Positions 1-64,000 of a stretch of 64,000 nt of DNA are shown piece after piece. Below the pieces are notes generated by a model. It made no database searches. It was not told where the DNA came from and saw only the letters and a list, made by a program, of their open reading frames with translations. This DNA is from Dyella sp. OK004. GTDB taxonomy: Bacteria > Pseudomonadota > Gammaproteobacteria > Xanthomonadales > Rhodanobacteraceae. The position numbers and the translations under genes are program-made. The DNA is taken from the NCBI RefSeq assembly GCF_900114495.1, contig NZ_FOZI01000001.1:1197469-1261468 (forward strand). The letters run 5' to 3'. The first letter of the stretch is position 1. Each line of letters opens with the position of its first letter.

Positions 1-2141
1 AGGTTGGGATTGCCGCTGCTGGCGACGCCGGCGCGGTTGATGGTGCCGGGGTTGAGCGACAGCGAGGGGTTGAGCTGGCCGAAACCCGGATAGGTCAGCG
101 TCTTCGCCGCGATCAGGCGCAACTGCAAGTCGTCGCGCAGATGCAGGTTGAAGCTCACGTTGGGCAGATACACCGGCGCATTGGTGGAGGCGTTGAGCGG
201 TGAATAGATGTTGGTGGAGGCGTCATACGAGAACGCATTGAGGTTGCGCTTCACCCGCTCCACGCGCATACCGATCACGCCGTCGTACGGCAACCCGAAC
301 AGTTCGTTGCCATAGCCGGCCTGCAGGTAGCCGGCGTAGGACTTCTCGGTGATGTGATAGAAGCGCCCCGGATTCACCGGCGCCAACCCGGTGGGCAGGC
401 CATACAATTGACGGATCGCGTCGGCGTTGTTGACCAGGAAGTTGTAGCAACCGCTCAGCCACGACACCGGGATCGCCGAAGTGGTTGGCTGGCTGCAGAA
501 GTAGCCATTGGGGAAGCGCGCGATCACCTGGTTGGCCGGATTCGGATTGAGCGCGATCGCGCCCGTGCCGCCCGGCGGTGGAGTGGAGACTTCTACGCTG
601 CCGGTGTATTCGGCGGTGTGCCTGGAGTAGCGCAGGCCGAAATCGAGGTACTGGAAGAAGCTGCCGTTGAGATCATAGGTGCCGTCACCACGCCACGCGA
701 ACTGCTTGCCGCGTTGGTTGTTCCAGGTCTGGAACAGGCCGTTGAGGTAGTAGTTGGCCGGATCGAGCTGCGGGTTGCCACCGAGGCCCCAGTTCTGCTG
801 ATTGCCACCGATGCCGTTCCACACCGTGGTGATCGGCCCCTTGAGGAAGGTATCCACAATGAACGTCTGGTCGTGGAACGACGACGAGTTGAACGACAGG
901 TCGGTCGACAGGTTCAGATGATCGCCGTGCCATTTCGCACCGATCGAGTTCTGGATGTCATGGCCCCACTGTTGGTGCGCCTGCGTACTGGTGGCAGCGT
1001 AGGTGTTGCCGGTCCAGGTGCCGCGCGAGGCGTCGCAGATGGTCTGGCCGTAGAAGGGCGAACCCGTCAACCCGTTGGCATAGCAGTGATTGCTGACCGA
1101 CAGCGACGACGGATCAACCGAACCCACCGGGAAAGTGAAATAGAACGGCTGGTTGTACTTGTCGGAGTCCCAGGTATACAGGCCTTCGACATAGACCTCG
1201 GTGCTGTCATTCGGCTTCCACTGCAGCGCGTAATTGAATTCTTCGCGCTTGCGGTCGCCGATGTTGTAGTCGGCGCCCCAGCCGTTCGGCGCCGCGATCA
1301 GGTTGCCGTCGCCGGTACGGATCGGCGTGCCCGACGCACCGGTGAGCACTTTCGGGAAATCGCCCCACACCGCGTTGTAGTCATAGCGGTCGCGCGAATA
1401 GCCAGCGTTGACCAGCGCGCCGAACTCGCCGTAGTCGGTGTTCCAGCGATTGCTGAGCAGCACGCTGCCGGTCGGGTCGGTGTGGCCGCCGTACTTGCTG
1501 TGCGTGCCGGTGAGCGTCGCCGCCACCTTGCTACCGGTAAAGTCGAACGGACGGAACAGCTGCATGTCGACCATGCCGGCGATGCCGCCGTCGGGCAGAC
1601 TGGCCTCACTGGTCTTGTATACCTGCACGGTCTTTACCGCAGTGGCCGGCAAATTCTGGAAAGCGAAAGCGCGACCGACGCCGCTGAAGATCTCACGCCC
1701 GTTCAACGTCGTGATGACATTCGGCAGGCCACGGATCACCACCGAATTGGTCTCGCCCTGGAAACCCTGCGCGATCTGCACGCCGGTGATGCGCTGCATC
1801 GCGTCGGCCACACTGTTGTCCGGCAGCTTGCCGATGTCTTCGGCCACGATGGAATCCACCACCATCCGCGCATCCTGCTTCAGCGTCTGCGCGCTCTGCA
1901 GGCTCTGGCGCATTGGCGTGACGGTGACGCCGGAAAGGTTCACCACGTTCTGCGTAGCGGCCTCTTTACCGGTGGCCGGTTTCTTGGCGGTGGTGTCTTG
2001 GGTGGCCGTCGCGTCCTGCGGATCGGCCGCCGCCTGGTCGGCAGCCGCGCCGGTGGTCTTGGCGGGCGTATCGGCGGCGTATACGGGCGTCAGCACGGCG
2101 GCGATGGCCGCGGCGAGCAAAGTGATGTGAATGCGGTTCAT
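1..2141 (-). CDS. TonB-dependent receptor, sugar type (3' end beyond window)
   Basis: An outer-membrane receptor that would import an oligosaccharide with TonB energy. I translated it by hand from the ATG at 2141: a signal peptide ending near VYAADT, a Thr/Ala-rich linker, then the plug with the stretches VAEDIGKLPDNSVADAMQR and VVIRGLPNVITTLNGREIF. These are typical of the large Xanthomonas/Caulobacter TonB receptor family (TIGR01782-like). Beta-barrel sequence follows to position 1, about 713 codons, and the gene runs off the window edge. A ribosome site (GAGGGG) lies before the ATG. The start is 24 bp after the GH5-like gene, so the two are probably co-transcribed. The substrate is not readable from sequence; the neighbours suggest a galactose-containing glycan. 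Confidence 0.93.
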   Translation of the reverse strand, partial: MNRIHITLLAAAIAAVLTPVYAADTPAKTTGAAADQAAADPQDATATQDTTAKKPATGKEAATQNVVNLSGVTVTPMRQSLQSAQTLKQDARMVVDSIVAEDIGKLPDNSVADAMQRITGVQIAQGFQGETNSVVIRGLPNVITTLNGREIFSGVGRAFAFQNLPATAVKTVQVYKTSEASLPDGGIAGMVDMQLFRPFDFTGSKVAATLTGTHSKYGGHTDPTGSVLLSNRWNTDYGEFGALVNAGYSRDRYDYNAVWGDFPKVLTGASGTPIRTGDGNLIAAPNGWGADYNIGDRKREEFNYALQWKPNDSTEVYVEGLYTWDSDKYNQPFYFTFPVGSVDPSSLSVSNHCYANGLTGSPFYGQTICDASRGTWTGNTYAATSTQAHQQWGHDIQNSIGAKWHGDHLNLSTDLSFNSSSFHDQTFIVDTFLKGPITTVWNGIGGNQQNWGLGGNPQLDPANYYLNGLFQTWNNQRGKQFAWRGDGTYDLNGSFFQYLDFGLRYSRHTAEYTGSVEVSTPPPGGTGAIALNPNPANQVIARFPNGYFCSQPTTSAIPVSWLSGCYNFLVNNADAIRQLYGLPTGLAPVNPGRFYHITEKSYAGYLQAGYGNELFGLPYDGVIGMRVERVKRNLNAFSYDASTNIYSPLNASTNAPVYLPNVSFNLHLRDDLQLRLIAAKTLTYPGFGQLNPSLSLNPGTINRAGVASSGNPN

Positions 2142-2165
2142 GGGATATCCCCTCAGAGATACGGA

Positions 2166-3350
2166 TCAGCGGGCCGTCGCGGCGGCGGGTACTGGAAACA
2201 GTTGCGCGTCGGCTGGCACCACGCCGCGCGGCGCGTGGGTGAGCGAACGCAGGATGTCGGTCTCGCGCTGGCGGTACGGTGTGCCGTCGCCATGCAGCAG
2301 GTCGTGGAACCACAACACCGGCGGCTGCAAGGTGTACGGCTTCTGCCAGGAGTCCCACGGGTAGATGGTCTGCGAGCGGCCATCGACGAAGCCCCACTGC
2401 ACCATGCCCACATCCAGCTTCTTGGCCAGCGGCAACACGCCGTCGATGGTGGAGCCGGCACCGCGCGCCATGTATTCGGTGCAGATCAGCGGACGTCCGT
2501 AGCCGCGCAGCTGCTCCACGCGTTTGGCGAACGCCTCCGGCCAGTCGTAGCTGTGGAAGCTGATCACGTCCGACTGCTCGATCTGCGTGCGTTCCACCGC
2601 GTTGAGCTTGGCCGGCGCGGACCAGTCGTCGTCATGCCACAGGCCACTGGTCAGCGGCTGCGTGGGTGAAGCGCTACGTGCCCAGCTGAAGACCTGCGGC
2701 AGCAACTTGGCGACCAGTTCGATCTTGCCCTTGGGTTCGCGCGCGTCGTAGTTGCCGCCGCCGGGGTTGTCCGGTTCGTTCCACACATCCCAGGCCAGCA
2801 CGCGCTTGTCGTTGGCGAAATGGCCGACGATGTCTTTCACGTAGCGCTCGAGCCGCGGGTACTGGGTGGGATCGGCCAGTGCCACGCCGGGGTTCTGCAC
2901 CCAGCCGGAGTTGTGCACGCCGGGAATCGGCGGGTGTTGCGGGCCGAGTTTGGGCTCCGGATCCCAGCACGAGTCGAACAGCACAAAGATCGGCTTGATG
3001 CCATGCTTGTCAGCGATAGCGAGGAAGCGGTCGATGCGCTGCTTGAAACCTTCCGCATCCTGCTGCCACAGCATGTCGTGCAGGAATACACGCATGGTGT
3101 TCATGCCCAGCTGCTGCGCCCAACCCAGTTCGCGATCGATGCGCTCGGCATCGAAGGTGTCGCTTTGCCACATTTCCAGCTGGTTGATCGCGTTCGCCGG
3201 CAAGTAATTGCTGCCGGCCAGCCAGCGTTGCTGCGCGTACCAGGTCTTGGCCTTGCCGGCCGGCCAGCGCGCGGCATCCTGCGCGGTTGCGGCCGGTGCG
3301 TGGAATGTGGCAGCCAGACTCAGTGCCGTCGCCAGTAATACGTACTTCAT
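2166..3350 (-). CDS. Secreted GH5-like glycoside hydrolase (cellulase/mannanase superfamily)
   Basis: A 394-residue exported TIM-barrel hydrolase. Residues 1-23 form a signal peptide (MKYVLLATALSLAATF, then a small-residue cleavage site). The clan GH-A signatures are visible: the acid/base Glu192 in DVWNEPDN and the probable nucleophile Glu292 in PLICTEYMARG. The frame is open 25 codons further upstream, but the ATG at 3350 is preferred because GGGAGAGG precedes it and the signal peptide starts there. It lies between the aldose epimerase and the TonB receptor on the same strand. It probably trims a polymer or oligomer before or after uptake; the linkage cannot be assigned. Related proteins are often annotated loosely as 1,4-beta-xylanase or cellulase. 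Confidence 0.88.
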   Translation of the reverse strand: MKYVLLATALSLAATFHAPAATAQDAARWPAGKAKTWYAQQRWLAGSNYLPANAINQLEMWQSDTFDAERIDRELGWAQQLGMNTMRVFLHDMLWQQDAEGFKQRIDRFLAIADKHGIKPIFVLFDSCWDPEPKLGPQHPPIPGVHNSGWVQNPGVALADPTQYPRLERYVKDIVGHFANDKRVLAWDVWNEPDNPGGGNYDAREPKGKIELVAKLLPQVFSWARSASPTQPLTSGLWHDDDWSAPAKLNAVERTQIEQSDVISFHSYDWPEAFAKRVEQLRGYGRPLICTEYMARGAGSTIDGVLPLAKKLDVGMVQWGFVDGRSQTIYPWDSWQKPYTLQPPVLWFHDLLHGDGTPYRQRETDILRSLTHAPRGVVPADAQLFPVPAAATAR

Positions 3351-3488
3351 GACCTCTCCCATCGGTGACACGGGCGACCTTGCGTGTCGCCTTTGATTGA
3401 CCTGAGCGGGCCCGGCGTCGGGCAAAGCGCTCCCTTGGGCGACCCGTGGGGCCGCCCGTCATGGACGTGCAAGCGTGTAGAGCCCGGC

Positions 3489-4628
3489 TTAGAGCTTCTG
3501 CGTGGTGAACTCGTAGACGATCAGGTTGCGATATTCCTGCCCTGGCGCCAGCCGCGCCGATCCAAACGCCGGTTGATTCGGCGTGTCCGGATAAAGCTGT
3601 GGCTCGAGCGCAAACGCATCGCCCTGGCGATACACGCGGCCGCCGGTGCCGACGGTGGTGCCGTCCAGGAAATTGCCCGAGTAGAACTGCAGGCCCGGCT
3701 GCGTCGACGACAAGGTCAGCACGCGGCCGGATACCGGGTCTTCCACTTTGGCGACCATGCGCGGCGTGCTCGCGGCGCTGCGGCTGATCACCCAGTTGTG
3801 GTCGTAGCCATGACCGAACAGCAACTGCGGTTCGTCGCCGTGGCGAACATCGGCGCCAATCGGCTTGGCCTTTCTGAAATCGAACACCGTGCCCGCAACG
3901 TTGCGGATCTCGCCGGTGGGAATCAGCGAATCACTTACTGGCAGATAGGCATCCGCGGAAATGGTGAGGCGCTGCTCCATCACGCTGCCCGAGCCTTCAC
4001 CTGCCAGATTCCAGTAGGCGTGGTTGCTCAGGTTGACGATGGTCGGCTTGTCGGTGGTGGCGCGGTATTCGATGCTCAGGCGATTGCTGTCGTCGAGCGT
4101 ATAGGTCGCGGTTATCGTGAGTTTGCCGGGATAGCCCATGTCGCCGTCGGGGCTGACATAGCTCAGGCTGACGCTGGCCTTGCCGGCGTCGTGCTTCACG
4201 TCGCCGATGGCCCACACCACTTTGTCGAAGCCGCGCGTGCCACCGTGCAGCGAGTTGGGCTTGTCGTTGATCGGCACGTCGTAGCCGTGGCCGTCCAGCA
4301 CGAAATGTCCCTTGGCGATGCGATTGGCGTAGCGGCCTACCGTGGCGCCGAAGTACTGCGGCTTCTGCACATAGCTGTCCAGCTTGGCGTAGCCCAGCGT
4401 GATGTTGGCGAACTTGCCGTGGCGGTCCGGCGCCATCAGCGACTGCAAGCTGGCACCAAGCGCGATGATGCGCGCGCTCATGCCGTGGCTATTGCTCAAC
4501 GTCACGGCGTCGACTTTGGTGCCGTCGGCCAACGTTCCAAAGGTTTCGCGTCGCGCTTCGGCTGCGCCCGTCGTCATGGAAATAACCGCCATGCCAAGTG
4601 CTACTCCCCAGAGACCTACCCGTGTCAT
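3489..4628 (-). CDS. galM: Periplasmic aldose 1-epimerase (mutarotase)
   Basis: Interconverts alpha and beta anomers of galactose or a related aldose. The protein has 379 residues; 1-23 look like a signal peptide (MTRVGLWGVALGMAVISM), so it should act in the periplasm. Family motifs are present: NRIAKG, NSLHGG (His128), SNHAYWN (His203, the likely catalytic acid) and FALEPQ (Glu342, the likely base). A purine-rich ribosome site (AAGGGGTAAGAAG) precedes the ATG. It is the first gene of the leftward epimerase-hydrolase-receptor set and diverges from the GntR regulator. Supplying the beta anomer fits the sugar dehydrogenase encoded across the divergent promoter region. Confidence 0.93.
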   Translation of the reverse strand: MTRVGLWGVALGMAVISMTTGAAEARRETFGTLADGTKVDAVTLSNSHGMSARIIALGASLQSLMAPDRHGKFANITLGYAKLDSYVQKPQYFGATVGRYANRIAKGHFVLDGHGYDVPINDKPNSLHGGTRGFDKVVWAIGDVKHDAGKASVSLSYVSPDGDMGYPGKLTITATYTLDDSNRLSIEYRATTDKPTIVNLSNHAYWNLAGEGSGSVMEQRLTISADAYLPVSDSLIPTGEIRNVAGTVFDFRKAKPIGADVRHGDEPQLLFGHGYDHNWVISRSAASTPRMVAKVEDPVSGRVLTLSSTQPGLQFYSGNFLDGTTVGTGGRVYRQGDAFALEPQLYPDTPNQPAFGSARLAPGQEYRNLIVYEFTTQKL

Positions 4629-4675
4629 GAGCTTCTTACCCCTTCGTCACGCTGACGAGATAAAGGTCATGCAAA

Positions 4676-4690
4676 CATATTGTATGATGA
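4676..4690. promoter_or_regulatory. Possible GntR/FadR-type operator near galM
   Basis: CATATTGTATG (4676-4686) is a perfect palindrome, and TTGTATGATGA (4680-4690) matches the FadR-subfamily consensus TNGTNNNACNA except for one base. It lies about 50 bp before the galM start and shares TTGTATGA with the site at 4952. Confidence 0.4.
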
Positions 4691-4880
4691 ACTTGCAAGT
4701 GACGGACCGGGAAGGATTTTTTGTGGTGCGGTGCGTCACGGTCCGACGGAAAGGTCATGGTTGGCAAGAAATGTGATGGTTTCTGAGAATTTTCGTAAAT
4801 GCGACTGTCGGACAAGCTCACTAGAGTCCGCGACATGTCGCGACGCGACAACGGAGCTTTCGGGCACCACGAAAACGAAA

Positions 4881-4917
4881 GCCTCGCGAGCAGTAAAAAA
4901 ACTGCTGCTGGCGAGGC
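4881..4917. promoter_or_regulatory. Two-segment hairpin in the divergent region
   Basis: GCCTCGC (4881-4887) pairs with GCGAGGC (4911-4917), and inside it AGCAGT (4889-4894) pairs with ACTGCT (4901-4906) around an A6 loop. On the minus strand the stem is followed by a T-rich run (TTTCGTTTTC). It could be an attenuator or an early terminator in the galM leader. No gene ends just upstream, so it is not an ordinary gene-end terminator. Confidence 0.45.
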
Positions 4918-4951
4918 TTGGCAGGATCAAGAGAAAGTGCTTATAGTCCTT

Positions 4952-4962
4952 TTGTATGACAA
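4952..4962. promoter_or_regulatory. FadR/DgoR-type operator before the GntR regulator
   Basis: TTGTATGACAA is an 11-bp palindrome with TTGT and ACAA arms around ATG. It matches the known operator pattern TNGTNNNACNA of FadR-subfamily GntR regulators exactly. It lies 73 bp before the preferred start of the regulator at 5035, so self-control and control of the whole locus are plausible. Confidence 0.55.
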
Positions 4963-5034
4963 ATGCCTCGGCGCCGCAGATCGGGCGCCCCGATGCATCA
5001 GTCTCCGCCGGCAGCACCAGAGGAAGCAGACTTC

Positions 5035-5760
5035 ATGAGGAAGCCGAACGCCGTTCGCAACCTTTATGGCCACGTGATGCACGAGCTCGGCCTGCGCATC
5101 GTGAGCGGCAAGGTACAGCCGGGCGATGTGCTGCCGCGCGAAGAGACGCTGGCCGAAAGCTTGCTGGTCAGCCGCACAGCGCTGCGCGAAGCCTTGAAGG
5201 TGCTGTCCGCCAAAGGCCTGATCGAATCGCGCGCCGGCGTAGGCGCGCGCGTGCTGGAAGAACGCTTCTGGAACCAGCTCGACGCCGACGTGCTGGCGTG
5301 GCGCTGCGCCTCGATGCCCACCGACGATTTCGTCGACAAGCTGGTAGAGATGCGCGAAATCATCGAGCCGGCGGCCGCGGCAGCCGCTGCGCGCCGTCGC
5401 ACGGCGGAGCAACTGGCGGACATCGAAACCGCATTCAAAGCGATGGATGCGGCACAGACGCTCGATGCCTGGGCCGAAGCCGATCTGCAATTCCACGATG
5501 CGGTGCTGCAGGCGACCGGCAACGAATTGCTGTCGTCGCTGTTCTCCGTGGTCGAGACCGCGCTGGGCACCTTCTTTGTGCTGTCCGCGCGCACCGTGAG
5601 CAACTTCAAGTATTCGCTGCCGCACCATCAGAAGGTGCTGGAAGCGATTCGCCGTAAACAACCGGAAGTGGCGCGCAAGGCGATGCTGGCGATGATCGCG
5701 GACTCCCAGGCCAACCTGCAGCGTAACCGCGGCCGCGCACGCAAGAAGGCGAGTGCGTGA
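5035..5760 (+). CDS. dgoR: GntR-family (FadR subfamily) regulator, DgoR-like
   Basis: A 241-residue repressor-type protein with an N-terminal winged helix (about residues 15-75, including PREETLAESLLVSRTALRE and KGLIESRAGVG) and a C-terminal all-helical FCD ligand domain (about 95-220). The frame opens at an ATG at 4963, but the ATG at 5035 is preferred: AGAGGAAG sits 8 bases before it and the protein then begins right before the DNA-binding domain. It leads the galactonate operon and faces galM. By analogy with E. coli DgoR it probably senses galactonate or a pathway intermediate. An FadR-type operator lies 73 bp upstream. The symbol is given by context. Confidence 0.88.
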   Translation: MRKPNAVRNLYGHVMHELGLRIVSGKVQPGDVLPREETLAESLLVSRTALREALKVLSAKGLIESRAGVGARVLEERFWNQLDADVLAWRCASMPTDDFVDKLVEMREIIEPAAAAAAARRRTAEQLADIETAFKAMDAAQTLDAWAEADLQFHDAVLQATGNELLSSLFSVVETALGTFFVLSARTVSNFKYSLPHHQKVLEAIRRKQPEVARKAMLAMIADSQANLQRNRGRARKKASA

Positions 5761-5762
5761 CT

Positions 5763-6052
5763 AGGGCGACGCTGATGAAGTATCGCGATCGTCACCAGCC
5801 CTGTCTGTTCGCAGGCCGCAGGATCGTCGGCGAAGGCAGACTGGCCGTCTGTCGAGACGGCGGACCGAAGGCATGCGGACAGACAGGGCTGGCCCCAACG
5901 CATGAAAATTCAAATGATGGGGTGATGCCAGGAAGGCTCGCAGGCTGCGCCGCGTGGCTTGCCAAGACGGCCAGTCTTCCCTGCGCCACACGACACAGCC
6001 TGCGAGCCTTCCTGGCATCATGACGAACGCGATACTTCATCAGCGTCGCCCT
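5763..6052. repeat. Symmetric nest of palindromes between the regulator and dgoK
   Basis: The whole 290 bp is symmetric about position 5907.5. The outer arms 5763-5794 and 6021-6052 are inverted copies, 31 of 32 bases matching. Inside, with no spare bases, lie three palindromes: 5795-5892 (98 bp; perfect 14-bp end arms), 5893-5922 (30 bp; CCCCA/TGGGG ends) and 5923-6020 (98 bp; perfect 25-bp end arms). The tips of the two 98-bp palindromes share the 13-mer AGACTGGCCGTCT in opposite orientation at mirror positions (5838-5850, 5965-5977). The left arm starts 2 bp after the regulator's stop. The right arm covers dgoK codons 1-11, and the dgoK ATG (6020) sits at the hairpin/stem junction. Confidence 0.9.
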
Positions 6053-6979
6053 GGCCTTATCGGCCTGGACTGGGGCACCACGCATCTGCGCGCCTATCGC
6101 TATGGCGACGCGGGCACCGTGCTCGAAAGCCGGGCCTTGTCGTACGGTATCCGCCAACTGCCATCGGGCGGTTTCACCCAGGCTTTCGAGGAAGCCACCG
6201 CCAGTTGGCCTGAGGCGCCGGTGATCGCTTGCGGCATGGTCGGAAGCCGCAACGGCTGGTGCGAGACGCCTTATATAGACACGCCAGCCGATGTATCCCG
6301 GCTGGCGCATGCGTTGACCTTGTTGTCCCTGCCTGATGGACGCACGCTGCATCTGGTCTCCGGCCTGCGCGATCCCGAACGGCCGGACGTGATGCGCGGC
6401 GAAGAGACTCAAATCCTTGGCGTGCTGGCGCAGCACACCGATGTTCCGTGGAGCGGCACCTTGTTGCTGCCCGGCACGCATAGCAAGTGGGTGCGCATCA
6501 CCGAAAGCGTCGTTACCGGTTTCGCCACCATGATGACCGGCGAGCTGTACGGCTTGTTGAGCCGCCACTCCATTCTGGGCGGGGCACCGGCGGATGCCGC
6601 GCATGACGATGCCGCTTTCCAGCAAGGCGTCCGTGCCGCGCGCGACAGCGGCGCTGCGGGCGCTCTTTCCATCCTGTTCTCAGCACGCGCATTGATGCTC
6701 GACGGTGCGCTGACCTCCGACGCCGTGCCTTCCTATCTTTCCGGTCTGCTGATTGGCGACGAATTGCGCGCCGCCATCGCCGCCGGCTGGGCCGATGCGG
6801 CCTTGCCGGTGCAGATGGTGGGTTCGATGGCACTGTGCCAACGCTATGCCGATGCCGCAGGCGTGTTCGGCCTGCGTCTACGTCAAGCACCGGAGAACAT
6901 TACCGCGCAAGGCTTGTGGCGGGTCGCCGCGGCGGCCGGCCTGATTGATCACGCATCCACAAGAGTTCCCACGCCATGA
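6020..6979 (+). CDS. dgoK: 2-dehydro-3-deoxygalactonokinase
   Basis: Phosphorylates 2-keto-3-deoxygalactonate with ATP to the 6-phosphate. The 319-residue protein begins with a short lead and then the ASKHA-type phosphate loop [13 protein letters not shown]. The family stretches [23 protein letters not shown] and [16 protein letters not shown] follow. The ATG at 6020 fits the family N-terminus, but no ribosome site precedes it. Instead the codon sits where a 98-bp hairpin meets the outer stem of a larger inverted repeat. The frame also continues to an ATG at 5954, which would add 22 residues read from hairpin sequence and is less likely. The stop overlaps the dgoA start (ATGA). Confidence 0.92.
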
Positions 6980-7611
6980 ATCAGTGGCTGCAACCCCTTC
7001 CGCTGGTCGCCATCCTGCGCGGCCTGCATCCCGATCAGGCGCTGGAGATCGGCACCGCGATTGTCGACGCCGGCTTCCGCGTACTCGAAGTGCCGCTGAA
7101 TTCGCCGCGGCCGCTGGAAAGCATCCGCCTACTGGCCGATGCCTTTGGCGATCGCTGTCTGGTCGGCGCGGGCACAGTGTTATCGACCGCGAAGGTGCAC
7201 GAGGTCGCCGAGGCTGGCGGCCGACTGATCGTGATGCCGCATGCGGACACCGCGGTGATCGCCGAAGCCAAGCGCGCCGGCTTGTACTGCGTCCCGGGCG
7301 TGTCCACACCCACCGAAGCTTTCGCCGCACTGCATGCAGGTGCGGACGCGCTGAAGATTTTCCCCGCCGAAGCCATTCCGCCGGCCGTGGTCAAAGCCTG
7401 GCGCGCGGTGTTGCCACCGGATCTCGCGCTGCTCCCGGTCGGCGGCATTACGCCGGACAACATGCGCCCGTATATCGCTGCCGGCGCGCGCGGCTTCGGC
7501 ATCGGCTCGGCGCTCTTTGCGCCAGGGCGAAGCGCGGCCGAAACGGCTACGCGTGCACTCGCTTTCGCAACCTCTTGGCAAGAACTCGCACATCTAGGGA
7601 CGAGTGCATGA
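6976..7611 (+). CDS. dgoA: 2-dehydro-3-deoxy-6-phosphogalactonate aldolase
   Basis: Cleaves KDPGal to pyruvate and glyceraldehyde-3-phosphate. It is a 211-residue class I aldolase of the KDPG/KDPGal family. The Schiff-base Lys127 lies in DALKIFPAE, the proton-shuttle Glu38 in VLEVPLNSP and the carboxylate-binding Arg15 in AILRG. The start overlaps the dgoK stop and the stop overlaps the dgoD start, both as ATGA, so translation is coupled. The sequence resembles KDPGal rather than KDPG aldolases in its C-terminal [12 protein letters not shown] phosphate-binding stretch. The neighbours make the galactonate assignment firm. Confidence 0.94.
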
Positions 7612-8756
7612 AGATCACAAGTATCAAAACCTTTCTGGTACCGCCGCGCTGGTGTTTCGTGCGCATCGAGACCGACAGCGGCATCGTCGGCTGGGGCGAA
7701 CCCGTCGTCGAAGGACGCGCGCAGACGGTGGCGGCGGCGGTCGACGAGCTGTCCGACTACCTGATCGGCAAGGACCCGAGTCCCATCGAGGATTTGTGGA
7801 GCGTGATGTACCGCGGCGGTTTTTATCGCGGTGGCCCGATCCTGATGAGTGCCATCGCCGGCATCGACCAGGCGCTGTGGGACATCAAGGGCAAGCATTT
7901 GGGCGTGCCCACGCACGTGCTGTTCGGCGGCCCGGTGCGCGATCGCATCCGCGTGTACTCGTGGATCGGCGGCGACCGTCCGGCGGATACCGCCAAGGCC
8001 GCGCGCGACGCTGTGGCGCGCGGCTTCACCGCGGTCAAGATGAATGGCACGGAGGAGATGCACTTCGTCGACTCCTACGACAAGGTCGAGCGCGTGCTGG
8101 AAAACGTGCAGGCAGTGCGTGATGCAGTTGGCCCGCATATCGGCCTTGGCGTGGATTTCCACGGCCGCGTGCACAAGCCAATGGCCAAGGTGCTGATGCG
8201 CGAACTGGCGCCGTACAAGCTGATGTTTATCGAGGAGCCGGTGCTGTCCGAGCATCTCGAAGCGATTCCGGAACTGGCAGCCATTTCGCCCGCACCCATC
8301 GCGCTCGGCGAGCGCATGTACTCGCGCTACGACTTCAAGCGCCTGCTGCAGACCGGCGGCGTCGACATCATTCAGCCCGATCCCTCGCACTCTGGCGGCA
8401 TTACTGAAACGCGCAAGATCGCGGCGATGGCCGAAGCCTATGACGTGGCGCTGGCGCTGCATTGCCCGCTGGGACCGATTGCACTGGCCGCGAACCTGCA
8501 GCTGGATGCGATCTGCCACAACGCGTTCATCCAGGAGCAAAGCCTCGGTATCCACTACAACGCCGCCAACGATCTGCTCGACTACGTCACCGACCGCAGC
8601 GTGTTTGCCTATAAGGACGGTTACGTGACAATCCCGGGCGGCCCGGGTCTTGGCGTAGAGGTCAACGAAGCGTACGTCGCCGAACGCGCCGCCGTTGGCC
8701 ATCGCTGGCGCAATCCGCTCTGGCGCCATGCCGACGGCAGCGTGGCGGAGTGGTGA
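7608..8756 (+). CDS. dgoD: D-galactonate dehydratase
   Basis: Dehydrates D-galactonate to 2-keto-3-deoxygalactonate. This enolase-superfamily (mandelate racemase subgroup) protein has 382 residues, the same length as E. coli DgoD. The catalytic and metal residues fall at the same numbers: Asp183 and His185 (GVDFHGR), Glu209 (FIEEPV), Glu235 (ALGERM) and His285 (LHCPLGP). The ATG at 7608 overlaps the dgoA stop. The same frame is open far upstream inside dgoK and dgoA, but that part is a shadow. The exact residue match makes this the best-supported assignment in the operon. Confidence 0.97.
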
Positions 8757-8760
8757 GGCG

Positions 8761-9525
8761 ATGACGGCCTTTGCCAGCTATCCCAGCCTTGCCGGCCGCA
8801 ATGTGCTGATCACCGGTGGCGCCAGCGGCATCGGCGCGTCCTTCGTCGAACATTTCGCGAAGCAGGGCGCGCGGGTCGGCTTTATGGACCGCGACGATGC
8901 TTCCGCGCATGCCTTGATGGCGCAGCTTGGCGGCGTCGCGCATGCACCGGTGTACCAGCATTGCGACATCACCGACCTCGATGCTTTGCAGGCCACGATC
9001 AAAACGCTGCGCGAAGCGACCGGTCCGTTCTCGGTGCTGGTCAATAACGCGGCCAACGATGTGCGCCACTCGCTAGCCGATGCCGATGAAGCGCTGTTCG
9101 AACAAAACATAGCGGTGAACCTGCGTCACCAGGTTTTCGCCACCAAGGCGGTGATCCCCGATATGCGTTCGCTCGGCGGCGGCTCGATCATCTGCCTGGG
9201 CTCCGTCGGCTGGATGCAGAAGAATGCCGGCTATCCGCTGTACGCCATGGCGAAGGCGGGCATCCACGGTTTCGTCAACGGCATGGCGCGCGAACTTGGC
9301 GCTCATCGCATCCGCATCAATTGCCTGGTGCCGGGCTGGGTGATCACCGAAAAGCAGCGGCGACTGTGGCTGGATGCCGAAGGCGAGGCCTCGATCAAAC
9401 GCATGCAGTGCATGCCCGGCTATCTCGACGCAGCGGATCTGGCGCGCGCCGCCCTGTTCCTTGCCGCAGACGACAGCCGCATGTGCACGGGGCAGGATTT
9501 TATCGTTGATGGTGGCTGGGTATGA
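8761..9525 (+). CDS. SDR-family sugar 1-dehydrogenase (probable D-galactose dehydrogenase)
   Basis: A 254-residue classical short-chain dehydrogenase. It has the nucleotide loop TGGASGIG (residues 18-25), Asp43 at the end of beta-2 (favouring NAD), NNAAND (95-100) and the catalytic Ser148, Tyr161 and Lys165 (YPLYAMAKAG). The ATG at 8761 is 4 bp after the dgoD stop, with GAGGCG just before it. Sitting between dgoD and a lactonase, it most likely oxidises galactose to galactono-lactone, the first step of the De Ley-Doudoroff route. E. coli dgo operons lack it. Related SDRs act on xylose, arabinose or fucose, so sugar specificity is an inference from context. Confidence 0.85.
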   Translation: MTAFASYPSLAGRNVLITGGASGIGASFVEHFAKQGARVGFMDRDDASAHALMAQLGGVAHAPVYQHCDITDLDALQATIKTLREATGPFSVLVNNAANDVRHSLADADEALFEQNIAVNLRHQVFATKAVIPDMRSLGGGSIICLGSVGWMQKNAGYPLYAMAKAGIHGFVNGMARELGAHRIRINCLVPGWVITEKQRRLWLDAEGEASIKRMQCMPGYLDAADLARAALFLAADDSRMCTGQDFIVDGGWV

Positions 9526-10418
9526 GTCTCGCGGTTCGCGTTGCCCATGCGCATCCGCACATCCTCGGCGAGGGCGTGCTGTGGGAAGAGCGCGAACAGG
9601 CCGTTTACTGGACCGATATTGCTGGCAGCACGCTGTGGAGGCTGCATCCGGCCGATGGCCATATCACGCATTGGCGCATGCCCGAACGGCTGGCATCGTT
9701 CGCGTTGTGCGAGGCCGAGGGATGGCTGCTGCTCGCGCTGGCGTCGCAGCTCGCGTTCTTCCATCTCGAACAACAACTGCTGATTCCGCTGCACGCCATC
9801 GAGCACGGCTTGTCCACGCGCGCCAACGACGGTGCCTGCGATCGCCAGGGCCGCTTCGTGTTTGGCACGCTGCACGAACCTGCCGCGGGTGCGAAGCAAC
9901 CCGTCGGGGGTTTCTATCGGCTGCATACCGACCTGCGGCTGGAGAAACTACCGCTGCCCAGCGTGGCCATCAGCAACAGCATCGCTTTCAGTCCGGCCGG
10001 CGATCGCATGTATTTCTGCGATTCGCTGACCCGCAAGATTCTCTGCTGCGACTACGGCGACCGGCTCGGTGCGCCGCGCGTGTTCGTCGATCTCGATGGG
10101 ATCGCAGGTGAGCCCGATGGCTCGGCGGTCGATGCGGAGGGTGCGCTATGGAATGCGCAATGGGGTATGCACCGCGTAGTGCGTTACCTACCCGACGGAA
10201 CGGAAGACCTGGTGCTCGATCTGCCGGCGCGCCAGCCGACGCGTCCGGCGTTCGGTGGACCCGATTTGAAAACGCTCTACGTCACCAGCGCACGTGACGG
10301 CCTTACCGCGACCCAACTTGCCGACGACCCTCATGCCGGCGCGCTGTTCGCCCTGGCCGCCCCCGTGGCGGGCCTGCGCGAACCGCGCTTCACCGGTTCA
10401 CCGCCTCACCACGGATAG
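9522..10418 (+). CDS. SMP-30/gluconolactonase-family sugar lactonase
   Basis: A 298-residue six-bladed beta-propeller lactone hydrolase. The divalent-metal ligands are recognisable: the early Glu in HILGEGVLWEERE, the Asn in STRANDGACDRQG, the Asn in VAISNSIAFSPAG and the Asp in AGEPDGSAVDAEG. The start overlaps the dehydrogenase stop as ATGA, so the enzymes that make and open the lactone are translationally coupled. It would hydrolyse galactono-lactone to galactonate, feeding DgoD. No signal peptide is seen, so it acts in the cytoplasm. Confidence 0.9.
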   Translation: MSLAVRVAHAHPHILGEGVLWEEREQAVYWTDIAGSTLWRLHPADGHITHWRMPERLASFALCEAEGWLLLALASQLAFFHLEQQLLIPLHAIEHGLSTRANDGACDRQGRFVFGTLHEPAAGAKQPVGGFYRLHTDLRLEKLPLPSVAISNSIAFSPAGDRMYFCDSLTRKILCCDYGDRLGAPRVFVDLDGIAGEPDGSAVDAEGALWNAQWGMHRVVRYLPDGTEDLVLDLPARQPTRPAFGGPDLKTLYVTSARDGLTATQLADDPHAGALFALAAPVAGLREPRFTGSPPHHG

Positions 10419-10474
10419 TCGAACACGGAAGGCCACATGGCCGATCCGTCTCCAGCGAACGCAGGAATCCATCC

Positions 10475-11893
10475 ATGAATACTGTTACTCCGACGACTGC
10501 CGCTTCATCCTCCGCCGCACCGGTTCCAGCGGCGGCCTCGCGTGCTACTGCTGTATTCACCTGCATCCTCGCCGCGCTCGCCGGCCTGATGTTCGGTCTG
10601 GATATCGGCGTGATTTCCGGCGCCAGCCAATTTATCCAGAAGGAATTTCAGATCTCCGATCACATGATCGAGTGGATCGTGAGCAGCATGATGCTGGGCG
10701 CGGCGCTGGGCGCGCTCGGTGCCAGCTGGATGTCAGCCGCACTCGGCCGCAAGCGCTCGCTGATTCTTGGCGCCGTATTGTTCGTCACCGGCTCGCTGCT
10801 GTGCGGCTGGGCCTGGTCGCCGGAAGCACTGATTGCCGCGCGCCTGATTCTGGGCCTGGCCATCGGCATCGCCACGTTCACCGCCCCGCTGTATCTGGCC
10901 GAAGTGGCGCCGGAACATATTCGCGGCGCAATGATCTCGCTGTACCAGCTGATGATCACCATTGGCATCCTGGTCGCCTTCCTTTCCGACACCGCCTTCA
11001 GCTACACCGGCAACTGGCGCTGGATGCTTGGCGTGATCGCGATTCCCGGCGCGCTGTTCCTATTCGGCGTGTTCTTTCTGCCCGACAGCCCGCGCTGGTT
11101 GATGATGCGCGGCCGCCAGCGCGACGCGCACGACGTGCTGATCCGCCTGCGCGGCGATGAAAGCGTGGCGCATCGCGAAATGACCGACATCGCCGAACAA
11201 CTGAAGACGCCGCAGCGCGGCTGGCACTTGTTCCTGGAGAACGCGAACTTCCGCCGCTCGGTCGGCCTTGGCGTGCTGCTGCAGCTGATGCAGCAGTTCA
11301 CCGGCATGAACGTGGTGATGTACTACGCGCCGCGCATCTTCGAGAACATGGGCTATGACCCCCACGCGCAGCTGTGGTTTACCGCTATCGTGGGCCTTAC
11401 CAATGTGCTGGCCACCTTTATCGCTATCGGCCTGGTCGATCGCCTGGGCCGCAAGCCGATCCTGTACATCGGTTTCGTGGTGATGGCGCTGGGCCTGGGC
11501 GTTGTCGGCGCGATGATGCACCTGGGCATCACCTCGCACGTCGAGCAGTTGTTCACCGTCGGCATGCTGCTGGTCTTCATCGTCGGCTTCGCCATGTCCG
11601 CCGGCCCGCTTGTGTGGACGCTGTGCTCGGAAGTGCAGCCGCTGAAAGGCCGCGACTTCGGCATCGGCTGCTCCACCTTCACCAACTGGATCGCCAACAT
11701 GATCGTCGGCGCCACCTTCCTCAGCCTGCTACACGGCATCGGTAACGCCGCCACCTTCTGGCTCTACGCCGGCCTCAACCTGGTGTTTATCGTGCTGACC
11801 TTCTGGCTGGTGCCGGAGACCAAGGGCGTCACCCTCGAACAGATCGAGAGCAAGTTGATGGCGGGTAAGCGACTGCGTGAAATCGGGCGCTGA
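10475..11893 (+). CDS. MFS sugar porter (galactose/H+ symporter type)
   Basis: A 472-residue, twelve-helix inner-membrane carrier of the sugar-porter family (GalP/XylE type). Family signatures are GLDIGVISGA in helix 1, GRKRS and LGRKPIL in the loops after helices 2 and 8, PDSPRWLM before the central loop, and PETKGVTLE after helix 12. It lies 56 bp after the lactonase and closes the galactose operon. A perfect hairpin follows 17 bp after the stop. It would bring the monosaccharide from the periplasm, where GalM acts, to the cytoplasmic dehydrogenase. Galactose as substrate is inferred from the operon. Confidence 0.92.
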   Translation: MNTVTPTTAASSSAAPVPAAASRATAVFTCILAALAGLMFGLDIGVISGASQFIQKEFQISDHMIEWIVSSMMLGAALGALGASWMSAALGRKRSLILGAVLFVTGSLLCGWAWSPEALIAARLILGLAIGIATFTAPLYLAEVAPEHIRGAMISLYQLMITIGILVAFLSDTAFSYTGNWRWMLGVIAIPGALFLFGVFFLPDSPRWLMMRGRQRDAHDVLIRLRGDESVAHREMTDIAEQLKTPQRGWHLFLENANFRRSVGLGVLLQLMQQFTGMNVVMYYAPRIFENMGYDPHAQLWFTAIVGLTNVLATFIAIGLVDRLGRKPILYIGFVVMALGLGVVGAMMHLGITSHVEQLFTVGMLLVFIVGFAMSAGPLVWTLCSEVQPLKGRDFGIGCSTFTNWIANMIVGATFLSLLHGIGNAATFWLYAGLNLVFIVLTFWLVPETKGVTLEQIESKLMAGKRLREIGR

Positions 11894-11910
11894 GCGAATC
11901 GGAAACGGTT

Positions 11911-11936
11911 CCAGAAGCCTGTTCACAGGCTTCTGG
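11911..11936 (+). terminator. Hairpin after the galactose operon
   Basis: CCAGAAGCCTG (11911-11921) and CAGGCTTCTGG (11926-11936) form an 11-bp perfect stem with a TTCA loop, 17 bp after the MFS stop. There is no T run after it, so it may stabilise the 3' end or assist Rho rather than act as a classic intrinsic terminator. Confidence 0.5.
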
Positions 11937-11968
11937 AGTTCGCTGGACGGCTCCTCATGAGGGCTTGC

Positions 11969-11998
11969 TTGTTGGAGGCCTGAGGCATGGATTACACT
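11969..11998 (+). promoter_or_regulatory. Possible sigma-70 promoter of the toxin-antitoxin pair
   Basis: TTGTTG (11969-11974) and TACACT (11993-11998) are spaced by 18 bp and lie directly before the operator at 12001. Bound antitoxin would cover the start site. The hexamers are imperfect, so this is a guess by position. Confidence 0.4.
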
Positions 11999-12000
11999 TC

Positions 12001-12024
12001 ACTTGTACAAAAACACGTACAAGT
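12001..12024. promoter_or_regulatory. YefM-type operator
   Basis: ACTTGTAC (12001-12008) and GTACAAGT (12017-12024) are perfect 8-bp inverted arms. They carry TGTACA (12004-12009) and CGTACA (12016-12021), whose centres are 12 bp apart. TGTACA cores at that spacing are the known recognition pattern of the E. coli yefM-yoeB operator. The site is 14 bp before the antitoxin start. Confidence 0.7.
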
Positions 12025-12037
12025 AGGAAAGCAGGCC

Positions 12038-12448
12038 ATGCGCACCATCAATTTCAGCGATGCCCGGGGCAACCTCAAAGAGGTGCTCGACAACGTTGCA
12101 TCGGATCACGCCATCACCCTCATCAAGCGTCGTGACGCCGAGGATGCCGTGGTGATGTCCGTGAGCGACTACAACTCCATCCAGGAAACCCTGTATCTGT
12201 TTGGCAACCCTGCCAACGCGGAGCGCCTACATACCGCTATGGCGGAAGCCGAAGCATCGCTTCCGGCTGGTGCGCGAATACTGGGGCCGAAGGGCAACGC
12301 AAGCATGCCCACCGTGAAGACCGCCAAGAAAAACGGTCCACGCAAAGTGATGATGGTGCAGGAGAGCAAGAGCCGCGTGGATAGTTACAAGGTTCCTCGC
12401 CCACCCAAGAAGGCAACCGCCAAGCCGCGCGGGAAGAAAGGCGCGTAA
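12038..12448 (+). CDS. yefM: YefM/Phd-family antitoxin with long basic tail
   Basis: The antitoxin should neutralise the downstream YoeB and repress the operon. Residues 1-80 are the Phd/YefM fold (MRTINFSDARGNLKEVLDNV, then VMSVSDYNSIQETLYLFGN and ANAERL). After residue 85 there is a tail of about 50 residues very rich in Lys, Arg and Pro that ends PRGKKGA; typical YefM proteins stop near residue 80-90. The ATG at 12038 follows AGGAAAG and an operator. The frame opens 17 codons earlier, inside the operator, which I reject. The toxin ATG follows the stop with no gap. Confidence 0.9.
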   Translation: MRTINFSDARGNLKEVLDNVASDHAITLIKRRDAEDAVVMSVSDYNSIQETLYLFGNPANAERLHTAMAEAEASLPAGARILGPKGNASMPTVKTAKKNGPRKVMMVQESKSRVDSYKVPRPPKKATAKPRGKKGA

Positions 12449-12775
12449 ATGGCGATCCAAAAGGAAAGGGATGACCTTTGGTGGATGGGCCAAGGCTGGG
12501 AAGACTACCTCTACTGGCAGGCCAACGATCCCAAGAAGGTCGAAGCCATCAATGACCTGATTACAGATATCCGGCGGAATCCGTGGGCTGGCTTGGGCAA
12601 GCCAGAGCCGCTCAAAGCCAATTGGGCAGGATGGTGGTCACGCCGCATCACCATCGAGCATCGCCTGGTCTACCGATTGTTCGACATGGATAAGCCAGGC
12701 AAGGGGCAAGCGAAGCCCGGGAAGATCACGGTGATCCAGATCGCTCAGGCTCGCTTTCACTACGGCAAGAAATAA
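12449..12775 (+). CDS. yoeB: YoeB-family ribosome-dependent mRNA interferase toxin
   Basis: A 108-residue relative of YoeB (usually about 84). The conserved body is obvious: WEDYLYWQANDPKK, INDLITDIRR, GKPEPLK, WSRRITIEHRLVY and the terminal RFHY. The catalytic set corresponds to E. coli Glu46, Arg65 and His83, here Glu53, Arg72 and His104, so it looks active. It differs by about seven extra N-terminal residues, an insertion DKPGKGQAKPGK before the last strand, and two lysines after the terminal HY-G. The start is directly after the antitoxin stop. It cleaves mRNA in the ribosomal A site if it behaves like the family. Confidence 0.93.
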   Translation: MAIQKERDDLWWMGQGWEDYLYWQANDPKKVEAINDLITDIRRNPWAGLGKPEPLKANWAGWWSRRITIEHRLVYRLFDMDKPGKGQAKPGKITVIQIAQARFHYGKK

Positions 12776-12841
12776 GCCCGCGAAGTATCAATACCCGCAT
12801 GGATGTGCTGACGCTCGCTCCCGGCGACCGGGTATGGCCAT

Positions 12842-14038
12842 TTATCCACGCGTCTTGCCGTGCTCTTTTCCAGCGCTGACCACTTCGGCCTTCACGGCAT
12901 CCGTATGCTGCCCCAGCATCGGCGCCGCAAACGGCTTCGGCCCCGGCGTCCGGCCGAATTTAATAGACTGCGCCACGCCGTGATATTGGCCCACAGTGGG
13001 ATGCTCCAGCGTGCCGACGATGCCTTCGGCCACCACTTGCGGATGCTCGAACATATCCTCGATACGGCGCGCGGCGGCGCAAGGCACCTCGTCACCGAAC
13101 AGGCTTTCCCATGCCATCGCACTGTGCGCGGCGAGCGCGTCGTGGAGCTTCGGCAGAATCTCCGCCGCATGCTCAGCGCGCTTGCGCACGCTGTCATAGC
13201 GCTCATTGGCGGCCAGCGCCTGCAAACCGGTCTTCTCGCATAACGCGCGCCAGAAATGCGGCGTGTTGGCGGAGATATAGATGTAGCCGTCTGATGTCGG
13301 ATGGATACCGGTGACGCCGCCGGAGCGCATATCGCGCCCGATATCCAGCGATTCGCCATCCGCCCAGATCAACCGCGCTGACTGCATGGTTAGCGCGCTG
13401 CGCAACAACGACACTCCCACAAACTGCCCCAACCCGCTGCGCTCACGCTCGAAGAGCGCAGACGACACACCCGCCGCGAGCAGGGCCGCGGTGTAGTAAT
13501 CCACCACCGAGCCGTAGATGATTTCCGGTGGACCACCGCGCTTGCCTTGCAGCGCGCACATGCCGGTCATGGTCTGCAGCACCTGGTCATAGCCGGCCTT
13601 GTCCTTCATCGGCCCGCTCTCGCCATAACCCGTCACCGCGCAATAAATCAACCGCGGATTGATCACGCTCAGCGATTCGAAATCGATCCCCAGCCGCTTC
13701 GGCACATTCGGGCGGAAGTTATGCACCAACACATCCGCTTCACGCACCAGCTTGAGCAGCGTCGCGTGATCGTTGGCGTTCTTCAGATCCAGCACCATCC
13801 CGCGCTTACTGCGATTCACCCCGAGAAACGCTCGGCTCTCGCTAGGCAAGGTCGACGGATACTGTCGCAGATTATCCCCGCCCGGCGGCTCGATCTTGAC
13901 CACATCCGCACCCTGATCCGCGAGCAAGGTGCACCCATAAGGCCCCGCGATATAGGCACTTAAATCAAGCACACGGATGCCATCCAGCGGCCCCCGCGAA
14001 ACCGGCGAAACCGCCGCATCAGGTGGAATGCTTTCCAT
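12842..14038 (-). CDS. Class III (CaiB/BaiF) CoA-transferase
   Basis: A 398-residue family III CoA-transferase. N-terminal GIRVLDLSAYIAGPYGCTLL, ADVVKIEPPGGD, LVHNFRPNVPKRLG and AVTGYGESGP are standard family stretches. Asp151 in KAGYDQVLQ is at the position of the catalytic aspartate that forms the CoA-anhydride intermediate. The substrate acid cannot be told from sequence. It stands alone on the minus strand between the toxin-antitoxin pair and a dispersed repeat. A CoA-ester lyase gene is found 13 kb away on the same strand, which may or may not be related in function. Confidence 0.9.
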   Translation of the reverse strand: MESIPPDAAVSPVSRGPLDGIRVLDLSAYIAGPYGCTLLADQGADVVKIEPPGGDNLRQYPSTLPSESRAFLGVNRSKRGMVLDLKNANDHATLLKLVREADVLVHNFRPNVPKRLGIDFESLSVINPRLIYCAVTGYGESGPMKDKAGYDQVLQTMTGMCALQGKRGGPPEIIYGSVVDYYTAALLAAGVSSALFERERSGLGQFVGVSLLRSALTMQSARLIWADGESLDIGRDMRSGGVTGIHPTSDGYIYISANTPHFWRALCEKTGLQALAANERYDSVRKRAEHAAEILPKLHDALAAHSAMAWESLFGDEVPCAAARRIEDMFEHPQVVAEGIVGTLEHPTVGQYHGVAQSIKFGRTPGPKPFAAPMLGQHTDAVKAEVVSAGKEHGKTRG

Positions 14039-14150
14039 ACGCCGTGCTTCCGCAGAACTCCAAAACCCAAAGCCTAGACAACTTTGCGCCGAGACCCCGT
14101 AAAGAAACAGCCGGACTTCATATGTTCACCCGACACAAACCCTTGCGTCA

Positions 14151-14525
14151 TCGCGAGCACCCAACCCTCTCCACGGAGGGGAGAGGGAGCAAAGCAGCAA
14201 TGCCCCACGGCGGAGAAAACCATCGCGACGCCTGACACTGGAAGATGCGTAGCTACAGAGCGCACCGCCTGCTCTCAGGCCATTTCTCTTTGGTTACTTT
14301 CTCTTTGGGCCAGCAAAGAGAAAGTGACCCGAGCCGCGGCAGCGGTTCGGAAGCCCGCGGCAGGCGAGCCAGAGCACGCAGACGCCAAAACCGAGCGACA
14401 ACGCCACTGGATGACCAGCTTCGCTGTTGTGAAGCGCCTCCGGCCTTCGCCGGAATGACGAAGTAGGGGGGAATGTCGCAAGGGCAGAATCCTCACCCCA
14501 ACCCTCTCTCAGAAGGGAGCCGAAG
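14151..14525 (+). repeat. Dispersed intergenic repeat, copy 1
   Basis: This fills the 470-bp gap 14039-14508. It begins with a CCCTCTCC/GGGGAGAGGG hairpin and passes through the conserved core GCCTGACACTGG...GGCAGGCGAGCC. The core holds a 16-bp stem at 14292-14329 (GGTTACTTTCTCTTTG against CAAAGAGAAAGTGACC). It ends with a CCGGCCTTCGCCGGAATGA palindrome and another C-rich block. The last part overlaps the stop codon of the GH127 gene. Other copies are at 24430, 39201 and 41750. Confidence 0.85.
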
Positions 14526-16359
14526 CGTCATCAGGCGCCAGCGACATCCACGTCAATCGCCACACCCCATCCACCCGCCCCCCAGCGCAAAAATAAGGCT
14601 CAAACACCAACGGCTCCCGATACCCCAACCTCAACACAACCCTCGGCACATCCCCCGACACACTCTCCAACCACTCAGACTCCGGCCCATCCGGCACCCG
14701 CACCGTCTCCTCCACCTTGAACCCATCAATCAACCCAGTGGCGTACACCAACGGCCCCCGTGTCACCGCCAGATAATCAAAGCGCAACACCTGCTGCCGC
14801 ACCGCCTCGCCATCCGGCGCCCGCGACTCCTGCACATTGCGATTCATCGCACGATGCGTACGGATCGCCATCGGCAAGCGCAGCACCACCTCGTCACCAT
14901 CGCGCCACGCCCGCTCGATCACCGCATAAGCGCCGGGCGCCGCCTCCACAACATCGCCATCTACCTCGATGACAGCACCAGCAGCCCACGACGGCACACG
15001 CAAACGCACGGCGAAGCGCGCCTCGTGTTCAACCGCGAGCTTCAGGCGCACCTCACCCTCGAACGGATACGCCGTGCGCTGTTCCACCACCACCTTGCCC
15101 GCCACCGGCAACACCAACTCCGCCGCACCCGCGCCATACAGATGCACCGCGATGCCATCCTCCGTGCGCGCGTAGGCGACGCCGGGCAGTTCCTCCAGCG
15201 CCATGGCGCCGCTCGACTTGCAGCAACGCCAATAGGTCGTGTGCACACGGCGCCCGTTGGGAAACACGTAGTAGCACCAGTCCTCGCCGTTCGGCGCCTG
15301 CGCACCGAGCAGGTCGTTATAGGCGGTGCGTTCAATCTCCTCGGCGTACTTCGCTTCACCACTGATGGCCAGCAGTTCGCGGTTGAGTTGGATCCACGCC
15401 AGGCTGGAACAGGTTTCCACATAACCGTAGGGACTGAACACGCCGGCCGGATTGAACACTTCGCGCGAGCGATGCGCCACGCCACCCCACGGGCCGCCGC
15501 CCAGCGTCAGATGATGATCGCGGATGCTGTGCCACATGCGGTCCAGCACGCGTCGGTAGGTGGCGTCACCCGTGATGCGATAGAGCTTGGCGAGACCAAC
15601 CAGATTCCAGGCGAGCTGATAGGCCTTGCCTGTAGCGATCTCCGACGCATCGGCACCCGCCTCCACGCGTTGCAGCAGCGCAAGCGCGGGATTGCGATCA
15701 GCCTGCCCTAGGACGTGCAATGCGAGATCCAGGTAGCGCTGTTCGCCGGTGGCGAGATGCAGCTCTGCCATCGGGTCCATCAACACAGTGGCGGACATGC
15801 CGTGGTGATTGCCGAGCTCGGTGATGTCGATGCCTTCATCGATCAGCGTGTGCCAGCACAGATCGCCGATGCGACGGGCCGCGTCGAGATAACGCGGCTC
15901 GGGAAAATGCCGATGCACTTCCAACAAGCCGAGCACCAGATAGGCGTGGTTCCAGATATCCCAGGTGCGCACGCTGGGCTCGCCGTTCCAGCTCACCGGT
16001 TTGGGCCGCTGCCTGCGCATGAAGCGGCGCTCGGGTGCGTAGGTGCCGAGATAGCCATCGGCTTCTTGCACGCTGACCAGAAAATCCGCCACACGACGCA
16101 GGCGTGCAAGCAGATCCGCATCCGCCGTGCGCGCAGCGGCTTTTGCCGCGGCGTACAGCCATTTGCCCGCGTGTTCGCCATACCAGTCGCCCTCCGCATT
16201 GGTAGCGCGCTGCTCGGGCCCAAAGATCACGATGGCGGGGCTGTGTTCGTCGACGATGAAATGCGAGAGACGGCCGCGCGCGTTCGCGTCCAGCGCTTCG
16301 CCCAGCAGGCCGCCGAGTCGCACTTTGGACGCAGCGGGTGTGTCGTTGGCGATGCTCAT
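14509..16359 (-). CDS. GH127-type hydrolase (DUF1680; beta-L-arabinofuranosidase family)
   Basis: About 616 residues with an (alpha/alpha)6-barrel N-terminal part (DWYGEHAGKWLYAAAKAA, VQEADGYLGTYAPERRF, WDIWNHAYLVLGLLEVHRH) and the family's cysteine cluster in WRCCKSSGAMALEELPG. Those cysteines bind zinc, and one is the nucleophile in characterised GH127 members. No signal peptide is visible, so it is probably cytoplasmic. I prefer the ATG at 16359, just after the upstream stop; a second ATG at 16374 overlaps that gene. Tight spacing to the SUMF1-fusion gene argues for co-transcription. Activity on L-arabinofuranosides is the family norm, not shown here. The stop codon lies inside a dispersed repeat. 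Confidence 0.87.
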   Translation of the reverse strand: MSIANDTPAASKVRLGGLLGEALDANARGRLSHFIVDEHSPAIVIFGPEQRATNAEGDWYGEHAGKWLYAAAKAAARTADADLLARLRRVADFLVSVQEADGYLGTYAPERRFMRRQRPKPVSWNGEPSVRTWDIWNHAYLVLGLLEVHRHFPEPRYLDAARRIGDLCWHTLIDEGIDITELGNHHGMSATVLMDPMAELHLATGEQRYLDLALHVLGQADRNPALALLQRVEAGADASEIATGKAYQLAWNLVGLAKLYRITGDATYRRVLDRMWHSIRDHHLTLGGGPWGGVAHRSREVFNPAGVFSPYGYVETCSSLAWIQLNRELLAISGEAKYAEEIERTAYNDLLGAQAPNGEDWCYYVFPNGRRVHTTYWRCCKSSGAMALEELPGVAYARTEDGIAVHLYGAGAAELVLPVAGKVVVEQRTAYPFEGEVRLKLAVEHEARFAVRLRVPSWAAGAVIEVDGDVVEAAPGAYAVIERAWRDGDEVVLRLPMAIRTHRAMNRNVQESRAPDGEAVRQQVLRFDYLAVTRGPLVYATGLIDGFKVEETVRVPDGPESEWLESVSGDVPRVVLRLGYREPLVFEPYFCAGGRVDGVWRLTWMSLAPDDASAPF

Positions 16360-16363
16360 GCGC

Positions 16364-18562
16364 TCAATCCGCATCGACTACGCAACGGAAGCCCACGCTG
16401 CCGGAGCGGTCCTTGCATGGTGCCATCAGCAGCAGCTTGCCGTGCTGGTCCAATCGGTAGGCCTGCGGGAAATACCAATGCGAGGTCTGCGGCTGATACG
16501 CGCTGCCACCGCGCAGGATCGCCGCGCGCGTGTGCTCGTCGAGATACTCGTCGGTCCACTGCCACACATTGCCGACCAGATCGAGCACGCCGAACGGGCT
16601 GGCACCGGACGGATGTGCATCCACATCATCCGGCGCGCACAGGCGGCGGCCACGGTTCGTTGCAGGCACCGCGTCCTCGCACCAGGCATCGCCCCAGGGA
16701 TAGCGCCTGCCATCGGTTCCCTGCGCGGCGTACTGCCATTCCCATTCGCGCGGCAGGCGCTTGCCGGCCCACTGCGCGTAGGCGCGCGCGTCTTCCAGCG
16801 CAACCCAGGTCACCGGCTTGTTGTCCCAGCCCTTCGGTGGCGCACCGTTCTGCCAATGGCGCAGATAGTTGTGCGTGTCGCGCGGACGGTAGCTGCTGGC
16901 TTCGACAAATTGAAGGTACTGCGCATTGGTGACCGGTGTACGGTCGATATGAAAGGCGGCCATGCGCATGTGATGGCGATGGTTGCGGCGCGCGCTGCTC
17001 TCCCACGGGTACTGCACATCCACGCCTTCCCAGGTCTGGCCTTCGATCGCCGCGCCACCGACCACGAAATCGAAATCACCGGCCGGAATCGTCACCATGC
17101 CTTCCAGCGCGCTGATGGCTGGCTGGGTGGCTGCAATCGCCACTAATTGCTGTGGAATCGCTTTCCACTGACGCGACAGGCTGCGCAGCGGCGTGGCCGC
17201 CAAGGCGCGCATGCGGGTGAGGAACGCATCCAGCCCATCACACAACGCGCCGGGGGCCAGCGCAAGCAAGGCGCCGAAACCACTGCCTTCCATCGTGAAA
17301 TCGAAATGTGCTTTCCCGAGTGACAAACGAGGCTCGATCCCCGTGCCGTTCCACACATCGAAATAACGCGTGCCTTCCACATGAGGCAAGGCGATCTGCT
17401 CCCCGGTCACCTCGTACTCGTTGCGATTCACCATGGTCACTAGCGTGATGCCGTCGTGCGGGAAGCGGCTGGCGAACACGCCGGCCTGCAAGGTGTGCAA
17501 GTAAGGACGCCAGTCGCGGCTGACCATGCATGGCGCGAACATGCGCTCGATCGACGCGATGCGGCGCAGGCTTTCGGCGTCGCGCGAGGTGAGCTGGTTC
17601 CAGATGCCCCACACGTTTTCCCAGGCGTTGTAACCGATGCCGTTGAAGAAGATGTATTGCAGATCGTGGTTGCGGTCGCGGCCCCAGCGATTCTCGTAGT
17701 TGATCATGTGGCGCGGCTCCAGCCACTTGAACTTCGCCACGGGCGGCACCGGTTCGTTCGGCGCTTTCTTGCCCCAGCTCTGCACGTTCCAGATCAGTGC
17801 CTCTTCCGCGCTGATGGTGGATTCGGGCTGCAACACCACCGGACTGCCCAGCGCATCGCAAGCGTCGATGAAGGCGCGCGGCACGCCGTTGTAGGTATCG
17901 CCGTTGATGCCGTCCGCACCCACCGCCTTGACCAGTTCGGCGATGGCCTGCCAGTCGCTCTGGCCCTGTTCGCGCGTGCCGTTGTCCCACGGCATGGTGG
18001 GCAGGAACACGCGCACGCCGCGGCGATGGAAATCCGCCACCGCGCCTCGCAGACCCTCGATACCGCCGGGCAGGTCGCGGGCGAGATCGAACTGGTTGCG
18101 GTCGTCGATGCCGATGTTCGGGTACACGTACCACAGCAGCACGCTGTCGATGCCACCGTAGCGTTGTTCCAGATCGTCCAGATAACGGTCCACGGTGTAG
18201 CGACCCGCCTGCGGGTCGTAGAAGTAGCGGTCCTCCACCATCATCTGCGCGTGCACAAAGTTGCGCTGCGCCCATTGCAACTCGGGCCGCCGATAGTTGG
18301 CGTCGTCGTAGCCGATGCGAGTGAGGTGTTCGCGGCGCCAGTCGATCAGCTCGGCGATCCAGTCGTCGAAAGTGCCGTCCACGTCCATCTTCCAGTGGCC
18401 GATTTCGGCGAACGGCCAGCCCGGTGCCTTGCCCGGCGTAGGCAGGTAGCGACCGGTGGTGACGTGGGAGAACTTGTACTCGGTCTTCACCGGCGGCCCG
18501 AGGTTGTCAGCCTGGTCGTTGCTGGCCTGCTCGTCGTCGGGCGGATCGTTGCGCTGGATCAT
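16364..18562 (-). CDS. TIM-barrel hydrolase-like / SUMF1 (formylglycine-generating-enzyme-like) fusion
   Basis: A roughly 732-residue two-domain protein. The first 450 residues look like a retaining glycoside-hydrolase barrel: YGGIDSVLLWYVYPNIGID, FHRRGVRVFLPTMPWDNG, VGADGINGDTYNGV and VVLQPESTISAEEALIW are strand/loop stretches with acidic residues at barrel ends. The last 220 residues are an FGE-sulfatase (SUMF1) domain: GMVTIPAGDFDFVVGG, FHIDRTPVTNAQYLQFVE, GKRLPREWEWQYAA, GNVWQWTDEYLD and SGSVGFRCV. The start at 18562 is chosen because earlier in-frame starts overlap the ribokinase; its ribosome site is weak. The function is unknown. SUMF1 domains outside sulfatase maturation often bind or modify ligands. 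Confidence 0.8.
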   Translation of the reverse strand: MIQRNDPPDDEQASNDQADNLGPPVKTEYKFSHVTTGRYLPTPGKAPGWPFAEIGHWKMDVDGTFDDWIAELIDWRREHLTRIGYDDANYRRPELQWAQRNFVHAQMMVEDRYFYDPQAGRYTVDRYLDDLEQRYGGIDSVLLWYVYPNIGIDDRNQFDLARDLPGGIEGLRGAVADFHRRGVRVFLPTMPWDNGTREQGQSDWQAIAELVKAVGADGINGDTYNGVPRAFIDACDALGSPVVLQPESTISAEEALIWNVQSWGKKAPNEPVPPVAKFKWLEPRHMINYENRWGRDRNHDLQYIFFNGIGYNAWENVWGIWNQLTSRDAESLRRIASIERMFAPCMVSRDWRPYLHTLQAGVFASRFPHDGITLVTMVNRNEYEVTGEQIALPHVEGTRYFDVWNGTGIEPRLSLGKAHFDFTMEGSGFGALLALAPGALCDGLDAFLTRMRALAATPLRSLSRQWKAIPQQLVAIAATQPAISALEGMVTIPAGDFDFVVGGAAIEGQTWEGVDVQYPWESSARRNHRHHMRMAAFHIDRTPVTNAQYLQFVEASSYRPRDTHNYLRHWQNGAPPKGWDNKPVTWVALEDARAYAQWAGKRLPREWEWQYAAQGTDGRRYPWGDAWCEDAVPATNRGRRLCAPDDVDAHPSGASPFGVLDLVGNVWQWTDEYLDEHTRAAILRGGSAYQPQTSHWYFPQAYRLDQHGKLLLMAPCKDRSGSVGFRCVVDAD

Positions 18563-18587
18563 GCGTTGGACTCTTGAAACATCGGAA

Positions 18588-19529
18588 TCAGGCGAAGCCG
18601 CCATAGACGGCGAGCTCTCGGGTGGATGCGTCCGCGCGTTCGGCGAGCAGTCGCTCCACCTCGTCATAGCCGGGCACGCCGGTCTGCGCACCCAGCCGGG
18701 TGCAGGCTAGCGCAGATGCGGCGCTGGCGCGGCGCAGGGCCGACGCGAACGGCAGGCCGCGGCTTAGCGCAGCCACCAGGGTGCCGCAGAAGGTGTCACC
18801 GGCGCCGGTGGTATCCAGTGCCGGTACGGCGAACGCGGGCTGCAACAGCCGCTGCCCGTCGATGCGGGCGCAGCAGCCGCGCGCGCCGAGCGTCACCACC
18901 ACGCGAGGGACGTCGAGCGCATCCAGCGCGGCGGAGACATCGCCCGCGATGCCGGTCAGCGCGGCGAGTTCGCCTTCATTGACGATCAGCAGATCGCAGT
19001 GCGCCAGCAAGCTGGCGGGCAGTGCTTGCGCAGGCGCCGCATTGAGCACCACAGCGACACGCGCGGCACGCGCTGCGCAGGCCCAGGCTTCCACGCTGGG
19101 CAGCGGCGTTTCCAGTTGCAGCAGCAGATGCGTGACGCCAACCAGCGAAGACAGATGCTCCGGTCGCAACGCGCTGTTGGCGCCCGGTGCGACGGTAATT
19201 GCGTTTTCCGCGCTGTCGGAGAGGCAGACAAAGGCCACGCCGGTAGCTTGTTCCGTGCGCACGATGTCGAGCGCCACACCGGCATTGCGCAAGGAGGCTT
19301 CAAGCGGTGCGGCGAAAGCATCGTTGCCGAGCGCCAGCAACATGCGTGTGGCCGCACCGCCGGCGCGCGCGCAGGCTACCGCCTGGTTCGCGCCCTTGCC
19401 ACCAGGAAAGGTATCGAAATCACGCCCCAGCACGGTTTCGCCAGGCGCAGGTACATGCGCCGCGCGCACCACGAAATCGAGATTGGCCGAGCCAGCCACC
19501 AGCACGCTGCCCCTGGATTCCACCGTCAT
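18588..19529 (-). CDS. rbsK: Ribokinase-family (PfkB) sugar kinase
   Basis: A 313-residue PfkB-fold kinase. The N-terminal substrate lid VLVAGSANLDFVVRA, the GGKGANQAVACARAG signature, NEGELAALTG, and the C-terminal DTTGAGDTFCGTLVAALSRG with the catalytic Asp and anion hole are all present. The start overlaps the serine-hydrolase stop as ATGA and the next gene follows after 25 bp, so it belongs to this leftward operon. Ribokinase is the closest family reading. In this context the real substrate may be another pentose or nucleoside sugar released by the hydrolases, so the symbol is provisional. Confidence 0.88.
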   Translation of the reverse strand: MTVESRGSVLVAGSANLDFVVRAAHVPAPGETVLGRDFDTFPGGKGANQAVACARAGGAATRMLLALGNDAFAAPLEASLRNAGVALDIVRTEQATGVAFVCLSDSAENAITVAPGANSALRPEHLSSLVGVTHLLLQLETPLPSVEAWACAARAARVAVVLNAAPAQALPASLLAHCDLLIVNEGELAALTGIAGDVSAALDALDVPRVVVTLGARGCCARIDGQRLLQPAFAVPALDTTGAGDTFCGTLVAALSRGLPFASALRRASAASALACTRLGAQTGVPGYDEVERLLAERADASTRELAVYGGFA

Positions 19530-20827
19530 GGTTGCAAGGCCTGATACACAAGGTTGTAGAAGGGGCGGCTGAGGCGCGGCAGATCCCTGCCGCCATCCTC
19601 GCGCGGCAGATGCTGCAACAACAGGATCGCCACCAGATGTTGCTTCGGATCGATGGTGTACGTGGTCGACGCCGCACCGCTCCAGCCGTATTGCCCCACC
19701 GAACCGAGCTGGCCGCGTTGGACCGGGTCCAGCACCACATAGCCGCCGATACCGAAGCCTTCCGCGTCGCTGAATTGCGTCACGGGCGGATACAGCATGG
19801 TGAGGTGGTTTCGCATCATCAGCTCGACAGTCTTGCGGCTTAGCAAGGTCTGGCCATCCAGCGTGCCGCCGTCGAGCAGCATCTGCGCGAAGCGCGCGTA
19901 ATCGCTGGCTGTGGAATACAGCCCACCGGCGCCACTGGTGTAGGCGTTGAGCGGCACGCCGGGATGGTGTGCGCTTTCCGTGGGCGCGAGCGCCAGCTTG
20001 CCGTCCTTGCCCATCACCGTGAGATCCGCCACGTGCCCGCGCTCCGCGGTTGGCACACTGAAGCCGGTGTCGCGCATATGCAGAGGCGTGAAGATGCGTT
20101 GCTGCAGGAAGCTCTCGAAGGATTGTCCGGAAGCGACCTCCACCACGCGCGCCAGCAATTCCAGCGACGCACCGTCGTAGCCGAAACGCGTATCCGGATC
20201 GGCGGCCAGCGGCACGCGGCTCATGCGCGCCGCGAAGTCGCGCAGATCGGATGCGCCGTGCGGATCGACGCGCTCCATCAGCTTCACCGCCTGCTCGTCA
20301 CCCTTCAGGCCGGCCGGATAGCCCGCGGTGTGGGTCAGTAATGCATGCAGGGTCGGCACGTTGGTAGCTTCACGAAACTTGGGCTCATCGGCCGTGCCAC
20401 CGGTCAGCACCTGTGGTGCCGCAAAGCCGGGCAAGTGGCGCGACAACGGATCGTCCAACGACAGCTTGCCGTCCTCCACCAGCATCATCACCGCCACCGA
20501 GGTGATGGTCTTAGTCATGGAGTAGATGCGGAAGATGGCGTCCTTGCGCATTGGCACGCGGCGCGCGAGGTCGCTATAGCCGTAGGCCTGCCAATCGACG
20601 ACCTTGCCGTTGCGCATCAGCAGGGTGACACCGCCGAGATAGCCGTTGGCGTCTGTCGATTTCCGCATGTAGTCGTGCAGCTGCTGCAGGCGTTCGGCCG
20701 AGATGCTCTGCGAGGCGGGACTGATTTCCGGCAACGCCGCCGTGGCGGCGCATGGAAGGGCGGCGCATAGTAGCAAGGCCGCCCATGTCATGGCCCAATG
20801 CGCCTTTCTGCGGACTTCGCTCATCAA
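19526..20827 (-). CDS. Exported serine hydrolase (class C beta-lactamase/esterase fold)
   Basis: A 433-residue protein with an N-terminal export signal (WAMTWAALLLCAALPCAATA). It carries the SxxK motif at Ser103-Lys106 (YSMTKTIT) and a YxxxS motif at Tyr217 (YDGASLELL), as in EstB-like esterases and penicillin-binding-protein relatives. HPGVPLNAYTSGAGGLYSTASDYARF is the usual late active-site region of this family. It lies 72 bp after the TonB receptor and overlaps the ribokinase. A periplasmic esterase that removes ester groups from an imported glycan is plausible. Antibiotic resistance is not implied. Confidence 0.88.
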   Translation of the reverse strand: MMSEVRRKAHWAMTWAALLLCAALPCAATAALPEISPASQSISAERLQQLHDYMRKSTDANGYLGGVTLLMRNGKVVDWQAYGYSDLARRVPMRKDAIFRIYSMTKTITSVAVMMLVEDGKLSLDDPLSRHLPGFAAPQVLTGGTADEPKFREATNVPTLHALLTHTAGYPAGLKGDEQAVKLMERVDPHGASDLRDFAARMSRVPLAADPDTRFGYDGASLELLARVVEVASGQSFESFLQQRIFTPLHMRDTGFSVPTAERGHVADLTVMGKDGKLALAPTESAHHPGVPLNAYTSGAGGLYSTASDYARFAQMLLDGGTLDGQTLLSRKTVELMMRNHLTMLYPPVTQFSDAEGFGIGGYVVLDPVQRGQLGSVGQYGWSGAASTTYTIDPKQHLVAILLLQHLPREDGGRDLPRLSRPFYNLVYQALQP

Positions 20828-20899
20828 AGTTTTCCTGCGGGCGGCCGCGACTCCGGTGTCACGGCCGCCGGTACAGCGCGCCAGTTCAAAAGCGGATGA

Positions 20900-23152
20900 T
20901 CAGAAGGTGATGGTGTAGGTCAGCGAGGTCACGCGGCCACGGCCGGCCCAGTAGTTTTGGTAACCCGCGAGCTGCGACCAGCTGAGGATGTACTGCTTGT
21001 CGGTCAGGTTCTCCACGCCGAGCGAGAGCTTGCCGTAGCGCTGCAAGTCGTAGTTCACGCCCAGGTCCCACAAGGTGTAGCCGTGGGTCTGCTCGCTGTA
21101 GCTGAACGTGGCACCGTCGTAGGCGCGCGTATCGCTACCGGACACATGGCGGCCGAACAGCGAGGTGAAGCCCAGCGTGGCATCGGCCTGCGGCAGGAAT
21201 TTCCAGGTGAGCGCGCCGGCCAGTTTGTCCGGGTTGATGTCGAGCACGCCCAGCGGCTTGTTCAAGCCGCCCGAGCCGTAACGGCCGGCCGGGTCGGCCG
21301 ACCAGAACGAGGTCTTGCCGGTGATGTGCGAGTACAGGCCGGTGACCTTCCACGCTGGATTGAAGCGCCACTCACCGGTCACCTCGGTACCTTCGATGCG
21401 CACCGGGGCACGCGACAGGATGAAGTCGCTGGTGTGCGGATCGATCGCCAGCGACGAACCGAACGGCGATTTGGAAACATAGTGCGTCGCACCGAACGCG
21501 CCGCTCTCGCCGCGCCAATTGAAGCCGGCTTCGTAGTTCTTGAAGATAATCGCGTTGAGATCGCGGATGCGCGATACCGACTGCCCCGGCACATTGATGT
21601 TGCGCAACGGAATACCGATGTTGGGCAGGGTGAAGCCCTCGCTGTACGAGGTGAACACCGACCACTCGTCATTGACGCGCCAGATCGCGCCGAGATTCTT
21701 CAGCCCTTCCTTGTAGTTCAAGCTGCCACCCTGCACGAACACGCGGTTGCGGTAGTAGGTGGTGGTGTAGCTGTTGACGTCGAGCTTGTCGTCTTCTCTG
21801 CGATAGCCGCCGCTCACGGTGATTGGACCGATATCCCATGAGAGCTGCGCGTAAGGCGCCACGCTCTTGTAGTTCATCGGCGGCACCCACAGGCGGTTGG
21901 TCAGCGCCAGTCGCTGCTGGGCCTGATCCTTGGCGATGTCGATGCCGGTATGCAGTTCCAGGCCCGTGATGTTGAAGATGTCCGGGCGCGTCCACGAGGT
22001 GCGAATACCTTTCTTGTGCGCCAGGATTTCCGACTGGTCGAACAAGGTATTCAGCGGTGCGATCAGCGGATCCTGCTTGTCCTCGGTGTTCTCCGGCAAG
22101 TAGCGCATGGCCTGGTCCGCCTTATAGGCATTGATGTCCAGAAAGCCGCCGAAGAACTTCTCATTGGTGTACTGCAGGTTGTACTGCTTGAAGTCGTTGA
22201 AGGCATCCTTCGAACCAAAGATGTGGCCCTTCTCCGACGTGTTGGTGCGCGGCACGGCGCACGGCGGATTATCGGTTGGTCCGCGGCAGCCGAGCACCTG
22301 GATGTACTCGCCCTTGCCCTCGATGCGGAACTTGCTAAAGGAGAACTGCAGGCGCTGCTCGTTGTTCTCGCCGAAATTGACGCCGGCCTTGACGAACACG
22401 TTCTTCGATGTGGAATCGGACAGCGAGCCGCTGGTGTTCAAGCCGATGCGACGGCCGTTGCCGTCGTAGGTGATGCCGCGGTCGATATACGAGCCCGCCA
22501 GCAGCACGTCGTAGTTGTCCTGTTTACGCGCAAAAGTGGCACCGACCTTCCAGCTGCCGCTGTCGCTGTAACCCTGGGTCTGGTAGCGCGTGGTCAGCGT
22601 GGTTTCGTTGCCCTCCTTGGTCGGCACCTTGGAGATGTAGTTGATGATGCCGCCCGCCGCACCGATGCCTTCCGACGCGGAGGGACCGTTGATCACCTCC
22701 ACGCGGCCGACGATGCCCATGTCGGTGAAGGTGCCGTTGCGCGTACCTTCGCGCAGCGGCGAACCCTGCGGCACACCGTCGAACAGGCGCAGCGGAATGC
22801 GGCCGCGCAGCGTTTCGCCGGTGTTGCTCATGGCTTGCGAGGATTCTGCATAGCCCGGCACCGAACGTGCCAGCACTGCCGTCGCGTCTTCGGTCACCAA
22901 CAGGGTGTGCTGGATTTCCTCCTTCGACACCACCGTGATCGCACCCGGAATCTCATCCACCGACTTCGGGCTGCGCGTGCCGGTAACGATCACCTGTTGC
23001 AGATTGACGGCGCTCTTTTCCTTATCCGTCTTCTTCGCGTCCTTGCTGGTATCGGTGTTGCTGGCAGGCGTGGCGTCCTGCGCCTGCGCGTGGCTGCCGA
23101 TCACGGAGAGCAGCAGGATGCTGCTGATCGCTGCGGAAAGTGGTTTGATCAT
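20900..23152 (-). CDS. TonB-dependent receptor
   Basis: A 750-residue outer-membrane receptor. Residues 1-24 are a signal peptide (MIKPLSAAISSILLLSVIG, cut after AQA). A charged linker leads to the TonB box/plug start LQQVIVTGTRSPKSVDEIP, the plug (IVGRVEVINGPSASEGIGA, GGIINYISKVP) and a 22-strand-type barrel ending in TYTITF with a terminal Phe. The same frame is open far upstream, but GAGAAG before the ATG at 23152 and the signal peptide fix the start. It resembles the siderophore/FecA-like branch more than the sugar type at position 1. Its operon partners are glycan enzymes, so the ligand stays open. Confidence 0.93.
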   Translation of the reverse strand: MIKPLSAAISSILLLSVIGSHAQAQDATPASNTDTSKDAKKTDKEKSAVNLQQVIVTGTRSPKSVDEIPGAITVVSKEEIQHTLLVTEDATAVLARSVPGYAESSQAMSNTGETLRGRIPLRLFDGVPQGSPLREGTRNGTFTDMGIVGRVEVINGPSASEGIGAAGGIINYISKVPTKEGNETTLTTRYQTQGYSDSGSWKVGATFARKQDNYDVLLAGSYIDRGITYDGNGRRIGLNTSGSLSDSTSKNVFVKAGVNFGENNEQRLQFSFSKFRIEGKGEYIQVLGCRGPTDNPPCAVPRTNTSEKGHIFGSKDAFNDFKQYNLQYTNEKFFGGFLDINAYKADQAMRYLPENTEDKQDPLIAPLNTLFDQSEILAHKKGIRTSWTRPDIFNITGLELHTGIDIAKDQAQQRLALTNRLWVPPMNYKSVAPYAQLSWDIGPITVSGGYRREDDKLDVNSYTTTYYRNRVFVQGGSLNYKEGLKNLGAIWRVNDEWSVFTSYSEGFTLPNIGIPLRNINVPGQSVSRIRDLNAIIFKNYEAGFNWRGESGAFGATHYVSKSPFGSSLAIDPHTSDFILSRAPVRIEGTEVTGEWRFNPAWKVTGLYSHITGKTSFWSADPAGRYGSGGLNKPLGVLDINPDKLAGALTWKFLPQADATLGFTSLFGRHVSGSDTRAYDGATFSYSEQTHGYTLWDLGVNYDLQRYGKLSLGVENLTDKQYILSWSQLAGYQNYWAGRGRVTSLTYTITF

Positions 23153-23400
23153 GTCGCTTCTCATTGTTCTGCTGATCGCTTCGGTCCAGCGCCCGACTGG
23201 ACCGTGCATCGCATGCGATGCACCAGGGACGGTATGCGGCGTCTTGGACTGGCGACGCCTCCCCCGGCGTCCCGACGGCCCTAATGTGTGAGCGAGCCTA
23301 TGCGCTTCGCTCTCGGCATAGAACCGATGCGGACTATGTTCAGAGGCTAGTTTTTGTTGCTTACGAAGGAAGCAAAAGTGTGCGGCGTTGCAGCATCGCG

Positions 23401-24282
23401 TCAGCGCGACTTCGCCTGCATCGCCTTCTTGCTCTCCTGCAGCAACACGGTGACCAGGCGCACACGCACACTCGACCGCGACCACACAATGCCAATGCAA
23501 CGCGGCACCGCGGGTTGCGGCAGCGGAATCCGCGTGAGCTGCAAACCCTCCGGCCACGGCTGCGCCCAATCCGGCACCAGCGACACGCCCAGCCCGCGAT
23601 CCACCATCACCGCGATCGCATTGAGCGCATTGAGTTCGAAGCGCTCGCGCGGAACGATACCGTTCGCACGCAGATAATCGTCCGCCTGCCGCCCGCCCCA
23701 CTGATTGCGGTCGTAGCGGATCAGCGGCTGCGTCGCCAGCAACTCATGCGGATCGCGTCCCGCCATGCTCTTCGGCGCCAGCACAATCAGCGGCTCCTCG
23801 CGCAGCAACAACCACTCACAGGTCTTCGGCAGCGGGAACGGCGCCTGCAACACCACCGCCGCATCCAGATCCCCCGCCTCCACCGCGCGGTACAGATCCA
23901 CCGAATACCCCGGTTTGATAAATACATTGATCTGCGGAAACGCATCCACCATCCGCGCCAGCACATCCGGCAACATCCCCGCCAGCGCCGTCGGACACGC
24001 CCCCAGCCGCAACTCCCCCGACACCGCACTGTCGTTAGCGACACTGCGCAAATCCGCCACCGCCCGCAGCATCTCCCGCGCCCGCTCCAGAATCCGCGAC
24101 CCTTGCTCCGTCACACTCACCGTGCGCCCCACCCGCGCAATCAACGTCGCCCCCAACTCCCGCTCCAGCGTCCGCAACTGCTGCGCCACCGCCGCCGGTG
24201 TCACATTCAACACCCGCGCAGCGGCCGCCATCGACCCCTGATCGACCACGGTGACAAAGGTATTCAGGAATTGGGTTTCCAC
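23401..24282 (-). CDS. LysR-family regulator
   Basis: A 293-residue LysR regulator starting with GTG. The N-terminal helix-turn-helix (METQFLNTFVTVVDQGSM to ARVLNVTPAAVAQQLRTLE) is canonical, and the periplasmic-binding-fold effector domain follows (ELRLGACPTALAGMLPDVLA and later). It lies between the symporter gene and the TonB receptor, all on the same strand, with about 250 bp on its 3' side and a repeat-rich gap on its 5' side. It probably controls the adjacent transport or catabolic genes. The effector is unknown. Confidence 0.92.
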   Translation of the reverse strand: METQFLNTFVTVVDQGSMAAAARVLNVTPAAVAQQLRTLERELGATLIARVGRTVSVTEQGSRILERAREMLRAVADLRSVANDSAVSGELRLGACPTALAGMLPDVLARMVDAFPQINVFIKPGYSVDLYRAVEAGDLDAAVVLQAPFPLPKTCEWLLLREEPLIVLAPKSMAGRDPHELLATQPLIRYDRNQWGGRQADDYLRANGIVPRERFELNALNAIAVMVDRGLGVSLVPDWAQPWPEGLQLTRIPLPQPAVPRCIGIVWSRSSVRVRLVTVLLQESKKAMQAKSR

Positions 24283-24429
24283 GACAGCTCACTCGGTTAG
24301 ACGGCTAGAGCAACATGGGAGAGGGGTGGATGGTGCGTCAAGGGCCGGAAGGCTGAGGAGCGAGTATGTGTGCGTCGTATTCGAAGCGGGTCGCGCACAG
24401 GGTGCGCTCCTAGAGGCGCTTCATAGCAG
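24283..24429. other. Gap upstream of the LysR gene with half a GTAG REP
   Basis: Between the LysR start and the dispersed repeat there is no gene. It holds a degenerate half of the GTAG repeat (24391-24412, GCGCACAGGGTGCGCTCCTA). Any promoter of the LysR gene must lie here, but I cannot point to convincing hexamers. Confidence 0.5.
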
Positions 24430-24836
24430 CGCGATCTCGAGCACCCGCCCCTCACCCCAACCCTCTCCCCGGAGGGGAGAGGGAGATGTGGCGCTTCGAG
24501 ACGGATAGACGATCAGGCCAAGGGAAAACCTTTCCCGACGTCTGACACTGAAAAAGGAGCAGCTACAGAGCCCACCGCCTGCTCTCAGGCCATTTCTCTT
24601 TGGTTACTTTCTCTTTGGGCCAGCAAAGAGAAAGTGACCCGGACCGCGGCAACGGTTCGAAAGCCCGCGGCAGGCGAGCCAGAGCACGCAGACGCGAAAA
24701 CCGAGCGATAAGGCACTGGATGACCAGCTTCGCTGTTGTGAAGCGCCTCCGGCCTACGCCGGAATGACGAAGTAGGAGGGATTGGCTTAAGACCGAACCC
24801 TCACCCCGACCCTCTCCCGAGGGGAGAGGGAGAGCA
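24430..24836 (+). repeat. Dispersed intergenic repeat, copy 2
   Basis: The order is the same as in copy 1: a C-rich/G-rich hairpin at 24456-24481, the TCTGACACTG core, a 16-bp stem at 24602-24639, the GCGGCAGGCGAGCC end, CCGGCCTACGCCGGAATGA, and a closing CCCTCTCCC/GGGGAGAGGG hairpin. It ends 2 bp before the stop codon of the symporter gene. Confidence 0.85.
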
Positions 24837-24838
24837 GC

Positions 24839-27268
24839 TCACTTCGACGGAGATCTCGAATAGATAGTGAGCCCCTCCAGCGACCGTGTAGGCGCCGGAA
24901 ACAACAAACTAGCCAAATACCCAATAACAATGCAGAGCAAAATCGAAATCGCCAGATAAAAATATGGATGCACCAAATGAAACGACCACGCAATCAACGT
25001 CAACACAATGCTGGACCCAATCCCGATCGCCACCCCCGGCGAATTCGCCCGCCGCGTAAACATCCCCAACGTATACGCCCCGGCAAACCCGCCACCCAGC
25101 AACCCCGCCAACTCAATCGACACATCAAACAACGAATGAATATCGAAGCGCGATAGCAGCAGCGCGGTGCAAATTCCTACCAGCCCCACCACCACCGTCA
25201 TGATCTCCGCCATCAACACGCTCTTCTTGGGCGACGAGTGCTTCGCCAGCTTCTCGTAGAAGTCCACCGAGATCAGCGTGGCCACACTGTTCATGATGCC
25301 GGACAGCGTCGCCATCGCCGCCGCGAAGATGCCGGCGATGATCAATCCCGTGACCCCCATCGGCAGCTCCGCCGCGATAAACAGCGGGAACGTCGCATCG
25401 ATCGGCAGCAAGGGATTCATGCGCTCTGGGTTCGCTTTGTAGAACACGAACAGCGCGGTGCCGATCAGATAGAACACAAAGCCGCCGGGAATCATGATCG
25501 CCGCGAACATCCAGATCGAGCGGCCGGCCTCCTTGTCGGATTCGGTGGACAGTGTGCGCTGCATCAGCACCTGATCCTTGGGAAAGGTCAGCACCACATC
25601 GAACAGCACCAGGAACACAAAGCCCCATACCGTGGCCTTGGTCATATCGAAGCTGAAATCAAGCAGGTGCATCTTGTGGTTGACGGTGGCGGTATGCATG
25701 AACTCGCCGAGGCCGCCATGCAGATGCCACACGATGAAGCCGATCACGAACAGCGCGCCGCCCATCTTCACGATTACCTGCACGAAGTCGGTCCAGATCA
25801 CCGCCTTCATGCCGCCCATGGCGGTGTAGATGATGGTGAACACGCCCATCAGCACCACGCTCACGGTCACGCTGATGCCGGTGATGGTGGCGATGGCCAG
25901 CGCGGGCAGAAACAGGATCACGCTCATGCGGCTGCCGATCTGGGTGACGATGCACAGCGCGCTCGCCAGCATGCGGATCGCCGGGTGGAAGCGTGTTTCC
26001 AGATACGAGAACACCGACATCAGATCGAGCCGGCGCAGCAGCGGCACGATCCATACTGCGACAAAGGCTAGGCCGAGCACTGCAATCAGATTGTTGGTGA
26101 GGTACTGCCAGTTGCTCTCGAATGCCTTGGCCGGAATCGCGATGAAGCTGATCGAGCTGGTATTGGCCGCGTACAGACTGACGCCCGCGGCCCAGAACGG
26201 AATGCTGCGGCCACCGACGAAGAAGTTCGCGGTGGAGTTGCGCTTCTCGCGGATATAGAAGTACAGGCCGATGCCGAACATGCCGGCCAGGTAGACCAGG
26301 ATCACGATCCAGTCCAGCCACTTCAGCAATAGCTTGCCGGTTTGCAGCTGCGCCGCGCTCACCGTGTAGTGCGTGCCATCGGGCTGCGCCCACAGCAGGC
26401 CATCCGGCCATGCGGCCATCAGCGCGTTACCGGCGATGCTGGTACCGGGCAGCACCGCCCAAGAGCCGGTGATGCTGTGATACGTCATCGGCCGCACGCC
26501 TTCGGCGCTGCGCACCAGATAGAGCAGATGCGCCTGCCCCAACGCGCGACCACTGCCGGGCACGATCTCACCGGGCACCGCGCCTGCCTCGCTCCAACCC
26601 TTGGCCGCGGACCAGCGCAGCAAATGTTCCGCGCCATTCGCTTCAACCGAGACGAACAGGTCCTGACTGCGGGCAACCAAGGTCCGAGCCGGTGCGTTGC
26701 CGGGCCATGCCGGCACTGCCTTCCAGCTCGCGCGCGGGTCGGCGGGATTCGCCTGCCAAGCGCGCGGCTTGCCGTCGGCGGCCATGCCGGCGACGAACAG
26801 CGCATCGGTGGAAATGGCGCCGCGTGCATCGGAGATGGGTTCGGGTAACGGCGGCAGCGTGTTCGCATCGAGGCGATCGTCGCGCAGGTGCAGTTCCGCC
26901 AATGCGCTATGCCCTTCGATGGACCACAGCAGATAGGCGCGCGTGCCGTCCTGGATCACAGCGACGTTTTCTGCCGGCACTGCCGTAGGCCAGGCCAGTG
27001 CGGCCCATACCTTGCCTGCGTTATCCAGCCGCCACGCGTGGCCTGGCGCGACCGCCACGGTCTGCCCATCGATCACCGCCAGCCCCGCCACCGGCTGCGC
27101 GCTTTCCAGCGGCGGCAGGCTCACGCTGCGCAACGGAGTAAGGCTCTCGGCATGCAGAGGAAGCGCAAGCCAGGCGAGGCAGAACAGATACAGGCGAAAC
27201 ACGCGCGGCCAAACCTCTCGATGCTGTAGCGGAACTCGCTCCTGTACGGAACGCTGCGGCGGCGTCAC
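24839..27268 (-). CDS. Beta-propeller/sodium:solute symporter fusion
   Basis: An 809-residue membrane protein. Residues about 25-45 are a signal or first membrane helix. About 50-320 are a soluble, Trp/Gly-rich region with kelch-like blades (PPLPEPISDARGAISTDAL, YHSITGSWAVLPGTSIAG). From about 340 on it is a sodium:solute symporter (SSS) core: ANFFVGGRSIPFWAAGVSL, AANTSSISFIAIPAKAFE, SYLETRFHPAIRMLAS, and FPKDQVLMQRTLSTESDKEA. Propeller-SSS fusions are known from sialic-acid and sugar uptake loci. The start is GTG and overlaps the lyase stop (GTGA), so the two are coupled. The likely substrate is a sugar or sugar acid, and this is not settled by sequence. Confidence 0.88.
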   Translation of the reverse strand: MTPPQRSVQERVPLQHREVWPRVFRLYLFCLAWLALPLHAESLTPLRSVSLPPLESAQPVAGLAVIDGQTVAVAPGHAWRLDNAGKVWAALAWPTAVPAENVAVIQDGTRAYLLWSIEGHSALAELHLRDDRLDANTLPPLPEPISDARGAISTDALFVAGMAADGKPRAWQANPADPRASWKAVPAWPGNAPARTLVARSQDLFVSVEANGAEHLLRWSAAKGWSEAGAVPGEIVPGSGRALGQAHLLYLVRSAEGVRPMTYHSITGSWAVLPGTSIAGNALMAAWPDGLLWAQPDGTHYTVSAAQLQTGKLLLKWLDWIVILVYLAGMFGIGLYFYIREKRNSTANFFVGGRSIPFWAAGVSLYAANTSSISFIAIPAKAFESNWQYLTNNLIAVLGLAFVAVWIVPLLRRLDLMSVFSYLETRFHPAIRMLASALCIVTQIGSRMSVILFLPALAIATITGISVTVSVVLMGVFTIIYTAMGGMKAVIWTDFVQVIVKMGGALFVIGFIVWHLHGGLGEFMHTATVNHKMHLLDFSFDMTKATVWGFVFLVLFDVVLTFPKDQVLMQRTLSTESDKEAGRSIWMFAAIMIPGGFVFYLIGTALFVFYKANPERMNPLLPIDATFPLFIAAELPMGVTGLIIAGIFAAAMATLSGIMNSVATLISVDFYEKLAKHSSPKKSVLMAEIMTVVVGLVGICTALLLSRFDIHSLFDVSIELAGLLGGGFAGAYTLGMFTRRANSPGVAIGIGSSIVLTLIAWSFHLVHPYFYLAISILLCIVIGYLASLLFPAPTRSLEGLTIYSRSPSK

Positions 27269-28119
27269 GACTTGTGCGCCGCCGCAAGCAATGCCTGCGC
27301 GCGTTTCAGGAACGGCAAGTCGATCATCTTGCCATCGACCATGAAGGCACCGCGACCCTGATTGGCCGGTGCCTGCGCAGCCTCGACGATACGCTGCGCG
27401 GCAGCGAGCTCATATTCCGACACCGCGAAAGCCGCGTTGGCCAGCGCCACCTGCCTGGGATGCACACAGCTCTTGCCGAGATAACCCAGCCGGCGCGCCA
27501 TCGCCGCCTCATCGCGAAAGCCTTCTTCATCGGCAATGTCCGCATAGGCACCATCGAGCGCGAACACATCGGCCTGCGCTGCCGCCATACGCACTGCGAA
27601 CAGAATGGCATGCAGATTGGCGCGGTCGCGACGGTCGATGCCATGCGGTTCGAACATGTCGGCCAGCCCCAGCTGCAAACCCGCCACGCGCGGATGCGCG
27701 CCGGCAATAGCGGCGGCATGCGCCAGGGCGCGCGGGGTTTCGATATTCACCAAAAGGCGCGTGCGCCGCTGTAAGCCGTGCGTCGCTTCGGCCAGTGCAA
27801 TCACATCCACCGCCGCGCGTACTTCCGCCGCTGATTCCACTTTGGGCAGATTGAGCAGCGCCACGCCTTCGCTTATTACCTCGTTCACATCGTCGGCGAA
27901 GTACGGCGTGGACGGTGCGTTGGTGCGCACGATCATCACCTTGGGTGATTGCAGCGCGGCCTCCGTGGCGAGAAAGCTGGCTATCGCCGTGCGGGCGGCA
28001 CCTTTCAGGTGCAGGGGCACCGCATCTTCGAGATCGAACGACAGGGCATCGGCGTCACCCGCCAATGCCTTCGCGAACAGCTCCGGCCGTGCGCCGGGCA
28101 CGAACAGTTTGCTACGCAT
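27265..28119 (-). CDS. HpcH/HpaI-family CoA-ester lyase (CitE-like)
   Basis: A 284-residue metal-dependent TIM-barrel lyase. MRSKLFVPGARPELFAKAL, ALSFDLEDAVP, IVRTNAPSTPYF, LLVNIETPRALAHA (metal Glu) and GLQLGLADMFEPHG (metal Asp) match citramalyl/malyl-CoA-type lyases. KSCVHPRQVALANAAF is the family's C-terminal CoA-contact stretch. It is first in the leftward operon and overlaps the symporter start. It would cleave or form a beta-hydroxyacyl-CoA, giving acetyl-CoA or pyruvate plus a partner, but the substrate is unknown. A 7-3-7 palindrome lies about 85 bp upstream. Confidence 0.88.
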   Translation of the reverse strand: MRSKLFVPGARPELFAKALAGDADALSFDLEDAVPLHLKGAARTAIASFLATEAALQSPKVMIVRTNAPSTPYFADDVNEVISEGVALLNLPKVESAAEVRAAVDVIALAEATHGLQRRTRLLVNIETPRALAHAAAIAGAHPRVAGLQLGLADMFEPHGIDRRDRANLHAILFAVRMAAAQADVFALDGAYADIADEEGFRDEAAMARRLGYLGKSCVHPRQVALANAAFAVSEYELAAAQRIVEAAQAPANQGRGAFMVDGKMIDLPFLKRAQALLAAAHKS

Positions 28120-28201
28120 GGGCTACGGGCAGCTCGATCGTCATGCGCCGTAGTGTGCTTCAGCGCCAGCGCACGAATCGCACAGCGCACGCATATTCAA
28201 A

Positions 28202-28218
28202 CGATAGCAAAGCTATCG
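28202..28218. promoter_or_regulatory. Palindrome upstream of the lyase-symporter operon
   Basis: CGATAGC AAA GCTATCG is a perfect 7-3-7 inverted repeat about 85 bp before the lyase start and 80 bp after the end of the autotransporter gene. It could be an operator; the regulator is unknown, and the LysR protein at 23401 is one candidate. Confidence 0.4.
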
Positions 28219-28264
28219 ATAGGCCGCGCCGCAACATGGGCCTTTCAGCCCGCCCGCCAACCGC

Positions 28265-28283
28265 GGGGCGCCTGATGCGCCCC
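28265..28283 (-). terminator. Hairpin just after the autotransporter gene
   Basis: GGGGCGC (28265-28271) and GCGCCCC (28277-28283) form a 7-bp GC stem with a CTGAT loop, 14 bp beyond the autotransporter stop when read leftward. No T run follows, so its role as terminator is only likely. Confidence 0.4.
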
Positions 28284-28297
28284 ACGGTAGCGAACGA

Positions 28298-31200
28298 CTA
28301 CGGATCGAACTTCTTCTCTATGCCGAGCTGGATCGACTGGTTGTCCTTCGTGCCGTTGTCCAGCAGGTTCTGGTACTCCACCCGCAGCGACAACCCATGC
28401 AGGGTCTGCAGCATCACGCCCGCGCCGACCAGTGTGTGGTTGCGGTTCTGGCTCGGCAGTATCGCCTCGTACAGCGGGCCGCCCAGCAGATCCGCGTAGC
28501 GCATCGCCGCTACGCTCGCGCCCTGGAAGTCGTGGCGGAATTCCACGCGCAGCTGCGGCATCCATACCCCGTAGTCGCGCTTGGCGGTCCATTGCGCGCG
28601 CAGGCCGAGCACGCCGGTGCTGGTCTTTACCGTCTGCCGCTCGTAGCGCAGTGCATAAACGTTGTCGCCATGCTCGGTGTAGGCGTCCAGGCTGGCGCGG
28701 GCGAAGTCGAAGCGGCCGTACGGCGACATCAACATGCCGTCTTCCGTGCGGTGTTCGTAGCCGACCGATAGCGAGGCGAACAGCTGCTTGCCATCGCGGC
28801 TGCCGTTCACCGTATTGCCGTTGTCGGTGACGTAGCGGCGCGCATCGAACGACAGACTCTGGTAGCCGACCAGCGCATCCACATACACCAGCGGTACCGG
28901 ACGGTAGCTGCCGTACACGGCCGCGCTGTAACTGTCGACGGTGCTGCGACTGTTGTGGCGTCCGATGTCGGAAGTATCGTGGCCGTAACCCACGCCCGCA
29001 CCGAGCGCGAACTTGTCACCGAAGGCGCGATCCGCACCCACGCTGATACCGGACGTGGTGAAGTCGATGCCGTTGTCGCTGCTACCCGGCTGCGTCTTGC
29101 CGAAGTTCACCGCGCCGCCGGTCCACACCGACCACGTACCCGGCTGCCCTCCCGCCGATCCGTCGCGCTGGCCCTGGCCCGGCGATGGCTCGTCCGGCTG
29201 GACCAGGAAACGCTTGCTCCAGTCGTCGTCGCGTCCGTGCAGGCCTGCCAGTGGATCGCGGTTCTGCCGCGCACTGGCCGAATTGAAGCTGATGCCATTA
29301 CTGAAGCCGCCACCGCCGGCACCGGTGTGCAGCATCTCCAGGCGACGCTGGAAGTTGTTGATCTGACCGACCGCCAAGCGCCGCGCCGAATCGGCCTGCG
29401 CCTGCAGGATGCCCAGCACTTCGGCATCTTTCGACGGATCGCTGCGGCCGGTCACGGTGATCGTTACCGTGGCAGTGGCCGATGTGGCGTAAGCGTTGCT
29501 CAACGTGTAGCTGACCTGCGCCTGGCCGTTGTACGTACCGCTCGCGGTGAAGTTGAGCGAGTAGCCCGATCCCGAGCTGTGGATCACAGCGTTGCCCGCG
29601 GTGGACGGCGAGACCGCGACCAGCGTGGCGGCGGTGAACGGGCCGCCACGAGCCGCGCTGGTGAGATCGACCTGCACCGTGCGTCCGGCCACCACGTTCG
29701 CACTCAGCGCCGCAGGCAACGGCACCGGGTTCACCGTGATGGTGACGTGCGCGGGCTGCGAGGTACCGAACGGATTGGACAGCGTGTAGTCCAGACTCAT
29801 CGCACCCGATGCGTCGATCGGCGCCGTGTACACGATGTCGGTGCTGCTCACCGTCGCCGTGCCCGAGGCAGGCGGCGTAGTGATCGCCGCCGCCGTGAAC
29901 GGCGCGCCAGTGGCACCCGCCGTCGCATGCACAGTCACCGACTTGCCGGCCAGCACCGTGACCGCTTGTGCCGCTGCCACCGGTACCGCCAGCGGCGTCA
30001 CCGTAACGCTCACCGTTGCCGGCGCGGAGGTACCGCCCGGGCCGGTCGCGGTATAGGTGAAGCTGTCGTTGCCGTAGAAGTTGGAGGACGGCGTGTAGAT
30101 CACGTTGAGTCCGCTCACGCTCGTACTTCCATGCGCGGGTGCCTGCGCGATGGCGATGCTGGTGATGGGACCGGTGTCGTTGGCGGTGACGGCGATGGTG
30201 ACCGGTGCGTTGGCCACGGTTGTGGCGGTATCGTTCACCGCGATCGGCGCAGGCTGATTAATGCCCAGTGTGTAAGAGTGACTGCCGCTGAAGCTGAGGC
30301 CATCGGTCGCCTTGACGGTGAAGTTGTAGTTGCCAGCCGTGGTCGGCGTGCCTGACAGCGCACCCGTGCTGCTCAACGCGATACCCGGCGGCAGCGCACC
30401 CGATGTGAGGCTGTAGGTGTAGCCGCCGCTGCCGCCGCTCGCACTCAGCGTCTGGCTGTAGGCAACACTGACCTGGCCACCCGCCAGTGCGGCCGGCGTG
30501 ATGGTGATCGTCGGCGCATTCACGGTGAACGTGTATGCCTGGTTGCCGGTGAAGCCGAAACCGTCGGTCACTTTTACGGTGACGCTGAAGCTACCGGCCG
30601 TCGTCGGCGTGCCGGACAGACTGCCGGTACTGCTCAACGCGATACCCGGCGGCAGCGCACCCGAGGTGAGGCTGTAGGTGTACCCGCCGCTACCGCCGCT
30701 CGCGCTCAGCGTCTGGCTGTAGGCAACGCCGCCAGTACCTGCCGGTAGTGTGGCCGGCGAAACGGCAATGGACGGCGCGTTCACCGTGAACGTGTACGCC
30801 TGGCTGCCAGTGAAGCCAAGGCCATCGGTCGCCGTGACGGTGAAGTTGAAAGTGCCCGCCGCCGTCGGCGTGCCGGACAGGCCACCAGCGCTGGTCAATG
30901 CAATGCCTGGTGGCAGTGCCCCCGCAGCGAGGCTAAAGGTGTAGCTGCCGTTGCCGCCGCTCGCGCTCAGCGCTTGGCTGTAGGGGGCACCGCCGCTACC
31001 GGCCGGCAGCGTAGTCGGCGTGACCGTGATGGTCGGCGTCGCCACGGTCAGCGTGAAGGGCTGGGTAGCCGAGAATGGCGCGCCGGTGCCGGTGCTGCTG
31101 TCGGTGGCCTTCAGCGTGAAGTTGAAAGTGCCCGCCGCCGTCGGCGTACCGGACAGCACGCCCGCGGACGACAGCGCCAGGCCCGGAGGCAACGCACCAG

Positions 31201-33901
31201 CGGTCAACGAGTAGCTGTAGGGCGACGTGCCGCCGCTCGCGGTGAAGGTATGGGTATAGGCCACTTCCGCCGTCGCGTTGCTCAGCGTGCCCGGGCTGAG
31301 CACCACCGTACCGGCGTTCACGGTGACGCTGTAGGCGCGGCTGCCGGTGAAACTGCCGCTGTCGGTCGCCGTGACGGTGAAGTTGAAGGTTCCTGCCGCC
31401 GTCGGCGTGCCGCTGAGTACGCCCGAGGATCCGCTCAGCGACAGACCCGCCGGCAACGCACCGGCGGTTACCGCGTAGGTGAACGTGGTCGGCATGCCTT
31501 CGGACGCAGTGACTGTCTGGCTGTAAGCAGTGCCAACGGTAGGCGCCGCCAACGTGGCCGGCGACACCGTGATGGTAGGAGCGGCCACGGTGAGCGTGTA
31601 GGTGCCCGTGATGGAGAACGGCGCGCCGGTACCGGTCGTACTGTCCGTCGCCGTTACACTGAAGTTGACCGTGCCGGCCGTCGTTGGTGTGCCGCTGAGC
31701 GTGCCGTTGCTGTTGAAACTCACGCCGGTGGGCAGCGTGCCGGAGTTGACCGTCAGTGAGTAGCTGTACGGCGACGTGCCATTACCCGCCGCGAACGTGA
31801 GGTTTACTACGTTACCCACTGAGCCGTTGAAGGTCGTGCCCGACGAAGGCGTGATGGTCAGTGCCGGCGCGCCCACAGCGATGCTGTAGGCGCGGCTACC
31901 CGTATAGGGGCCGGCGCCGCTGCTGCTGTCGGTCGCCGTGACGGTGAAGTTGTACGTGCCGGCGCTGGTGGGCGTACCGGAAAACGCGCCGGTGCCGCTC
32001 ATGCTCAAACCAGCCGGCAGCGCGCCAGCGGTGATGGCGTAGGTATAAGGGCCGGTACCACCGGAGGCCGCTACGCTCTGTGAGTACGACACACCCACGC
32101 TCGGGTTCGTCAACGACGTCGGCGCAAGCGAGATGGTCGGTGCGTTGACGGTCAGCGTCAGCGTGCCGCTGGTGGCATTGAACGGACCGGTGCCGGTACT
32201 GCTGTCGGTGGCCTTCACCGTGAAATTGAACGTGCCGCCCGCTGTCGGCGTGCCCGACAACGTGCCATTGCTCGCCAGCGTGATACCCGTGGGCAGGCTG
32301 CCGGATGCGATGGCGTAGGTATAGGGCGCCGTGCCACCGCTGGCACTCCCCACTGACTGGCTGTAGGCGATGCCCACCGTGGCCGCCGACGGATTGGCCG
32401 GCGCGTAAGTGATGGTCGGCGCGTTGATGGTCAGCGTCAGCGTGCCACTGGTGGCGTTGAACGGACCGGTGCCGGTGCTGCTATCGGTGGCCTTCACGGT
32501 GAAGTTGAAGGTGCCGCTCGCCGTAGGCGTACCTGACAACGTGCCGTTGCTGGCCAACGTGACGCCCGCAGGCAGGCTGCCGGAAACGACAGCGTAGGTG
32601 TACGGCGCCGCGCCGCCACTGGCACCGGCGACCGACTGGCTATACGCCACGCCGACAGTGCCTGCCGCCGGACTGGACGGCGTGTAGCTGATGGTTGGCG
32701 GCGACACGGTGATCGTCGCCGTGGCTGGCGCCGACGTACCGCCGCTGTTGGTGGCGGTATACGTGAAGCTGTCCGGACCGGCATAGCCCGCTGTGGGCGT
32801 GTAGATAATCGACGTGCCGCTGGCGGTGGCCGTGCCGTGCGTTGCCTGGGTACCGACGGCAACCGAGGCCGGCGCGCCGCCGGTGATGTTGAGAGTGATC
32901 GGGTTGTTGGTGCTGCCGTAGGCGACCGTGGCGCCTACCGGGCTGACGACCGGGGGTGGCAGGTTCACCACGGTGATGGACAAGTTGTTGGCCGAGAAGA
33001 AGTGGGTCGGCAGGCTGCTGTCTGTGGCGCGTACGGTGAAGTTCGTTGTGCCCGTTGCGGTGGCGGTGCCGGTGATCGTGCCGTTGCTCGCCAGCACCAG
33101 ACCGTTCGGAAGCGTGGTGCCGCCGTCGAGCGTATAGGTGTATGGCGCTGTGCCACCGGATGCGGCCAGCGTGAAACTGTAGGGCGAGCCGATGACCGCG
33201 TTCGTGGGCGTATTCGTGATGTTGATGTTCGGCGCCCCGATGGTGATCGAGTAGCTCGCCGTGCCGGTGACCGGGGTGCCGGCGCTGTCGGTCGCCGTGA
33301 TCGAGAACGAATAAGTGCCCTGCGTAGTGGGCGTACCGGAGATGGTGTTGCCGCTCAGCGTCAGGCCGGGAGGTGGAGTGCCACTGGAGACGGTGAATGT
33401 GTAGGGCGATGTGCCGCCGGATGCGCTCAGCGTGGTTGAGGGATACGCAATGGCCACGGTGCCCGCAGGCATGCTCGACGGTGTAATGACGATCGGCGAA
33501 GTCGCCGGGGCGATGTGCACCGTCACGGTAACGAAATTGGTGCCCGAGCCATCGTCGTACTGGAACGTATCCGTCGTCGCGCCGTCACCACTGTTGCTGT
33601 AACTGATATCCGCGCTCGCGTGGTTAGTCACGCTCGCCGTGCCATGCTGGGCTGTCGTCGTGATATTGCCTATGCCGAAGCCGGAGCTGCACGCCGTGAC
33701 ATTCATGCTGATCGTGGCGCCGGAAGCCATGGGCGATCCGGCGGAGGCATTGGGCGGCGTATAGGCCGTACAGACTGCGCGCGACAGGCCCGGCATTGCC
33801 AGCATGCCGCTTAGCAACAAGAACACTATCCAACGGCCGAATACGCTACGGCCGAGCCCATGGCGCATCGCGTCGCGATGCTTCGACTCCGTATGCCACA
33901 T
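28298..33901 (-). CDS. Giant Ig-repeat autotransporter (putative adhesin)
   Basis: An 1867-residue surface protein. Residues about 12-42 are a signal peptide (FGRWIVFLLLSGMLAMPG). Then come at least eleven tandem Ig-like modules of roughly 85-92 residues (repeated cores YSQTLSASGG, ALPPGIALSS and LSGTPT). Several cadherin/Big-like modules are mixed in (IYTPTAGYAGPDSFTYTAT, IYTPSSNFYGNDSFTYTAT). The last 280 residues are an autotransporter beta-barrel (WSVWTGGAVNFGKTQPG, FALGAGVGYGHDTSDIG, LGIEKKF). GGGGACA precedes the ATG at 33901. Adjacent DNA repeats at 32133 and 32409 are nearly identical over 276 bp, so repeat number may vary between strains. Adhesion is the usual role, inferred. Confidence 0.9.
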   Translation of the reverse strand: MWHTESKHRDAMRHGLGRSVFGRWIVFLLLSGMLAMPGLSRAVCTAYTPPNASAGSPMASGATISMNVTACSSGFGIGNITTTAQHGTASVTNHASADISYSNSGDGATTDTFQYDDGSGTNFVTVTVHIAPATSPIVITPSSMPAGTVAIAYPSTTLSASGGTSPYTFTVSSGTPPPGLTLSGNTISGTPTTQGTYSFSITATDSAGTPVTGTASYSITIGAPNINITNTPTNAVIGSPYSFTLAASGGTAPYTYTLDGGTTLPNGLVLASNGTITGTATATGTTNFTVRATDSSLPTHFFSANNLSITVVNLPPPVVSPVGATVAYGSTNNPITLNITGGAPASVAVGTQATHGTATASGTSIIYTPTAGYAGPDSFTYTATNSGGTSAPATATITVSPPTISYTPSSPAAGTVGVAYSQSVAGASGGAAPYTYAVVSGSLPAGVTLASNGTLSGTPTASGTFNFTVKATDSSTGTGPFNATSGTLTLTINAPTITYAPANPSAATVGIAYSQSVGSASGGTAPYTYAIASGSLPTGITLASNGTLSGTPTAGGTFNFTVKATDSSTGTGPFNATSGTLTLTVNAPTISLAPTSLTNPSVGVSYSQSVAASGGTGPYTYAITAGALPAGLSMSGTGAFSGTPTSAGTYNFTVTATDSSSGAGPYTGSRAYSIAVGAPALTITPSSGTTFNGSVGNVVNLTFAAGNGTSPYSYSLTVNSGTLPTGVSFNSNGTLSGTPTTAGTVNFSVTATDSTTGTGAPFSITGTYTLTVAAPTITVSPATLAAPTVGTAYSQTVTASEGMPTTFTYAVTAGALPAGLSLSGSSGVLSGTPTAAGTFNFTVTATDSGSFTGSRAYSVTVNAGTVVLSPGTLSNATAEVAYTHTFTASGGTSPYSYSLTAGALPPGLALSSAGVLSGTPTAAGTFNFTLKATDSSTGTGAPFSATQPFTLTVATPTITVTPTTLPAGSGGAPYSQALSASGGNGSYTFSLAAGALPPGIALTSAGGLSGTPTAAGTFNFTVTATDGLGFTGSQAYTFTVNAPSIAVSPATLPAGTGGVAYSQTLSASGGSGGYTYSLTSGALPPGIALSSTGSLSGTPTTAGSFSVTVKVTDGFGFTGNQAYTFTVNAPTITITPAALAGGQVSVAYSQTLSASGGSGGYTYSLTSGALPPGIALSSTGALSGTPTTAGNYNFTVKATDGLSFSGSHSYTLGINQPAPIAVNDTATTVANAPVTIAVTANDTGPITSIAIAQAPAHGSTSVSGLNVIYTPSSNFYGNDSFTYTATGPGGTSAPATVSVTVTPLAVPVAAAQAVTVLAGKSVTVHATAGATGAPFTAAAITTPPASGTATVSSTDIVYTAPIDASGAMSLDYTLSNPFGTSQPAHVTITVNPVPLPAALSANVVAGRTVQVDLTSAARGGPFTAATLVAVSPSTAGNAVIHSSGSGYSLNFTASGTYNGQAQVSYTLSNAYATSATATVTITVTGRSDPSKDAEVLGILQAQADSARRLAVGQINNFQRRLEMLHTGAGGGGFSNGISFNSASARQNRDPLAGLHGRDDDWSKRFLVQPDEPSPGQGQRDGSAGGQPGTWSVWTGGAVNFGKTQPGSSDNGIDFTTSGISVGADRAFGDKFALGAGVGYGHDTSDIGRHNSRSTVDSYSAAVYGSYRPVPLVYVDALVGYQSLSFDARRYVTDNGNTVNGSRDGKQLFASLSVGYEHRTEDGMLMSPYGRFDFARASLDAYTEHGDNVYALRYERQTVKTSTGVLGLRAQWTAKRDYGVWMPQLRVEFRHDFQGASVAAMRYADLLGGPLYEAILPSQNRNHTLVGAGVMLQTLHGLSLRVEYQNLLDNGTKDNQSIQLGIEKKFDP

Positions 33902-34184
33902 GATTGTCCCCTGTGTCCGCTTCCCAACGGACGGCGCCTAGCGGCGCATGTGTGAAAGCTGCCGTAACTCGTAGTGAGCAGTCGCGGTGCCGGCCCCCTC
34001 CACTGGCTTGCAACTTCTTGCGCCAGCGGTCCTCCACCTTTCCTTCACGTGATCGCTTCCCGCGAAGCGATCAACGCACCATTGATCCGCCGTATGGGTG
34101 ACTTGTCAAGATGCCAGAAGGTGAGCCAGAGTTACGCGATCCGGCAAGGGGCTCTTTTCGCCGGCACAACCAGGGGGAAAACTT
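33902..34184. promoter_or_regulatory. Divergent region between the autotransporter and collar genes
   Basis: This gene-free 283 bp must carry both promoters. A perfect 9-bp hairpin lies at 34051-34072 (GATCGCTTC, loop CCGC, GAAGCGATC). No T run follows on either side, so it is more likely an operator or a leader structure than a terminator. Confidence 0.45.
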
Positions 34185-34688
34185 ATGTCGCAACCCTTTC
34201 TCGGGCAGGTGATGCCCGTGGCGTTCAATTTCGCGCCAAAAGGCTTCGCTTTTTGCAACGGCCAGTTGATGCCCATCAACCAGTATCAGGCGCTGTTCGC
34301 GCTGCTGGGCACGTACTACGGCGGCAACGGTACGACGAATTTCCAATTGCCCAACCTGCAGAGCCGCACACCGGTGGGATCCAACAACGGCACGGATATC
34401 GCCCAGACCGGTGGTGTCGAGAATGTCACGTTGCAGACCTCGCAGATTCCCGGGCATAACCACACTTTCAGCGCGACCACGGATGCGGGCAACACGCGTA
34501 TTCCTGCTGGCAACGTCCTGCTGGGCACGACCGGCGCGCAAAAGGTTTACGGCAGCTCCGGCGGCACGCAGATTCCACTCAACGTGCTCGACAACGCGGG
34601 ACAGACCTTGCCGCACCCGAACCTGCAGCCATACACGGTGCTGAATTTCTGCATCGCGCTCAATGGCGTCTTTCCCTCGCGCAGCTGA
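34185..34688 (+). CDS. Phage tail-collar domain protein 1 (Mdp-like)
   Basis: A 167-residue protein of the tail-collar/microcystin-dependent-protein family. The N-terminal collar signature reads GQVMPVAFNFAPKGFAFC, then NGQLMPINQYQALFALLG, YYGGNGTTNFQLPNL and RTPVGSNNG. The C-terminal half has the IPGHN motif and ends LPHPNLQPY...FCIALNGVFPSR, as in the family. The start follows AGGGGGAAAAC. No signal peptide is present. It is the first of three paralogous genes and has no other phage genes around it, so it is an orphan collar cassette rather than a prophage. Its role is unknown. Confidence 0.9.
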   Translation: MSQPFLGQVMPVAFNFAPKGFAFCNGQLMPINQYQALFALLGTYYGGNGTTNFQLPNLQSRTPVGSNNGTDIAQTGGVENVTLQTSQIPGHNHTFSATTDAGNTRIPAGNVLLGTTGAQKVYGSSGGTQIPLNVLDNAGQTLPHPNLQPYTVLNFCIALNGVFPSRS

Positions 34689-34702
34689 CCGGAGCTCCTG
34701 CC

Positions 34703-35233
34703 ATGACGCAACCTTATGTTGGCGAAATCCGTCTGTTTCCCTACAACTTCGCGCCGAACGGTTGGTTCGACTGCGATGGTCGCCTGCTTTCCATTTCCGA
34801 TTACGACGTGCTGTTCAACCTGATTGGCACCACCTATGGTGGTGACGGCGTGAACACGTTTGGCCTGCCCAATCTGTGCGGCCGCGTGCCGATCCATCAG
34901 GGCAGGGGACCGGGTCTGGGAACCTACGTGCTGGGGCAAATGGATGGTGCAGAGCAGGTCACGCTAATCACCAATCAGCTGCCAGCCCACACCCACTCCT
35001 TCTACGCCGCGGATTCGGCAGCAAGCTCGCCCAGTCCGGCCGCCAATCTCCAATTAGGCTCGGTCAGCGGGGACACGCTGTACACGAACAGCACCACCGG
35101 GATCGCCAGCGGCAACCTGGCGCCGTCGGCTGTCAGTTCCACCGGGGGCAACCTGCCTCACGACAACACCATGCCCTCGCTGGTCGCGCGCTTCTGCATC
35201 GCGTGGGCCGGCGTCTACCCGTCGCAGGGTTGA
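34703..35233 (+). CDS. Phage tail-collar domain protein 2 (Mdp-like)
   Basis: A 176-residue paralogue of the genes on both sides. It shows GEIRLFPYNFAPNGWFDC, DGRLLSISDYDVLFNLIG, YGGDGVNTFGLPNLCGRV and a late HTHSFYAADSAASSPSP insert that differs from copy 1. The end is again LPHDNTMPS...FCIAWAGVYPS. The start lies 14 bp after copy 1 with GGAGCTCC before it. The middle of the protein (residues 95-150) is the most variable part among the three, as expected if the tips bind different partners. Confidence 0.9.
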   Translation: MTQPYVGEIRLFPYNFAPNGWFDCDGRLLSISDYDVLFNLIGTTYGGDGVNTFGLPNLCGRVPIHQGRGPGLGTYVLGQMDGAEQVTLITNQLPAHTHSFYAADSAASSPSPAANLQLGSVSGDTLYTNSTTGIASGNLAPSAVSSTGGNLPHDNTMPSLVARFCIAWAGVYPSQG

Positions 35234-35264
35234 CGGTCATCGATCGATTACGAGGACTAACACC

Positions 35265-35798
35265 ATGAGCGATCCCTTCATTGGCGAGATCCAGATCTAC
35301 GGCTTCAACTTCGCGCCCTACAACTGGGCCATGTGCCAAGGACAGTTGATGCCGATCCAGCAGAACACGGCGCTGTTCTCGCTGCTGGGCACCCAGTTCG
35401 GCGGCAACGGCACATCCAATTTCCAGCTGCCAAACTACACCGGCAATGCCGCCTGCGGCCAAGGCGCGGGGCCTGGGGTGACGACGCGCACGGTGGGCGA
35501 AACCTTCGGCTCTGACAACATCACCCTGCTGCTCAACCAGATGCCGGCGCACACCCACGGAGCCCGTATCTACAACCAGCCGACCACGGCTAATCGCAGC
35601 GGCATTCCGGCTAGCGGCGACGCCATCATCACACCAGAGTCGGTGACGATACTTGCCACCACTACCACGACGAACACGACCTTTCCGGTCCAGACCATCG
35701 GCATCACGGGCAACTCTCTGCCGCACGAGAACCAGCAGCCGTACCTCACGCTGAATTTCTGCATCTCTCTGTCGGGTACCTTCCCTCAGCGTCCGTGA
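35265..35798 (+). CDS. Phage tail-collar domain protein 3 (Mdp-like)
   Basis: A 177-residue third paralogue: GEIQIYGFNFAPYNWAMC, QGQLMPIQQNTALFSLLG, FGGNGTSNFQLPNYTGN and MPAHTHGARIYNQPTT, ending LPHENQQPY...FCISLSGTFPQRP. It lies 31 bp after copy 2 with GAGGACTAACACC before the ATG. The stop overlaps the GTG start of the acetyltransferase, so the cassette is read as one unit. Confidence 0.9.
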   Translation: MSDPFIGEIQIYGFNFAPYNWAMCQGQLMPIQQNTALFSLLGTQFGGNGTSNFQLPNYTGNAACGQGAGPGVTTRTVGETFGSDNITLLLNQMPAHTHGARIYNQPTTANRSGIPASGDAIITPESVTILATTTTTNTTFPVQTIGITGNSLPHENQQPYLTLNFCISLSGTFPQRP

Positions 35799-36358
35799 GT
35801 ACCGTTGAAGCATTGACCTTTCCCCTTCTGCGGGCAGCCTGGCTGCCCGCAGAAGGGAAAGACCTTCCGCCAGGTTTGAGCTGGCGCGACGCGCGAAACG
35901 AAGACCTACCATTCTTCCGTCGACTCTACGCCGACGTCCGCGCTACCGAACTCGCCGCGATACCCTGGCCGGACGCCGTGCGTCAGGCCTTTCTGGACAG
36001 CCAGTTCACACTGCAGCACCAGCACTACACCACGCGCTACCAGCCGGCGGATTATCTGGTGATCGAGGATGCAGGGAGCCCCATTGGCCGTCTGTACCTG
36101 TATCGCAACGCTGTCGAAGCCAACGTGATCGACATCGCGCTGCTCGACGCTGTACGCGGACGCGGCCATGGTTCGTCACTACTGCGGCTGGTGCAGCGAA
36201 CCGCGCTACGCGATGGTCTGCAAAGCGTCATGCTGCACGTCGAACAGCGCAACGCCGGCGCGCGCCGGCTCTATGAGCGCATGGGATTCACCGTCGAGGA
36301 AGACATCGGCAGCCATCTGCGCATGCGCTGGCTCATCGCAGCGGCTGAACTCAGTTGA
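35795..36358 (+). CDS. GNAT-family N-acetyltransferase
   Basis: A 187-residue GNAT protein. The domain begins near residue 29 (LSWRDARNEDLPFFRRLY). The acetyl-CoA loop is in ALLDAVRGRGHGSSLLRLV (an RxxGxG/A variant) and the last strand in VEQRNAGARRLYERMGFTV. The GTG start at 35795 overlaps the collar-3 stop (GTGA). Codons 10-21 are encoded by a perfect 35-bp palindrome (35823-35857), so the N-terminal 27 residues may be a recent addition. There is no better start downstream. It may modify the collar proteins or a cell-surface partner, based only on neighbourhood. Confidence 0.87.
   Translation: MSTVEALTFPLLRAAWLPAEGKDLPPGLSWRDARNEDLPFFRRLYADVRATELAAIPWPDAVRQAFLDSQFTLQHQHYTTRYQPADYLVIEDAGSPIGRLYLYRNAVEANVIDIALLDAVRGRGHGSSLLRLVQRTALRDGLQSVMLHVEQRNAGARRLYERMGFTVEEDIGSHLRMRWLIAAAELS
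35823..35857. repeat. Perfect palindrome inside the GNAT coding start
   Basis: Arms of 17 bp (CCCTTCTGCGGGCAGCC and its exact complement) flank a single T. With one bulged base the pairing continues into TTTCC/GGAAA. It is read in frame as the acetyltransferase N-terminus. No T run follows. Confidence 0.9.
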
Positions 36359-36647
36359 ACAGCGCCTGGTAGATGAAACCGCTCTGGTCCCGCGCGATCG
36401 GAACCAGAAAAATGCCGAATTCGCCCATCGACGCATGCTTCATCTGATAGATCTTCTGCGGGAATACGATCGCCGCCTCGTGACGGAACAACAGCGAGAA
36501 CGGCGCGCGCACCATACCCTGGAACTCGCGTACCGGCAGCGGCCGCGCCTCCACCAGCGCGAATGGCGCATTTCCATCATGCTCCAGCGCCACGGTGAAC
36601 GTCTCGCCGACGTGACCCGCAAAATGCTCGAGTGCTAGAAATTGCAT
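36351..36647 (-). CDS. Small protein resembling DUF6916
   Basis: A 98-residue cytoplasmic protein (MQFLALEHFAGHVGETFTV ... VEARPLPVREFQGMVRAPF ... FGIFLVPIARDQSGFIYQA). I recognise the pattern of the DUF6916 family, small beta-rich proteins often found beside tail-collar genes, but the name is from memory. A longer open frame to 36980 is a shadow. The ATG at 36647 has GGGGGCGA before it. It converges with the acetyltransferase and the two stops overlap by 8 bp. Its function is unknown. Confidence 0.8.
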   Translation of the reverse strand: MQFLALEHFAGHVGETFTVALEHDGNAPFALVEARPLPVREFQGMVRAPFSLLFRHEAAIVFPQKIYQMKHASMGEFGIFLVPIARDQSGFIYQALFN

Positions 36648-36726
36648 CGCGTCGCCCCCTACGGCCTCGATGTTGAGGCGGCGAGTGTCGCATAGATGAA
36701 GCGTCGGAAAGCAGGCCAGCGCAGCG

Positions 36727-36954
36727 CTACTGCATGTGCACCAGTCCGCTGCCGATGCCCTGGCATAAACGCAACGACAGTGCGCGTCCGCGCGCCACCA
36801 GCCGGTCCATGGCGGTATTGTAGGTGGCTGGCTCGGCGGACTTCCCCTCCTCGGAAGAAGCGGGCTCCTCGATCCGTTCGGCGAGCCGCAGGGCGAGTTG
36901 ATGGTCGGCCACGTAGCCATGCAGGAACAACAACGATGTCCAGAGCGAGGGCAT
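36727..36954 (-). CDS. Small conserved-looking hypothetical protein
   Basis: A 75-residue protein beginning MPSLWTSLLFLHGYVADH with predicted helical content (LALRLAERI, RLVARGRALSLRLCQ). The start at 36954 has GGAG 8 bases upstream; another ATG at 36996 overlaps the GST gene. It lies 79 bp before the DUF6916-like gene on the same strand and could be co-transcribed with it. No family is recognised, and I infer no function. Confidence 0.6.
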   Translation of the reverse strand: MPSLWTSLLFLHGYVADHQLALRLAERIEEPASSEEGKSAEPATYNTAMDRLVARGRALSLRLCQGIGSGLVHMQ

Positions 36955-36976
36955 AAAAATCTCCGAAGGGTGTTCG

Positions 36977-37594
36977 TCAATCGTGGGTTGCGCCACTCAA
37001 GGCGGTAGCGCGCATCGATGGTCGTTCGGCGAGGCGCTCATACCAGGCAGCAAGGCGTGGACGGCGGGCACGAAAGTCGTGCACGTCGCGAAAGGCGATC
37101 CAGCTCAGTGCCGTCGCCAGCGCAATCGCGCCCAGATCGATCGGTGCCTCTACATCGATTTCCCGTTCCGCGAAATCGCAGGCGGCGACGACTTTCTGCA
37201 GATGCCCGTCGTGCAGTGCAGGCCAACGCAACGATTCGGGGCGACGTTCAGCCTCCCAGCGGACATCAATTCCCGCATCCGCCATACCCTGCGCCAAGGC
37301 CTGCATGCGCAGGACGCGATAGCGTGCATCGCCATCCGCGGGAATCAGTTTGCGGCCTTGATGCAGACCGTCCAGGTATTCGCAGATCACATTCGAATCG
37401 AACAGCGCGAAGCCGTCGTCGAGGATCAGTACGGGCACTTTGCCCAATGGATTGAGCGCGAAGACTTCATCGTTGCGGCGAGTGGGGCTGGTTTCGTGAT
37501 GGATCACTTCCAGCTTGTCTTGCAGGCCCATTTCGTGAGCGGCGACGAGCACTTTTCGAGCGTAAGGGGAGTGGGTCTGGTACAGGAGTTTCAT
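36977..37594 (-). CDS. Glutathione S-transferase family protein
   Basis: A 205-residue cytosolic GST. The thioredoxin-like N-terminal domain reads MKLLYQTHSPYARKVLVAA (Ser9 as the likely thiol-activating residue), with the cis-Pro region GKVPVLILDDG and the glutathione-contact FDSNVICEYLD. The C-terminal helical domain ends RPRLAAWYERLAERPSM. The frame extends 50 codons upstream, but the ATG at 37594 has AGGAG nearby and the family N-terminus. It lies 25 bp after the PLP dehydratase gene and is probably co-transcribed with it. The substrate is unknown. Confidence 0.92.
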   Translation of the reverse strand: MKLLYQTHSPYARKVLVAAHEMGLQDKLEVIHHETSPTRRNDEVFALNPLGKVPVLILDDGFALFDSNVICEYLDGLHQGRKLIPADGDARYRVLRMQALAQGMADAGIDVRWEAERRPESLRWPALHDGHLQKVVAACDFAEREIDVEAPIDLGAIALATALSWIAFRDVHDFRARRPRLAAWYERLAERPSMRATALSGATHD

Positions 37595-37619
37595 GAGGTG
37601 GCTTTGTGGAAGAAGAAAA

Positions 37620-38576
37620 TCAGGCAAGCGCCAGCAGGCGCCGGCGTACTTGGTCGGAGAGGTTGCCGCCGCATAGCACGGTGGCGATGCGGCGGCCGGC
37701 GAAGCGCCACGGATCGGTGAGTACAGCGGCGATGCCCACCACACCGGCGGGCTCTACCGTCAGCTGCAGGTGTCGATGGGTCAGCCGCATCGCTTCGAAG
37801 ATCTGCGCTTCCGACACCGCCACCACGCTGTCGCAACAGCGGCGCAAGTAGTCCAGGCGCGAAGCGATGGGGACGCGTACGGCGATGCCATCGGCGATGG
37901 TGTCGGCGCTGGCGGTTTCGATGACGGCACTGGCTTCGAGCGAGCGCTTCATCGCCGGTGCGTTTTGGGCGACGACGGCAATGATTTCGGTGGCCGGTGC
38001 GAGCTGGCGCAGGACGGTGCCGATGCCTTCCAGCAACGCGCCGTTACCCAGTGGCACCAGCATCGCGTCGAACTTCTCCGTGCGATGCAGTTCCAGCGCG
38101 ATGGTTCCCGCGCCTTCGGCAATCGCCGGCTCGGCCCCGTCTTCCACAAAACGCAGGCTGTTGGCGGCAGCGTAAATGCGTGCGGCCTGTTTGGCGGCGT
38201 CGAAATCCGCGCCTTCCAGACGCACCTCCGCACCCAGACGGCGCATCGCCGCGATCTTCACAGGGTTTGCAGTCTTCGCGGCGAACACAATGCATGCGTG
38301 CCCTCGCCGCGTCGCCGCGTAGGCGAGCCCCTGGCCGAAATTGCCAGCGGACGCGCAGACCACCACCTCACCAGAACGCAAGGCCGTGGCCGCGAACAAT
38401 TCCGCCCCGCGTCCTTTGAAAGAACCAATCGGATTGGCTGTTTCATTCTTCGCCAACAGCTGGCAACCCAGCGCCGCATCCAGCCCCTCGTCGCTGACCA
38501 GTGGCGAGTCGAGGAACACTGGATCGATCTGCGAACCAGCGGCCAGGATGTTGGCGATATCGGCGATGGGCGGCAT
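37620..38576 (-). CDS. PLP-dependent threonine/serine dehydratase-like enzyme
   Basis: A 318-residue fold-type II PLP enzyme. The Schiff-base Lys54 lies in NPIGSFKGRG, the phosphate-binding glycine loop is PLGNGALLEG, and SAGNFGQGLAYAA is the substrate carboxylate loop. There is no ACT domain, so it is a biodegradative or racemase-like type. The ATG at 38576 is preferred over a GTG at 38585. An Lrp-type regulator gene diverges from it across 118 bp, the usual arrangement for amino-acid catabolic genes. Whether threonine, serine or hydroxyaspartate is the substrate cannot be decided. Confidence 0.88.
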   Translation of the reverse strand: MPPIADIANILAAGSQIDPVFLDSPLVSDEGLDAALGCQLLAKNETANPIGSFKGRGAELFAATALRSGEVVVCASAGNFGQGLAYAATRRGHACIVFAAKTANPVKIAAMRRLGAEVRLEGADFDAAKQAARIYAAANSLRFVEDGAEPAIAEGAGTIALELHRTEKFDAMLVPLGNGALLEGIGTVLRQLAPATEIIAVVAQNAPAMKRSLEASAVIETASADTIADGIAVRVPIASRLDYLRRCCDSVVAVSEAQIFEAMRLTHRHLQLTVEPAGVVGIAAVLTDPWRFAGRRIATVLCGGNLSDQVRRRLLALA

Positions 38577-38694
38577 GCAAAGCACCGTTGCGGAAGCGAT
38601 GGCGAACCATGCTAGGGTTCCGCCGCGCGGTGCAGCCGCGTATCAACCCCGTGATGTGGGTTCTTTCCCCGTTTAATGCGAGCAGCGCGCGGCC

Positions 38695-39171
38695 ATGCCT
38701 ACCGAACTCGACAAATTCGACCGCCGCATCCTCGCCATCCTGCAAACCGATGCGCGCCGCTCCGCCGAACTGATCGGCACCGACATCGGCCTCTCCGCCT
38801 CCGCCGTTCAACGCCGCATCGCTCGCCTGCGCGACGAGTCCATCATCACCACCGAAGTCGCCGTGGTCGACCCCAAACGCACCGGCCGCCCCCTCACCCT
38901 TATCGTCGACATCGAAGTCGAACGCGAACGCCCCGAACTGATGGCGAGCCTCAAACAATGGATCGCCACCGAACCCGCCATCCAGGAAGCCTGGTACGTC
39001 ACCGGCGAAGGCGACTACGTACTCATCGTCACCGCCAGGGATGTCGAGGATTACGACGCGCTGATGCAAAGGCTGGTGGCGGAGAACGGCAATGTGCGGC
39101 GTTTTCAGACGCGGGTGGCGTTGGGAACGTTGAAGCGGGGGTTGTTGGTGCCGATGGATTTGCAGGAGTGA
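38695..39171 (+). CDS. Lrp/AsnC-family regulator
   Basis: A 158-residue feast/famine regulator. The N-terminal helix-turn-helix is FDRRILAILQTDARRSAEL to LSASAVQRRIARLRDES, followed by the RAM ligand domain (AWYVTGEGDYVLIVTARDV). It diverges from the PLP dehydratase gene across 118 bp and probably controls it in response to an amino acid. The stop is followed by a dispersed repeat. Confidence 0.93.
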   Translation: MPTELDKFDRRILAILQTDARRSAELIGTDIGLSASAVQRRIARLRDESIITTEVAVVDPKRTGRPLTLIVDIEVERERPELMASLKQWIATEPAIQEAWYVTGEGDYVLIVTARDVEDYDALMQRLVAENGNVRRFQTRVALGTLKRGLLVPMDLQE

Positions 39172-39200
39172 TGCGCTGTCGCGATTGAGCGCTGCGTAGT

Positions 39201-39575
39201 CACGTTATCTCGAGCACCCACCCCTCACCCCAACCCTCTCCCCGGAGGGGAGAGGGAGATGTTGCGCTTCGATAAGGAATAGACAATCAGGCCCGAAGAC
39301 AACCATCTCGACGCCTGACACTGGAAAAGGCGCGGCTACGAAGCGCACCGCCTGCCCTTCAGGCCATTTCTCTTTGGTTACTTTCTCTTTGGGCCAGCAA
39401 AGAGAAAGTGACCCGGACCGCGGCAGCGGTTCGGAAGCCCGCGGCAGGCGAGCCCGGTCGCGACAACGCGACAACCGAACGACAACGCCACTGGATTCCG
39501 GCCTACGCCGGAATGACGAAGTAGGGAAGGATGTCGCAAGAGCCGAACCCTCTCCCGGAGGGAGAGAGAGCAAAG
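39201..39575 (+). repeat. Dispersed intergenic repeat, copy 3
   Basis: This fills the 409-bp gap 39172-39580. It has the same parts as copies 1 and 2: a CCCTCTCCCC/GGGGAGAGGG hairpin, the GCCTGACACTGG core, a 16-bp stem at 39376-39413, CCCGCGGCAGGCGAGCC, GGATTCCGGCCTACGCCGG, and a closing C-rich block. It separates convergent genes. Confidence 0.85.
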
Positions 39576-39580
39576 CGTGC

Positions 39581-40069
39581 TCAGCCGCCGCGCGCCGCCC
39601 GCGTCGCCAACGCACTAGGCACCCCCACCACCAACACATGCACCACCACACTACAAACCACCCAAGCCACCGCATGCGGCTGCTTCCCCACCGCCGACAA
39701 CGGCAACACCACCCCATTCATCACCGCATAAACCACCAACCCATACAGCGGCCCATACACCCATGGCCTGCGCGCCAACACCGGCATCCACCGGCTGGCA
39801 AGGTAATAAGCCAGCACCATCACTATCGCCATACCGTAATGCAGCGCCGCGCCAAGCCATACCGTCGCCGCACCGCCCTGGAACGCCGCCTTGCCCAGCA
39901 GGCCGGCCGCAATGCCCTGAAAAATGCGCGCCGCCGGCAACCCGGCCGCCATATGCCAGTACGTGCACGCGAAGATCGCGTCCACCGTCGCCACCAACAA
40001 ACCGGTGCCAAGCAAAATTGCGGCCGACCTCGGTGCCGGGCCAGCCTTCATCGACAACACTGTGCTCAT
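39581..40069 (-). CDS. Small integral membrane protein (YagU/DUF1440-like)
   Basis: A 162-residue protein with four clear hydrophobic segments (AAILLGTGLLVATVDAIFA, ALHYGMAIVMVLAYYLA, YGPLYGLVVYAVMNGVVLP, AWVVCSVVVHVLVVGVPSA). The ATG at 40069 has GGAGACG before it. It diverges from the MocR-type regulator across 241 bp, which suggests that the regulator controls it. It resembles the YagU/DUF1440 type of inner-membrane protein; the function is unknown. Confidence 0.78.
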   Translation of the reverse strand: MSTVLSMKAGPAPRSAAILLGTGLLVATVDAIFACTYWHMAAGLPAARIFQGIAAGLLGKAAFQGGAATVWLGAALHYGMAIVMVLAYYLASRWMPVLARRPWVYGPLYGLVVYAVMNGVVLPLSAVGKQPHAVAWVVCSVVVHVLVVGVPSALATRAARGG

Positions 40070-40310
40070 GCAACGTCTCCGATAAAAAAAGAACTCCCCC
40101 GCGGACTTTCGGGTGGGGGATGAGGGCCGGGGGAGAGGCCCGTCCGCGGGGGATAAGCGGCTTACGGCAAGGGAGCCCACACACATCCCGGATGCATGCG
40201 GCGCCGCTTGTGCGACCCGGTCGCCGAGTGCAGGCTAGGCACCCGAATGGCTTTCATCCATATCCAATTTTCCGGCGTCCTGTAGAGCCAATGCCCAGGA
40301 GGGTGTAGCG

Positions 40311-41750
40311 GTGTTTCTGGAACTCGACGGCCAAGGCCCCCGTTATGCCCAACTTACGCGGGCGCTCAAGGCGGCCATCCTCGATGGACGCCTCGGTGCG
40401 GGCACGCGCCTGCCACCCACGCGCGCGTTGGCGCGCGACCTGGAGATGTCCCGCATCACCGCGTTGGCCGCCTACGAACAGTTGCGCGCGGAGGGGTTTA
40501 TCGAAGGGCACGTGGGCTCGGGCAGCTATGTCGCAGCGATCGAGACCAAGCCCGCGCCGCCGCCTTCCGAACGGACCATTGCCGCGCCTTCGCGCTATGC
40601 GCGCCGCGCCCGCGCAGTGGCGGACCGCACCATCGGGGTGCGCCATCACGGCTTGCGTTACAACCTGCAGTACGGCAATCCGCAGACCCATCCGGCCTTG
40701 AACGACCTGTGGGCGCGCGAACTCGCCCGCGCCGCGGCGTATACGCCACAAGGCGGTTCACGCGCTCAAGGGCTGCTCTCCTTGCGCGAGCAGGTCTGCG
40801 ACTATCTCGCACGCCGTCGCGGTGTGCAGACGCGGCCGGAGGATGTGCTGATCATCAGCGGCACGCAGCAGGCGTTTACGCTGACCGCGCGCGTGCTGTT
40901 GGACGAAGGCGATCGCGTGGTGATGGAGGACCCGACCTATTTCGGCGCGCGACAGGCTTTCGGCGCCCACGGCGCCAAGCTGGTACCTGTGCGCACCGAT
41001 GCCGACGGCCTGGTCTGCTCTGCGTTGCCGCGAAATGCGCCACGCCTGATCTATGTGACGCCTTCGCACCAGTTCCCCAGCGGCACGGTGCTGTCCTTGC
41101 AGCGTCGCCTGGAGTTACTGCGCTACGCCGCCGAGCATCGTTGCTGGGTGATCGAGGATGACTACGACAGCGAGTTTCGCTACGACTCCCACCCGCTCCA
41201 TGCGATGCGCTCGCTCGACCACAGCGATCGTGTGATCTATGTCGGCACCTTCTCCAAAGTGATGTTCGGCTCGCTGCGATTGGCCTACATGGTGGTGCCG
41301 GCGGCGCTGCGCGACGATTTCGTTACCGCCAAGTACCTCAGCGATTTCTTCTGTCCGGTGATTGAGCAGGCGGCGCTGGCGCATTTTATGGAGAGTGGTG
41401 GTTTTGAGCGGCATCTTCGCCACGCGACGAAGGAGCTGAAGTCGCGGCGCGATGCGTTGATCGAGGGGCTGCATCGTCATGCCGGTGATCGTGTGGAGAT
41501 CGCCAACTCGCAGGCGGGGATGCATATGGTGGCGTGGCTACGCGGCTATGACTACGCGCGTGCGGAGGCGTTGATCGATTATGCGCATGAGCATGGACTG
41601 GGGCTGCATCCGATGGAGCCACATTACTTCAAGCGGCCGGCACAGCCGGGGTTGATTCTTGGGTATTGCGCGCTTTCTACGGTGGAGTTGAGGGAGGCTA
41701 TGCAGTTGTTTGGGCGGTGTTTGGATGCGTTTGATCAGGGTGTGGCCTAA
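40311..41750 (+). CDS. MocR-type GntR/aminotransferase fusion regulator
   Basis: A 479-residue regulator. Residues 1-75 are a GntR winged helix (LTRALKAAILDGRLGAGTR, ALARDLEMSRITALAAYEQ, FIEGHVGSGSYV). About 110-470 are a class I aminotransferase fold with the PLP lysine in GTFSKVMFGSLRLAY and the Asp of VIEDDYDSEFRYD. The start is GTG with AGGAGGG 8 bases before it. Family members sense PLP or amino-acid adducts. It diverges from a small membrane protein gene and is directly followed by a dispersed repeat. Confidence 0.93.
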   Translation: MFLELDGQGPRYAQLTRALKAAILDGRLGAGTRLPPTRALARDLEMSRITALAAYEQLRAEGFIEGHVGSGSYVAAIETKPAPPPSERTIAAPSRYARRARAVADRTIGVRHHGLRYNLQYGNPQTHPALNDLWARELARAAAYTPQGGSRAQGLLSLREQVCDYLARRRGVQTRPEDVLIISGTQQAFTLTARVLLDEGDRVVMEDPTYFGARQAFGAHGAKLVPVRTDADGLVCSALPRNAPRLIYVTPSHQFPSGTVLSLQRRLELLRYAAEHRCWVIEDDYDSEFRYDSHPLHAMRSLDHSDRVIYVGTFSKVMFGSLRLAYMVVPAALRDDFVTAKYLSDFFCPVIEQAALAHFMESGGFERHLRHATKELKSRRDALIEGLHRHAGDRVEIANSQAGMHMVAWLRGYDYARAEALIDYAHEHGLGLHPMEPHYFKRPAQPGLILGYCALSTVELREAMQLFGRCLDAFDQGVA

Positions 41751-42060
41751 CCCCTCTCCCCTCGGGAGAGGGGTTGGGGTGAGGGTTCGGGCCTTGAGCC
41801 GCCCCCTCCTACTTCGTCATCCCTGCGCAGGCAGGGATCCAGTAGTGAAGTGTTCGATGTTCGCGCTATCGCGACCTGGCTCGCCTGCCGCGGGCTTTCG
41901 AACCGCTGCCGCGGTCCGAGTCACTTTCTCTTTGCTGGCCCAAAGAGAAAGTAACCAAAGAGAAATGGCCTGAAGAGCAGACGGCGGGCTTTGTAGCTGC
42001 GCCTTTTCCAGTGTCAGGCGGCGGGGTGGTTTTCTTCGGGACCTTTTCATCCAACCCATG
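41750..42060 (-). repeat. Dispersed intergenic repeat, copy 4 (inverted)
   Basis: This fills the 328-bp gap 41751-42078 and has the opposite orientation to the other three copies. It begins on the last base of the MocR stop codon with a CCCCTCTCCC/GGGAGAGGGG hairpin and contains the CTTTCTCTTTG stem (about 41921-41956). The CAGTGTCAGGC end lies near 42008. The segment 41820-41850 (ATCCCTGCGCAGGCAGGGAT) differs from the other copies. Confidence 0.85.
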
Positions 42061-42078
42061 TCGCGGAAGCAATGGATG

Positions 42079-42840
42079 CTATGCCCGCAGCTTGTACCCG
42101 GTACGGAAGATCCATCCCACGATGAAGGCGCACACCAACAGGAAGGCCAGGGTCATGCCGGCGCTGACCATGACGTTGACGTCGGATTGGCCATAGAAGC
42201 TCCAGCGGAAGCCGCTGATGAGGTAGACCACGGGATTGAACAGGGCCACTTTCTGCCAGAACGGGGGGAGCATGCCGATGGAGTAGAAGGCGCCGCCGAG
42301 AAAGGTCAGTGGGGTGACTACCATCAGGGGAATCACTTGCAGCTTTTGGAAGTCGTCGGCCCATAGGCCGATGATGAAACCGAACAGGCTGAAGGTGACA
42401 GCGGTCAGTAGCAGGAAGGCGAGCATCCAACCGGGGTGCATCACGCTGTAGGGCACGAAGAAGCGGGCGGTGACGAGGATCAGCAGGCCGAGCATCACGG
42501 ACTTGGTGGTGGCCGCGCCAACGTAGCCGAGTACGGCTTCGAGCGGGGAGACTGGCGCGGAGAGCAGTTCGTAGATGGTGCCGGACCATTTGGGCAGGTA
42601 GATGCCGAATGATGCATTGGAAATGCTTTCGTTGAGCAACGACAGCATGATCAGTCCGGGGATGATGAAGGCGCCGTAGCTGGTGCCACCAATGTCGCCC
42701 ATGCGCGAGCCGATGGCGGTGCCGAACACGATGAAGTAGAGCGAAGTCGACAACACCGGCGACACGATGCTCTGCGTCAGGGTGCGGAAGGTGCGGGCCA
42801 TTTCGAAACGGTAGATGGCGCGGATCGCAGGGATGTTCAT
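42079..42840 (-). CDS. ABC-2 type transporter permease
   Basis: A 253-residue inner-membrane permease with six hydrophobic segments ([92 protein letters not shown]). The conserved ABC-2 stretch [19 protein letters not shown] is present. The start overlaps the ATPase stop as ATGA. The pair forms an exporter (NodJ/drug-type). The substrate is unknown. Confidence 0.93.
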
Positions 42841-43784
42841 GGCGTGCTCCGCACCAGGGTGACGAAGATGTCTTCGAGTGAGCTTTCCAGCGTGTGCAGA
42901 TCTTTGAAGTCCACGCCACGCTCGCCGAGCTTGCGCAGCAGGGCGGCGATGCCGGTGTCTTCGCTCTGCGCGTCGAAGGTGTAGGTCAGGGTGGCGCCGT
43001 CGTCGGCAAGCTCCAGCGCGTAGCCGTCGAGGCCGGCGGGAAGCGCTTGCAGCGGCGATTGCAGGCTGATGGAGAGTTGTTTCTTGCCGAGCTTGCGCAT
43101 CAGCACATCTTTCTCTTCGACCAGAATCAGTTCACCGCGCGTGATCACGCCGACGCGGTCAGCCATTTCCTCGGCCTCGTCGATGTAATGCGTGGTGAGG
43201 ATCACGGTGACGCCGGTGTCGCGCAGGCCGCGCACCATGCGCCACATGTCGTGGCGCAGCTCCACGTCCACACCGGCGGTGGGTTCGTCGAGGAACAGGA
43301 TGCTCGGTTCGTGCGCCAGTGCCTTGGCGATCAGCACGCGGCGCTTCATGCCGCCCGACAGGGTCATGATCTTGGCGTCTTTCTTTTCCCACAGCGACAG
43401 GTCGCGCAGCACCTTCTCGATATGCTGGTCGTTACGCGGCCGCCCGAACAGGCCGCGACTAAAGCGCACCGCGGCCCATACGGTTTCGAACGCATCCGTC
43501 GACAGCTCCTGCGGCACCAGGCCGATGCGCGAGCGCGCGGCGCGGTAGTCGCGCAGCACGTCGTGGCCATCCGCCGTCACGGTGCCGCTGCTGGGCTGGA
43601 CGATACCGCAGACAATGCTGATCAGCGTGGTCTTGCCTGCGCCATTCGGCCCGAGCAGCGCGAAGATCTCGCCGCGCCGGATATCCAGGTCCACCGCCTT
43701 CAGCGCCTGAAAACCGTTCTTGTATGTCTTGCTGATACCGCGAATAGAAACGGCGTGCGTCGCCGTGGTGACCTGATCGTTCAT
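42837..43784 (-). CDS. ABC-2 type exporter ATP-binding protein
   Basis: A 315-residue ATPase: Walker [16 protein letters not shown]-loop [16 protein letters not shown], signature [13 protein letters not shown], Walker [16 protein letters not shown] and switch His in [15 protein letters not shown]. The C-terminal 80 residues are the extra domain of drug/polysaccharide exporters. The ATG at 43784 has TAGGAACC before it; in-frame starts further up overlap the glyoxalase-like gene. It is coupled to the permease by a 4-bp overlap. Confidence 0.94.
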
Positions 43785-43815
43785 GGGGTTCCTAGATACC
43801 AATGCGGTCATCGGT

Positions 43816-44214
43816 TCACGCCGGCAGATTGAGTTGCCATGACACGCCGAAGCGGTCGCTGACCCAGCCAAAGCGCTTGCTGAAACCATAGTTATCGAGC
43901 GGCATAAGCACCATGCCACCCTCGGAAAGCTGCTTGAACGCGTGCTCCAGCTCGGCGTCGCTCTCGCAATCGACGAACAGGGACATGGACGGGGTAAACG
44001 TGAAGTTGTGTTTTATCGGGCTGTCGGAACACCGCCACTCCCGGCCACACAGCGCAAAGCTCGCCACCTTCACCGTGCCTTCCGGACCGGTTTCGTCCGG
44101 GCCATAACGCTCGATCGAGCGTATGCCGGAGCGACCGAAAAGCGACACATACAGCTGCATCGCCTGCTCGGCAACGCCCTCGAACATCAGGAACGTAGTG
44201 ACCGCGTGCGCCAT
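43816..44214 (-). CDS. PhnB/VOC-family (glyoxalase-like) protein
   Basis: A 132-residue single-domain VOC protein of the PhnB type ([14 protein letters not shown]-like start, [35 protein letters not shown] end). Such proteins are usually annotated as 3-demethylubiquinone-like methyltransferases or PhnB, but they have no proven enzyme activity. It lies 31 bp upstream of the ABC exporter genes, on the same strand. Confidence 0.88.
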
Positions 44215-44319
44215 GTTGGCTCCTTCGGTAAGCAGCGCTGGCGCGGAAGCATACTTCGATTTTTCCGCGCACTCCCGGGCAGGTTGGGAAGTGCGCGGAT
44301 GAATTCAAGCGCTGGCGGC

Positions 44320-44745
44320 TTAACTGTGTGGCGGGAACCACACGTTCAGGATTTTGCCGTCGCGCACTTCATACACGGCGAGCGACTCGGGCTGGCCCTT
44401 CTCCGGCGGGAGACCGATCACGCGTTCGTGATCGGCCACGGTCGGACCAGTAATGTCGCGCTGCACGATTTCGACATGAAACGCCTTGGGCACCGTGGCC
44501 AGGAAAGCGAATGCCTTCTTCAACGCATCGATGCCCTTGATCTCGGGACGCTTGCCGCTGAGGTCGGTTATGGTCACGTTGTCCGCGTAACAGGCGGCGA
44601 ACGCGTCGATATTGTGGGCGTTGTAGGCCTCCACCTGCGCCTGCACCACCGCGGCCGGATCGGCCGACTTGCCGCATGCCGCCGCCGACAAGGGCAACAG
44701 CAACGACAGCATGCCTAACGAAACCATCTGTATGAGTCTGGTCAT
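44320..44745 (-). CDS. SnoaL-like (NTF2 fold) lipoprotein
   Basis: A 141-residue protein with a lipoprotein signal (SLGMLSLLLPLSAAACGKS; lipobox LSAAAC, Cys24) and then an NTF2/SnoaL-like domain (VEAYNAHNIDAFAACYADN, FAFLATVPKAFHVEIVQ, YEVRDGKILNVWF). It should be anchored in a membrane facing the periplasm. No operon partner is apparent, and the ligand or activity is unknown. Confidence 0.82.
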   Translation of the reverse strand: MTRLIQMVSLGMLSLLLPLSAAACGKSADPAAVVQAQVEAYNAHNIDAFAACYADNVTITDLSGKRPEIKGIDALKKAFAFLATVPKAFHVEIVQRDITGPTVADHERVIGLPPEKGQPESLAVYEVRDGKILNVWFPPHS

Positions 44746-44940
44746 GAACGCTCTCCGTGGATATCGAAGCTCGATAGCGCGGCGATCCTGATCAGCGTCC
44801 CATCACTGCGTGAGAGACCAGCCCTCGACAGACACCGCGCAAACGGAAGCGACGTTGGCACGCGGGTCGAAGCCCGTCATGTGCCGGAGGATGTGGTCAT
44901 GGACTCGTACGTGCCCAGCCCGAAAGCCGGCACTGAGCGC

Positions 44941-45168
44941 TCAAGAGTGGCCATGCGCCTTGAGCTGGCGGGCCAGCGCGAGGTGACGCGCGCGCTCCTC
45001 TGCCTTCTTTTTGTCCTGCGCCATCAACAGCAGCTGCCTTCGCGTCAGCGGCGGCGGGGTGGCGACGGGTTTCTGCAGGCCCATGCGGCGGGCCGCCCCC
45101 TGCAAACGAGCGAGCAACGCCTGGGTGTAGATATGAATACGTGACATGGATGGATGGTGCGCGCTCAT
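44941..45168 (-). CDS. Small basic hypothetical protein
   Basis: A 75-residue Lys/Arg/Gln-rich protein (PLTRRQLLLMAQDKKKAEE, RARHLALARQLKAHGHS) with a likely helical C-terminus. GAGAGCGG lies before the ATG at 45168. An alternative ATG at 45147 has no ribosome site, and the frame is open to 45291. I recognise no family and propose no function. Confidence 0.5.
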   Translation of the reverse strand: MSAHHPSMSRIHIYTQALLARLQGAARRMGLQKPVATPPPLTRRQLLLMAQDKKKAEERARHLALARQLKAHGHS

Positions 45169-45373
45169 GTTTGCCGCTCTCGTGTGGTAAACCTGCCGAT
45201 CGATCCATGAAACATCTGGTGCTTGTCGCCAGAGTGCGCTGTATGGCATTAGCGTGCTGTTATGACATGCGGAGGGCCGCGTGAACCGCATCCTGGCGGG
45301 CCGCGTTACATCCGCGTAACGTGGCTGCGCGCATATCTAGTGGGCTTCGAGTCGTGCGCGGATGTCATGCGAT

Positions 45374-45574
45374 ATGAGCCAGTGCCGGACCGATCTCCCT
45401 GGGTGGATCTGCATACAATGCGGTGAGGATTTTGCCGTGGCATCGGCGCCTCCCGAGATCGACGAGAAAGGCTTGTTTTTCGTCTGCCCGAAGTGCGACA
45501 AGCGGAACAACCTGTGGAAGCTTGGCGGCCGGCGGGCCGAAGACCCGCTGATGCTGGTGCAGCCCTATGCATAG
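45374..45574 (+). CDS. Small zinc-ribbon protein
   Basis: A 66-residue protein with two CxxC pairs, WICIQCGEDF and VCPKCDKRNN, spaced about 25 residues apart as in treble-clef or zinc-ribbon domains. The start is uncertain: ATG codons at 45362 and 45374 are both possible and neither has a strong ribosome site. It could bind nucleic acid or a protein partner. No neighbour suggests a role. Confidence 0.6.
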   Translation: MSQCRTDLPGWICIQCGEDFAVASAPPEIDEKGLFFVCPKCDKRNNLWKLGGRRAEDPLMLVQPYA

Positions 45575-45845
45575 CCAGGCCTGACCATGTACGTTTTCAA
45601 TCCAACCAACGCGCTGTACTTCTATCCGCACCGGCTTCGCTTTGAGCCTGCGAAGGGAACCGCCGAACGCAGGCAGCATCATCGCTGGCCATCCACGCCA
45701 GCTACTTCCTCCGGGCGACTGGATATCGATCCGCAAGGGGTGCGGGAAGATCACTGGGATGGAGAGGGTATCGTGGATGGCAGGACGGAGCTGGACGAGC
45801 GTTAGCGGCATTCGCCATGGCTCTTTAATGGACAGGGTATCGATC
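45575..45845. other. Gap between two small genes
   Basis: About 270 bp with no supported gene. A frame leading into the next gene stays open through it, but it lacks a ribosome site and family resemblance before 45846. I see no repeat or clear promoter. Confidence 0.4.
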
Positions 45846-46067
45846 ATGACCAGTGTTTCCGGCAAGACCAGCAATGGCTTTATGTACGAAGGGGATTACG
45901 AACATGCCAACCATGGCCGTGTCACCTGGACGGCCACTTATCGACGCGATGGCATCTTTTTCGGCATGCGGCACGGCCGCATCACCGAACTCACCGACAT
46001 TCCCGTCGCGGAAATCGATGCAGTGGTGAAGGACGACATTGAGTCGACCTGGGTGCAGTCGAGGTAG
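45846..46067 (+). CDS. Small hypothetical protein
   Basis: A 73-residue protein (MTSVSGKTSNGFMYEGDYE, HGRVTWTATYRRDGIFFGM, VVKDDIESTWVQSR) with beta-strand-like alternation and no signal peptide. The ATG at 45846 has ACAGGG about 10 bases upstream; the frame is open to 45642. I do not recognise a family. It converges with the compatible-solute ABC genes across a 113-bp palindromic element. Confidence 0.55.
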   Translation: MTSVSGKTSNGFMYEGDYEHANHGRVTWTATYRRDGIFFGMRHGRITELTDIPVAEIDAVVKDDIESTWVQSR

Positions 46068-46127
46068 CGGATTTCTGGTGACCTGACTGGCGTCGAATTT
46101 CGACCGAAGCATGAAGCGCCACCTGTC

Positions 46128-46240
46128 GTCATTCCGGCGAAGGCCGGAATCCAGTTAAGTACGCGTGCGAAGCACACATATTTTATGTTGAGTGCTACGC
46201 ACAGTTCATTGGACTGGATTCCGGCCTTCGCCGGAATGAC
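46128..46240. repeat. 113-bp palindromic element, copy 1
   Basis: Perfect 28-bp inverted ends (46128-46155 and 46213-46240, beginning GTCATTCCGGCGAAGG) flank 57 bp that contain a second, imperfect pair of arms (GTGCGAAGCAC / GTGCTACGCAC). It lies between convergent genes. A second copy of the same length is at 52351. Confidence 0.9.
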
Positions 46241-46306
46241 GGAAGTGGGGCTCAGCTTAGATTCGATGCGAATCAAACCTCGCCGGGATCTCCATCTGCC
46301 AATGGC

Positions 46307-47785
46307 CTACTGCCGCGCCTCAATCCTCAACCCATAGGGCGTCAGCCAGCGCTCAACCCCCTCGAACACGCCCTGCACGATCAGGGCGAGCAGCGCCGCC
46401 GGCACCGCACCCTCAAGAATCAAGCCGATGTTATCCAAACGGATGCCGGTGAGAATGGGTTGCCCATAACCACCTGCACCAATCAAGGCAGCCAGCGTGG
46501 CGGTACCAACATTGATCACTGCGGCAGTCTTGATACCGGCCAGGATCGAGCGCATCGCCATGGGCAGCTCCACCCGGCGCAAGCGCACGCTGCTCGGCAA
46601 ACCCAATGCGGCGGCGGATTCGAGCAAGTCGTGCGGGATGCCCACCAGCCCCGTGTAAGTGTTACGCACGATGGGCAATAGGCTGTAGAGAAATAGCGCC
46701 ACGATGGCCGGCCACGTGCCGATACCGAACAGCGGGATCATGAAAACAAACATCGCCAGCGACGGCACCGTCTGCAGAATGCCGGTGAGGCCGATGACGA
46801 TCTGCCCCAACCGCTTGCGCCGCGCCGCCAGAATACCCAGCGGAATCGCCAGCACCACGGCCAGACCGAGCGATAGGATCACCAGCTTGACGTGCTCAAT
46901 GGTGCGCTTGAGCAAGCGCGAACCAAGACTCGCATCGTCGCCGTCCGACTGCACGCCAAGAAAACGCGCGGCGACTTCCGTCTCCTTGATGCCCTTGAGT
47001 TTGGCCTCGGCATTCATTTGCCGCATCGATGCTTCATCGATGCGGCCAGTGAGTTTGCGCAGCGCGGCGATAAACGCCGGCTGGTTTTGTTCGAGTTCCA
47101 GACGATATAGAAACACCGCCTCGTAGCGCGGGAAGTAGCGACGGTCATCGTCGAGCACACGCAAGTGGTAGTACGCGATCTCGGCGTCGGTGCTGTACAG
47201 ATCGATGGCATCGACCGCACGACTCGCCACGGCGCGATACGACAAGCTGTGATCCAGCCCGCGCACCTGCGTCTGCGGTAGGCCATAGCGCTGTCGTACG
47301 CCGGGCCAGCCATCCTCGCGATCCATGAACTCGTTGGAGAAGCCAAAGCGCAATTCAGGATGCGTCGCCAGATCGGAGATGCGCGTGATGCCGAGTTGCG
47401 TGGCGCGATCCTCGCGCATGCCGACGGCGTAGGTGTCGTTGAAGCCGAGCGAATCGGTAAGACCGATGCCGAGCGGCTTCAGCTTTGCGCGCAGCGTTGC
47501 GATGTCGGCATCGGGTGCCACGTCTTTCAACAGTTCGTGGGTCAGCGTGCCGGTGTATTCGGAATACACATCGATATCGCCGTGCTTCAGGGCACTCCAC
47601 AAAATGCTGGTACCGCCCAGTTCGCGCTGGTGTTGCACCTGCACGCCCGTGTCGCGCGCATTGAGGCGGGCTATCTCGGCCAGAATCACCGACTCGGTAA
47701 ATTGCTTGGAGCCAATGCGCACCGGTGCGGCGCAGAGTTGCATCGACGGCAGCAGCCATAACGCCATCAGCAGTAGGCGCTTCAT
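46307..47785 (-). CDS. OpuC/ProX-ProW type binding-protein/permease fusion
   Basis: A 492-residue compatible-solute importer subunit. Residues 1-20 are a signal peptide (MKRLLLMALWLLPSMQLCA). About 21-290 are an OpuAC/OsmX-type binding domain (VRIGSKQFTESVILAEI, DIDVYSEYTGTLTHELL, GFNDTYAVGMRED). About 320-490 are an OpuBB/ProW permease with five to six helices (TGILQTVPSLAMFVFMIPL, YSLLPIVRNTYTGLVGI, AAVINVGTATLAALIGAGG). The ATG at 47785 overlaps the ATPase stop; an upstream open stretch is a shadow. Glycine betaine, choline or carnitine are the usual substrates. Confidence 0.92.
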   Translation of the reverse strand: MKRLLLMALWLLPSMQLCAAPVRIGSKQFTESVILAEIARLNARDTGVQVQHQRELGGTSILWSALKHGDIDVYSEYTGTLTHELLKDVAPDADIATLRAKLKPLGIGLTDSLGFNDTYAVGMREDRATQLGITRISDLATHPELRFGFSNEFMDREDGWPGVRQRYGLPQTQVRGLDHSLSYRAVASRAVDAIDLYSTDAEIAYYHLRVLDDDRRYFPRYEAVFLYRLELEQNQPAFIAALRKLTGRIDEASMRQMNAEAKLKGIKETEVAARFLGVQSDGDDASLGSRLLKRTIEHVKLVILSLGLAVVLAIPLGILAARRKRLGQIVIGLTGILQTVPSLAMFVFMIPLFGIGTWPAIVALFLYSLLPIVRNTYTGLVGIPHDLLESAAALGLPSSVRLRRVELPMAMRSILAGIKTAAVINVGTATLAALIGAGGYGQPILTGIRLDNIGLILEGAVPAALLALIVQGVFEGVERWLTPYGLRIEARQ

Positions 47786-48561
47786 GCGGAAGGCTCCGGC
47801 AAACGCCGTTGCGCTTCCACGAAGCGGCTGACGAAAGCGTCTACCGGCCGATCGCGCAGATCGTCGAGGCGGCCGTCCTGTACCACCCGACCTTCGCGCA
47901 GCAGTATCAGGCGTTCGGCGAACCACGCCGCCTCGGCCAGATCGTGCGTCACCACAATCACGGTTTTGCCCAGCTGATCAAAGATCAATTTGAGCTCATC
48001 CTGCAGCTCGTGGCGCACGATGGGGTCCAGCGCACCTAAGGGTTCGTCAAGCAGCAACGCATCCGGATTCAACATCAGGCCGCGCATCAAAGCGACGCGC
48101 TGGCGCTGGCCACCGGAGAGTTCGGCGGGGTAGCGCTCCAATACGTTGTGTGGGAGATGGGCCAAGTCAGCCAGCTCTTCCGCGCGCTGGCGAATGCGCT
48201 CCGCACTCCATCCCAGATGGCGAGGCAGTAGCGCCAGATTGCCCAAGACGGTGAGGTGCGGAAACAGGCCACCCTCCTGGATCACGTAGCCCACGCGTTG
48301 CCGCAAAGCCAACACCTGCGAGCGCTCCAGCGCGCATCCCTCCGTCTTGACCTCGCCCTCATCAGGCCAATCCAGACCCAGCAACAGGCGCAGCACGGTC
48401 GACTTACCGGAGCCGCTACTGCCGATCAACGCCGCGGTGCTGCCGGGCGCCACCGCGAAGCTCACATCCTGCAGCGCCCGCACTGCGCCGTAGCGCTTGC
48501 TGACGTGCTCCAGCGCAAAGGCCGCCGCGGGCGCATCAACCGCGGACAAGGCCGTGTCCAT
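47782..48561 (-). CDS. Compatible-solute ABC importer ATP-binding protein (OpuCA-like)
   Basis: A 259-residue ATPase: Walker A LIGSSGSGKSTVLRL, Q-loop YVIQEGGLFPHLTV, signature ELSGGQRQRVALMRG, Walker B ALLLDEPLGALDPIV and switch VVTHDLAEAAWFAERL. It lacks the C-terminal CBS domains that sense ionic strength in many OpuA/OpuC ATPases. The start at 48561 was chosen over a frame open to 48606. A 4-bp overlap couples it to the fused binding-protein/permease gene, completing a two-gene importer. Confidence 0.93.
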   Translation of the reverse strand: MDTALSAVDAPAAAFALEHVSKRYGAVRALQDVSFAVAPGSTAALIGSSGSGKSTVLRLLLGLDWPDEGEVKTEGCALERSQVLALRQRVGYVIQEGGLFPHLTVLGNLALLPRHLGWSAERIRQRAEELADLAHLPHNVLERYPAELSGGQRQRVALMRGLMLNPDALLLDEPLGALDPIVRHELQDELKLIFDQLGKTVIVVTHDLAEAAWFAERLILLREGRVVQDGRLDDLRDRPVDAFVSRFVEAQRRLPEPSA

Positions 48562-48750
48562 GGTTGAGTGTTGATGCAGTGCGCAGCGCTTCCGGGTCGG
48601 ATGCACCGTGCATGGAAGCTTGATAACGAGGCGTCCGTGACATGGGCCAAGACTCTACTGCAAGCCTCCCGTGGCGACCACGATGTGCGTGCGCCAACTA
48701 TCGAACACACCCAGAGAAGAAGTGATGAGAATCGCACTCCATCCCAGGTT

Positions 48751-48787
48751 TGGCTAAGGTAATAAGGCCGTCACCGTAACTTAGCCA
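48751..48787 (+). promoter_or_regulatory. Hairpin in the leader of the DUF4019 gene
   Basis: TGGCTAAG (48751-48758) and CTTAGCCA (48780-48787) are perfect 8-bp arms around a 21-base loop that contains GGT/ACC pairing. It ends 21 bp before the lipoprotein start and just ahead of its ribosome site. The rest of 48562-48808 shows nothing I can name. Confidence 0.4.
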
Positions 48788-48808
48788 GATCAGACTGAGG
48801 AAGGTTAT

Positions 48809-49294
48809 ATGCGCCTGCCCGCTAAACATGTCCTTGCCATTCTGTTTCTCGCCGGCTGTGGAGCTTGTTCCGCACCGCAATCATCCGGCCAGCCATCAGC
48901 CACCCAAGATGAAGTTAGTGCAGGAACAGAAGCGCAAGAACAAGAGGCCGCGGCCGCGGCCAAAGCCTTCTTCAATGAACTCGATGCTGACCATATGGAA
49001 GAAACATGGGCCAACGCAGGGCCCGCGCTTAAGGCAACCAGCACTTCATTGACATGGGCCGCTACCCTTCAAGCACTTCGCAGCGCCTCGGGTAAGGCGA
49101 TCACCCGAAAGGTTAAGGGGTATGGCTTTACACATCACTTGGCGAATGCTCCGCCTGGGGAGTATGTGGCCATTGGTTTCGATACCAAATTCACGAACGC
49201 TACTGCCGTAGAGAAAGTGATCTTCCAAAAGGACCAAGGCCAATGGAAGGTCGTGGGTTACTTCTTGTCCAAGTCATTCACCGCCAAACTTTGA
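48809..49294 (+). CDS. DUF4019-domain lipoprotein
   Basis: A 161-residue lipoprotein. The signal ends in the lipobox LFLAGCGAC (Cys17). A Gln/Glu/Ala-rich linker leads to a DUF4019-like domain (WANAGPALKATSTSLTW, PPGEYVAIGFDTKFTN, EKVIFQKDQGQWKVVGYF). GAGGAAGG precedes the ATG. The family is small, periplasmic and without known function. Confidence 0.85.
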   Translation: MRLPAKHVLAILFLAGCGACSAPQSSGQPSATQDEVSAGTEAQEQEAAAAAKAFFNELDADHMEETWANAGPALKATSTSLTWAATLQALRSASGKAITRKVKGYGFTHHLANAPPGEYVAIGFDTKFTNATAVEKVIFQKDQGQWKVVGYFLSKSFTAKL

Positions 49295-49567
49295 CTATTG
49301 CGAAACCGGGGGGCGGGGCCAGCTTCCCCAACCGGACCTCATCCACCTATCGGGCATCGTGCATTTCAAAGCCATTGGCCTGAGGGTAGATGCCGATGTG
49401 ATCATGACGATGGCTGCACTAGTCATCAATATGCAGACAGACTTCTTTAAGGGAAATGGGGGAAGCTGTGCAGTGAAACCAGGGTCAGAGTCGACTTCTC
49501 CAGCCGCTGACGATCTTCAACTCCAGAGCTGAAGTCATGAAGGCGCGCTCTGCCCCTGGGCGTCTGA
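49295..49567. other. Gap between convergent lipoprotein and HxlR genes
   Basis: About 270 bp without a gene. GGGTCAGAGTCGACTT at 49482-49497 resembles sequences that flank REP-associated (Y1) transposase genes in related bacteria, but no transposase or clear inverted partner remains. Nothing else is recognised. Confidence 0.3.
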
Positions 49568-49978
49568 CTACTCACGCTTCGCCCGCACACGCCGCGCACT
49601 TGCCTTCGGTTCTTCAGATGTAACGCTCGCCGGCCCCTGATTCAGCGCCAGCGTCCCCGGTATGTACTTTTTCCCCCAACGCACAAACGCGAGCAGCACG
49701 TCGCCCAGCGCACAACCTTTCGGGGTGAGCGTGTAGGCGTACCTCACCGGCTGCTGCTGATAGGGGGTGCGCTGCACGATGCCGGCAGCCTCCAGCCGCT
49801 TGAGACGGTCGGCAAGGATGTTGGTCGGAATGCGCTCCATCGAACCCGCAAGTTCGCCGTAGGTGCGTTTGCCGTGCAGCAAGTCGCGCACCACGAGTAA
49901 CGACCACTTGTCGCCCACGACGTCCAGCGAATTGGCAACCGCACAGGCGGAGCGCGTGAAAGGCTTCGCGGTACTCAC
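49568..49978 (-). CDS. HxlR-family winged-helix regulator
   Basis: A 136-residue HxlR protein starting with GTG after AGGAGAACGG. The core reads CAVANSLDVVGDKWSLLVV, RDLLHGKRTYGEL, RIPTNILADRLKRLEAAGI and YTLTPKGCALGDVLLAFV. The cysteine near residue 12 is the position that senses redox or electrophiles in several family members. It diverges from a membrane-protein gene across 101 bp that hold two perfect palindromes, which are almost certainly its operators. It probably controls both genes. Confidence 0.93.
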   Translation of the reverse strand: MSTAKPFTRSACAVANSLDVVGDKWSLLVVRDLLHGKRTYGELAGSMERIPTNILADRLKRLEAAGIVQRTPYQQQPVRYAYTLTPKGCALGDVLLAFVRWGKKYIPGTLALNQGPASVTSEEPKASARRVRAKRE

Positions 49979-50007
49979 TATCCCGTTCTCCTTGGCCAGC
50001 CCGAGTT

Positions 50008-50024
50008 ACTTGCAGTATGCAAGT
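50008..50024. promoter_or_regulatory. HxlR operator 1
   Basis: ACTTGCA GTA TGCAAGT is a perfect 7-3-7 inverted repeat 30 bp before the HxlR start codon. Its twin at 50047 has the same arms. Confidence 0.8.
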
Positions 50025-50046
50025 CATGATGCTACGTTGCGTCAAT

Positions 50047-50063
50047 ACTTGCAAAATGCAAGT
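50047..50063. promoter_or_regulatory. HxlR operator 2
   Basis: ACTTGCA AAA TGCAAGT is a perfect 7-3-7 inverted repeat 16 bp before the membrane-protein start. It has the same arms as the site at 50008, with 39 bp between centres. Confidence 0.8.
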
Positions 50064-50079
50064 TACTAAGGAGAGCGTT

Positions 50080-50760
50080 ATGGCAACCCATGTCATTCCC
50101 CGCGCTGCCGAATCTCAAACAGGCGGGCTTAACCGCATATCCCTGAGCGTCACGGTTGTACTGATTGCCTGGTTCCTGCTTGTGGTGTCGCTCGGTTCCG
50201 TCGGCGCATTCGTCGGCCCCGCCGGCACCCCGCCGTTTGCTATTGCGATAGGCGTTGTTGCGCCGCTGGCGTTCTTCTTTACGTGGCTGCGGCTCTCGGA
50301 ATCATTCCGCGGCTTCGTGCTCTCGCTCGATCTTCGTCTCATCGCTGGCATCCAAGCGTGGCGATGGGCTGGCCTAGGCTTTCTCTTTCTTTACGCGTAC
50401 CACGTGCTGCCGGCCATGTTTGCGCTGCCGGCCGGCCTCGGTGATATGGCCATCGGCGCCACCGCCCCCTGGATCATCGTCGCTCTTGCGCGCCAGCCAG
50501 CCTTCGCCGCCAGCGCCGGGTTCGTTCGCTGGAATGTGCTTGGCATCATCGACCTTGTGGTGGCTCTCAGCCTGGGCACCCTGGGTGCCACGCTCACTAC
50601 GGGGGCTCCCGGGGAGATCAGCACCGCTCCCATGGCGTCACTGCCCTTACTGTTGATTCCGGCTTTCCTTGTGCCGATGTTCCTGATGCTGCACGCGGCG
50701 GCGTTGATGCAGAGCCGCCAGATGGCCCGTAGCGCCGGGCATGGGGCGATTCGCGACTGA
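50080..50760 (+). CDS. Integral membrane protein under HxlR control
   Basis: A 226-residue inner-membrane protein with about seven hydrophobic segments (SLSVTVVLIAWFLLVVSLG, FAIAIGVVAPLAFFFTWL, AGLGFLFLYAYHVLPAMFA, ASLPLLLIPAFLVPMFLML). AAGGAGAG precedes the ATG at 50080; the frame opens earlier, at 50017, inside the operators. No family name comes to mind, and the operator layout makes it the probable HxlR target. Confidence 0.82.
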   Translation: MATHVIPRAAESQTGGLNRISLSVTVVLIAWFLLVVSLGSVGAFVGPAGTPPFAIAIGVVAPLAFFFTWLRLSESFRGFVLSLDLRLIAGIQAWRWAGLGFLFLYAYHVLPAMFALPAGLGDMAIGATAPWIIVALARQPAFAASAGFVRWNVLGIIDLVVALSLGTLGATLTTGAPGEISTAPMASLPLLLIPAFLVPMFLMLHAAALMQSRQMARSAGHGAIRD

Positions 50761-50797
50761 GCTTCTGCGGGTCAAAGGCCGCGCGCGTTCACCGCTG

Positions 50798-51250
50798 TTA
50801 CGTTTTGCCCGGCCACCGCGATGCATGGCTGGCTACCAGGACCCAGCCACCCGCTTTACGCACGTAGGTGTCGGTGAATTGAAAGTCCAGCGCGTAAGGC
50901 TTGCCTTCGCTTTTGCCTTCCACCCGGGTGATGCCGGTGACCACAGCGGCATCACCGTACAGGCGCACTTTTGAATCGCGGTTGCGGAATACGTCGTACT
51001 TGGTGCCGCTGCGCAAATCGGCAACCTCATCGGCCCGCGTGGTGACCTTGCCGGTGGAGCTGGTCAAGGTGAAGGTGGGGTCCAGATGGTGTTCCAGCCA
51101 GTCCGCGTCTTCATGCTCGAAAGCCATGCAGATCTCGCGTTCGGCCTGCAGGATCTGCCGCACGTCTTCTTGCTCCGAGGAAAGGGCCGGTGCGCTTGCA
51201 AGAAGCAGCACCGGCAGTAGCAACACAAGCAAGGCATTCGCAGTGCGCAT
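50798..51250 (-). CDS. Exported SnoaL/DUF4440-like protein
   Basis: A 150-residue protein with a signal peptide (MRTANALLVLLLPVLLLAS) and an NTF2-fold DUF4440-like domain (FEHEDADWLEHHLDPTFTL, DSKVRLYGDAAVVTGITRV, FTDTYVRKAGGWVLVASHA). GGAG precedes the ATG at 51250, and the upstream open frame lacks both signal and ribosome site. It should be periplasmic. Its activity is unknown. Confidence 0.85.
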   Translation of the reverse strand: MRTANALLVLLLPVLLLASAPALSSEQEDVRQILQAEREICMAFEHEDADWLEHHLDPTFTLTSSTGKVTTRADEVADLRSGTKYDVFRNRDSKVRLYGDAAVVTGITRVEGKSEGKPYALDFQFTDTYVRKAGGWVLVASHASRWPGKT

Positions 51251-51496
51251 GGGGTTCTCCAGCGTGAGACGTCCATTTATTACAGCATGCGAGGCTTGCG
51301 TGTCGTGACGTGCGGACTTGGAGCCTGGGCTGAGCGGACTTTGCCAGCCCATGACTATCCCGGACTTATGGGCCGAAGTCATAGAGGGCGCATCTAGACC
51401 CCGGGTTCGCCTCAAGCACCGGCACCAGAATTCTCTGATGGCAAGTTGTCATCACCTGCTCCTTACTATCACGCTGACCCACCAGAGGAGAGCGAA

Positions 51497-51895
51497 GTGA
51501 GCATTTTCGGCGACATCGTCAACAAGCTGTTTGGCAAAGCGAAACCCAGCGAGCCGGCTCCAGCCGAGCCCACACCCGACCCGGTGGCCACGCAGGCGGC
51601 GACTCCTGCTGCTGCACCTGCACCCGCGCCGCTGGCGGATGTGGACATTGCTGTAATCATGGATCAGCTGGTCAGTGAAAGCGGTCAGGCATTGAACTGG
51701 CGCACCTCGATCGTGGACACCATGAAGGCGCTGGGTATCGACAGCAGCCTGGCCCACCGCAAGGAGCTCGCCGGGGAACTGAAGTACACCGGCGACACCA
51801 ACGACTCGGCCACCATGAACATCTGGTTGCACAAGCAGCTGATGCAGGCGTTGGCGGCGAACGGCGGCAAGCTGCCGGCCGACTTGACCCAGTAA
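51497..51895 (+). CDS. DUF3597-domain protein
   Basis: A 132-residue protein starting with GTG after GAGGAGAGCG. Residues 1-12 (SIFGDIVNKLFGK) are the usual start of DUF3597 proteins. An Ala/Pro-rich linker follows, then a helical domain (DVDIAVIMDQLVSESGQAL, WRTSIVDTMKALGIDSS, NIWLHKQLMQALAANGGK). An ATG at 51446 in the same frame lacks a ribosome site. The function is unknown. A clear intrinsic terminator follows. Confidence 0.88.
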   Translation: MSIFGDIVNKLFGKAKPSEPAPAEPTPDPVATQAATPAAAPAPAPLADVDIAVIMDQLVSESGQALNWRTSIVDTMKALGIDSSLAHRKELAGELKYTGDTNDSATMNIWLHKQLMQALAANGGKLPADLTQ

Positions 51896-51925
51896 GTCTC
51901 GAACCGGAAGTTTTACGGTCGACCG

Positions 51926-51963
51926 AGCGAAGCGGATGGCTAGTGCCTCCGCTTCGCTTTTTT
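51926..51963 (+). terminator. Intrinsic terminator after DUF3597 gene
   Basis: AGCGAAGCGGA (51926-51936) pairs with TCCGCTTCGCT (51948-51958) and is followed by TTTTTT. It lies 30 bp after the stop codon. Confidence 0.9.
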
Positions 51964-52128
51964 GTTTCAAGAATGTCTTGTAGCTGTACGTATGCCAGCT
52001 TCCCGCATTCGCTAGGAATCTTCCGATTCAAGTGGCACCGACGCATCGGCAACCTATCAAGGCAGAGAGGGCAGTACGGCATGACACGTAGGGACTGCGT
52101 ATCACCGGACCGTCATTTCCCACTAGCA

Positions 52129-52289
52129 GTTGCCTAAACGTGGGGTTTAAGCAACACGGCCAAGTGCCCGCGGTGACGCGCGCGGCGGACAAGCCGGATC
52201 AGCTTGCAGCCCCCCCTGTGCTGATCCGTCCGCAGGGATCTCTGCTCGGAAAATAAGAAGGGAGCGGATCAGTGATGGTTCGCTCCCTT
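52129..52289 (+). ncRNA. Candidate structured small RNA
   Basis: Three successive hairpins lie in the gene-free stretch 51964-52350: 52129-52155 (GTTGCCTAAAC with GTTTAAGCAAC), 52185-52233 (GCGGAC plus GGATCAGC with GCTGATCC plus GTCCGC, with a 5-base bulge) and 52258-52289 (AAGGGAGCG with CGCTCCCTT). The last is followed by TCTTTGTTTTG. A terminator with no protein gene before it suggests a short transcript. No known RNA family is recognised, the 5' end is undefined and the strand is inferred from the T-rich tail. Confidence 0.35.
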
Positions 52290-52298
52290 TCTTTGTTT
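52258..52298 (+). terminator. Terminator-like hairpin of the candidate RNA
   Basis: A 9-bp stem AAGGGAGCG/CGCTCCCTT with a 14-base loop is followed by TCTTTGTTTT. The preceding protein gene already ended at a strong terminator at 51963. Confidence 0.6.
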
Positions 52299-52350
52299 TG
52301 CGATCCGAAGCTATTGCCTCATTAGCCTCGAGGTTCAGCTATACCTTGTC

Positions 52351-52463
52351 GTCATTCCGGCGAAGGCCGGAATCCAGTCAAGCATGCGTGCGAAGCACAC
52401 AAAATCTATGTTGAGTGCTTCGCACAACTGACCTCACTGGATTCCGGCCTTCGCCGGAATGAC
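52351..52463. repeat. 113-bp palindromic element, copy 2
   Basis: It has the same 28-bp perfect inverted ends as copy 1 (52351-52378 and 52436-52463) and the same total length. The inner arms GTGCGAAGCAC/GTGCTTCGCAC pair perfectly here. It lies between the candidate RNA and the next gene. Confidence 0.9.
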
Positions 52464-52600
52464 GGGCGTAGAGCTTCATGTAGCGGCTGAGATTCGGAGC
52501 TAATCGGGGGTTATGAAAAGCGCACCCCGCGGCCCCGGGGACTTTTGCCGCACTCCCCCGTTGTCATACCCTGCCGCTCGCCAACCCATGGGGAGTTCCT

Positions 52601-53083
52601 ATGAAAGCGCTCTTTGCCGCCCTGCTGATCGCTGGCGTGATGCATAACGCCCCGGCTCTTGCACGCACGTCTTCCGCGTCTCCCCTGATCGGCCGTTGGA
52701 CCGTCGATGTTTCGCGTTTGCCGATGCCTCCGGAGGCGCGGCCGAAGAGCGCCACGATAGCGTTTGCTGACGCGGGCGAGGGCAAGTGGACGACGCATGT
52801 CGATATCGTCGATGCCGGTGGAGGGGAGAGCCATGCTGTAGGGACCACCGCTCTCGATGGCACGGCCGCGCCCGTCCAGGGCAGCCCGGAAGCTGACACC
52901 GTTGCCTTGAAGTCACCCGCACCGAATGTCCTGGTCATGGCGCTCGCCAGGGAAGGTGTTCCAGCATCGACGCGTGTCTACGCCGTTGCGGCGGACGGCA
53001 AATCTCTTGTCGAGACCGCCGTGTATTTCGGAGACAACGGTTTGCCGATCATGCGGACGCATTACTTCACGCGCGTCCGATAG
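52601..53083 (+). CDS. Exported hypothetical protein
   Basis: A 160-residue protein with a signal peptide (MKALFAALLIAGVMHNAPA, cut near ALA). The mature part is beta-rich (LIGRWTVDVSRLPMPPEAR, GKWTTHVDIVDAGGGESHA, RVYAVAADGKSLVETAVYF), somewhat like small lipocalin-type domains. A purine-rich GGGGAG precedes the ATG. I do not recognise a family. It stands alone, about 140 bp after a palindromic element. Confidence 0.75.
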   Translation: MKALFAALLIAGVMHNAPALARTSSASPLIGRWTVDVSRLPMPPEARPKSATIAFADAGEGKWTTHVDIVDAGGGESHAVGTTALDGTAAPVQGSPEADTVALKSPAPNVLVMALAREGVPASTRVYAVAADGKSLVETAVYFGDNGLPIMRTHYFTRVR

Positions 53084-53318
53084 CGTCGGAGTCAGCCAGG
53101 CACAACACCGCTTCACCTCGACACCGCGCTTGAGAACACAGTCATAAAACCGATTCACGCAGGCGCGCAGACTTCGCCACCTGCGCAGTCGCCGTGTCCA
53201 AGAAATCTTGCGCGATCCTTACGTCTGGCGCGTGCCTCTTCTTCCATGCCTGTTGCGCAGTTCCCCTGTTGCCATCGCAAGGGTGGCGACATCCCCTGAA
53301 GCAGAGATGGAGATCGGC

Positions 53319-54881
53319 ATGAAGAGCAGCAAGGTTCGGATGCTTGCGCATGGCTTGTGCGCGACATTGGCTGTGTATTCCCTGGCACAGTCGGCCTGGG
53401 CAGGTACGGGTCATACGTATTACGTCGCCAGCACCGGCGACGACAACGCTGCCGGCACGCTGGACGCGCCGTGGCGCACGATCGGTCGCGCGGCGCGCGG
53501 TGTGTTGGCGGGCGATACGGTTTATGTGCGCGGCGGCACCTATAAGGAAACAGTCGATGTGCGGCAGTCCGGTTCGGCGGCCGGGCCGATTGTTTTCGCC
53601 AGCTATCCAGGTGAAACGGCGGCGCTCAACGGCAGCGGGCTGGTAGCTCCTGCCAATAACATGCGCGGCCTGTGGAACTTGAACAACGTCAGCTACGTGA
53701 CGATCCAGGGCTTTGACGTGGGTTACTACAGCGCCAACAGCAGCACGGCGACACCCATCGGCATCTATATCTCCGGCGGCGGCAGCCAGGTACAGATTCT
53801 CAACAACCGCATCCACGACATCGTCAACAAACTGGAGCGCTGCCCGAACGGCAACGCCTTCGGCATCGAGGTGTACGCCAACGACCCGCTGACGTCGATC
53901 AGTGGCCTGACCATCAGCGGCAATGAAGTCGATCACCTCCGCCTTGGCTGCAGTGAGTCGCTGTCGCTGACCGGCAACGTGGAGCAGTGGACGATCTCCA
54001 ATAACAAGGTGCACGACAACGACAATATCGGCATCGCCGCGCTCGGCTACGAAACCATGGTGACCAGCAGCGGCAGTACGTTCCAGAGCCAGGCCCGCGA
54101 TGGCGTGATCAGCGGCAACACGGTCTACAAGATCAGTTCGCAGGGCAATGCCGCGTACCCCGCCGGGGACTTTTCCAGTGACGGCATCTACGTGGAAGGC
54201 GGTACGCGCATCGTGATCGAGCGCAACCTGGTGCAGCAGGCCGATATCGGTATTGAGCTGGCGTGCGAGACCTCGGGGCGCTTCACCAGCTATGTCACGG
54301 CGCGAAACAATCTGGTGCAGTTTTCCAACGTGACGGGTATTTCGATCGGCGGCGCCAGCAGCGGCAATGGCGGAACTCAGAACGCCACCATCGTCAACAA
54401 CACGCTGTTCCGCAATGACACCCAGGCAACGGGCAGTGGCGAGTTCCAGATCCAGTACCACGCCAGCGGTACGGTGTTCGAGAACAATCTGCTCTACGCC
54501 AATGCCAACGGCTTACTGGTGAATTTCTGGCCGGGCACGTCGGGCAATGCCGGCTATGGCAACCCCGGCACCATCGACCACAACCTCTATTTCGCCGATG
54601 GCGGCGCCGACAACGCCAACTGGGTATGGCTGGGCAAGAGCTACACCGGCATGGCTGCTTACCGATCGGCCAGCCACAGCGATCAGGCGACGGTGCTGGT
54701 TGATCCGCTGTTCCAGAACATCACCACCACACCACCCGACCTGCACGTCAACGTAACGTCTCCGGCACGCGGCACGGGACTGCTGCTGCCGTCGACAACG
54801 ATCGGTACCGTGGATTACGCGGGGCAGCCACGCGTGAGTAGTGCGGGTCTGATCGATATCGGCGCGTATCAGCGGCCCTGA
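53319..54881 (+). CDS. Secreted right-handed beta-helix protein (pectate-lyase-like fold)
   Basis: A 520-residue exported protein. Residues 1-29 are a signal peptide (VRMLAHGLCATLAVYSLAQ). DUF1565-like coils start at HTYYVASTGDDNAAGTLDA, followed by parallel beta-helix repeats with NN and IxI ladders (ILNNRIHDIVN, ISGNEVDHL, ISNNKVHDNDNIGIAALG, VIERNLVQQADIGIEL) up to the end. The ATG at 53319 has GGAGATCGGC before it; earlier in-frame starts lack a signal peptide. It may be a polysaccharide lyase or hydrolase, or only a binding scaffold. I cannot pick out catalytic residues. Confidence 0.88.
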   Translation: MKSSKVRMLAHGLCATLAVYSLAQSAWAGTGHTYYVASTGDDNAAGTLDAPWRTIGRAARGVLAGDTVYVRGGTYKETVDVRQSGSAAGPIVFASYPGETAALNGSGLVAPANNMRGLWNLNNVSYVTIQGFDVGYYSANSSTATPIGIYISGGGSQVQILNNRIHDIVNKLERCPNGNAFGIEVYANDPLTSISGLTISGNEVDHLRLGCSESLSLTGNVEQWTISNNKVHDNDNIGIAALGYETMVTSSGSTFQSQARDGVISGNTVYKISSQGNAAYPAGDFSSDGIYVEGGTRIVIERNLVQQADIGIELACETSGRFTSYVTARNNLVQFSNVTGISIGGASSGNGGTQNATIVNNTLFRNDTQATGSGEFQIQYHASGTVFENNLLYANANGLLVNFWPGTSGNAGYGNPGTIDHNLYFADGGADNANWVWLGKSYTGMAAYRSASHSDQATVLVDPLFQNITTTPPDLHVNVTSPARGTGLLLPSTTIGTVDYAGQPRVSSAGLIDIGAYQRP

Positions 54882-54996
54882 ACGAACCGTTGCAACGATG
54901 GGCTGGCACTGCCGGCCCATCGTTGTGATGCGGCGTCACCACGAGCTTCGGCAAGGGGTAGAGTGTTCATGTCACCACGCGCGGTGGAGATACGTC

Positions 54997-55242
54997 ATGA
55001 CAACAAGCCTGATGAAAGATGTTCTTCTCTGGTGCGTAGTCTTGAACTACGCCGTCCTGCTTATCTGGTCCGGCGTCTTTATCTTCGCCAGGGGCTGGAT
55101 GTACCGGGTGCACACCCGCTGGTTCAAGCTTTCGGCGGAGACCTTTGACGCCGCGAACTACTTAGGACTTGCCGTCTACAAAATCGGGATCCTCTTGTTC
55201 AACCTGATGCCGTGGATTGCGCTCTGCCTGGCTTCCAAATAA
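54997..55242 (+). CDS. Small two-helix membrane protein (DUF6868-like)
   Basis: An 81-residue protein with two hydrophobic segments (LLWCVVLNYAVLLIWSGVF and VYKIGILLFNLMPWIALCL) joined by a short basic/aromatic loop (RGWMYRVHTRWFKLS). The pattern matches what I remember as DUF6868. GTGGAGA precedes the ATG at 54997. The function is unknown. Confidence 0.78.
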   Translation: MTTSLMKDVLLWCVVLNYAVLLIWSGVFIFARGWMYRVHTRWFKLSAETFDAANYLGLAVYKIGILLFNLMPWIALCLASK

Positions 55243-55425
55243 GGAAGCCGCTCCAAGGGGCGTCCCGCGCAGTTCTGCGTTCACGCATGTCGGCTGGCCG
55301 TGTCGATCCAGCCATTTCCCGCTCGTCGCATGGATAAGGCTGGACGTGAAACCAGCCGCACGACTTCCATGACGGCTGCTCGCCAACCGGGGAGGTATTC
55401 ATCTCAAGCCATGAAGGAGATGACC

Positions 55426-55797
55426 ATGTTGAAAAACACTGCAGACATTGCACGGGCAAGCTATCTCGCCTATGCCAACCATGACCGGGCAGCTATCGAA
55501 GCCCTTATCGCCGAGGGCTTTCACTTCACTAGCCCGCTGGATAACCGCCTGGACCGTGCGACCTACTTCGAGCGGTGCTGGCCTAACAGCGAGCACATCA
55601 GCGCGTTCGATTTCATTGAAGTGGTGCCTCACGGCGAACATGTTTTTGTTGTCTATGAAGGAAATGACGTGCGTGGCCACCGGTTTCGGAACACGGAACG
55701 GCTGACCATTCGCGGAGACAAGATCGTCGAAGCCGAAGTTTATTTCGGCTGGTCCATCCCGCATGACGCGCCCGAGGGTGGGTTTGTGACGCGTTGA
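55426..55797 (+). CDS. SnoaL-like (NTF2 fold) protein
   Basis: A 123-residue cytoplasmic NTF2-fold protein (DIARASYLAYANHDRAAIE, GFHFTSPLDNRLDRATYFE, VFVVYEGNDVRGHRFRNTE, IVEAEVYFGWSI). AAGGAG six bases before the ATG at 55426 fixes the start among several in-frame ATGs. Such proteins act as small isomerases or hydrolases or only bind ligands; none can be assigned here. Confidence 0.87.
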   Translation: MLKNTADIARASYLAYANHDRAAIEALIAEGFHFTSPLDNRLDRATYFERCWPNSEHISAFDFIEVVPHGEHVFVVYEGNDVRGHRFRNTERLTIRGDKIVEAEVYFGWSIPHDAPEGGFVTR

Positions 55798-55972
55798 GGC
55801 GACGAGGCTTCTATTGCCCCCGGGCGTCCGCACGCTTGTCCGCGGACAGTAGGTGGAGGCTCACGATGTATCCGGCGATCCACGAAAACAGCGTGATGCA
55901 ACGATCACCGCAGGACGGCACGCCTCTTGCCTTGTCCCTGCTCGACAGCGCTTCCGCTGAGAGAGGGTGTCC

Positions 55973-57127
55973 ATGCGTATTGGATTTTTATCGTTCGTCG
56001 CCGTGCTGGGGCTATGTGCCGGCAGTTCATGCCTGAGAGCTGAAGAGCCGGCATCGCCGGGCAACCGGGCCGAGGCCATCAAGATCATTGCCGACATGCG
56101 CCGCATCGTGACCCCCGATGGTGTGGAGCGGCACGAGAAGGTACGCATCGGCGGGATTGATCAATGGGTGAGCATTCGCGGCAACAACAAGCGGAATCCC
56201 GTGCTGCTCGTGCTGCATGGCGGGCCCGGCTGGGTGTCGATGCCGGTGAGCTGGTACTACCAGCGAGGCTGGGAGGAATACTTCACCGTGGTGCAGTGGG
56301 ATCAGCGCGGTGCCGGCAGCACCTACGCGGACAACGATCCTGCGGCGGTCGCGCCGACGATGACGCCGGAACGCATGGTCGGCGATGCCGAGGAAATGGT
56401 GGCGTGGCTGCGCAAGGAGTTCGGCAAAGAGAAGATCTTTGTGCTCGGCCACTCGTGGGGTTCGTACCTTGGGCTCGAGGTGGCGCGGCGGCATCCGGAC
56501 TGGCTGTACGCCTATGTCGGCATCGGCCAGATGACCAACATGCCGGAGAGCGAACGCCAAGGGTGGCAGTTCGCCATGACCGAGGCGCGCAAGGCGGGAA
56601 ACACGGAAGCCATCAAGGAGCTGCAATCCCTCGCACCGTACGCGCAGGGGACAAAGCCGGTGTTGCTCAAGGACCTGATGGTGCAGCGGAAGTGGCTCAA
56701 CCAGTTTGGCGGCATGGTGTACCGCAGAACAGGCGGGCAGGCCGAGAGTGCTGCGATGTCGCTATCGCCCGAGTACACCGATCGTGATGTCGCACTGGTT
56801 GGCGAGGCCAGCGGCTACTCGGTCGACAAGCTGCTCAGCGCTGCCGTTACGCTGGATCTGGACAAGGTCAGGCGACTCGACTGCCCGCTGATTCTGTTTT
56901 TGGGGCGGCACGACCACAACGTTTCGTCGAGCCTCGGCGCGGCGTGGTTTGAGAAAGTGCAGGCGCCGTCGAAGCGGCTGGTGTGGTTCGAGGATTCCGC
57001 GCACGAGGTGATGAATGAAGAGCCGGGGAAGACGCTGATGTCGCTGGTGGAGTATGTGCGGCCGCTGGCTGGGGAGAGACCGGACGATATGGGCGCCAAG
57101 CACGCATCGAAGACGGACTCACCCTAG
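55973..57127 (+). CDS. Exported alpha/beta hydrolase (prolyl-iminopeptidase-like, S33)
   Basis: A 384-residue hydrolase with a signal peptide (MRIGFLSFVAVLGLCAGSS). The oxyanion loop is HGGPGW, the nucleophile Ser lies in GHSWGSYLG, the acid is probably the Asp in FLGRHDHNVS and the catalytic His lies in EDSAHEVMNE. This order matches proline iminopeptidases and their relatives. GAGAGGG precedes the ATG at 55973. It should act in the periplasm. The substrate may be a peptide or an ester. Confidence 0.9.
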   Translation: MRIGFLSFVAVLGLCAGSSCLRAEEPASPGNRAEAIKIIADMRRIVTPDGVERHEKVRIGGIDQWVSIRGNNKRNPVLLVLHGGPGWVSMPVSWYYQRGWEEYFTVVQWDQRGAGSTYADNDPAAVAPTMTPERMVGDAEEMVAWLRKEFGKEKIFVLGHSWGSYLGLEVARRHPDWLYAYVGIGQMTNMPESERQGWQFAMTEARKAGNTEAIKELQSLAPYAQGTKPVLLKDLMVQRKWLNQFGGMVYRRTGGQAESAAMSLSPEYTDRDVALVGEASGYSVDKLLSAAVTLDLDKVRRLDCPLILFLGRHDHNVSSSLGAAWFEKVQAPSKRLVWFEDSAHEVMNEEPGKTLMSLVEYVRPLAGERPDDMGAKHASKTDSP

Positions 57128-57166
57128 GCTTTGATGAATATTGCGCTCCAGATAGACAGCTTTTCT

Positions 57167-57282
57167 CCTCCCCCTGCTAGCAGGGGGAGGCCGGGAGGGG
57201 GTCGGCCCTTGCGAAAACCTTTCCTGTAGCGCTTTCTCAAGCACTCACCCCTCCCCAACCCTCCCCTGCGAGCAGGGGAGGG
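57167..57282. repeat. Pair of C-rich/G-rich palindromes at convergent gene ends
   Basis: 57167-57190 is a perfect 24-bp palindrome (CCTCCCCCTGCT arm). 57259-57282 has 11-bp perfect arms (CCCTCCCCTGC) around GA. They lie between the alpha/beta hydrolase stop and the pirin stop and may serve as a two-way transcription end. Confidence 0.8.
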
Positions 57283-57329
57283 AGCTAATCATCTTCGCCG
57301 AACGTTGGGGCTCCTCGATGACATCCCCA

Positions 57330-58031
57330 TCAACGCGGCAAATCAAATACCAACACTTCCGCCGACTCCGCGCCTTCCAGCGTGATGTCGCTTTCGTTTT
57401 CGATCTTCAACGCATCGCCGGCATTCAACCGCGTGCCGTTGACGCTGAGGCTGCCGCGCGCCACTTGCACGTAACCGAGTCGGCCCGACGCCAGCGGATG
57501 GGTGAGCTTGTCGGCACCATCGAGGATCGACGCATAGAGATACGCATCCTGGTTCATACGCAGCGAACCTTCGCGGCCATCCGGCGACACGATCAGGCGT
57601 AGCTGGCCGCGCTTGGAAGCCTCGTCGAAGTGCTTCTCCTCATAGCTCGGCTTCACGCCCTGCTGTTCCGGCATGACCCAGATCTGCAGGAAGTGCACGG
57701 TGTCCTTGGGGTCGTGGTTGAACTCGCTGTGGCGCACACCGGTGCCGGCGCTCATGCGCTGCACGTCGCCGTAGCGCAGCACGGAGCCGGTGCCCAGGCT
57801 GTCTTTATGTTCCAGCGCGCCGCCGAGCACGTAGGAAATGATCTCCATGTTCTGGTGGCCGTGGGTGCCGAAGCCCTGGCCGCCCTGCACGCGGTCTTCG
57901 TTGATTACGCGCAGCGGACCGAAGCCCATGTGCTTGGGGTCGTAGTACTCGGCAAAGGAAAAGGTGTGGCGGGACGACAGCCAGCCGTGCTCGGCCAGAC
58001 CGCGTTCTTCGCTCTTACGTACCTGCAACAT
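57330..58031 (-). CDS. Pirin-family cupin protein
   Basis: A 233-residue bicupin of the pirin family. It starts MLQVRKSEERGLAEHGW and has SRHTFSFAEYYDPKHMGFG. The metal-binding His/Glu set is in GFGTHGHQNMEIISYV and ALEHKDSLG. Bacterial pirins act as quercetin dioxygenases or as regulators of metabolic enzymes. GGAG precedes the ATG. A LysR gene diverges from it across 170 bp, the usual arrangement for pirin genes in proteobacteria. Confidence 0.94.
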   Translation of the reverse strand: MLQVRKSEERGLAEHGWLSSRHTFSFAEYYDPKHMGFGPLRVINEDRVQGGQGFGTHGHQNMEIISYVLGGALEHKDSLGTGSVLRYGDVQRMSAGTGVRHSEFNHDPKDTVHFLQIWVMPEQQGVKPSYEEKHFDEASKRGQLRLIVSPDGREGSLRMNQDAYLYASILDGADKLTHPLASGRLGYVQVARGSLSVNGTRLNAGDALKIENESDITLEGAESAEVLVFDLPR

Positions 58032-58201
58032 GGGATATCTCCGGTTCTATATGCGATTAGGTCGATGGTGGCCTATGTGGCCGGCAGAGGAGCCTTGAAG
58101 CCCCGAAAAACCTTGCCATCGATGGTTGATGGGGAGAGTATGAACCCCCGATTCCCTCTCAAAAAGCGGAAATATTTCCGCCCTATCATCGAATTTTTCG
58201 A

Positions 58202-59116
58202 ATGCTCAGACTCAGCCTCGACGCCCTGCAGATCCTGGACGCCATCGATCGCCGCGGCTCGTTCGCGGCGGCGGGCAAGGAGTTGCACCGGGTGCCTTCC
58301 ACCATCTCCTACACCGTGGCCAAGTTGGAGGAAGACCTTGGCGTGACAGTGTTCGAGCGCAGCGGCCCCAAAGTGGCGCTGACCCGTGCCGGGCAGGAGC
58401 TGTTGAAGGAAGGCCGGCACCTGTTGCGCGCCGCGCAGGATCTGGAGGCGCGCGTGCGGCGCGTCGCCTCCGGCTGGGAAACCGAGTTCGCCATCGGCAT
58501 CGATTCGCTGCTGGCGCCGATCGCGCTGCAGGAGGATGTGCAGGCGTTTTACCAAGTGGCCGATCGCACACGCCTGCGCATTGGCCAGGAGGCGCTGTCC
58601 GGCACGTGGGAGACGCTGCTCGAACGGCGCGCGGATCTGTTGATCGGCGCGGCCGGCGAAGGACCTTCCGGCGGCGGCTATATCGCCGAGCCGATGGGCG
58701 TGATGCCGTTTGTGTTTGTGGTGGCGCCGGGTCATCCGCTCGCCGCCGTGCCGCATCCGTTGAGCAAGCTGGATCTGCAGCAGCACCGCGCCATTGCTGT
58801 CGGCGATACGGCGCGCAAACTGGTATCGCGCACCGTGGGCCTGCTGTTCGGCCAGGATGCGCTGACCGTGCCTGATATCCGCAGCAAGTACGACTACCAG
58901 CGCGCGGGGCTCGGTTTCGGTTTTCTGCCGGAGCCGTATGTGCGCGCGGCGGTGCGCAGCGGTGAGTTGATCGTGAAGGAGGTGGAAGAGCCGAAGCCGG
59001 CCGAAACCTTCTATCTCGCCTGGCGCACCGGCGAAGATGGCGCCGCGCTGCGCTGGTGGATCGAGCGCGCGCGCCGCGCTGGCACGCTTGATCGATTGCT
59101 CGCACTGTCGTGTTAG
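58202..59116 (+). CDS. LysR-family regulator beside pirin
   Basis: A 304-residue LysR regulator. The helix-turn-helix is LQILDAIDRRGSFAAAGKE to VPSTISYTVAKLEEDLGVT, followed by the effector domain (EFAIGIDSLLAPIALQEDV, RRADLLIGAAGEGPSGG). It diverges from pirin and is its likely regulator. No strong ribosome site is seen before the ATG at 58202, so the transcript may be nearly leaderless. Confidence 0.92.
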   Translation: MLRLSLDALQILDAIDRRGSFAAAGKELHRVPSTISYTVAKLEEDLGVTVFERSGPKVALTRAGQELLKEGRHLLRAAQDLEARVRRVASGWETEFAIGIDSLLAPIALQEDVQAFYQVADRTRLRIGQEALSGTWETLLERRADLLIGAAGEGPSGGGYIAEPMGVMPFVFVVAPGHPLAAVPHPLSKLDLQQHRAIAVGDTARKLVSRTVGLLFGQDALTVPDIRSKYDYQRAGLGFGFLPEPYVRAAVRSGELIVKEVEEPKPAETFYLAWRTGEDGAALRWWIERARRAGTLDRLLALSC

Positions 59117-59184
59117 TCGCGAAGTCGCTTGCTGTTATCGGCTAAGCTTCGGCCGTTGCGTGGCGACGCCTCCGAGGGAATGGC

Positions 59185-60426
59185 ATGCGCGATCGGCTCG
59201 ATCAGGAACAACAGCAGCGACAGGACGAGCTGGCGATGCCGTTCGCCGGGCCCGCCGCCGCTGAAGCGCCCATCGTGAGCGCCAACGGCATGACGCCGTG
59301 GCGTCGCCACTTTTCCACCGGCGCGGTGATCGCCGCTGCCACCATCTTCGGCCTGAGCTATAGCCTCTCCGCGCCGTTGATCGCCATGAATCTCGAGCAG
59401 CGCGGCCATTCCAGTACGTTTATTGGCATCAACGCGGCGATGCATGCACTCGGCGTGTTGCTGATCGCACCGGCAATGCCGGCGCTGGCAGCGCGACTGG
59501 GCGCTCGCAGTCTGGCGATGCTCGCGTTACTGATCACTGCCATCACGCTCGCCCTATTCACTGGCATCAGCAACGTCCTGTGGTGGTTTCCGTTGCGCGT
59601 GCTGCTTGGCGCGGCGGCCGAGGCGCTGTTCGTGATGTCGGAAACCTGGACCAACGTGTTGAGCACGCAGCAGGCGCGTGGACGCACCATGGCGATCTAC
59701 ACCGCATCGCTGTCGCTGGGCATGGTGCTGGGGCCGGCGCTGCTGTCGGTAATGGGGGTGAGTGCGAAGGCGTATCTGATCGGCGCCGCCATCGCGCTTG
59801 GCGCAGTGGTGTTTCTTGCGCTGCCGTGGGTCACCGCACCCGCGCGCAGCCGGCCAGAGTCAGCCCAGCCCATGAAGTATCTGCGACTGGCGCCGGTGGC
59901 GATGGCGACCACCGTGCTCAACGCCGGCGTGGAAACGGCGGGGCTGTCGTTTATCGCGCTGTATGCGACCGGGCAGGGTTGGACCGAGAGCCAGGCGATG
60001 CAGTTGATCTCCACGCTGATGCTGGGTGCGATCCTGCTGCAGCTGCCGATCGGCTGGCTGGCGGATCGCATGGACAAGCAGCGGCTGGTGATGGTGCTGG
60101 CTCTGATTTCCGCGTTCGGCGCATTGCTGTGGCCGTTTGCGCTGAGCCAGACCTGGCTCGCTTTCAGCGTGGTGTTTGTTTGGGGCGGGCTGTTCGTGGG
60201 CATCTATACGGTGATGCTGGCGATGGTGGGCAGCCGCTTCGAAGGCAGCGATCTGGTGGGTGTGTACGCAGTGATGGGCATGGCCTGGGGCCTGGGTGCG
60301 CTGGCCGGCCCCGCACTGGCAGGCGTGGCGATGGGCGTGAATGCGCTATTCGGCCTGCCGGGGATGATCGCGCTGGGCTGCGCGGTGTTCGCAGTGTTTC
60401 TGGCGCGCTCGCGCAGCGCGACCTGA
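59185..60426 (+). CDS. MFS transporter (YcaD-like)
   Basis: A 413-residue carrier with twelve hydrophobic segments after a 45-residue polar N-terminus rich in Gln. The loop motif LAARLGARSLAML, the helix-4/5 region VLLGAAAEALFVMSETWTN and LADRMDKQRLVMVLALISA place it in the MFS, closest to YcaD-type proteins. GAGGGAA precedes the ATG. The next gene follows after 21 bp, so the two are probably co-transcribed. The substrate is unknown. Confidence 0.88.
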   Translation: MRDRLDQEQQQRQDELAMPFAGPAAAEAPIVSANGMTPWRRHFSTGAVIAAATIFGLSYSLSAPLIAMNLEQRGHSSTFIGINAAMHALGVLLIAPAMPALAARLGARSLAMLALLITAITLALFTGISNVLWWFPLRVLLGAAAEALFVMSETWTNVLSTQQARGRTMAIYTASLSLGMVLGPALLSVMGVSAKAYLIGAAIALGAVVFLALPWVTAPARSRPESAQPMKYLRLAPVAMATTVLNAGVETAGLSFIALYATGQGWTESQAMQLISTLMLGAILLQLPIGWLADRMDKQRLVMVLALISAFGALLWPFALSQTWLAFSVVFVWGGLFVGIYTVMLAMVGSRFEGSDLVGVYAVMGMAWGLGALAGPALAGVAMGVNALFGLPGMIALGCAVFAVFLARSRSAT

Positions 60427-60447
60427 GCCATGGACTAGGAGCGAAGC

Positions 60448-61830
60448 ATGGTTCGACTCGGTCTGCTTCTGTTGGGCACGAATTACATCAAGCGACGCTG
60501 GCCGCTGCTGGCTGCGATAGGTGCGCTGTGGGCGGCGCTGGGTGCGGCGATCTTTATCGATGCACTGGATGGCGTGATGTATTTCCCCATCCATGTGTTC
60601 GGTTACCTAGTGCTGATTGAGGCGGTGGCGACTTTGGTGGTGTCGTCGCCGCGACCGGGTACCACGGCAGTGCTGCGCAAGGCGCGCGGCGTGGCGTTCC
60701 TGGTGCTGGGCCTGTTGATTATCGACGCGCACCATGCGGCCAGCGTAATTTTGGCCATGCTGTTCGGGCTGTGCTTTCTGATCGACGGTGGTTTCCGCAT
60801 CGCCGCGGCGGCGGTGGTGCGCTTCAACGGTTGGCATTTGTCGTTGATGACCGGCGTGCTGGAAGTGCTGTTCGCGGCCTTTATGTTCGAGCCGTATCCC
60901 ACCTTCTATGCGGGCACGGTGCCTTACTGCATCGGCATGGGTCTGTTCCTTTCCGGCATCGGCCTGCTACGCCAGGCCGTGCGCCTGAAGCGCCTGCCAG
61001 ACAACGCTGCGCTCTCGCTGCTGCTGGCACGCGGCCTGCCACCGACCGAGCGTGAGTTGAAACCCGAAGCCGTGATGGGCGATGCCGGCGAACTGGTGGT
61101 GCATGTGTGGACGCCTTCCGGTTCTGCCGAAGATGTGGTGCCGCAACCGCTGGTGGACCGCTATATCGCCGCTGTCGACGGCAAGGGCGTGGTCTCCACC
61201 GGTCACGCCGCGCTGGAATGCGCACCGGATATCTACGTGAGCCACTACCCCGCCGTGGAGATCGACCGTACCGGCGGTGACTTCGCACGGATGCTGCGCG
61301 CAACCACCGAGAACAATGTGGAGGGCAAGTTCCAGCCTTCCTACGCCATCGAGTCCGCCGGCTGGTGCAACTCCACCGCCCAGGTGCGCTTCACCGATTA
61401 CGATCGTGGCCGGTTGCTGGCGTTCTGGCTGCGCTATCGCCAGGACACCACCTACAACCTCACCAGTCGCAACTGTTCCAGCACGGTGGCGCATTGTCTG
61501 GAAGCCGCACTGGAAGGCAGCCTGGCTCGCGATGGTGCGGGGCTGATGGTTTTCCTGCGCGCCATGCTGAATCCGGAACTATGGGTGGCCGCGCAGCTGC
61601 GCAAACGCGCCGAGGCGATGGCGTGGACACCGGGCCTGGTGCTCGACTATGCGCGTGCCATGCATGCGGCGATCCAGCCAGCACCGTGGGGTTGGTACAG
61701 CTTGATCATTTCCTTCCAGCGCGCGTGGCGCTATGCCTCGATGGTGATCAAGGGCCAGCCGATCCAGAGCATGGGAGCGATCCAGCGGGAAGTGGAAGCC
61801 AAGCGGCATACCAAAGCGACCGGAAGCTGA
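60448..61830 (+). CDS. HdeD-like membrane domain fused to a permuted papain-fold domain
   Basis: A 460-residue protein. Residues 1-180 hold six hydrophobic segments typical of HdeD/DUF308 (LLAAIGALWAALGAAIFID, RKARGVAFLVLGLLIIDAH, VILAMLFGLCFLIDGGFRI, LMTGVLEVLFAAFMF). About 210-370 look like a circularly permuted NlpC/P60 (LRAT/YiiX-like) domain: catalytic His in VVSTGHAALECAPDIYVSH and later Cys in YNLTSRNCSSTVAHCLE. AGGAGCG precedes the ATG. It probably faces the cytoplasm or periplasm as a membrane-tethered amidase or acyl hydrolase. The substrate is unknown. Confidence 0.8.
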   Translation: MVRLGLLLLGTNYIKRRWPLLAAIGALWAALGAAIFIDALDGVMYFPIHVFGYLVLIEAVATLVVSSPRPGTTAVLRKARGVAFLVLGLLIIDAHHAASVILAMLFGLCFLIDGGFRIAAAAVVRFNGWHLSLMTGVLEVLFAAFMFEPYPTFYAGTVPYCIGMGLFLSGIGLLRQAVRLKRLPDNAALSLLLARGLPPTERELKPEAVMGDAGELVVHVWTPSGSAEDVVPQPLVDRYIAAVDGKGVVSTGHAALECAPDIYVSHYPAVEIDRTGGDFARMLRATTENNVEGKFQPSYAIESAGWCNSTAQVRFTDYDRGRLLAFWLRYRQDTTYNLTSRNCSSTVAHCLEAALEGSLARDGAGLMVFLRAMLNPELWVAAQLRKRAEAMAWTPGLVLDYARAMHAAIQPAPWGWYSLIISFQRAWRYASMVIKGQPIQSMGAIQREVEAKRHTKATGS

Positions 61831-61849
61831 CAGGCCGGGAGAACATGTC

Positions 61850-62380
61850 ATGAGTCCATGGGGATCTTCATTGCGCCGCCTGCGCCAATTGCGCGGCATG
61901 AAACAGGCGCATCTCGCGCAGTTGATGTGCGTCACACAATCGACGGTATCTCGCTGGGAACGTGGCGAGCTGGAGATGTCGCCAGCGCAGCAGCGTGATG
62001 TGCAACGGCTGCTGGAGGCGCACCCCGGTCCCGCACAGGATGCGGCATTGAAGCGACTGGTCCAGTCGTCCACGCACAAGGTGCATCTGATCTGCGACCG
62101 CACCCACCGATTGCTGGCGGTGTCACCCTCGCGCTTGGCCGAGTGGCGCAGGCCGCTATCAGAATTGCTGGGCACGTCGTTGCTGGTCTATGCCACACCG
62201 GAAATCCTGCAAGCGGAATCCACGCTGGAACGACGCGGCTGGTACGAAGGCATGCAAAGTTCGCTGCAAATCACCACCGGCACCAATGCCTCGCTGCCGA
62301 TCCGCCCCGGCATGGCGCTATGGGAACGCGTGCCGCTGGCTGACGGCAGCGCCGGCCGATTGGTCACGGCTGTGGCCTGA
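61850..62380 (+). CDS. XRE-type HTH regulator with a sensor-like C-terminal domain
   Basis: A 176-residue protein. Residues 5-60 are a helix-turn-helix (LRRLRQLRGMKQAHLAQLM, VTQSTVSRWERGELEMSP). The rest (HLICDRTHRLLAVSPSRLA, LLGTSLLVYATPEILQAES, GMALWERVPLADGSAGRLV) resembles a PAS-like sensor fold. It lies 19 bp after the HdeD fusion gene and may control this operon. The ligand is unknown. Confidence 0.83.
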   Translation: MSPWGSSLRRLRQLRGMKQAHLAQLMCVTQSTVSRWERGELEMSPAQQRDVQRLLEAHPGPAQDAALKRLVQSSTHKVHLICDRTHRLLAVSPSRLAEWRRPLSELLGTSLLVYATPEILQAESTLERRGWYEGMQSSLQITTGTNASLPIRPGMALWERVPLADGSAGRLVTAVA

Positions 62381-62467
62381 GCGCGCCAGTGCATAATTTA
62401 TGCGTGGCCGCGCCGACATACCGTTGCTAGGCTGGCGATCTGCACACAGGCAACACGAGAGCACGCC

Positions 62468-63454
62468 ATGACCATCCTGGTGACAGGCAGCGCCGGCCAT
62501 CTCGGCGAAGCGTTGATGCGCAGCCTGCATGCCGCGTCGCGCAGCGCCATCGGTATCGATCGCAAAGCTTCGCCATTCACGCAACGCGTTGGCGATATCG
62601 CGGACCGCGCCTTTGTGCGCACTGCCATGCGCGGTGTGCGTGCGGTGATCCATACCGCCACGCTGCACAAGCCGCATGTGGCCACGCATTCGGCGCAGGA
62701 CTTTATCGACACCAATATCAGCGGCACGCTGGCCTTACTGGAAGAAGCCGTCGCCGCGGGGGTGAGCGCGTTCGTGTTCACCAGCACCACCAGCACCTTT
62801 GGCGCTGCACTGACACCCGGCACGGGTCAGCCGGCGGCGTGGATCAACGAGCACGTGGCGCCGATTCCCAAGAACATCTACGGCACCACCAAGCTCGCTG
62901 CCGAGAACCTGTGCGAACTGTTCCACCGCAAGCAGCGCCTGTCGGTACTGGTGCTGCGCACCTCGCGCTTTTTTCCCGAGGCGGACGACCACGCGGGGAC
63001 GCGCGACGCCTATGACATCGCCAATGCGCAAGCGAACGAGCTGCTATACCGCCGTGCCGATATCGAGGATGTGGTGAGCGCGCATCTGCTTGCCGTAGAA
63101 CGCGCGCCAGCCGTCGGCTTCGGCCGTTACATCATCTCCGCCACCTCGCCGTTCGCCCCGGAGGACCTCGCGCTACTGCACCGCGATGCGCCCGCCGTGG
63201 TGCAACGTTTGTTCCCTTCTTTCCAGGCGCTGTACAACGCGCGCGGTTGGCGCATGTTTCCGCGCGTGGACCGCGTCTACGTCAACGCACTCGCGCGGCA
63301 TGAGCTTGGCTGGCAGCCGAAGTATCACTTTGCGCAGGTGCTGGCTTGTCTTGCGGCGGGGCGCGATTTCCGCAGCCCGCTCGCGCTAGCCGTCGGTGCG
63401 AAGGGATATCACGACACCACGTTCGGCGACATGCCGTACCCCGTCACCCCGTAG
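62468..63454 (+). CDS. NAD-dependent epimerase/dehydratase family protein
   Basis: A 328-residue extended SDR. The nucleotide loop is TILVTGSAGHLGEALMRSL, followed by the later VIHTATLHKPHVATHS. The catalytic Tyr-Lys is in NIYGTTKLAAENLCE and a Ser/Thr stretch is in FVFTSTTSTFGAA. It resembles UDP-sugar epimerases, but the substrate is unassigned. GAGAGCACG precedes the ATG. The stop TAG is read from the GTAG head of a REP element. Confidence 0.9.
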   Translation: MTILVTGSAGHLGEALMRSLHAASRSAIGIDRKASPFTQRVGDIADRAFVRTAMRGVRAVIHTATLHKPHVATHSAQDFIDTNISGTLALLEEAVAAGVSAFVFTSTTSTFGAALTPGTGQPAAWINEHVAPIPKNIYGTTKLAAENLCELFHRKQRLSVLVLRTSRFFPEADDHAGTRDAYDIANAQANELLYRRADIEDVVSAHLLAVERAPAVGFGRYIISATSPFAPEDLALLHRDAPAVVQRLFPSFQALYNARGWRMFPRVDRVYVNALARHELGWQPKYHFAQVLACLAAGRDFRSPLALAVGAKGYHDTTFGDMPYPVTP

Positions 63455-63548
63455 GAGCGCACCCGGTGCGCGACCCGACTTGCTAGGGCGTACATCTACA
63501 GACATGGGCCCGCGTTGCGGGCCTTTCGCGCACCGGGTGCGCTCCTAC
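63451..63548. repeat. GTAG-headed REP pair (BIME-like)
   Basis: Two inverted 23-bp copies (63451-63473 and 63526-63548; GTAGGAGCGCACCCGGTGCG...) each contain a GCGCACC/GGTGCGC hairpin. They flank a GGGCCCGC/GCGGGCC stem near 63507. GTAG heads are typical of REPs mobilised by RAYT (Y1) transposases in Xanthomonadales. The TAG stops of both flanking convergent genes lie inside the two heads. Confidence 0.9.
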
Positions 63549-64000
63549 GGCGTAGCCTCGCTTCGCGCGTATTCGGCGGGGGTGCGGCCCACCAGTTTGC
63601 GGAAGTCGCGGATGAAATGGGCCTGGTCGAAGTAGCCCAGCTCCAGCGCCAGCTCGGCCCAGGCAACGGCGCGGCCTTCCTGCAATTGCGCGATGGCTTC
63701 GTGCAGGCGATAGCGGTTGATCACCCACTTGGGGCCAATGCCAACGTATTGCTGGAACAGCCGCTGCAACGCACGCGTGCCCAGTCCACTTTGTTCGCAT
63801 ACCTGCTCGACCGAGGTGATGCCGCGATCATCGGCAATGCTGGCGACGATGGTGCTGACGCGCTCGACCATCGCGTCGTGTGGCGGCAGGCGATCGAGCA
63901 GGAAACGCTCGGCGAGGGCGATCATGGCATCGACATCCGCCGCCGCCAGCACGTCGGCCTCAAATGACCCGGCATCAGCACCGAATACGTCGGGCACGGC
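63545..64000 (-). CDS. AraC-family regulator (5' end beyond window)
   Basis: The C-terminal part, at least 150 residues, of an AraC regulator. The two helix-turn-helix units are recognisable: TSVEQVCEQSGLGTRALQR and VAWAELALELGYFDQAHFI, followed by RDFRKLVGRTPAEYAR. The sequence upstream of residue 1 of the last ATG stays open to the window edge, so the true start lies outside. The stop TAG lies in a REP head. Confidence 0.88.
   Translation of the reverse strand, partial: AVPDVFGADAGSFEADVLAAADVDAMIALAERFLLDRLPPHDAMVERVSTIVASIADDRGITSVEQVCEQSGLGTRALQRLFQQYVGIGPKWVINRYRLHEAIAQLQEGRAVAWAELALELGYFDQAHFIRDFRKLVGRTPAEYARSEATP

Follow-up and report, generated by a model that had tools for sequence, protein, structure and literature searches.

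Organization of the gntR-dgoK junction

The window, i.e., the whole stretch of 64,000 nucleotides of the Dyella sp. OK004 genome that was analyzed, encodes a GntR-type regulator, followed by dgoK and a dgoA-type aldolase gene that overlaps dgoK by 4 bp. Between gntR and dgoK, and extending into the latter, lies a 290-bp nest of palindromes (Table 1). The geometry that had been described in an initial sequence-only reading was reproduced throughout. An outer stem, paired at 31 of its 32 positions, encloses three directly abutting hairpins of 98 (H1), 30, and 98 bp (H2), and every part is centred on 5907.5. Perfect pairing extends over the first 14 pairs of H1 and the first 25 pairs of H2. The two long hairpins share a 13-bp tip at mirror positions (AGACTGGCCGTCT in H1, its reverse complement in H2) and are otherwise unlike, agreeing at 42 of 98 positions if the left is compared to the reverse complement of the right. 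Only the boundaries had to be corrected: the outermost 2 bp on each side belong to a target-site duplication, and the element proper is delimited by its terminal GG and CC. The predicted fold of the nest as single-stranded DNA has a free energy of -126.1 kcal/mol, compared to a mean of -58.1 kcal/mol (sd 3.5) for 200 shuffled sequences, none of which was equally stable (z -19.4). Comparison of the nest to Rfam gave sub-threshold matches to microRNA hairpins (best E 5.3e-6) and none above the gathering score.

Table 1 Features of the palindrome nest and the adjoining genes (positions in the window)
Feature	Position	Strand	Remark
gntR-type regulator gene	4963-5760	+	TGA stop at 5758-5760, immediately before the insertion
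Putative former dgoK start, GTG	5757-5759	+	Overlaps the gntR stop; deduced from sister genomes
Target-site duplication, left copy	5761-5764		CTAG
Mobile nested-palindrome element	5765-6050		GG...CC ends; 286 bp without target duplication
Outer stem, left arm	5763-5794	+	Carries terminal inverted repeat
Hairpin H1	5795-5892	+	98 bp
H1 tip	5838-5850	+	AGACTGGCCGTCT; highly conserved across the element family
Short middle hairpin	5893-5922	+	30 bp; A/T-rich loop
Hairpin H2	5923-6020	+	98 bp
H2 tip	5965-5977	+	Reverse complement of H1 tip
Outer stem, right arm	6021-6052	+	Pairs with left arm at 31/32 positions
Target-site duplication, right copy	6051-6054		CTGG (one-base difference)
dgoK	6020-6979	+	2-keto-3-deoxy-galactonokinase, PF05035; start and first 11 codons inside the element

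The dgoK ATG at 6020 sits at the junction of hairpin and stem and the right arm encodes codons 1-11, both as noted before. Inspection by eye likewise agreed that no Shine-Dalgarno-like run precedes the gene, and a consensus scan of positions 5600-6200 yielded neither a sigma-70 promoter nor a terminator. A GTG at 5954, within H2, is in the same frame as dgoK.

The sequence-only reading had pointed to gntR-dgoK junctions of sister species as informative, and in three sister species the same gene pair is free of palindromes. In all three gntR-linked genes (L031, L032, L033), the dgoK GTG overlaps the gntR TGA; a fourth dgoK orthologue (L034) has a different neighbour, and one genome had no match. 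In OK004, CTAG and the element directly follow the gntR stop, and the dgoK sequence continues with GLIGLDWG on the other side. The old GTG is severed from dgoK, and the junction ATG seems to supply a new start. dgoK itself is intact (PF05035, E 8.9e-92) and differs from the three sister genes with dN of 0.26-0.29 and dS of 0.84-1.00. The resulting ratio of 0.29-0.34 is a little above that among the sister genes (0.22-0.28), so the gene looks constrained, with slight relaxation being possible. It is probably still translated from within the element.

A scattered family in Dyella and related bacteria

The nest is not a feature of dgoK. It belongs to a family of small mobile DNA elements whose copies are scattered in Dyella and its relatives. 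Sequence searches, as proposed in the sequence-only reading, recovered copies in related genera and across the OK004 genome, where they lie beside unrelated genes. Three other places in the OK004 genome match the 290 bp over essentially the full length, with 90, 86, and 83% identity, and weaker matches, when folded, have the same architecture with unlike stems. A search pattern made of a junction and a tip had 14 matches in this genome vs. one for a backward control; 12 of these are elements, and two (C6:597237 and C7:8868) do not look like elements. Altogether, OK004 has at least 13 whole copies of about 290 bp without a transposase gene, a number that includes one copy that was missed by the pattern and found by parsing (L003) and one that was counted by its fold, as the parser had missed its outer stem (L012). 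Genes adjoining these copies include ptsH/ptsI-like (L062), M23/S41 peptidase (L008), and phospholipase D/exonuclease VII genes (L016).

As dgoK is encoded in part by the right outer arm, of which the left arm is a near-perfect inverse, a single local event could be envisaged, in which template switching duplicated the dgoK codons in inverted orientation and the nested palindromes arose by chance. The three other full-length copies (83-90% identity) and the family at large refute this scenario, which can be dismissed for practical purposes.

In the genus, the pattern gave 38 matches among six genomes vs. five for the control, with G000 and G004 accounting for nearly all matches, and blastn detected element pieces in four of the six (none in G003 and G005). 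G004 contributed 36 matching pieces. Several of its matches start within about 15 bases of contig ends (contigs C5, C43, C46), which suggests that assemblies tend to be interrupted at copies and that the counts are underestimates. In one neighbouring genus, 16 genomes had 129 pattern matches vs. 12 for the control (sums by hand, from a survey of 233 genomes). A scan of named genomes returned at least 113 stretches with element matches; the 80 matches listed are from Dyella, Rhodanobacter, Frateuria, Mizugakiibacter, Lysobacterales MAGs, and one MAG labelled Eremiobacteraeota. Among the matches listed for 126 genomes of the order outside Rhodanobacteraceae, no GAAGGCAGACTGG tip was recognized by eye. 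Phage and plasmid collections, which may leave out records near the source genome, gave no element match at E 1e-5, and viral contigs contained no exact match to one tip pattern.

Constant geometry and changing stems

Of 73 loci submitted to parsing, 64 were parsed (nine were dropped) and 53 of these passed clean-up (11 were not clean). In the 53 clean copies, H1 measures 95-98 bp, H2 98-99 bp, the outer stem 31-42 bp, and the middle part 9 or 23-32 nt. In the 113 loci taken from named records, some matches, several of them at locus ends, do not represent whole copies. These records contain 63 whole copies, partly the same ones, of which 59 have H1 and H2 in these ranges; outer stems in this set measure 31-36 bp. 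Junction bases and, largely, tips are constant across copies, and stem sequences vary. Pairing is nevertheless kept in register: among 93 distinct elements, the paired fraction is 0.93 in the outer stem, 0.91 in the first 23 pairs of H1, and 0.87 in the first 36 pairs of H2, and falls to 0.15-0.35 if one side is slid by 1-3 positions.

The proposal that different sequences keep the same pairing, made from the two hairpins at dgoK, therefore extends to the whole element family, with many two-sided substitutions. Fifteen copy pairs with at least 95% identity differ by 17 two-sided and 64 one-sided changes, and 525 pairs with 80-85% identity by 5580 two-sided and 4269 one-sided changes; copies are reused among pairs, so these events are not independent. 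Estimated by hand, fewer than one two-sided pair would be expected at 95% identity or above if the changes were independent. Selection on the folded DNA and correction of palindromes during replication both predict these data. That lengths and tips are constant speaks for some selection on geometry. Separate nested insertions of palindromes, which had been considered as another origin of the nest, are not in keeping with its recurrence as one unit across the family.

Mismatches of the outer stem are balanced (26 G-T, 22 A-C, plus strand). Those of H1 lean toward G-T, with 127 vs. 85 A-C over 40 columns including unpaired tip columns, and 112 vs. 36 in columns 1-37 (summed by hand). Those of H2 lean toward A-C, with 139 vs. 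17 G-T. Few columns carry these counts, and related copies share them. Such opposite leans fit better to two hairpins of the same type in inverted order than to one RNA strand, and selection on a single-stranded RNA is accordingly unsupported.

These patterns also bear on the earlier suggestion that the nest was selected as a regulatory RNA or DNA structure that gates translation of dgoK. In favour of this suggestion, the nest covers the dgoK start, no ribosome site is visible, and the fold is extremely stable. However, the same nests stand beside unrelated genes in the same genome, the nest is absent at dgoK in three sister species, and the opposite leans of H1 and H2 do not fit one transcribed strand as the selected form. 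The first two of these observations correspond in part to what the sequence-only reading had named as grounds for regarding the nest as ordinary mobile palindrome debris. We therefore regard control of dgoK as a very improbable reason for the existence of the structure. The hairpins may still affect dgoK translation, which would be a side effect and not the purpose of the structure.

Some copies depart from the common plan. In one OK004 copy (L017, at C3:766098), the H2 tip is inverted relative to the other classed copies (1 of 81; 36 of 117 were unclassed), which is what flipping of hairpins by way of a cruciform would produce, and the tip of L242 looks similar by eye. L159, L189, L236, L242, and L259 have an insertion close to the tip of H1, namely a second small palindrome of about 45-50 bp (CACGCGGGGAG...GAGGAGCGAGG), which is present twice in L189. 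L172, L213, L230, and L266 represent a short form of about 162 bp, in which the outer stem surrounds H1 alone.

Ends, target sites, and a probable link to IS5-type transposases

The consensus of 142 distinct element ends is YTAR-GG...C.CTGA, and these ends form terminal inverted repeats. In a test for target-site duplication, the five best-scoring settings share one register, which corresponds to a 4-bp direct repeat just outside GG...CC. After removal of 35 unusable elements from a total of 105, the flanking 4-mers are identical in 24 of the remaining 70 copies vs. a shuffled mean of 8.3, and none of 10,000 shuffles reached 24. They are non-identical in 46 copies, and the copy at dgoK is among those that differ, by one base. 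YTAR sites occur on the left of 41 and on the right of 38 of the 70 copies. YTAR is the target of the IS5 group. The element is thus short, present in many copies without a transposase gene, bounded by terminal inverted repeats and a target-site duplication, and has an empty site in relatives, which is the combination of features that characterizes miniature inverted-repeat transposable elements (MITEs).

Of 30 transposase loci (IS5-type or other DDE) that were inspected, only three (L272, L273, L281) are bounded by GG...CTGA ends that are both flanked by YTAR; all three come from a neighbouring genus. In L273 and L281, IS5-type transposase genes lie between GGATGCTCTGA ends with YTAR flanks, and each reading frame holds an in-frame stop. 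NF033581 (IS5 family) is the model matched by the uninterrupted portion of the L273 protein (E 2.7e-92). One end of L281 agrees with one element end type at 21 of 22 bases (best of 77 ends) and one end of L273 with an element end at 20 of 22, while the four other IS ends agree at 15-17 of 22. The end type of the dgoK copy agrees with all six IS ends at only 10-12 of 22 bases. In the six genomes of the genus, neither PF01609 (IS5-type transposase) nor the L273 transposase protein (P0002) had a match, the latter an empty result without a positive control, so that copies there may now be stranded. PF01609 is present in nine of 20 chosen carrier genomes and absent from 11. One genome of 3.5 Mb (G085) has 41 PF01609 matches, including IS5-type copies with element-like ends. 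From these end and target sequences we infer that the element is MITE-like and was probably moved in trans by IS5-type transposases.

An alternative mobilization system would be a RAYT, i.e., a Y1 tyrosine transposase that reads the hairpins of a REP- or REPIN-like palindrome. The CGTCA junction beside H1 recalls CGTC-tagged REPs, the two hairpins with a common tip stand in inverted order, and OK004 has one Y1 transposase match. However, CGTC-REPs are described, in the available text of the source, as units of 20-40 bp with stems of 8-9 bp and an unpaired tag that lack a transposase dedicated to them (PMC3733652), whereas the hairpins at dgoK measure 98 bp and have stems that exceed those of the REPs severalfold, and most of CGTC is paired, being part of the outer stem. 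Matches to PF01797 (Y1) occur in three of the six genomes of the genus, two of them above the cut-off, and G004, with its 36 matching pieces, has none. The 4-bp duplication and the GG ends fit better to a DDE transposase, and we give mobilization by a RAYT little chance.

In combination, this leads us to favour with good confidence that the 290 bp represent a short non-coding MITE-like copy, moved by an IS5-type transposase, that inserted after the GTG of dgoK and whose junction ATG now opens the gene. The ends of the element (GG...C.CTGA inverted repeat) and its YTAR sites, e.g., CTAG and TTAA, would be cut and joined by IS5-family transposases in trans. Its interior consists of two hairpins of about 98 bp that have their tips in common and are arranged mirror-symmetrically on either side of a short middle hairpin. 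G+C-rich genes probably contain few YTAR sites, which would explain why copies come to lie at gene borders. At the locus studied here, the element inserted directly behind the former GTG start of dgoK, which lay across the gntR stop. This severed the old start and removed the overlap with gntR, and the constant ATG of the right junction now seems to open dgoK in frame with 11 element codons.

Comparison to known palindromic elements

Correia/NEMIS elements are IS5-related and use TA as target. The Dyella element resembles them in being short and non-coding, in having inverted-repeat ends, and in probably depending on an IS5-type transposase in trans. In contrast to them, it consists of about 290 bp of nested mirror-symmetric palindromes, has YTAR and not TA as target, and varies in its stems while pairing stays. 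NEMIS of Neisseria are classed as MITEs in the accessible part of PMC3733652.

QMITE1 and QMITE2 of Coxiella burnetii, as portrayed in the accessible text of PMC5896051, are likewise MITEs with a long palindromic fold that are often near genes and sometimes add codons. QMITE2 differs by repeats of 7-11 nt and a GTAG REP, and that text reports C-terminal codon additions and in-frame inserts for QMITEs and does not use the term start codon (PMC5896051). Rickettsia palindromic elements are a further case of a palindromic element turned protein-coding in frame, as far as the available text of PMC10969869 and PMC3733652 goes; these have about 150 bp and lie inside reading frames, whereas the Dyella element has about 290 bp, IS5-type ends, and a position at a gene start. 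QMITEs and Rickettsia palindromic elements are close to the Dyella element in kind. GTAG/CGTC REPs and TIRs with RAYT/TIRYT are also inverted palindrome pairs scattered in the genome, but are units of 20-40 bp with an unpaired tag, for which the available text of PMC3733652 describes no 4-bp target duplication.

No description of the element family was found in the titles and abstract openings of open-licence papers, which is weak evidence of absence. The element is probably an IS5-type MITE that consists in its entirety of a nested cruciform with mirror symmetry. With about 100 natural long palindromes of shared geometry and unlike sequence, the family offers a test bed for the upkeep and repair of palindromes in bacteria.

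Putative gene starts within the element

The copy L003 of OK004 interrupts the first codons of tamA, separating the native ATG from the gene and leaving the two out of frame. The frame of the native ATG crosses most of the element and stops at the far junction, and the tamA frame opens inside the element. At the same site, the tamA start of G004 (L308) retains a deletion scar, composed of 29 bp without any difference from the left arm and of a few bases from the right end, which is in frame with the native ATG. The tamA insertion is therefore older than the split of OK004 and G004. The two tamA genes differ with a dN of 0.067 and a dS of 0.746 and are about equally far from four outgroups (e.g., 0.820 and 0.813 identity to L309). 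As judged from these substitution patterns, tamA has stayed under purifying selection with its putative start inside an element copy, which is the strongest indication that a gene may remain functional in this situation. At both dgoK and tamA, the element seems to have taken the place of the start with the gene surviving, which is relevant to how genes that overlap in operons can be uncoupled.

The ATG of the element junction is invariant (101 of 101 distinct copies), so it was not made for dgoK. A role as built-in start-codon donor was rejected: on each side, just 71 of 101 copies keep the outward frame open across the end. The three frames of the right arm are open nearly equally often (85, 79, and 69 of 117), and among 104 long frames running across one of 141 ends, only 28 use the junction frame. 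This is no enrichment, and start-codon donation would hence be opportunistic.

One could go further and propose that the folded four-way DNA junction is itself the selected unit, that transposition or upkeep needs the extruded cruciform with its two tips, and that the outward ATG/GTG codons take over gene starts. Sequence would then drift and geometry would not, and gene starts could be captured without killing the gene. We hold this extension to be doubtful, more so than the MITE-like insertion after the dgoK GTG.

The reading frames at L130, L163, L014, and L185 had no Pfam match. In two further copies, at the start of a nirB-like reductase gene (L002) and of a GDSL lipase gene (L193), the gene is in frame from the junction codon, and these look like additional start captures; sister matches of the nirB-like gene are only 36-37% identical.
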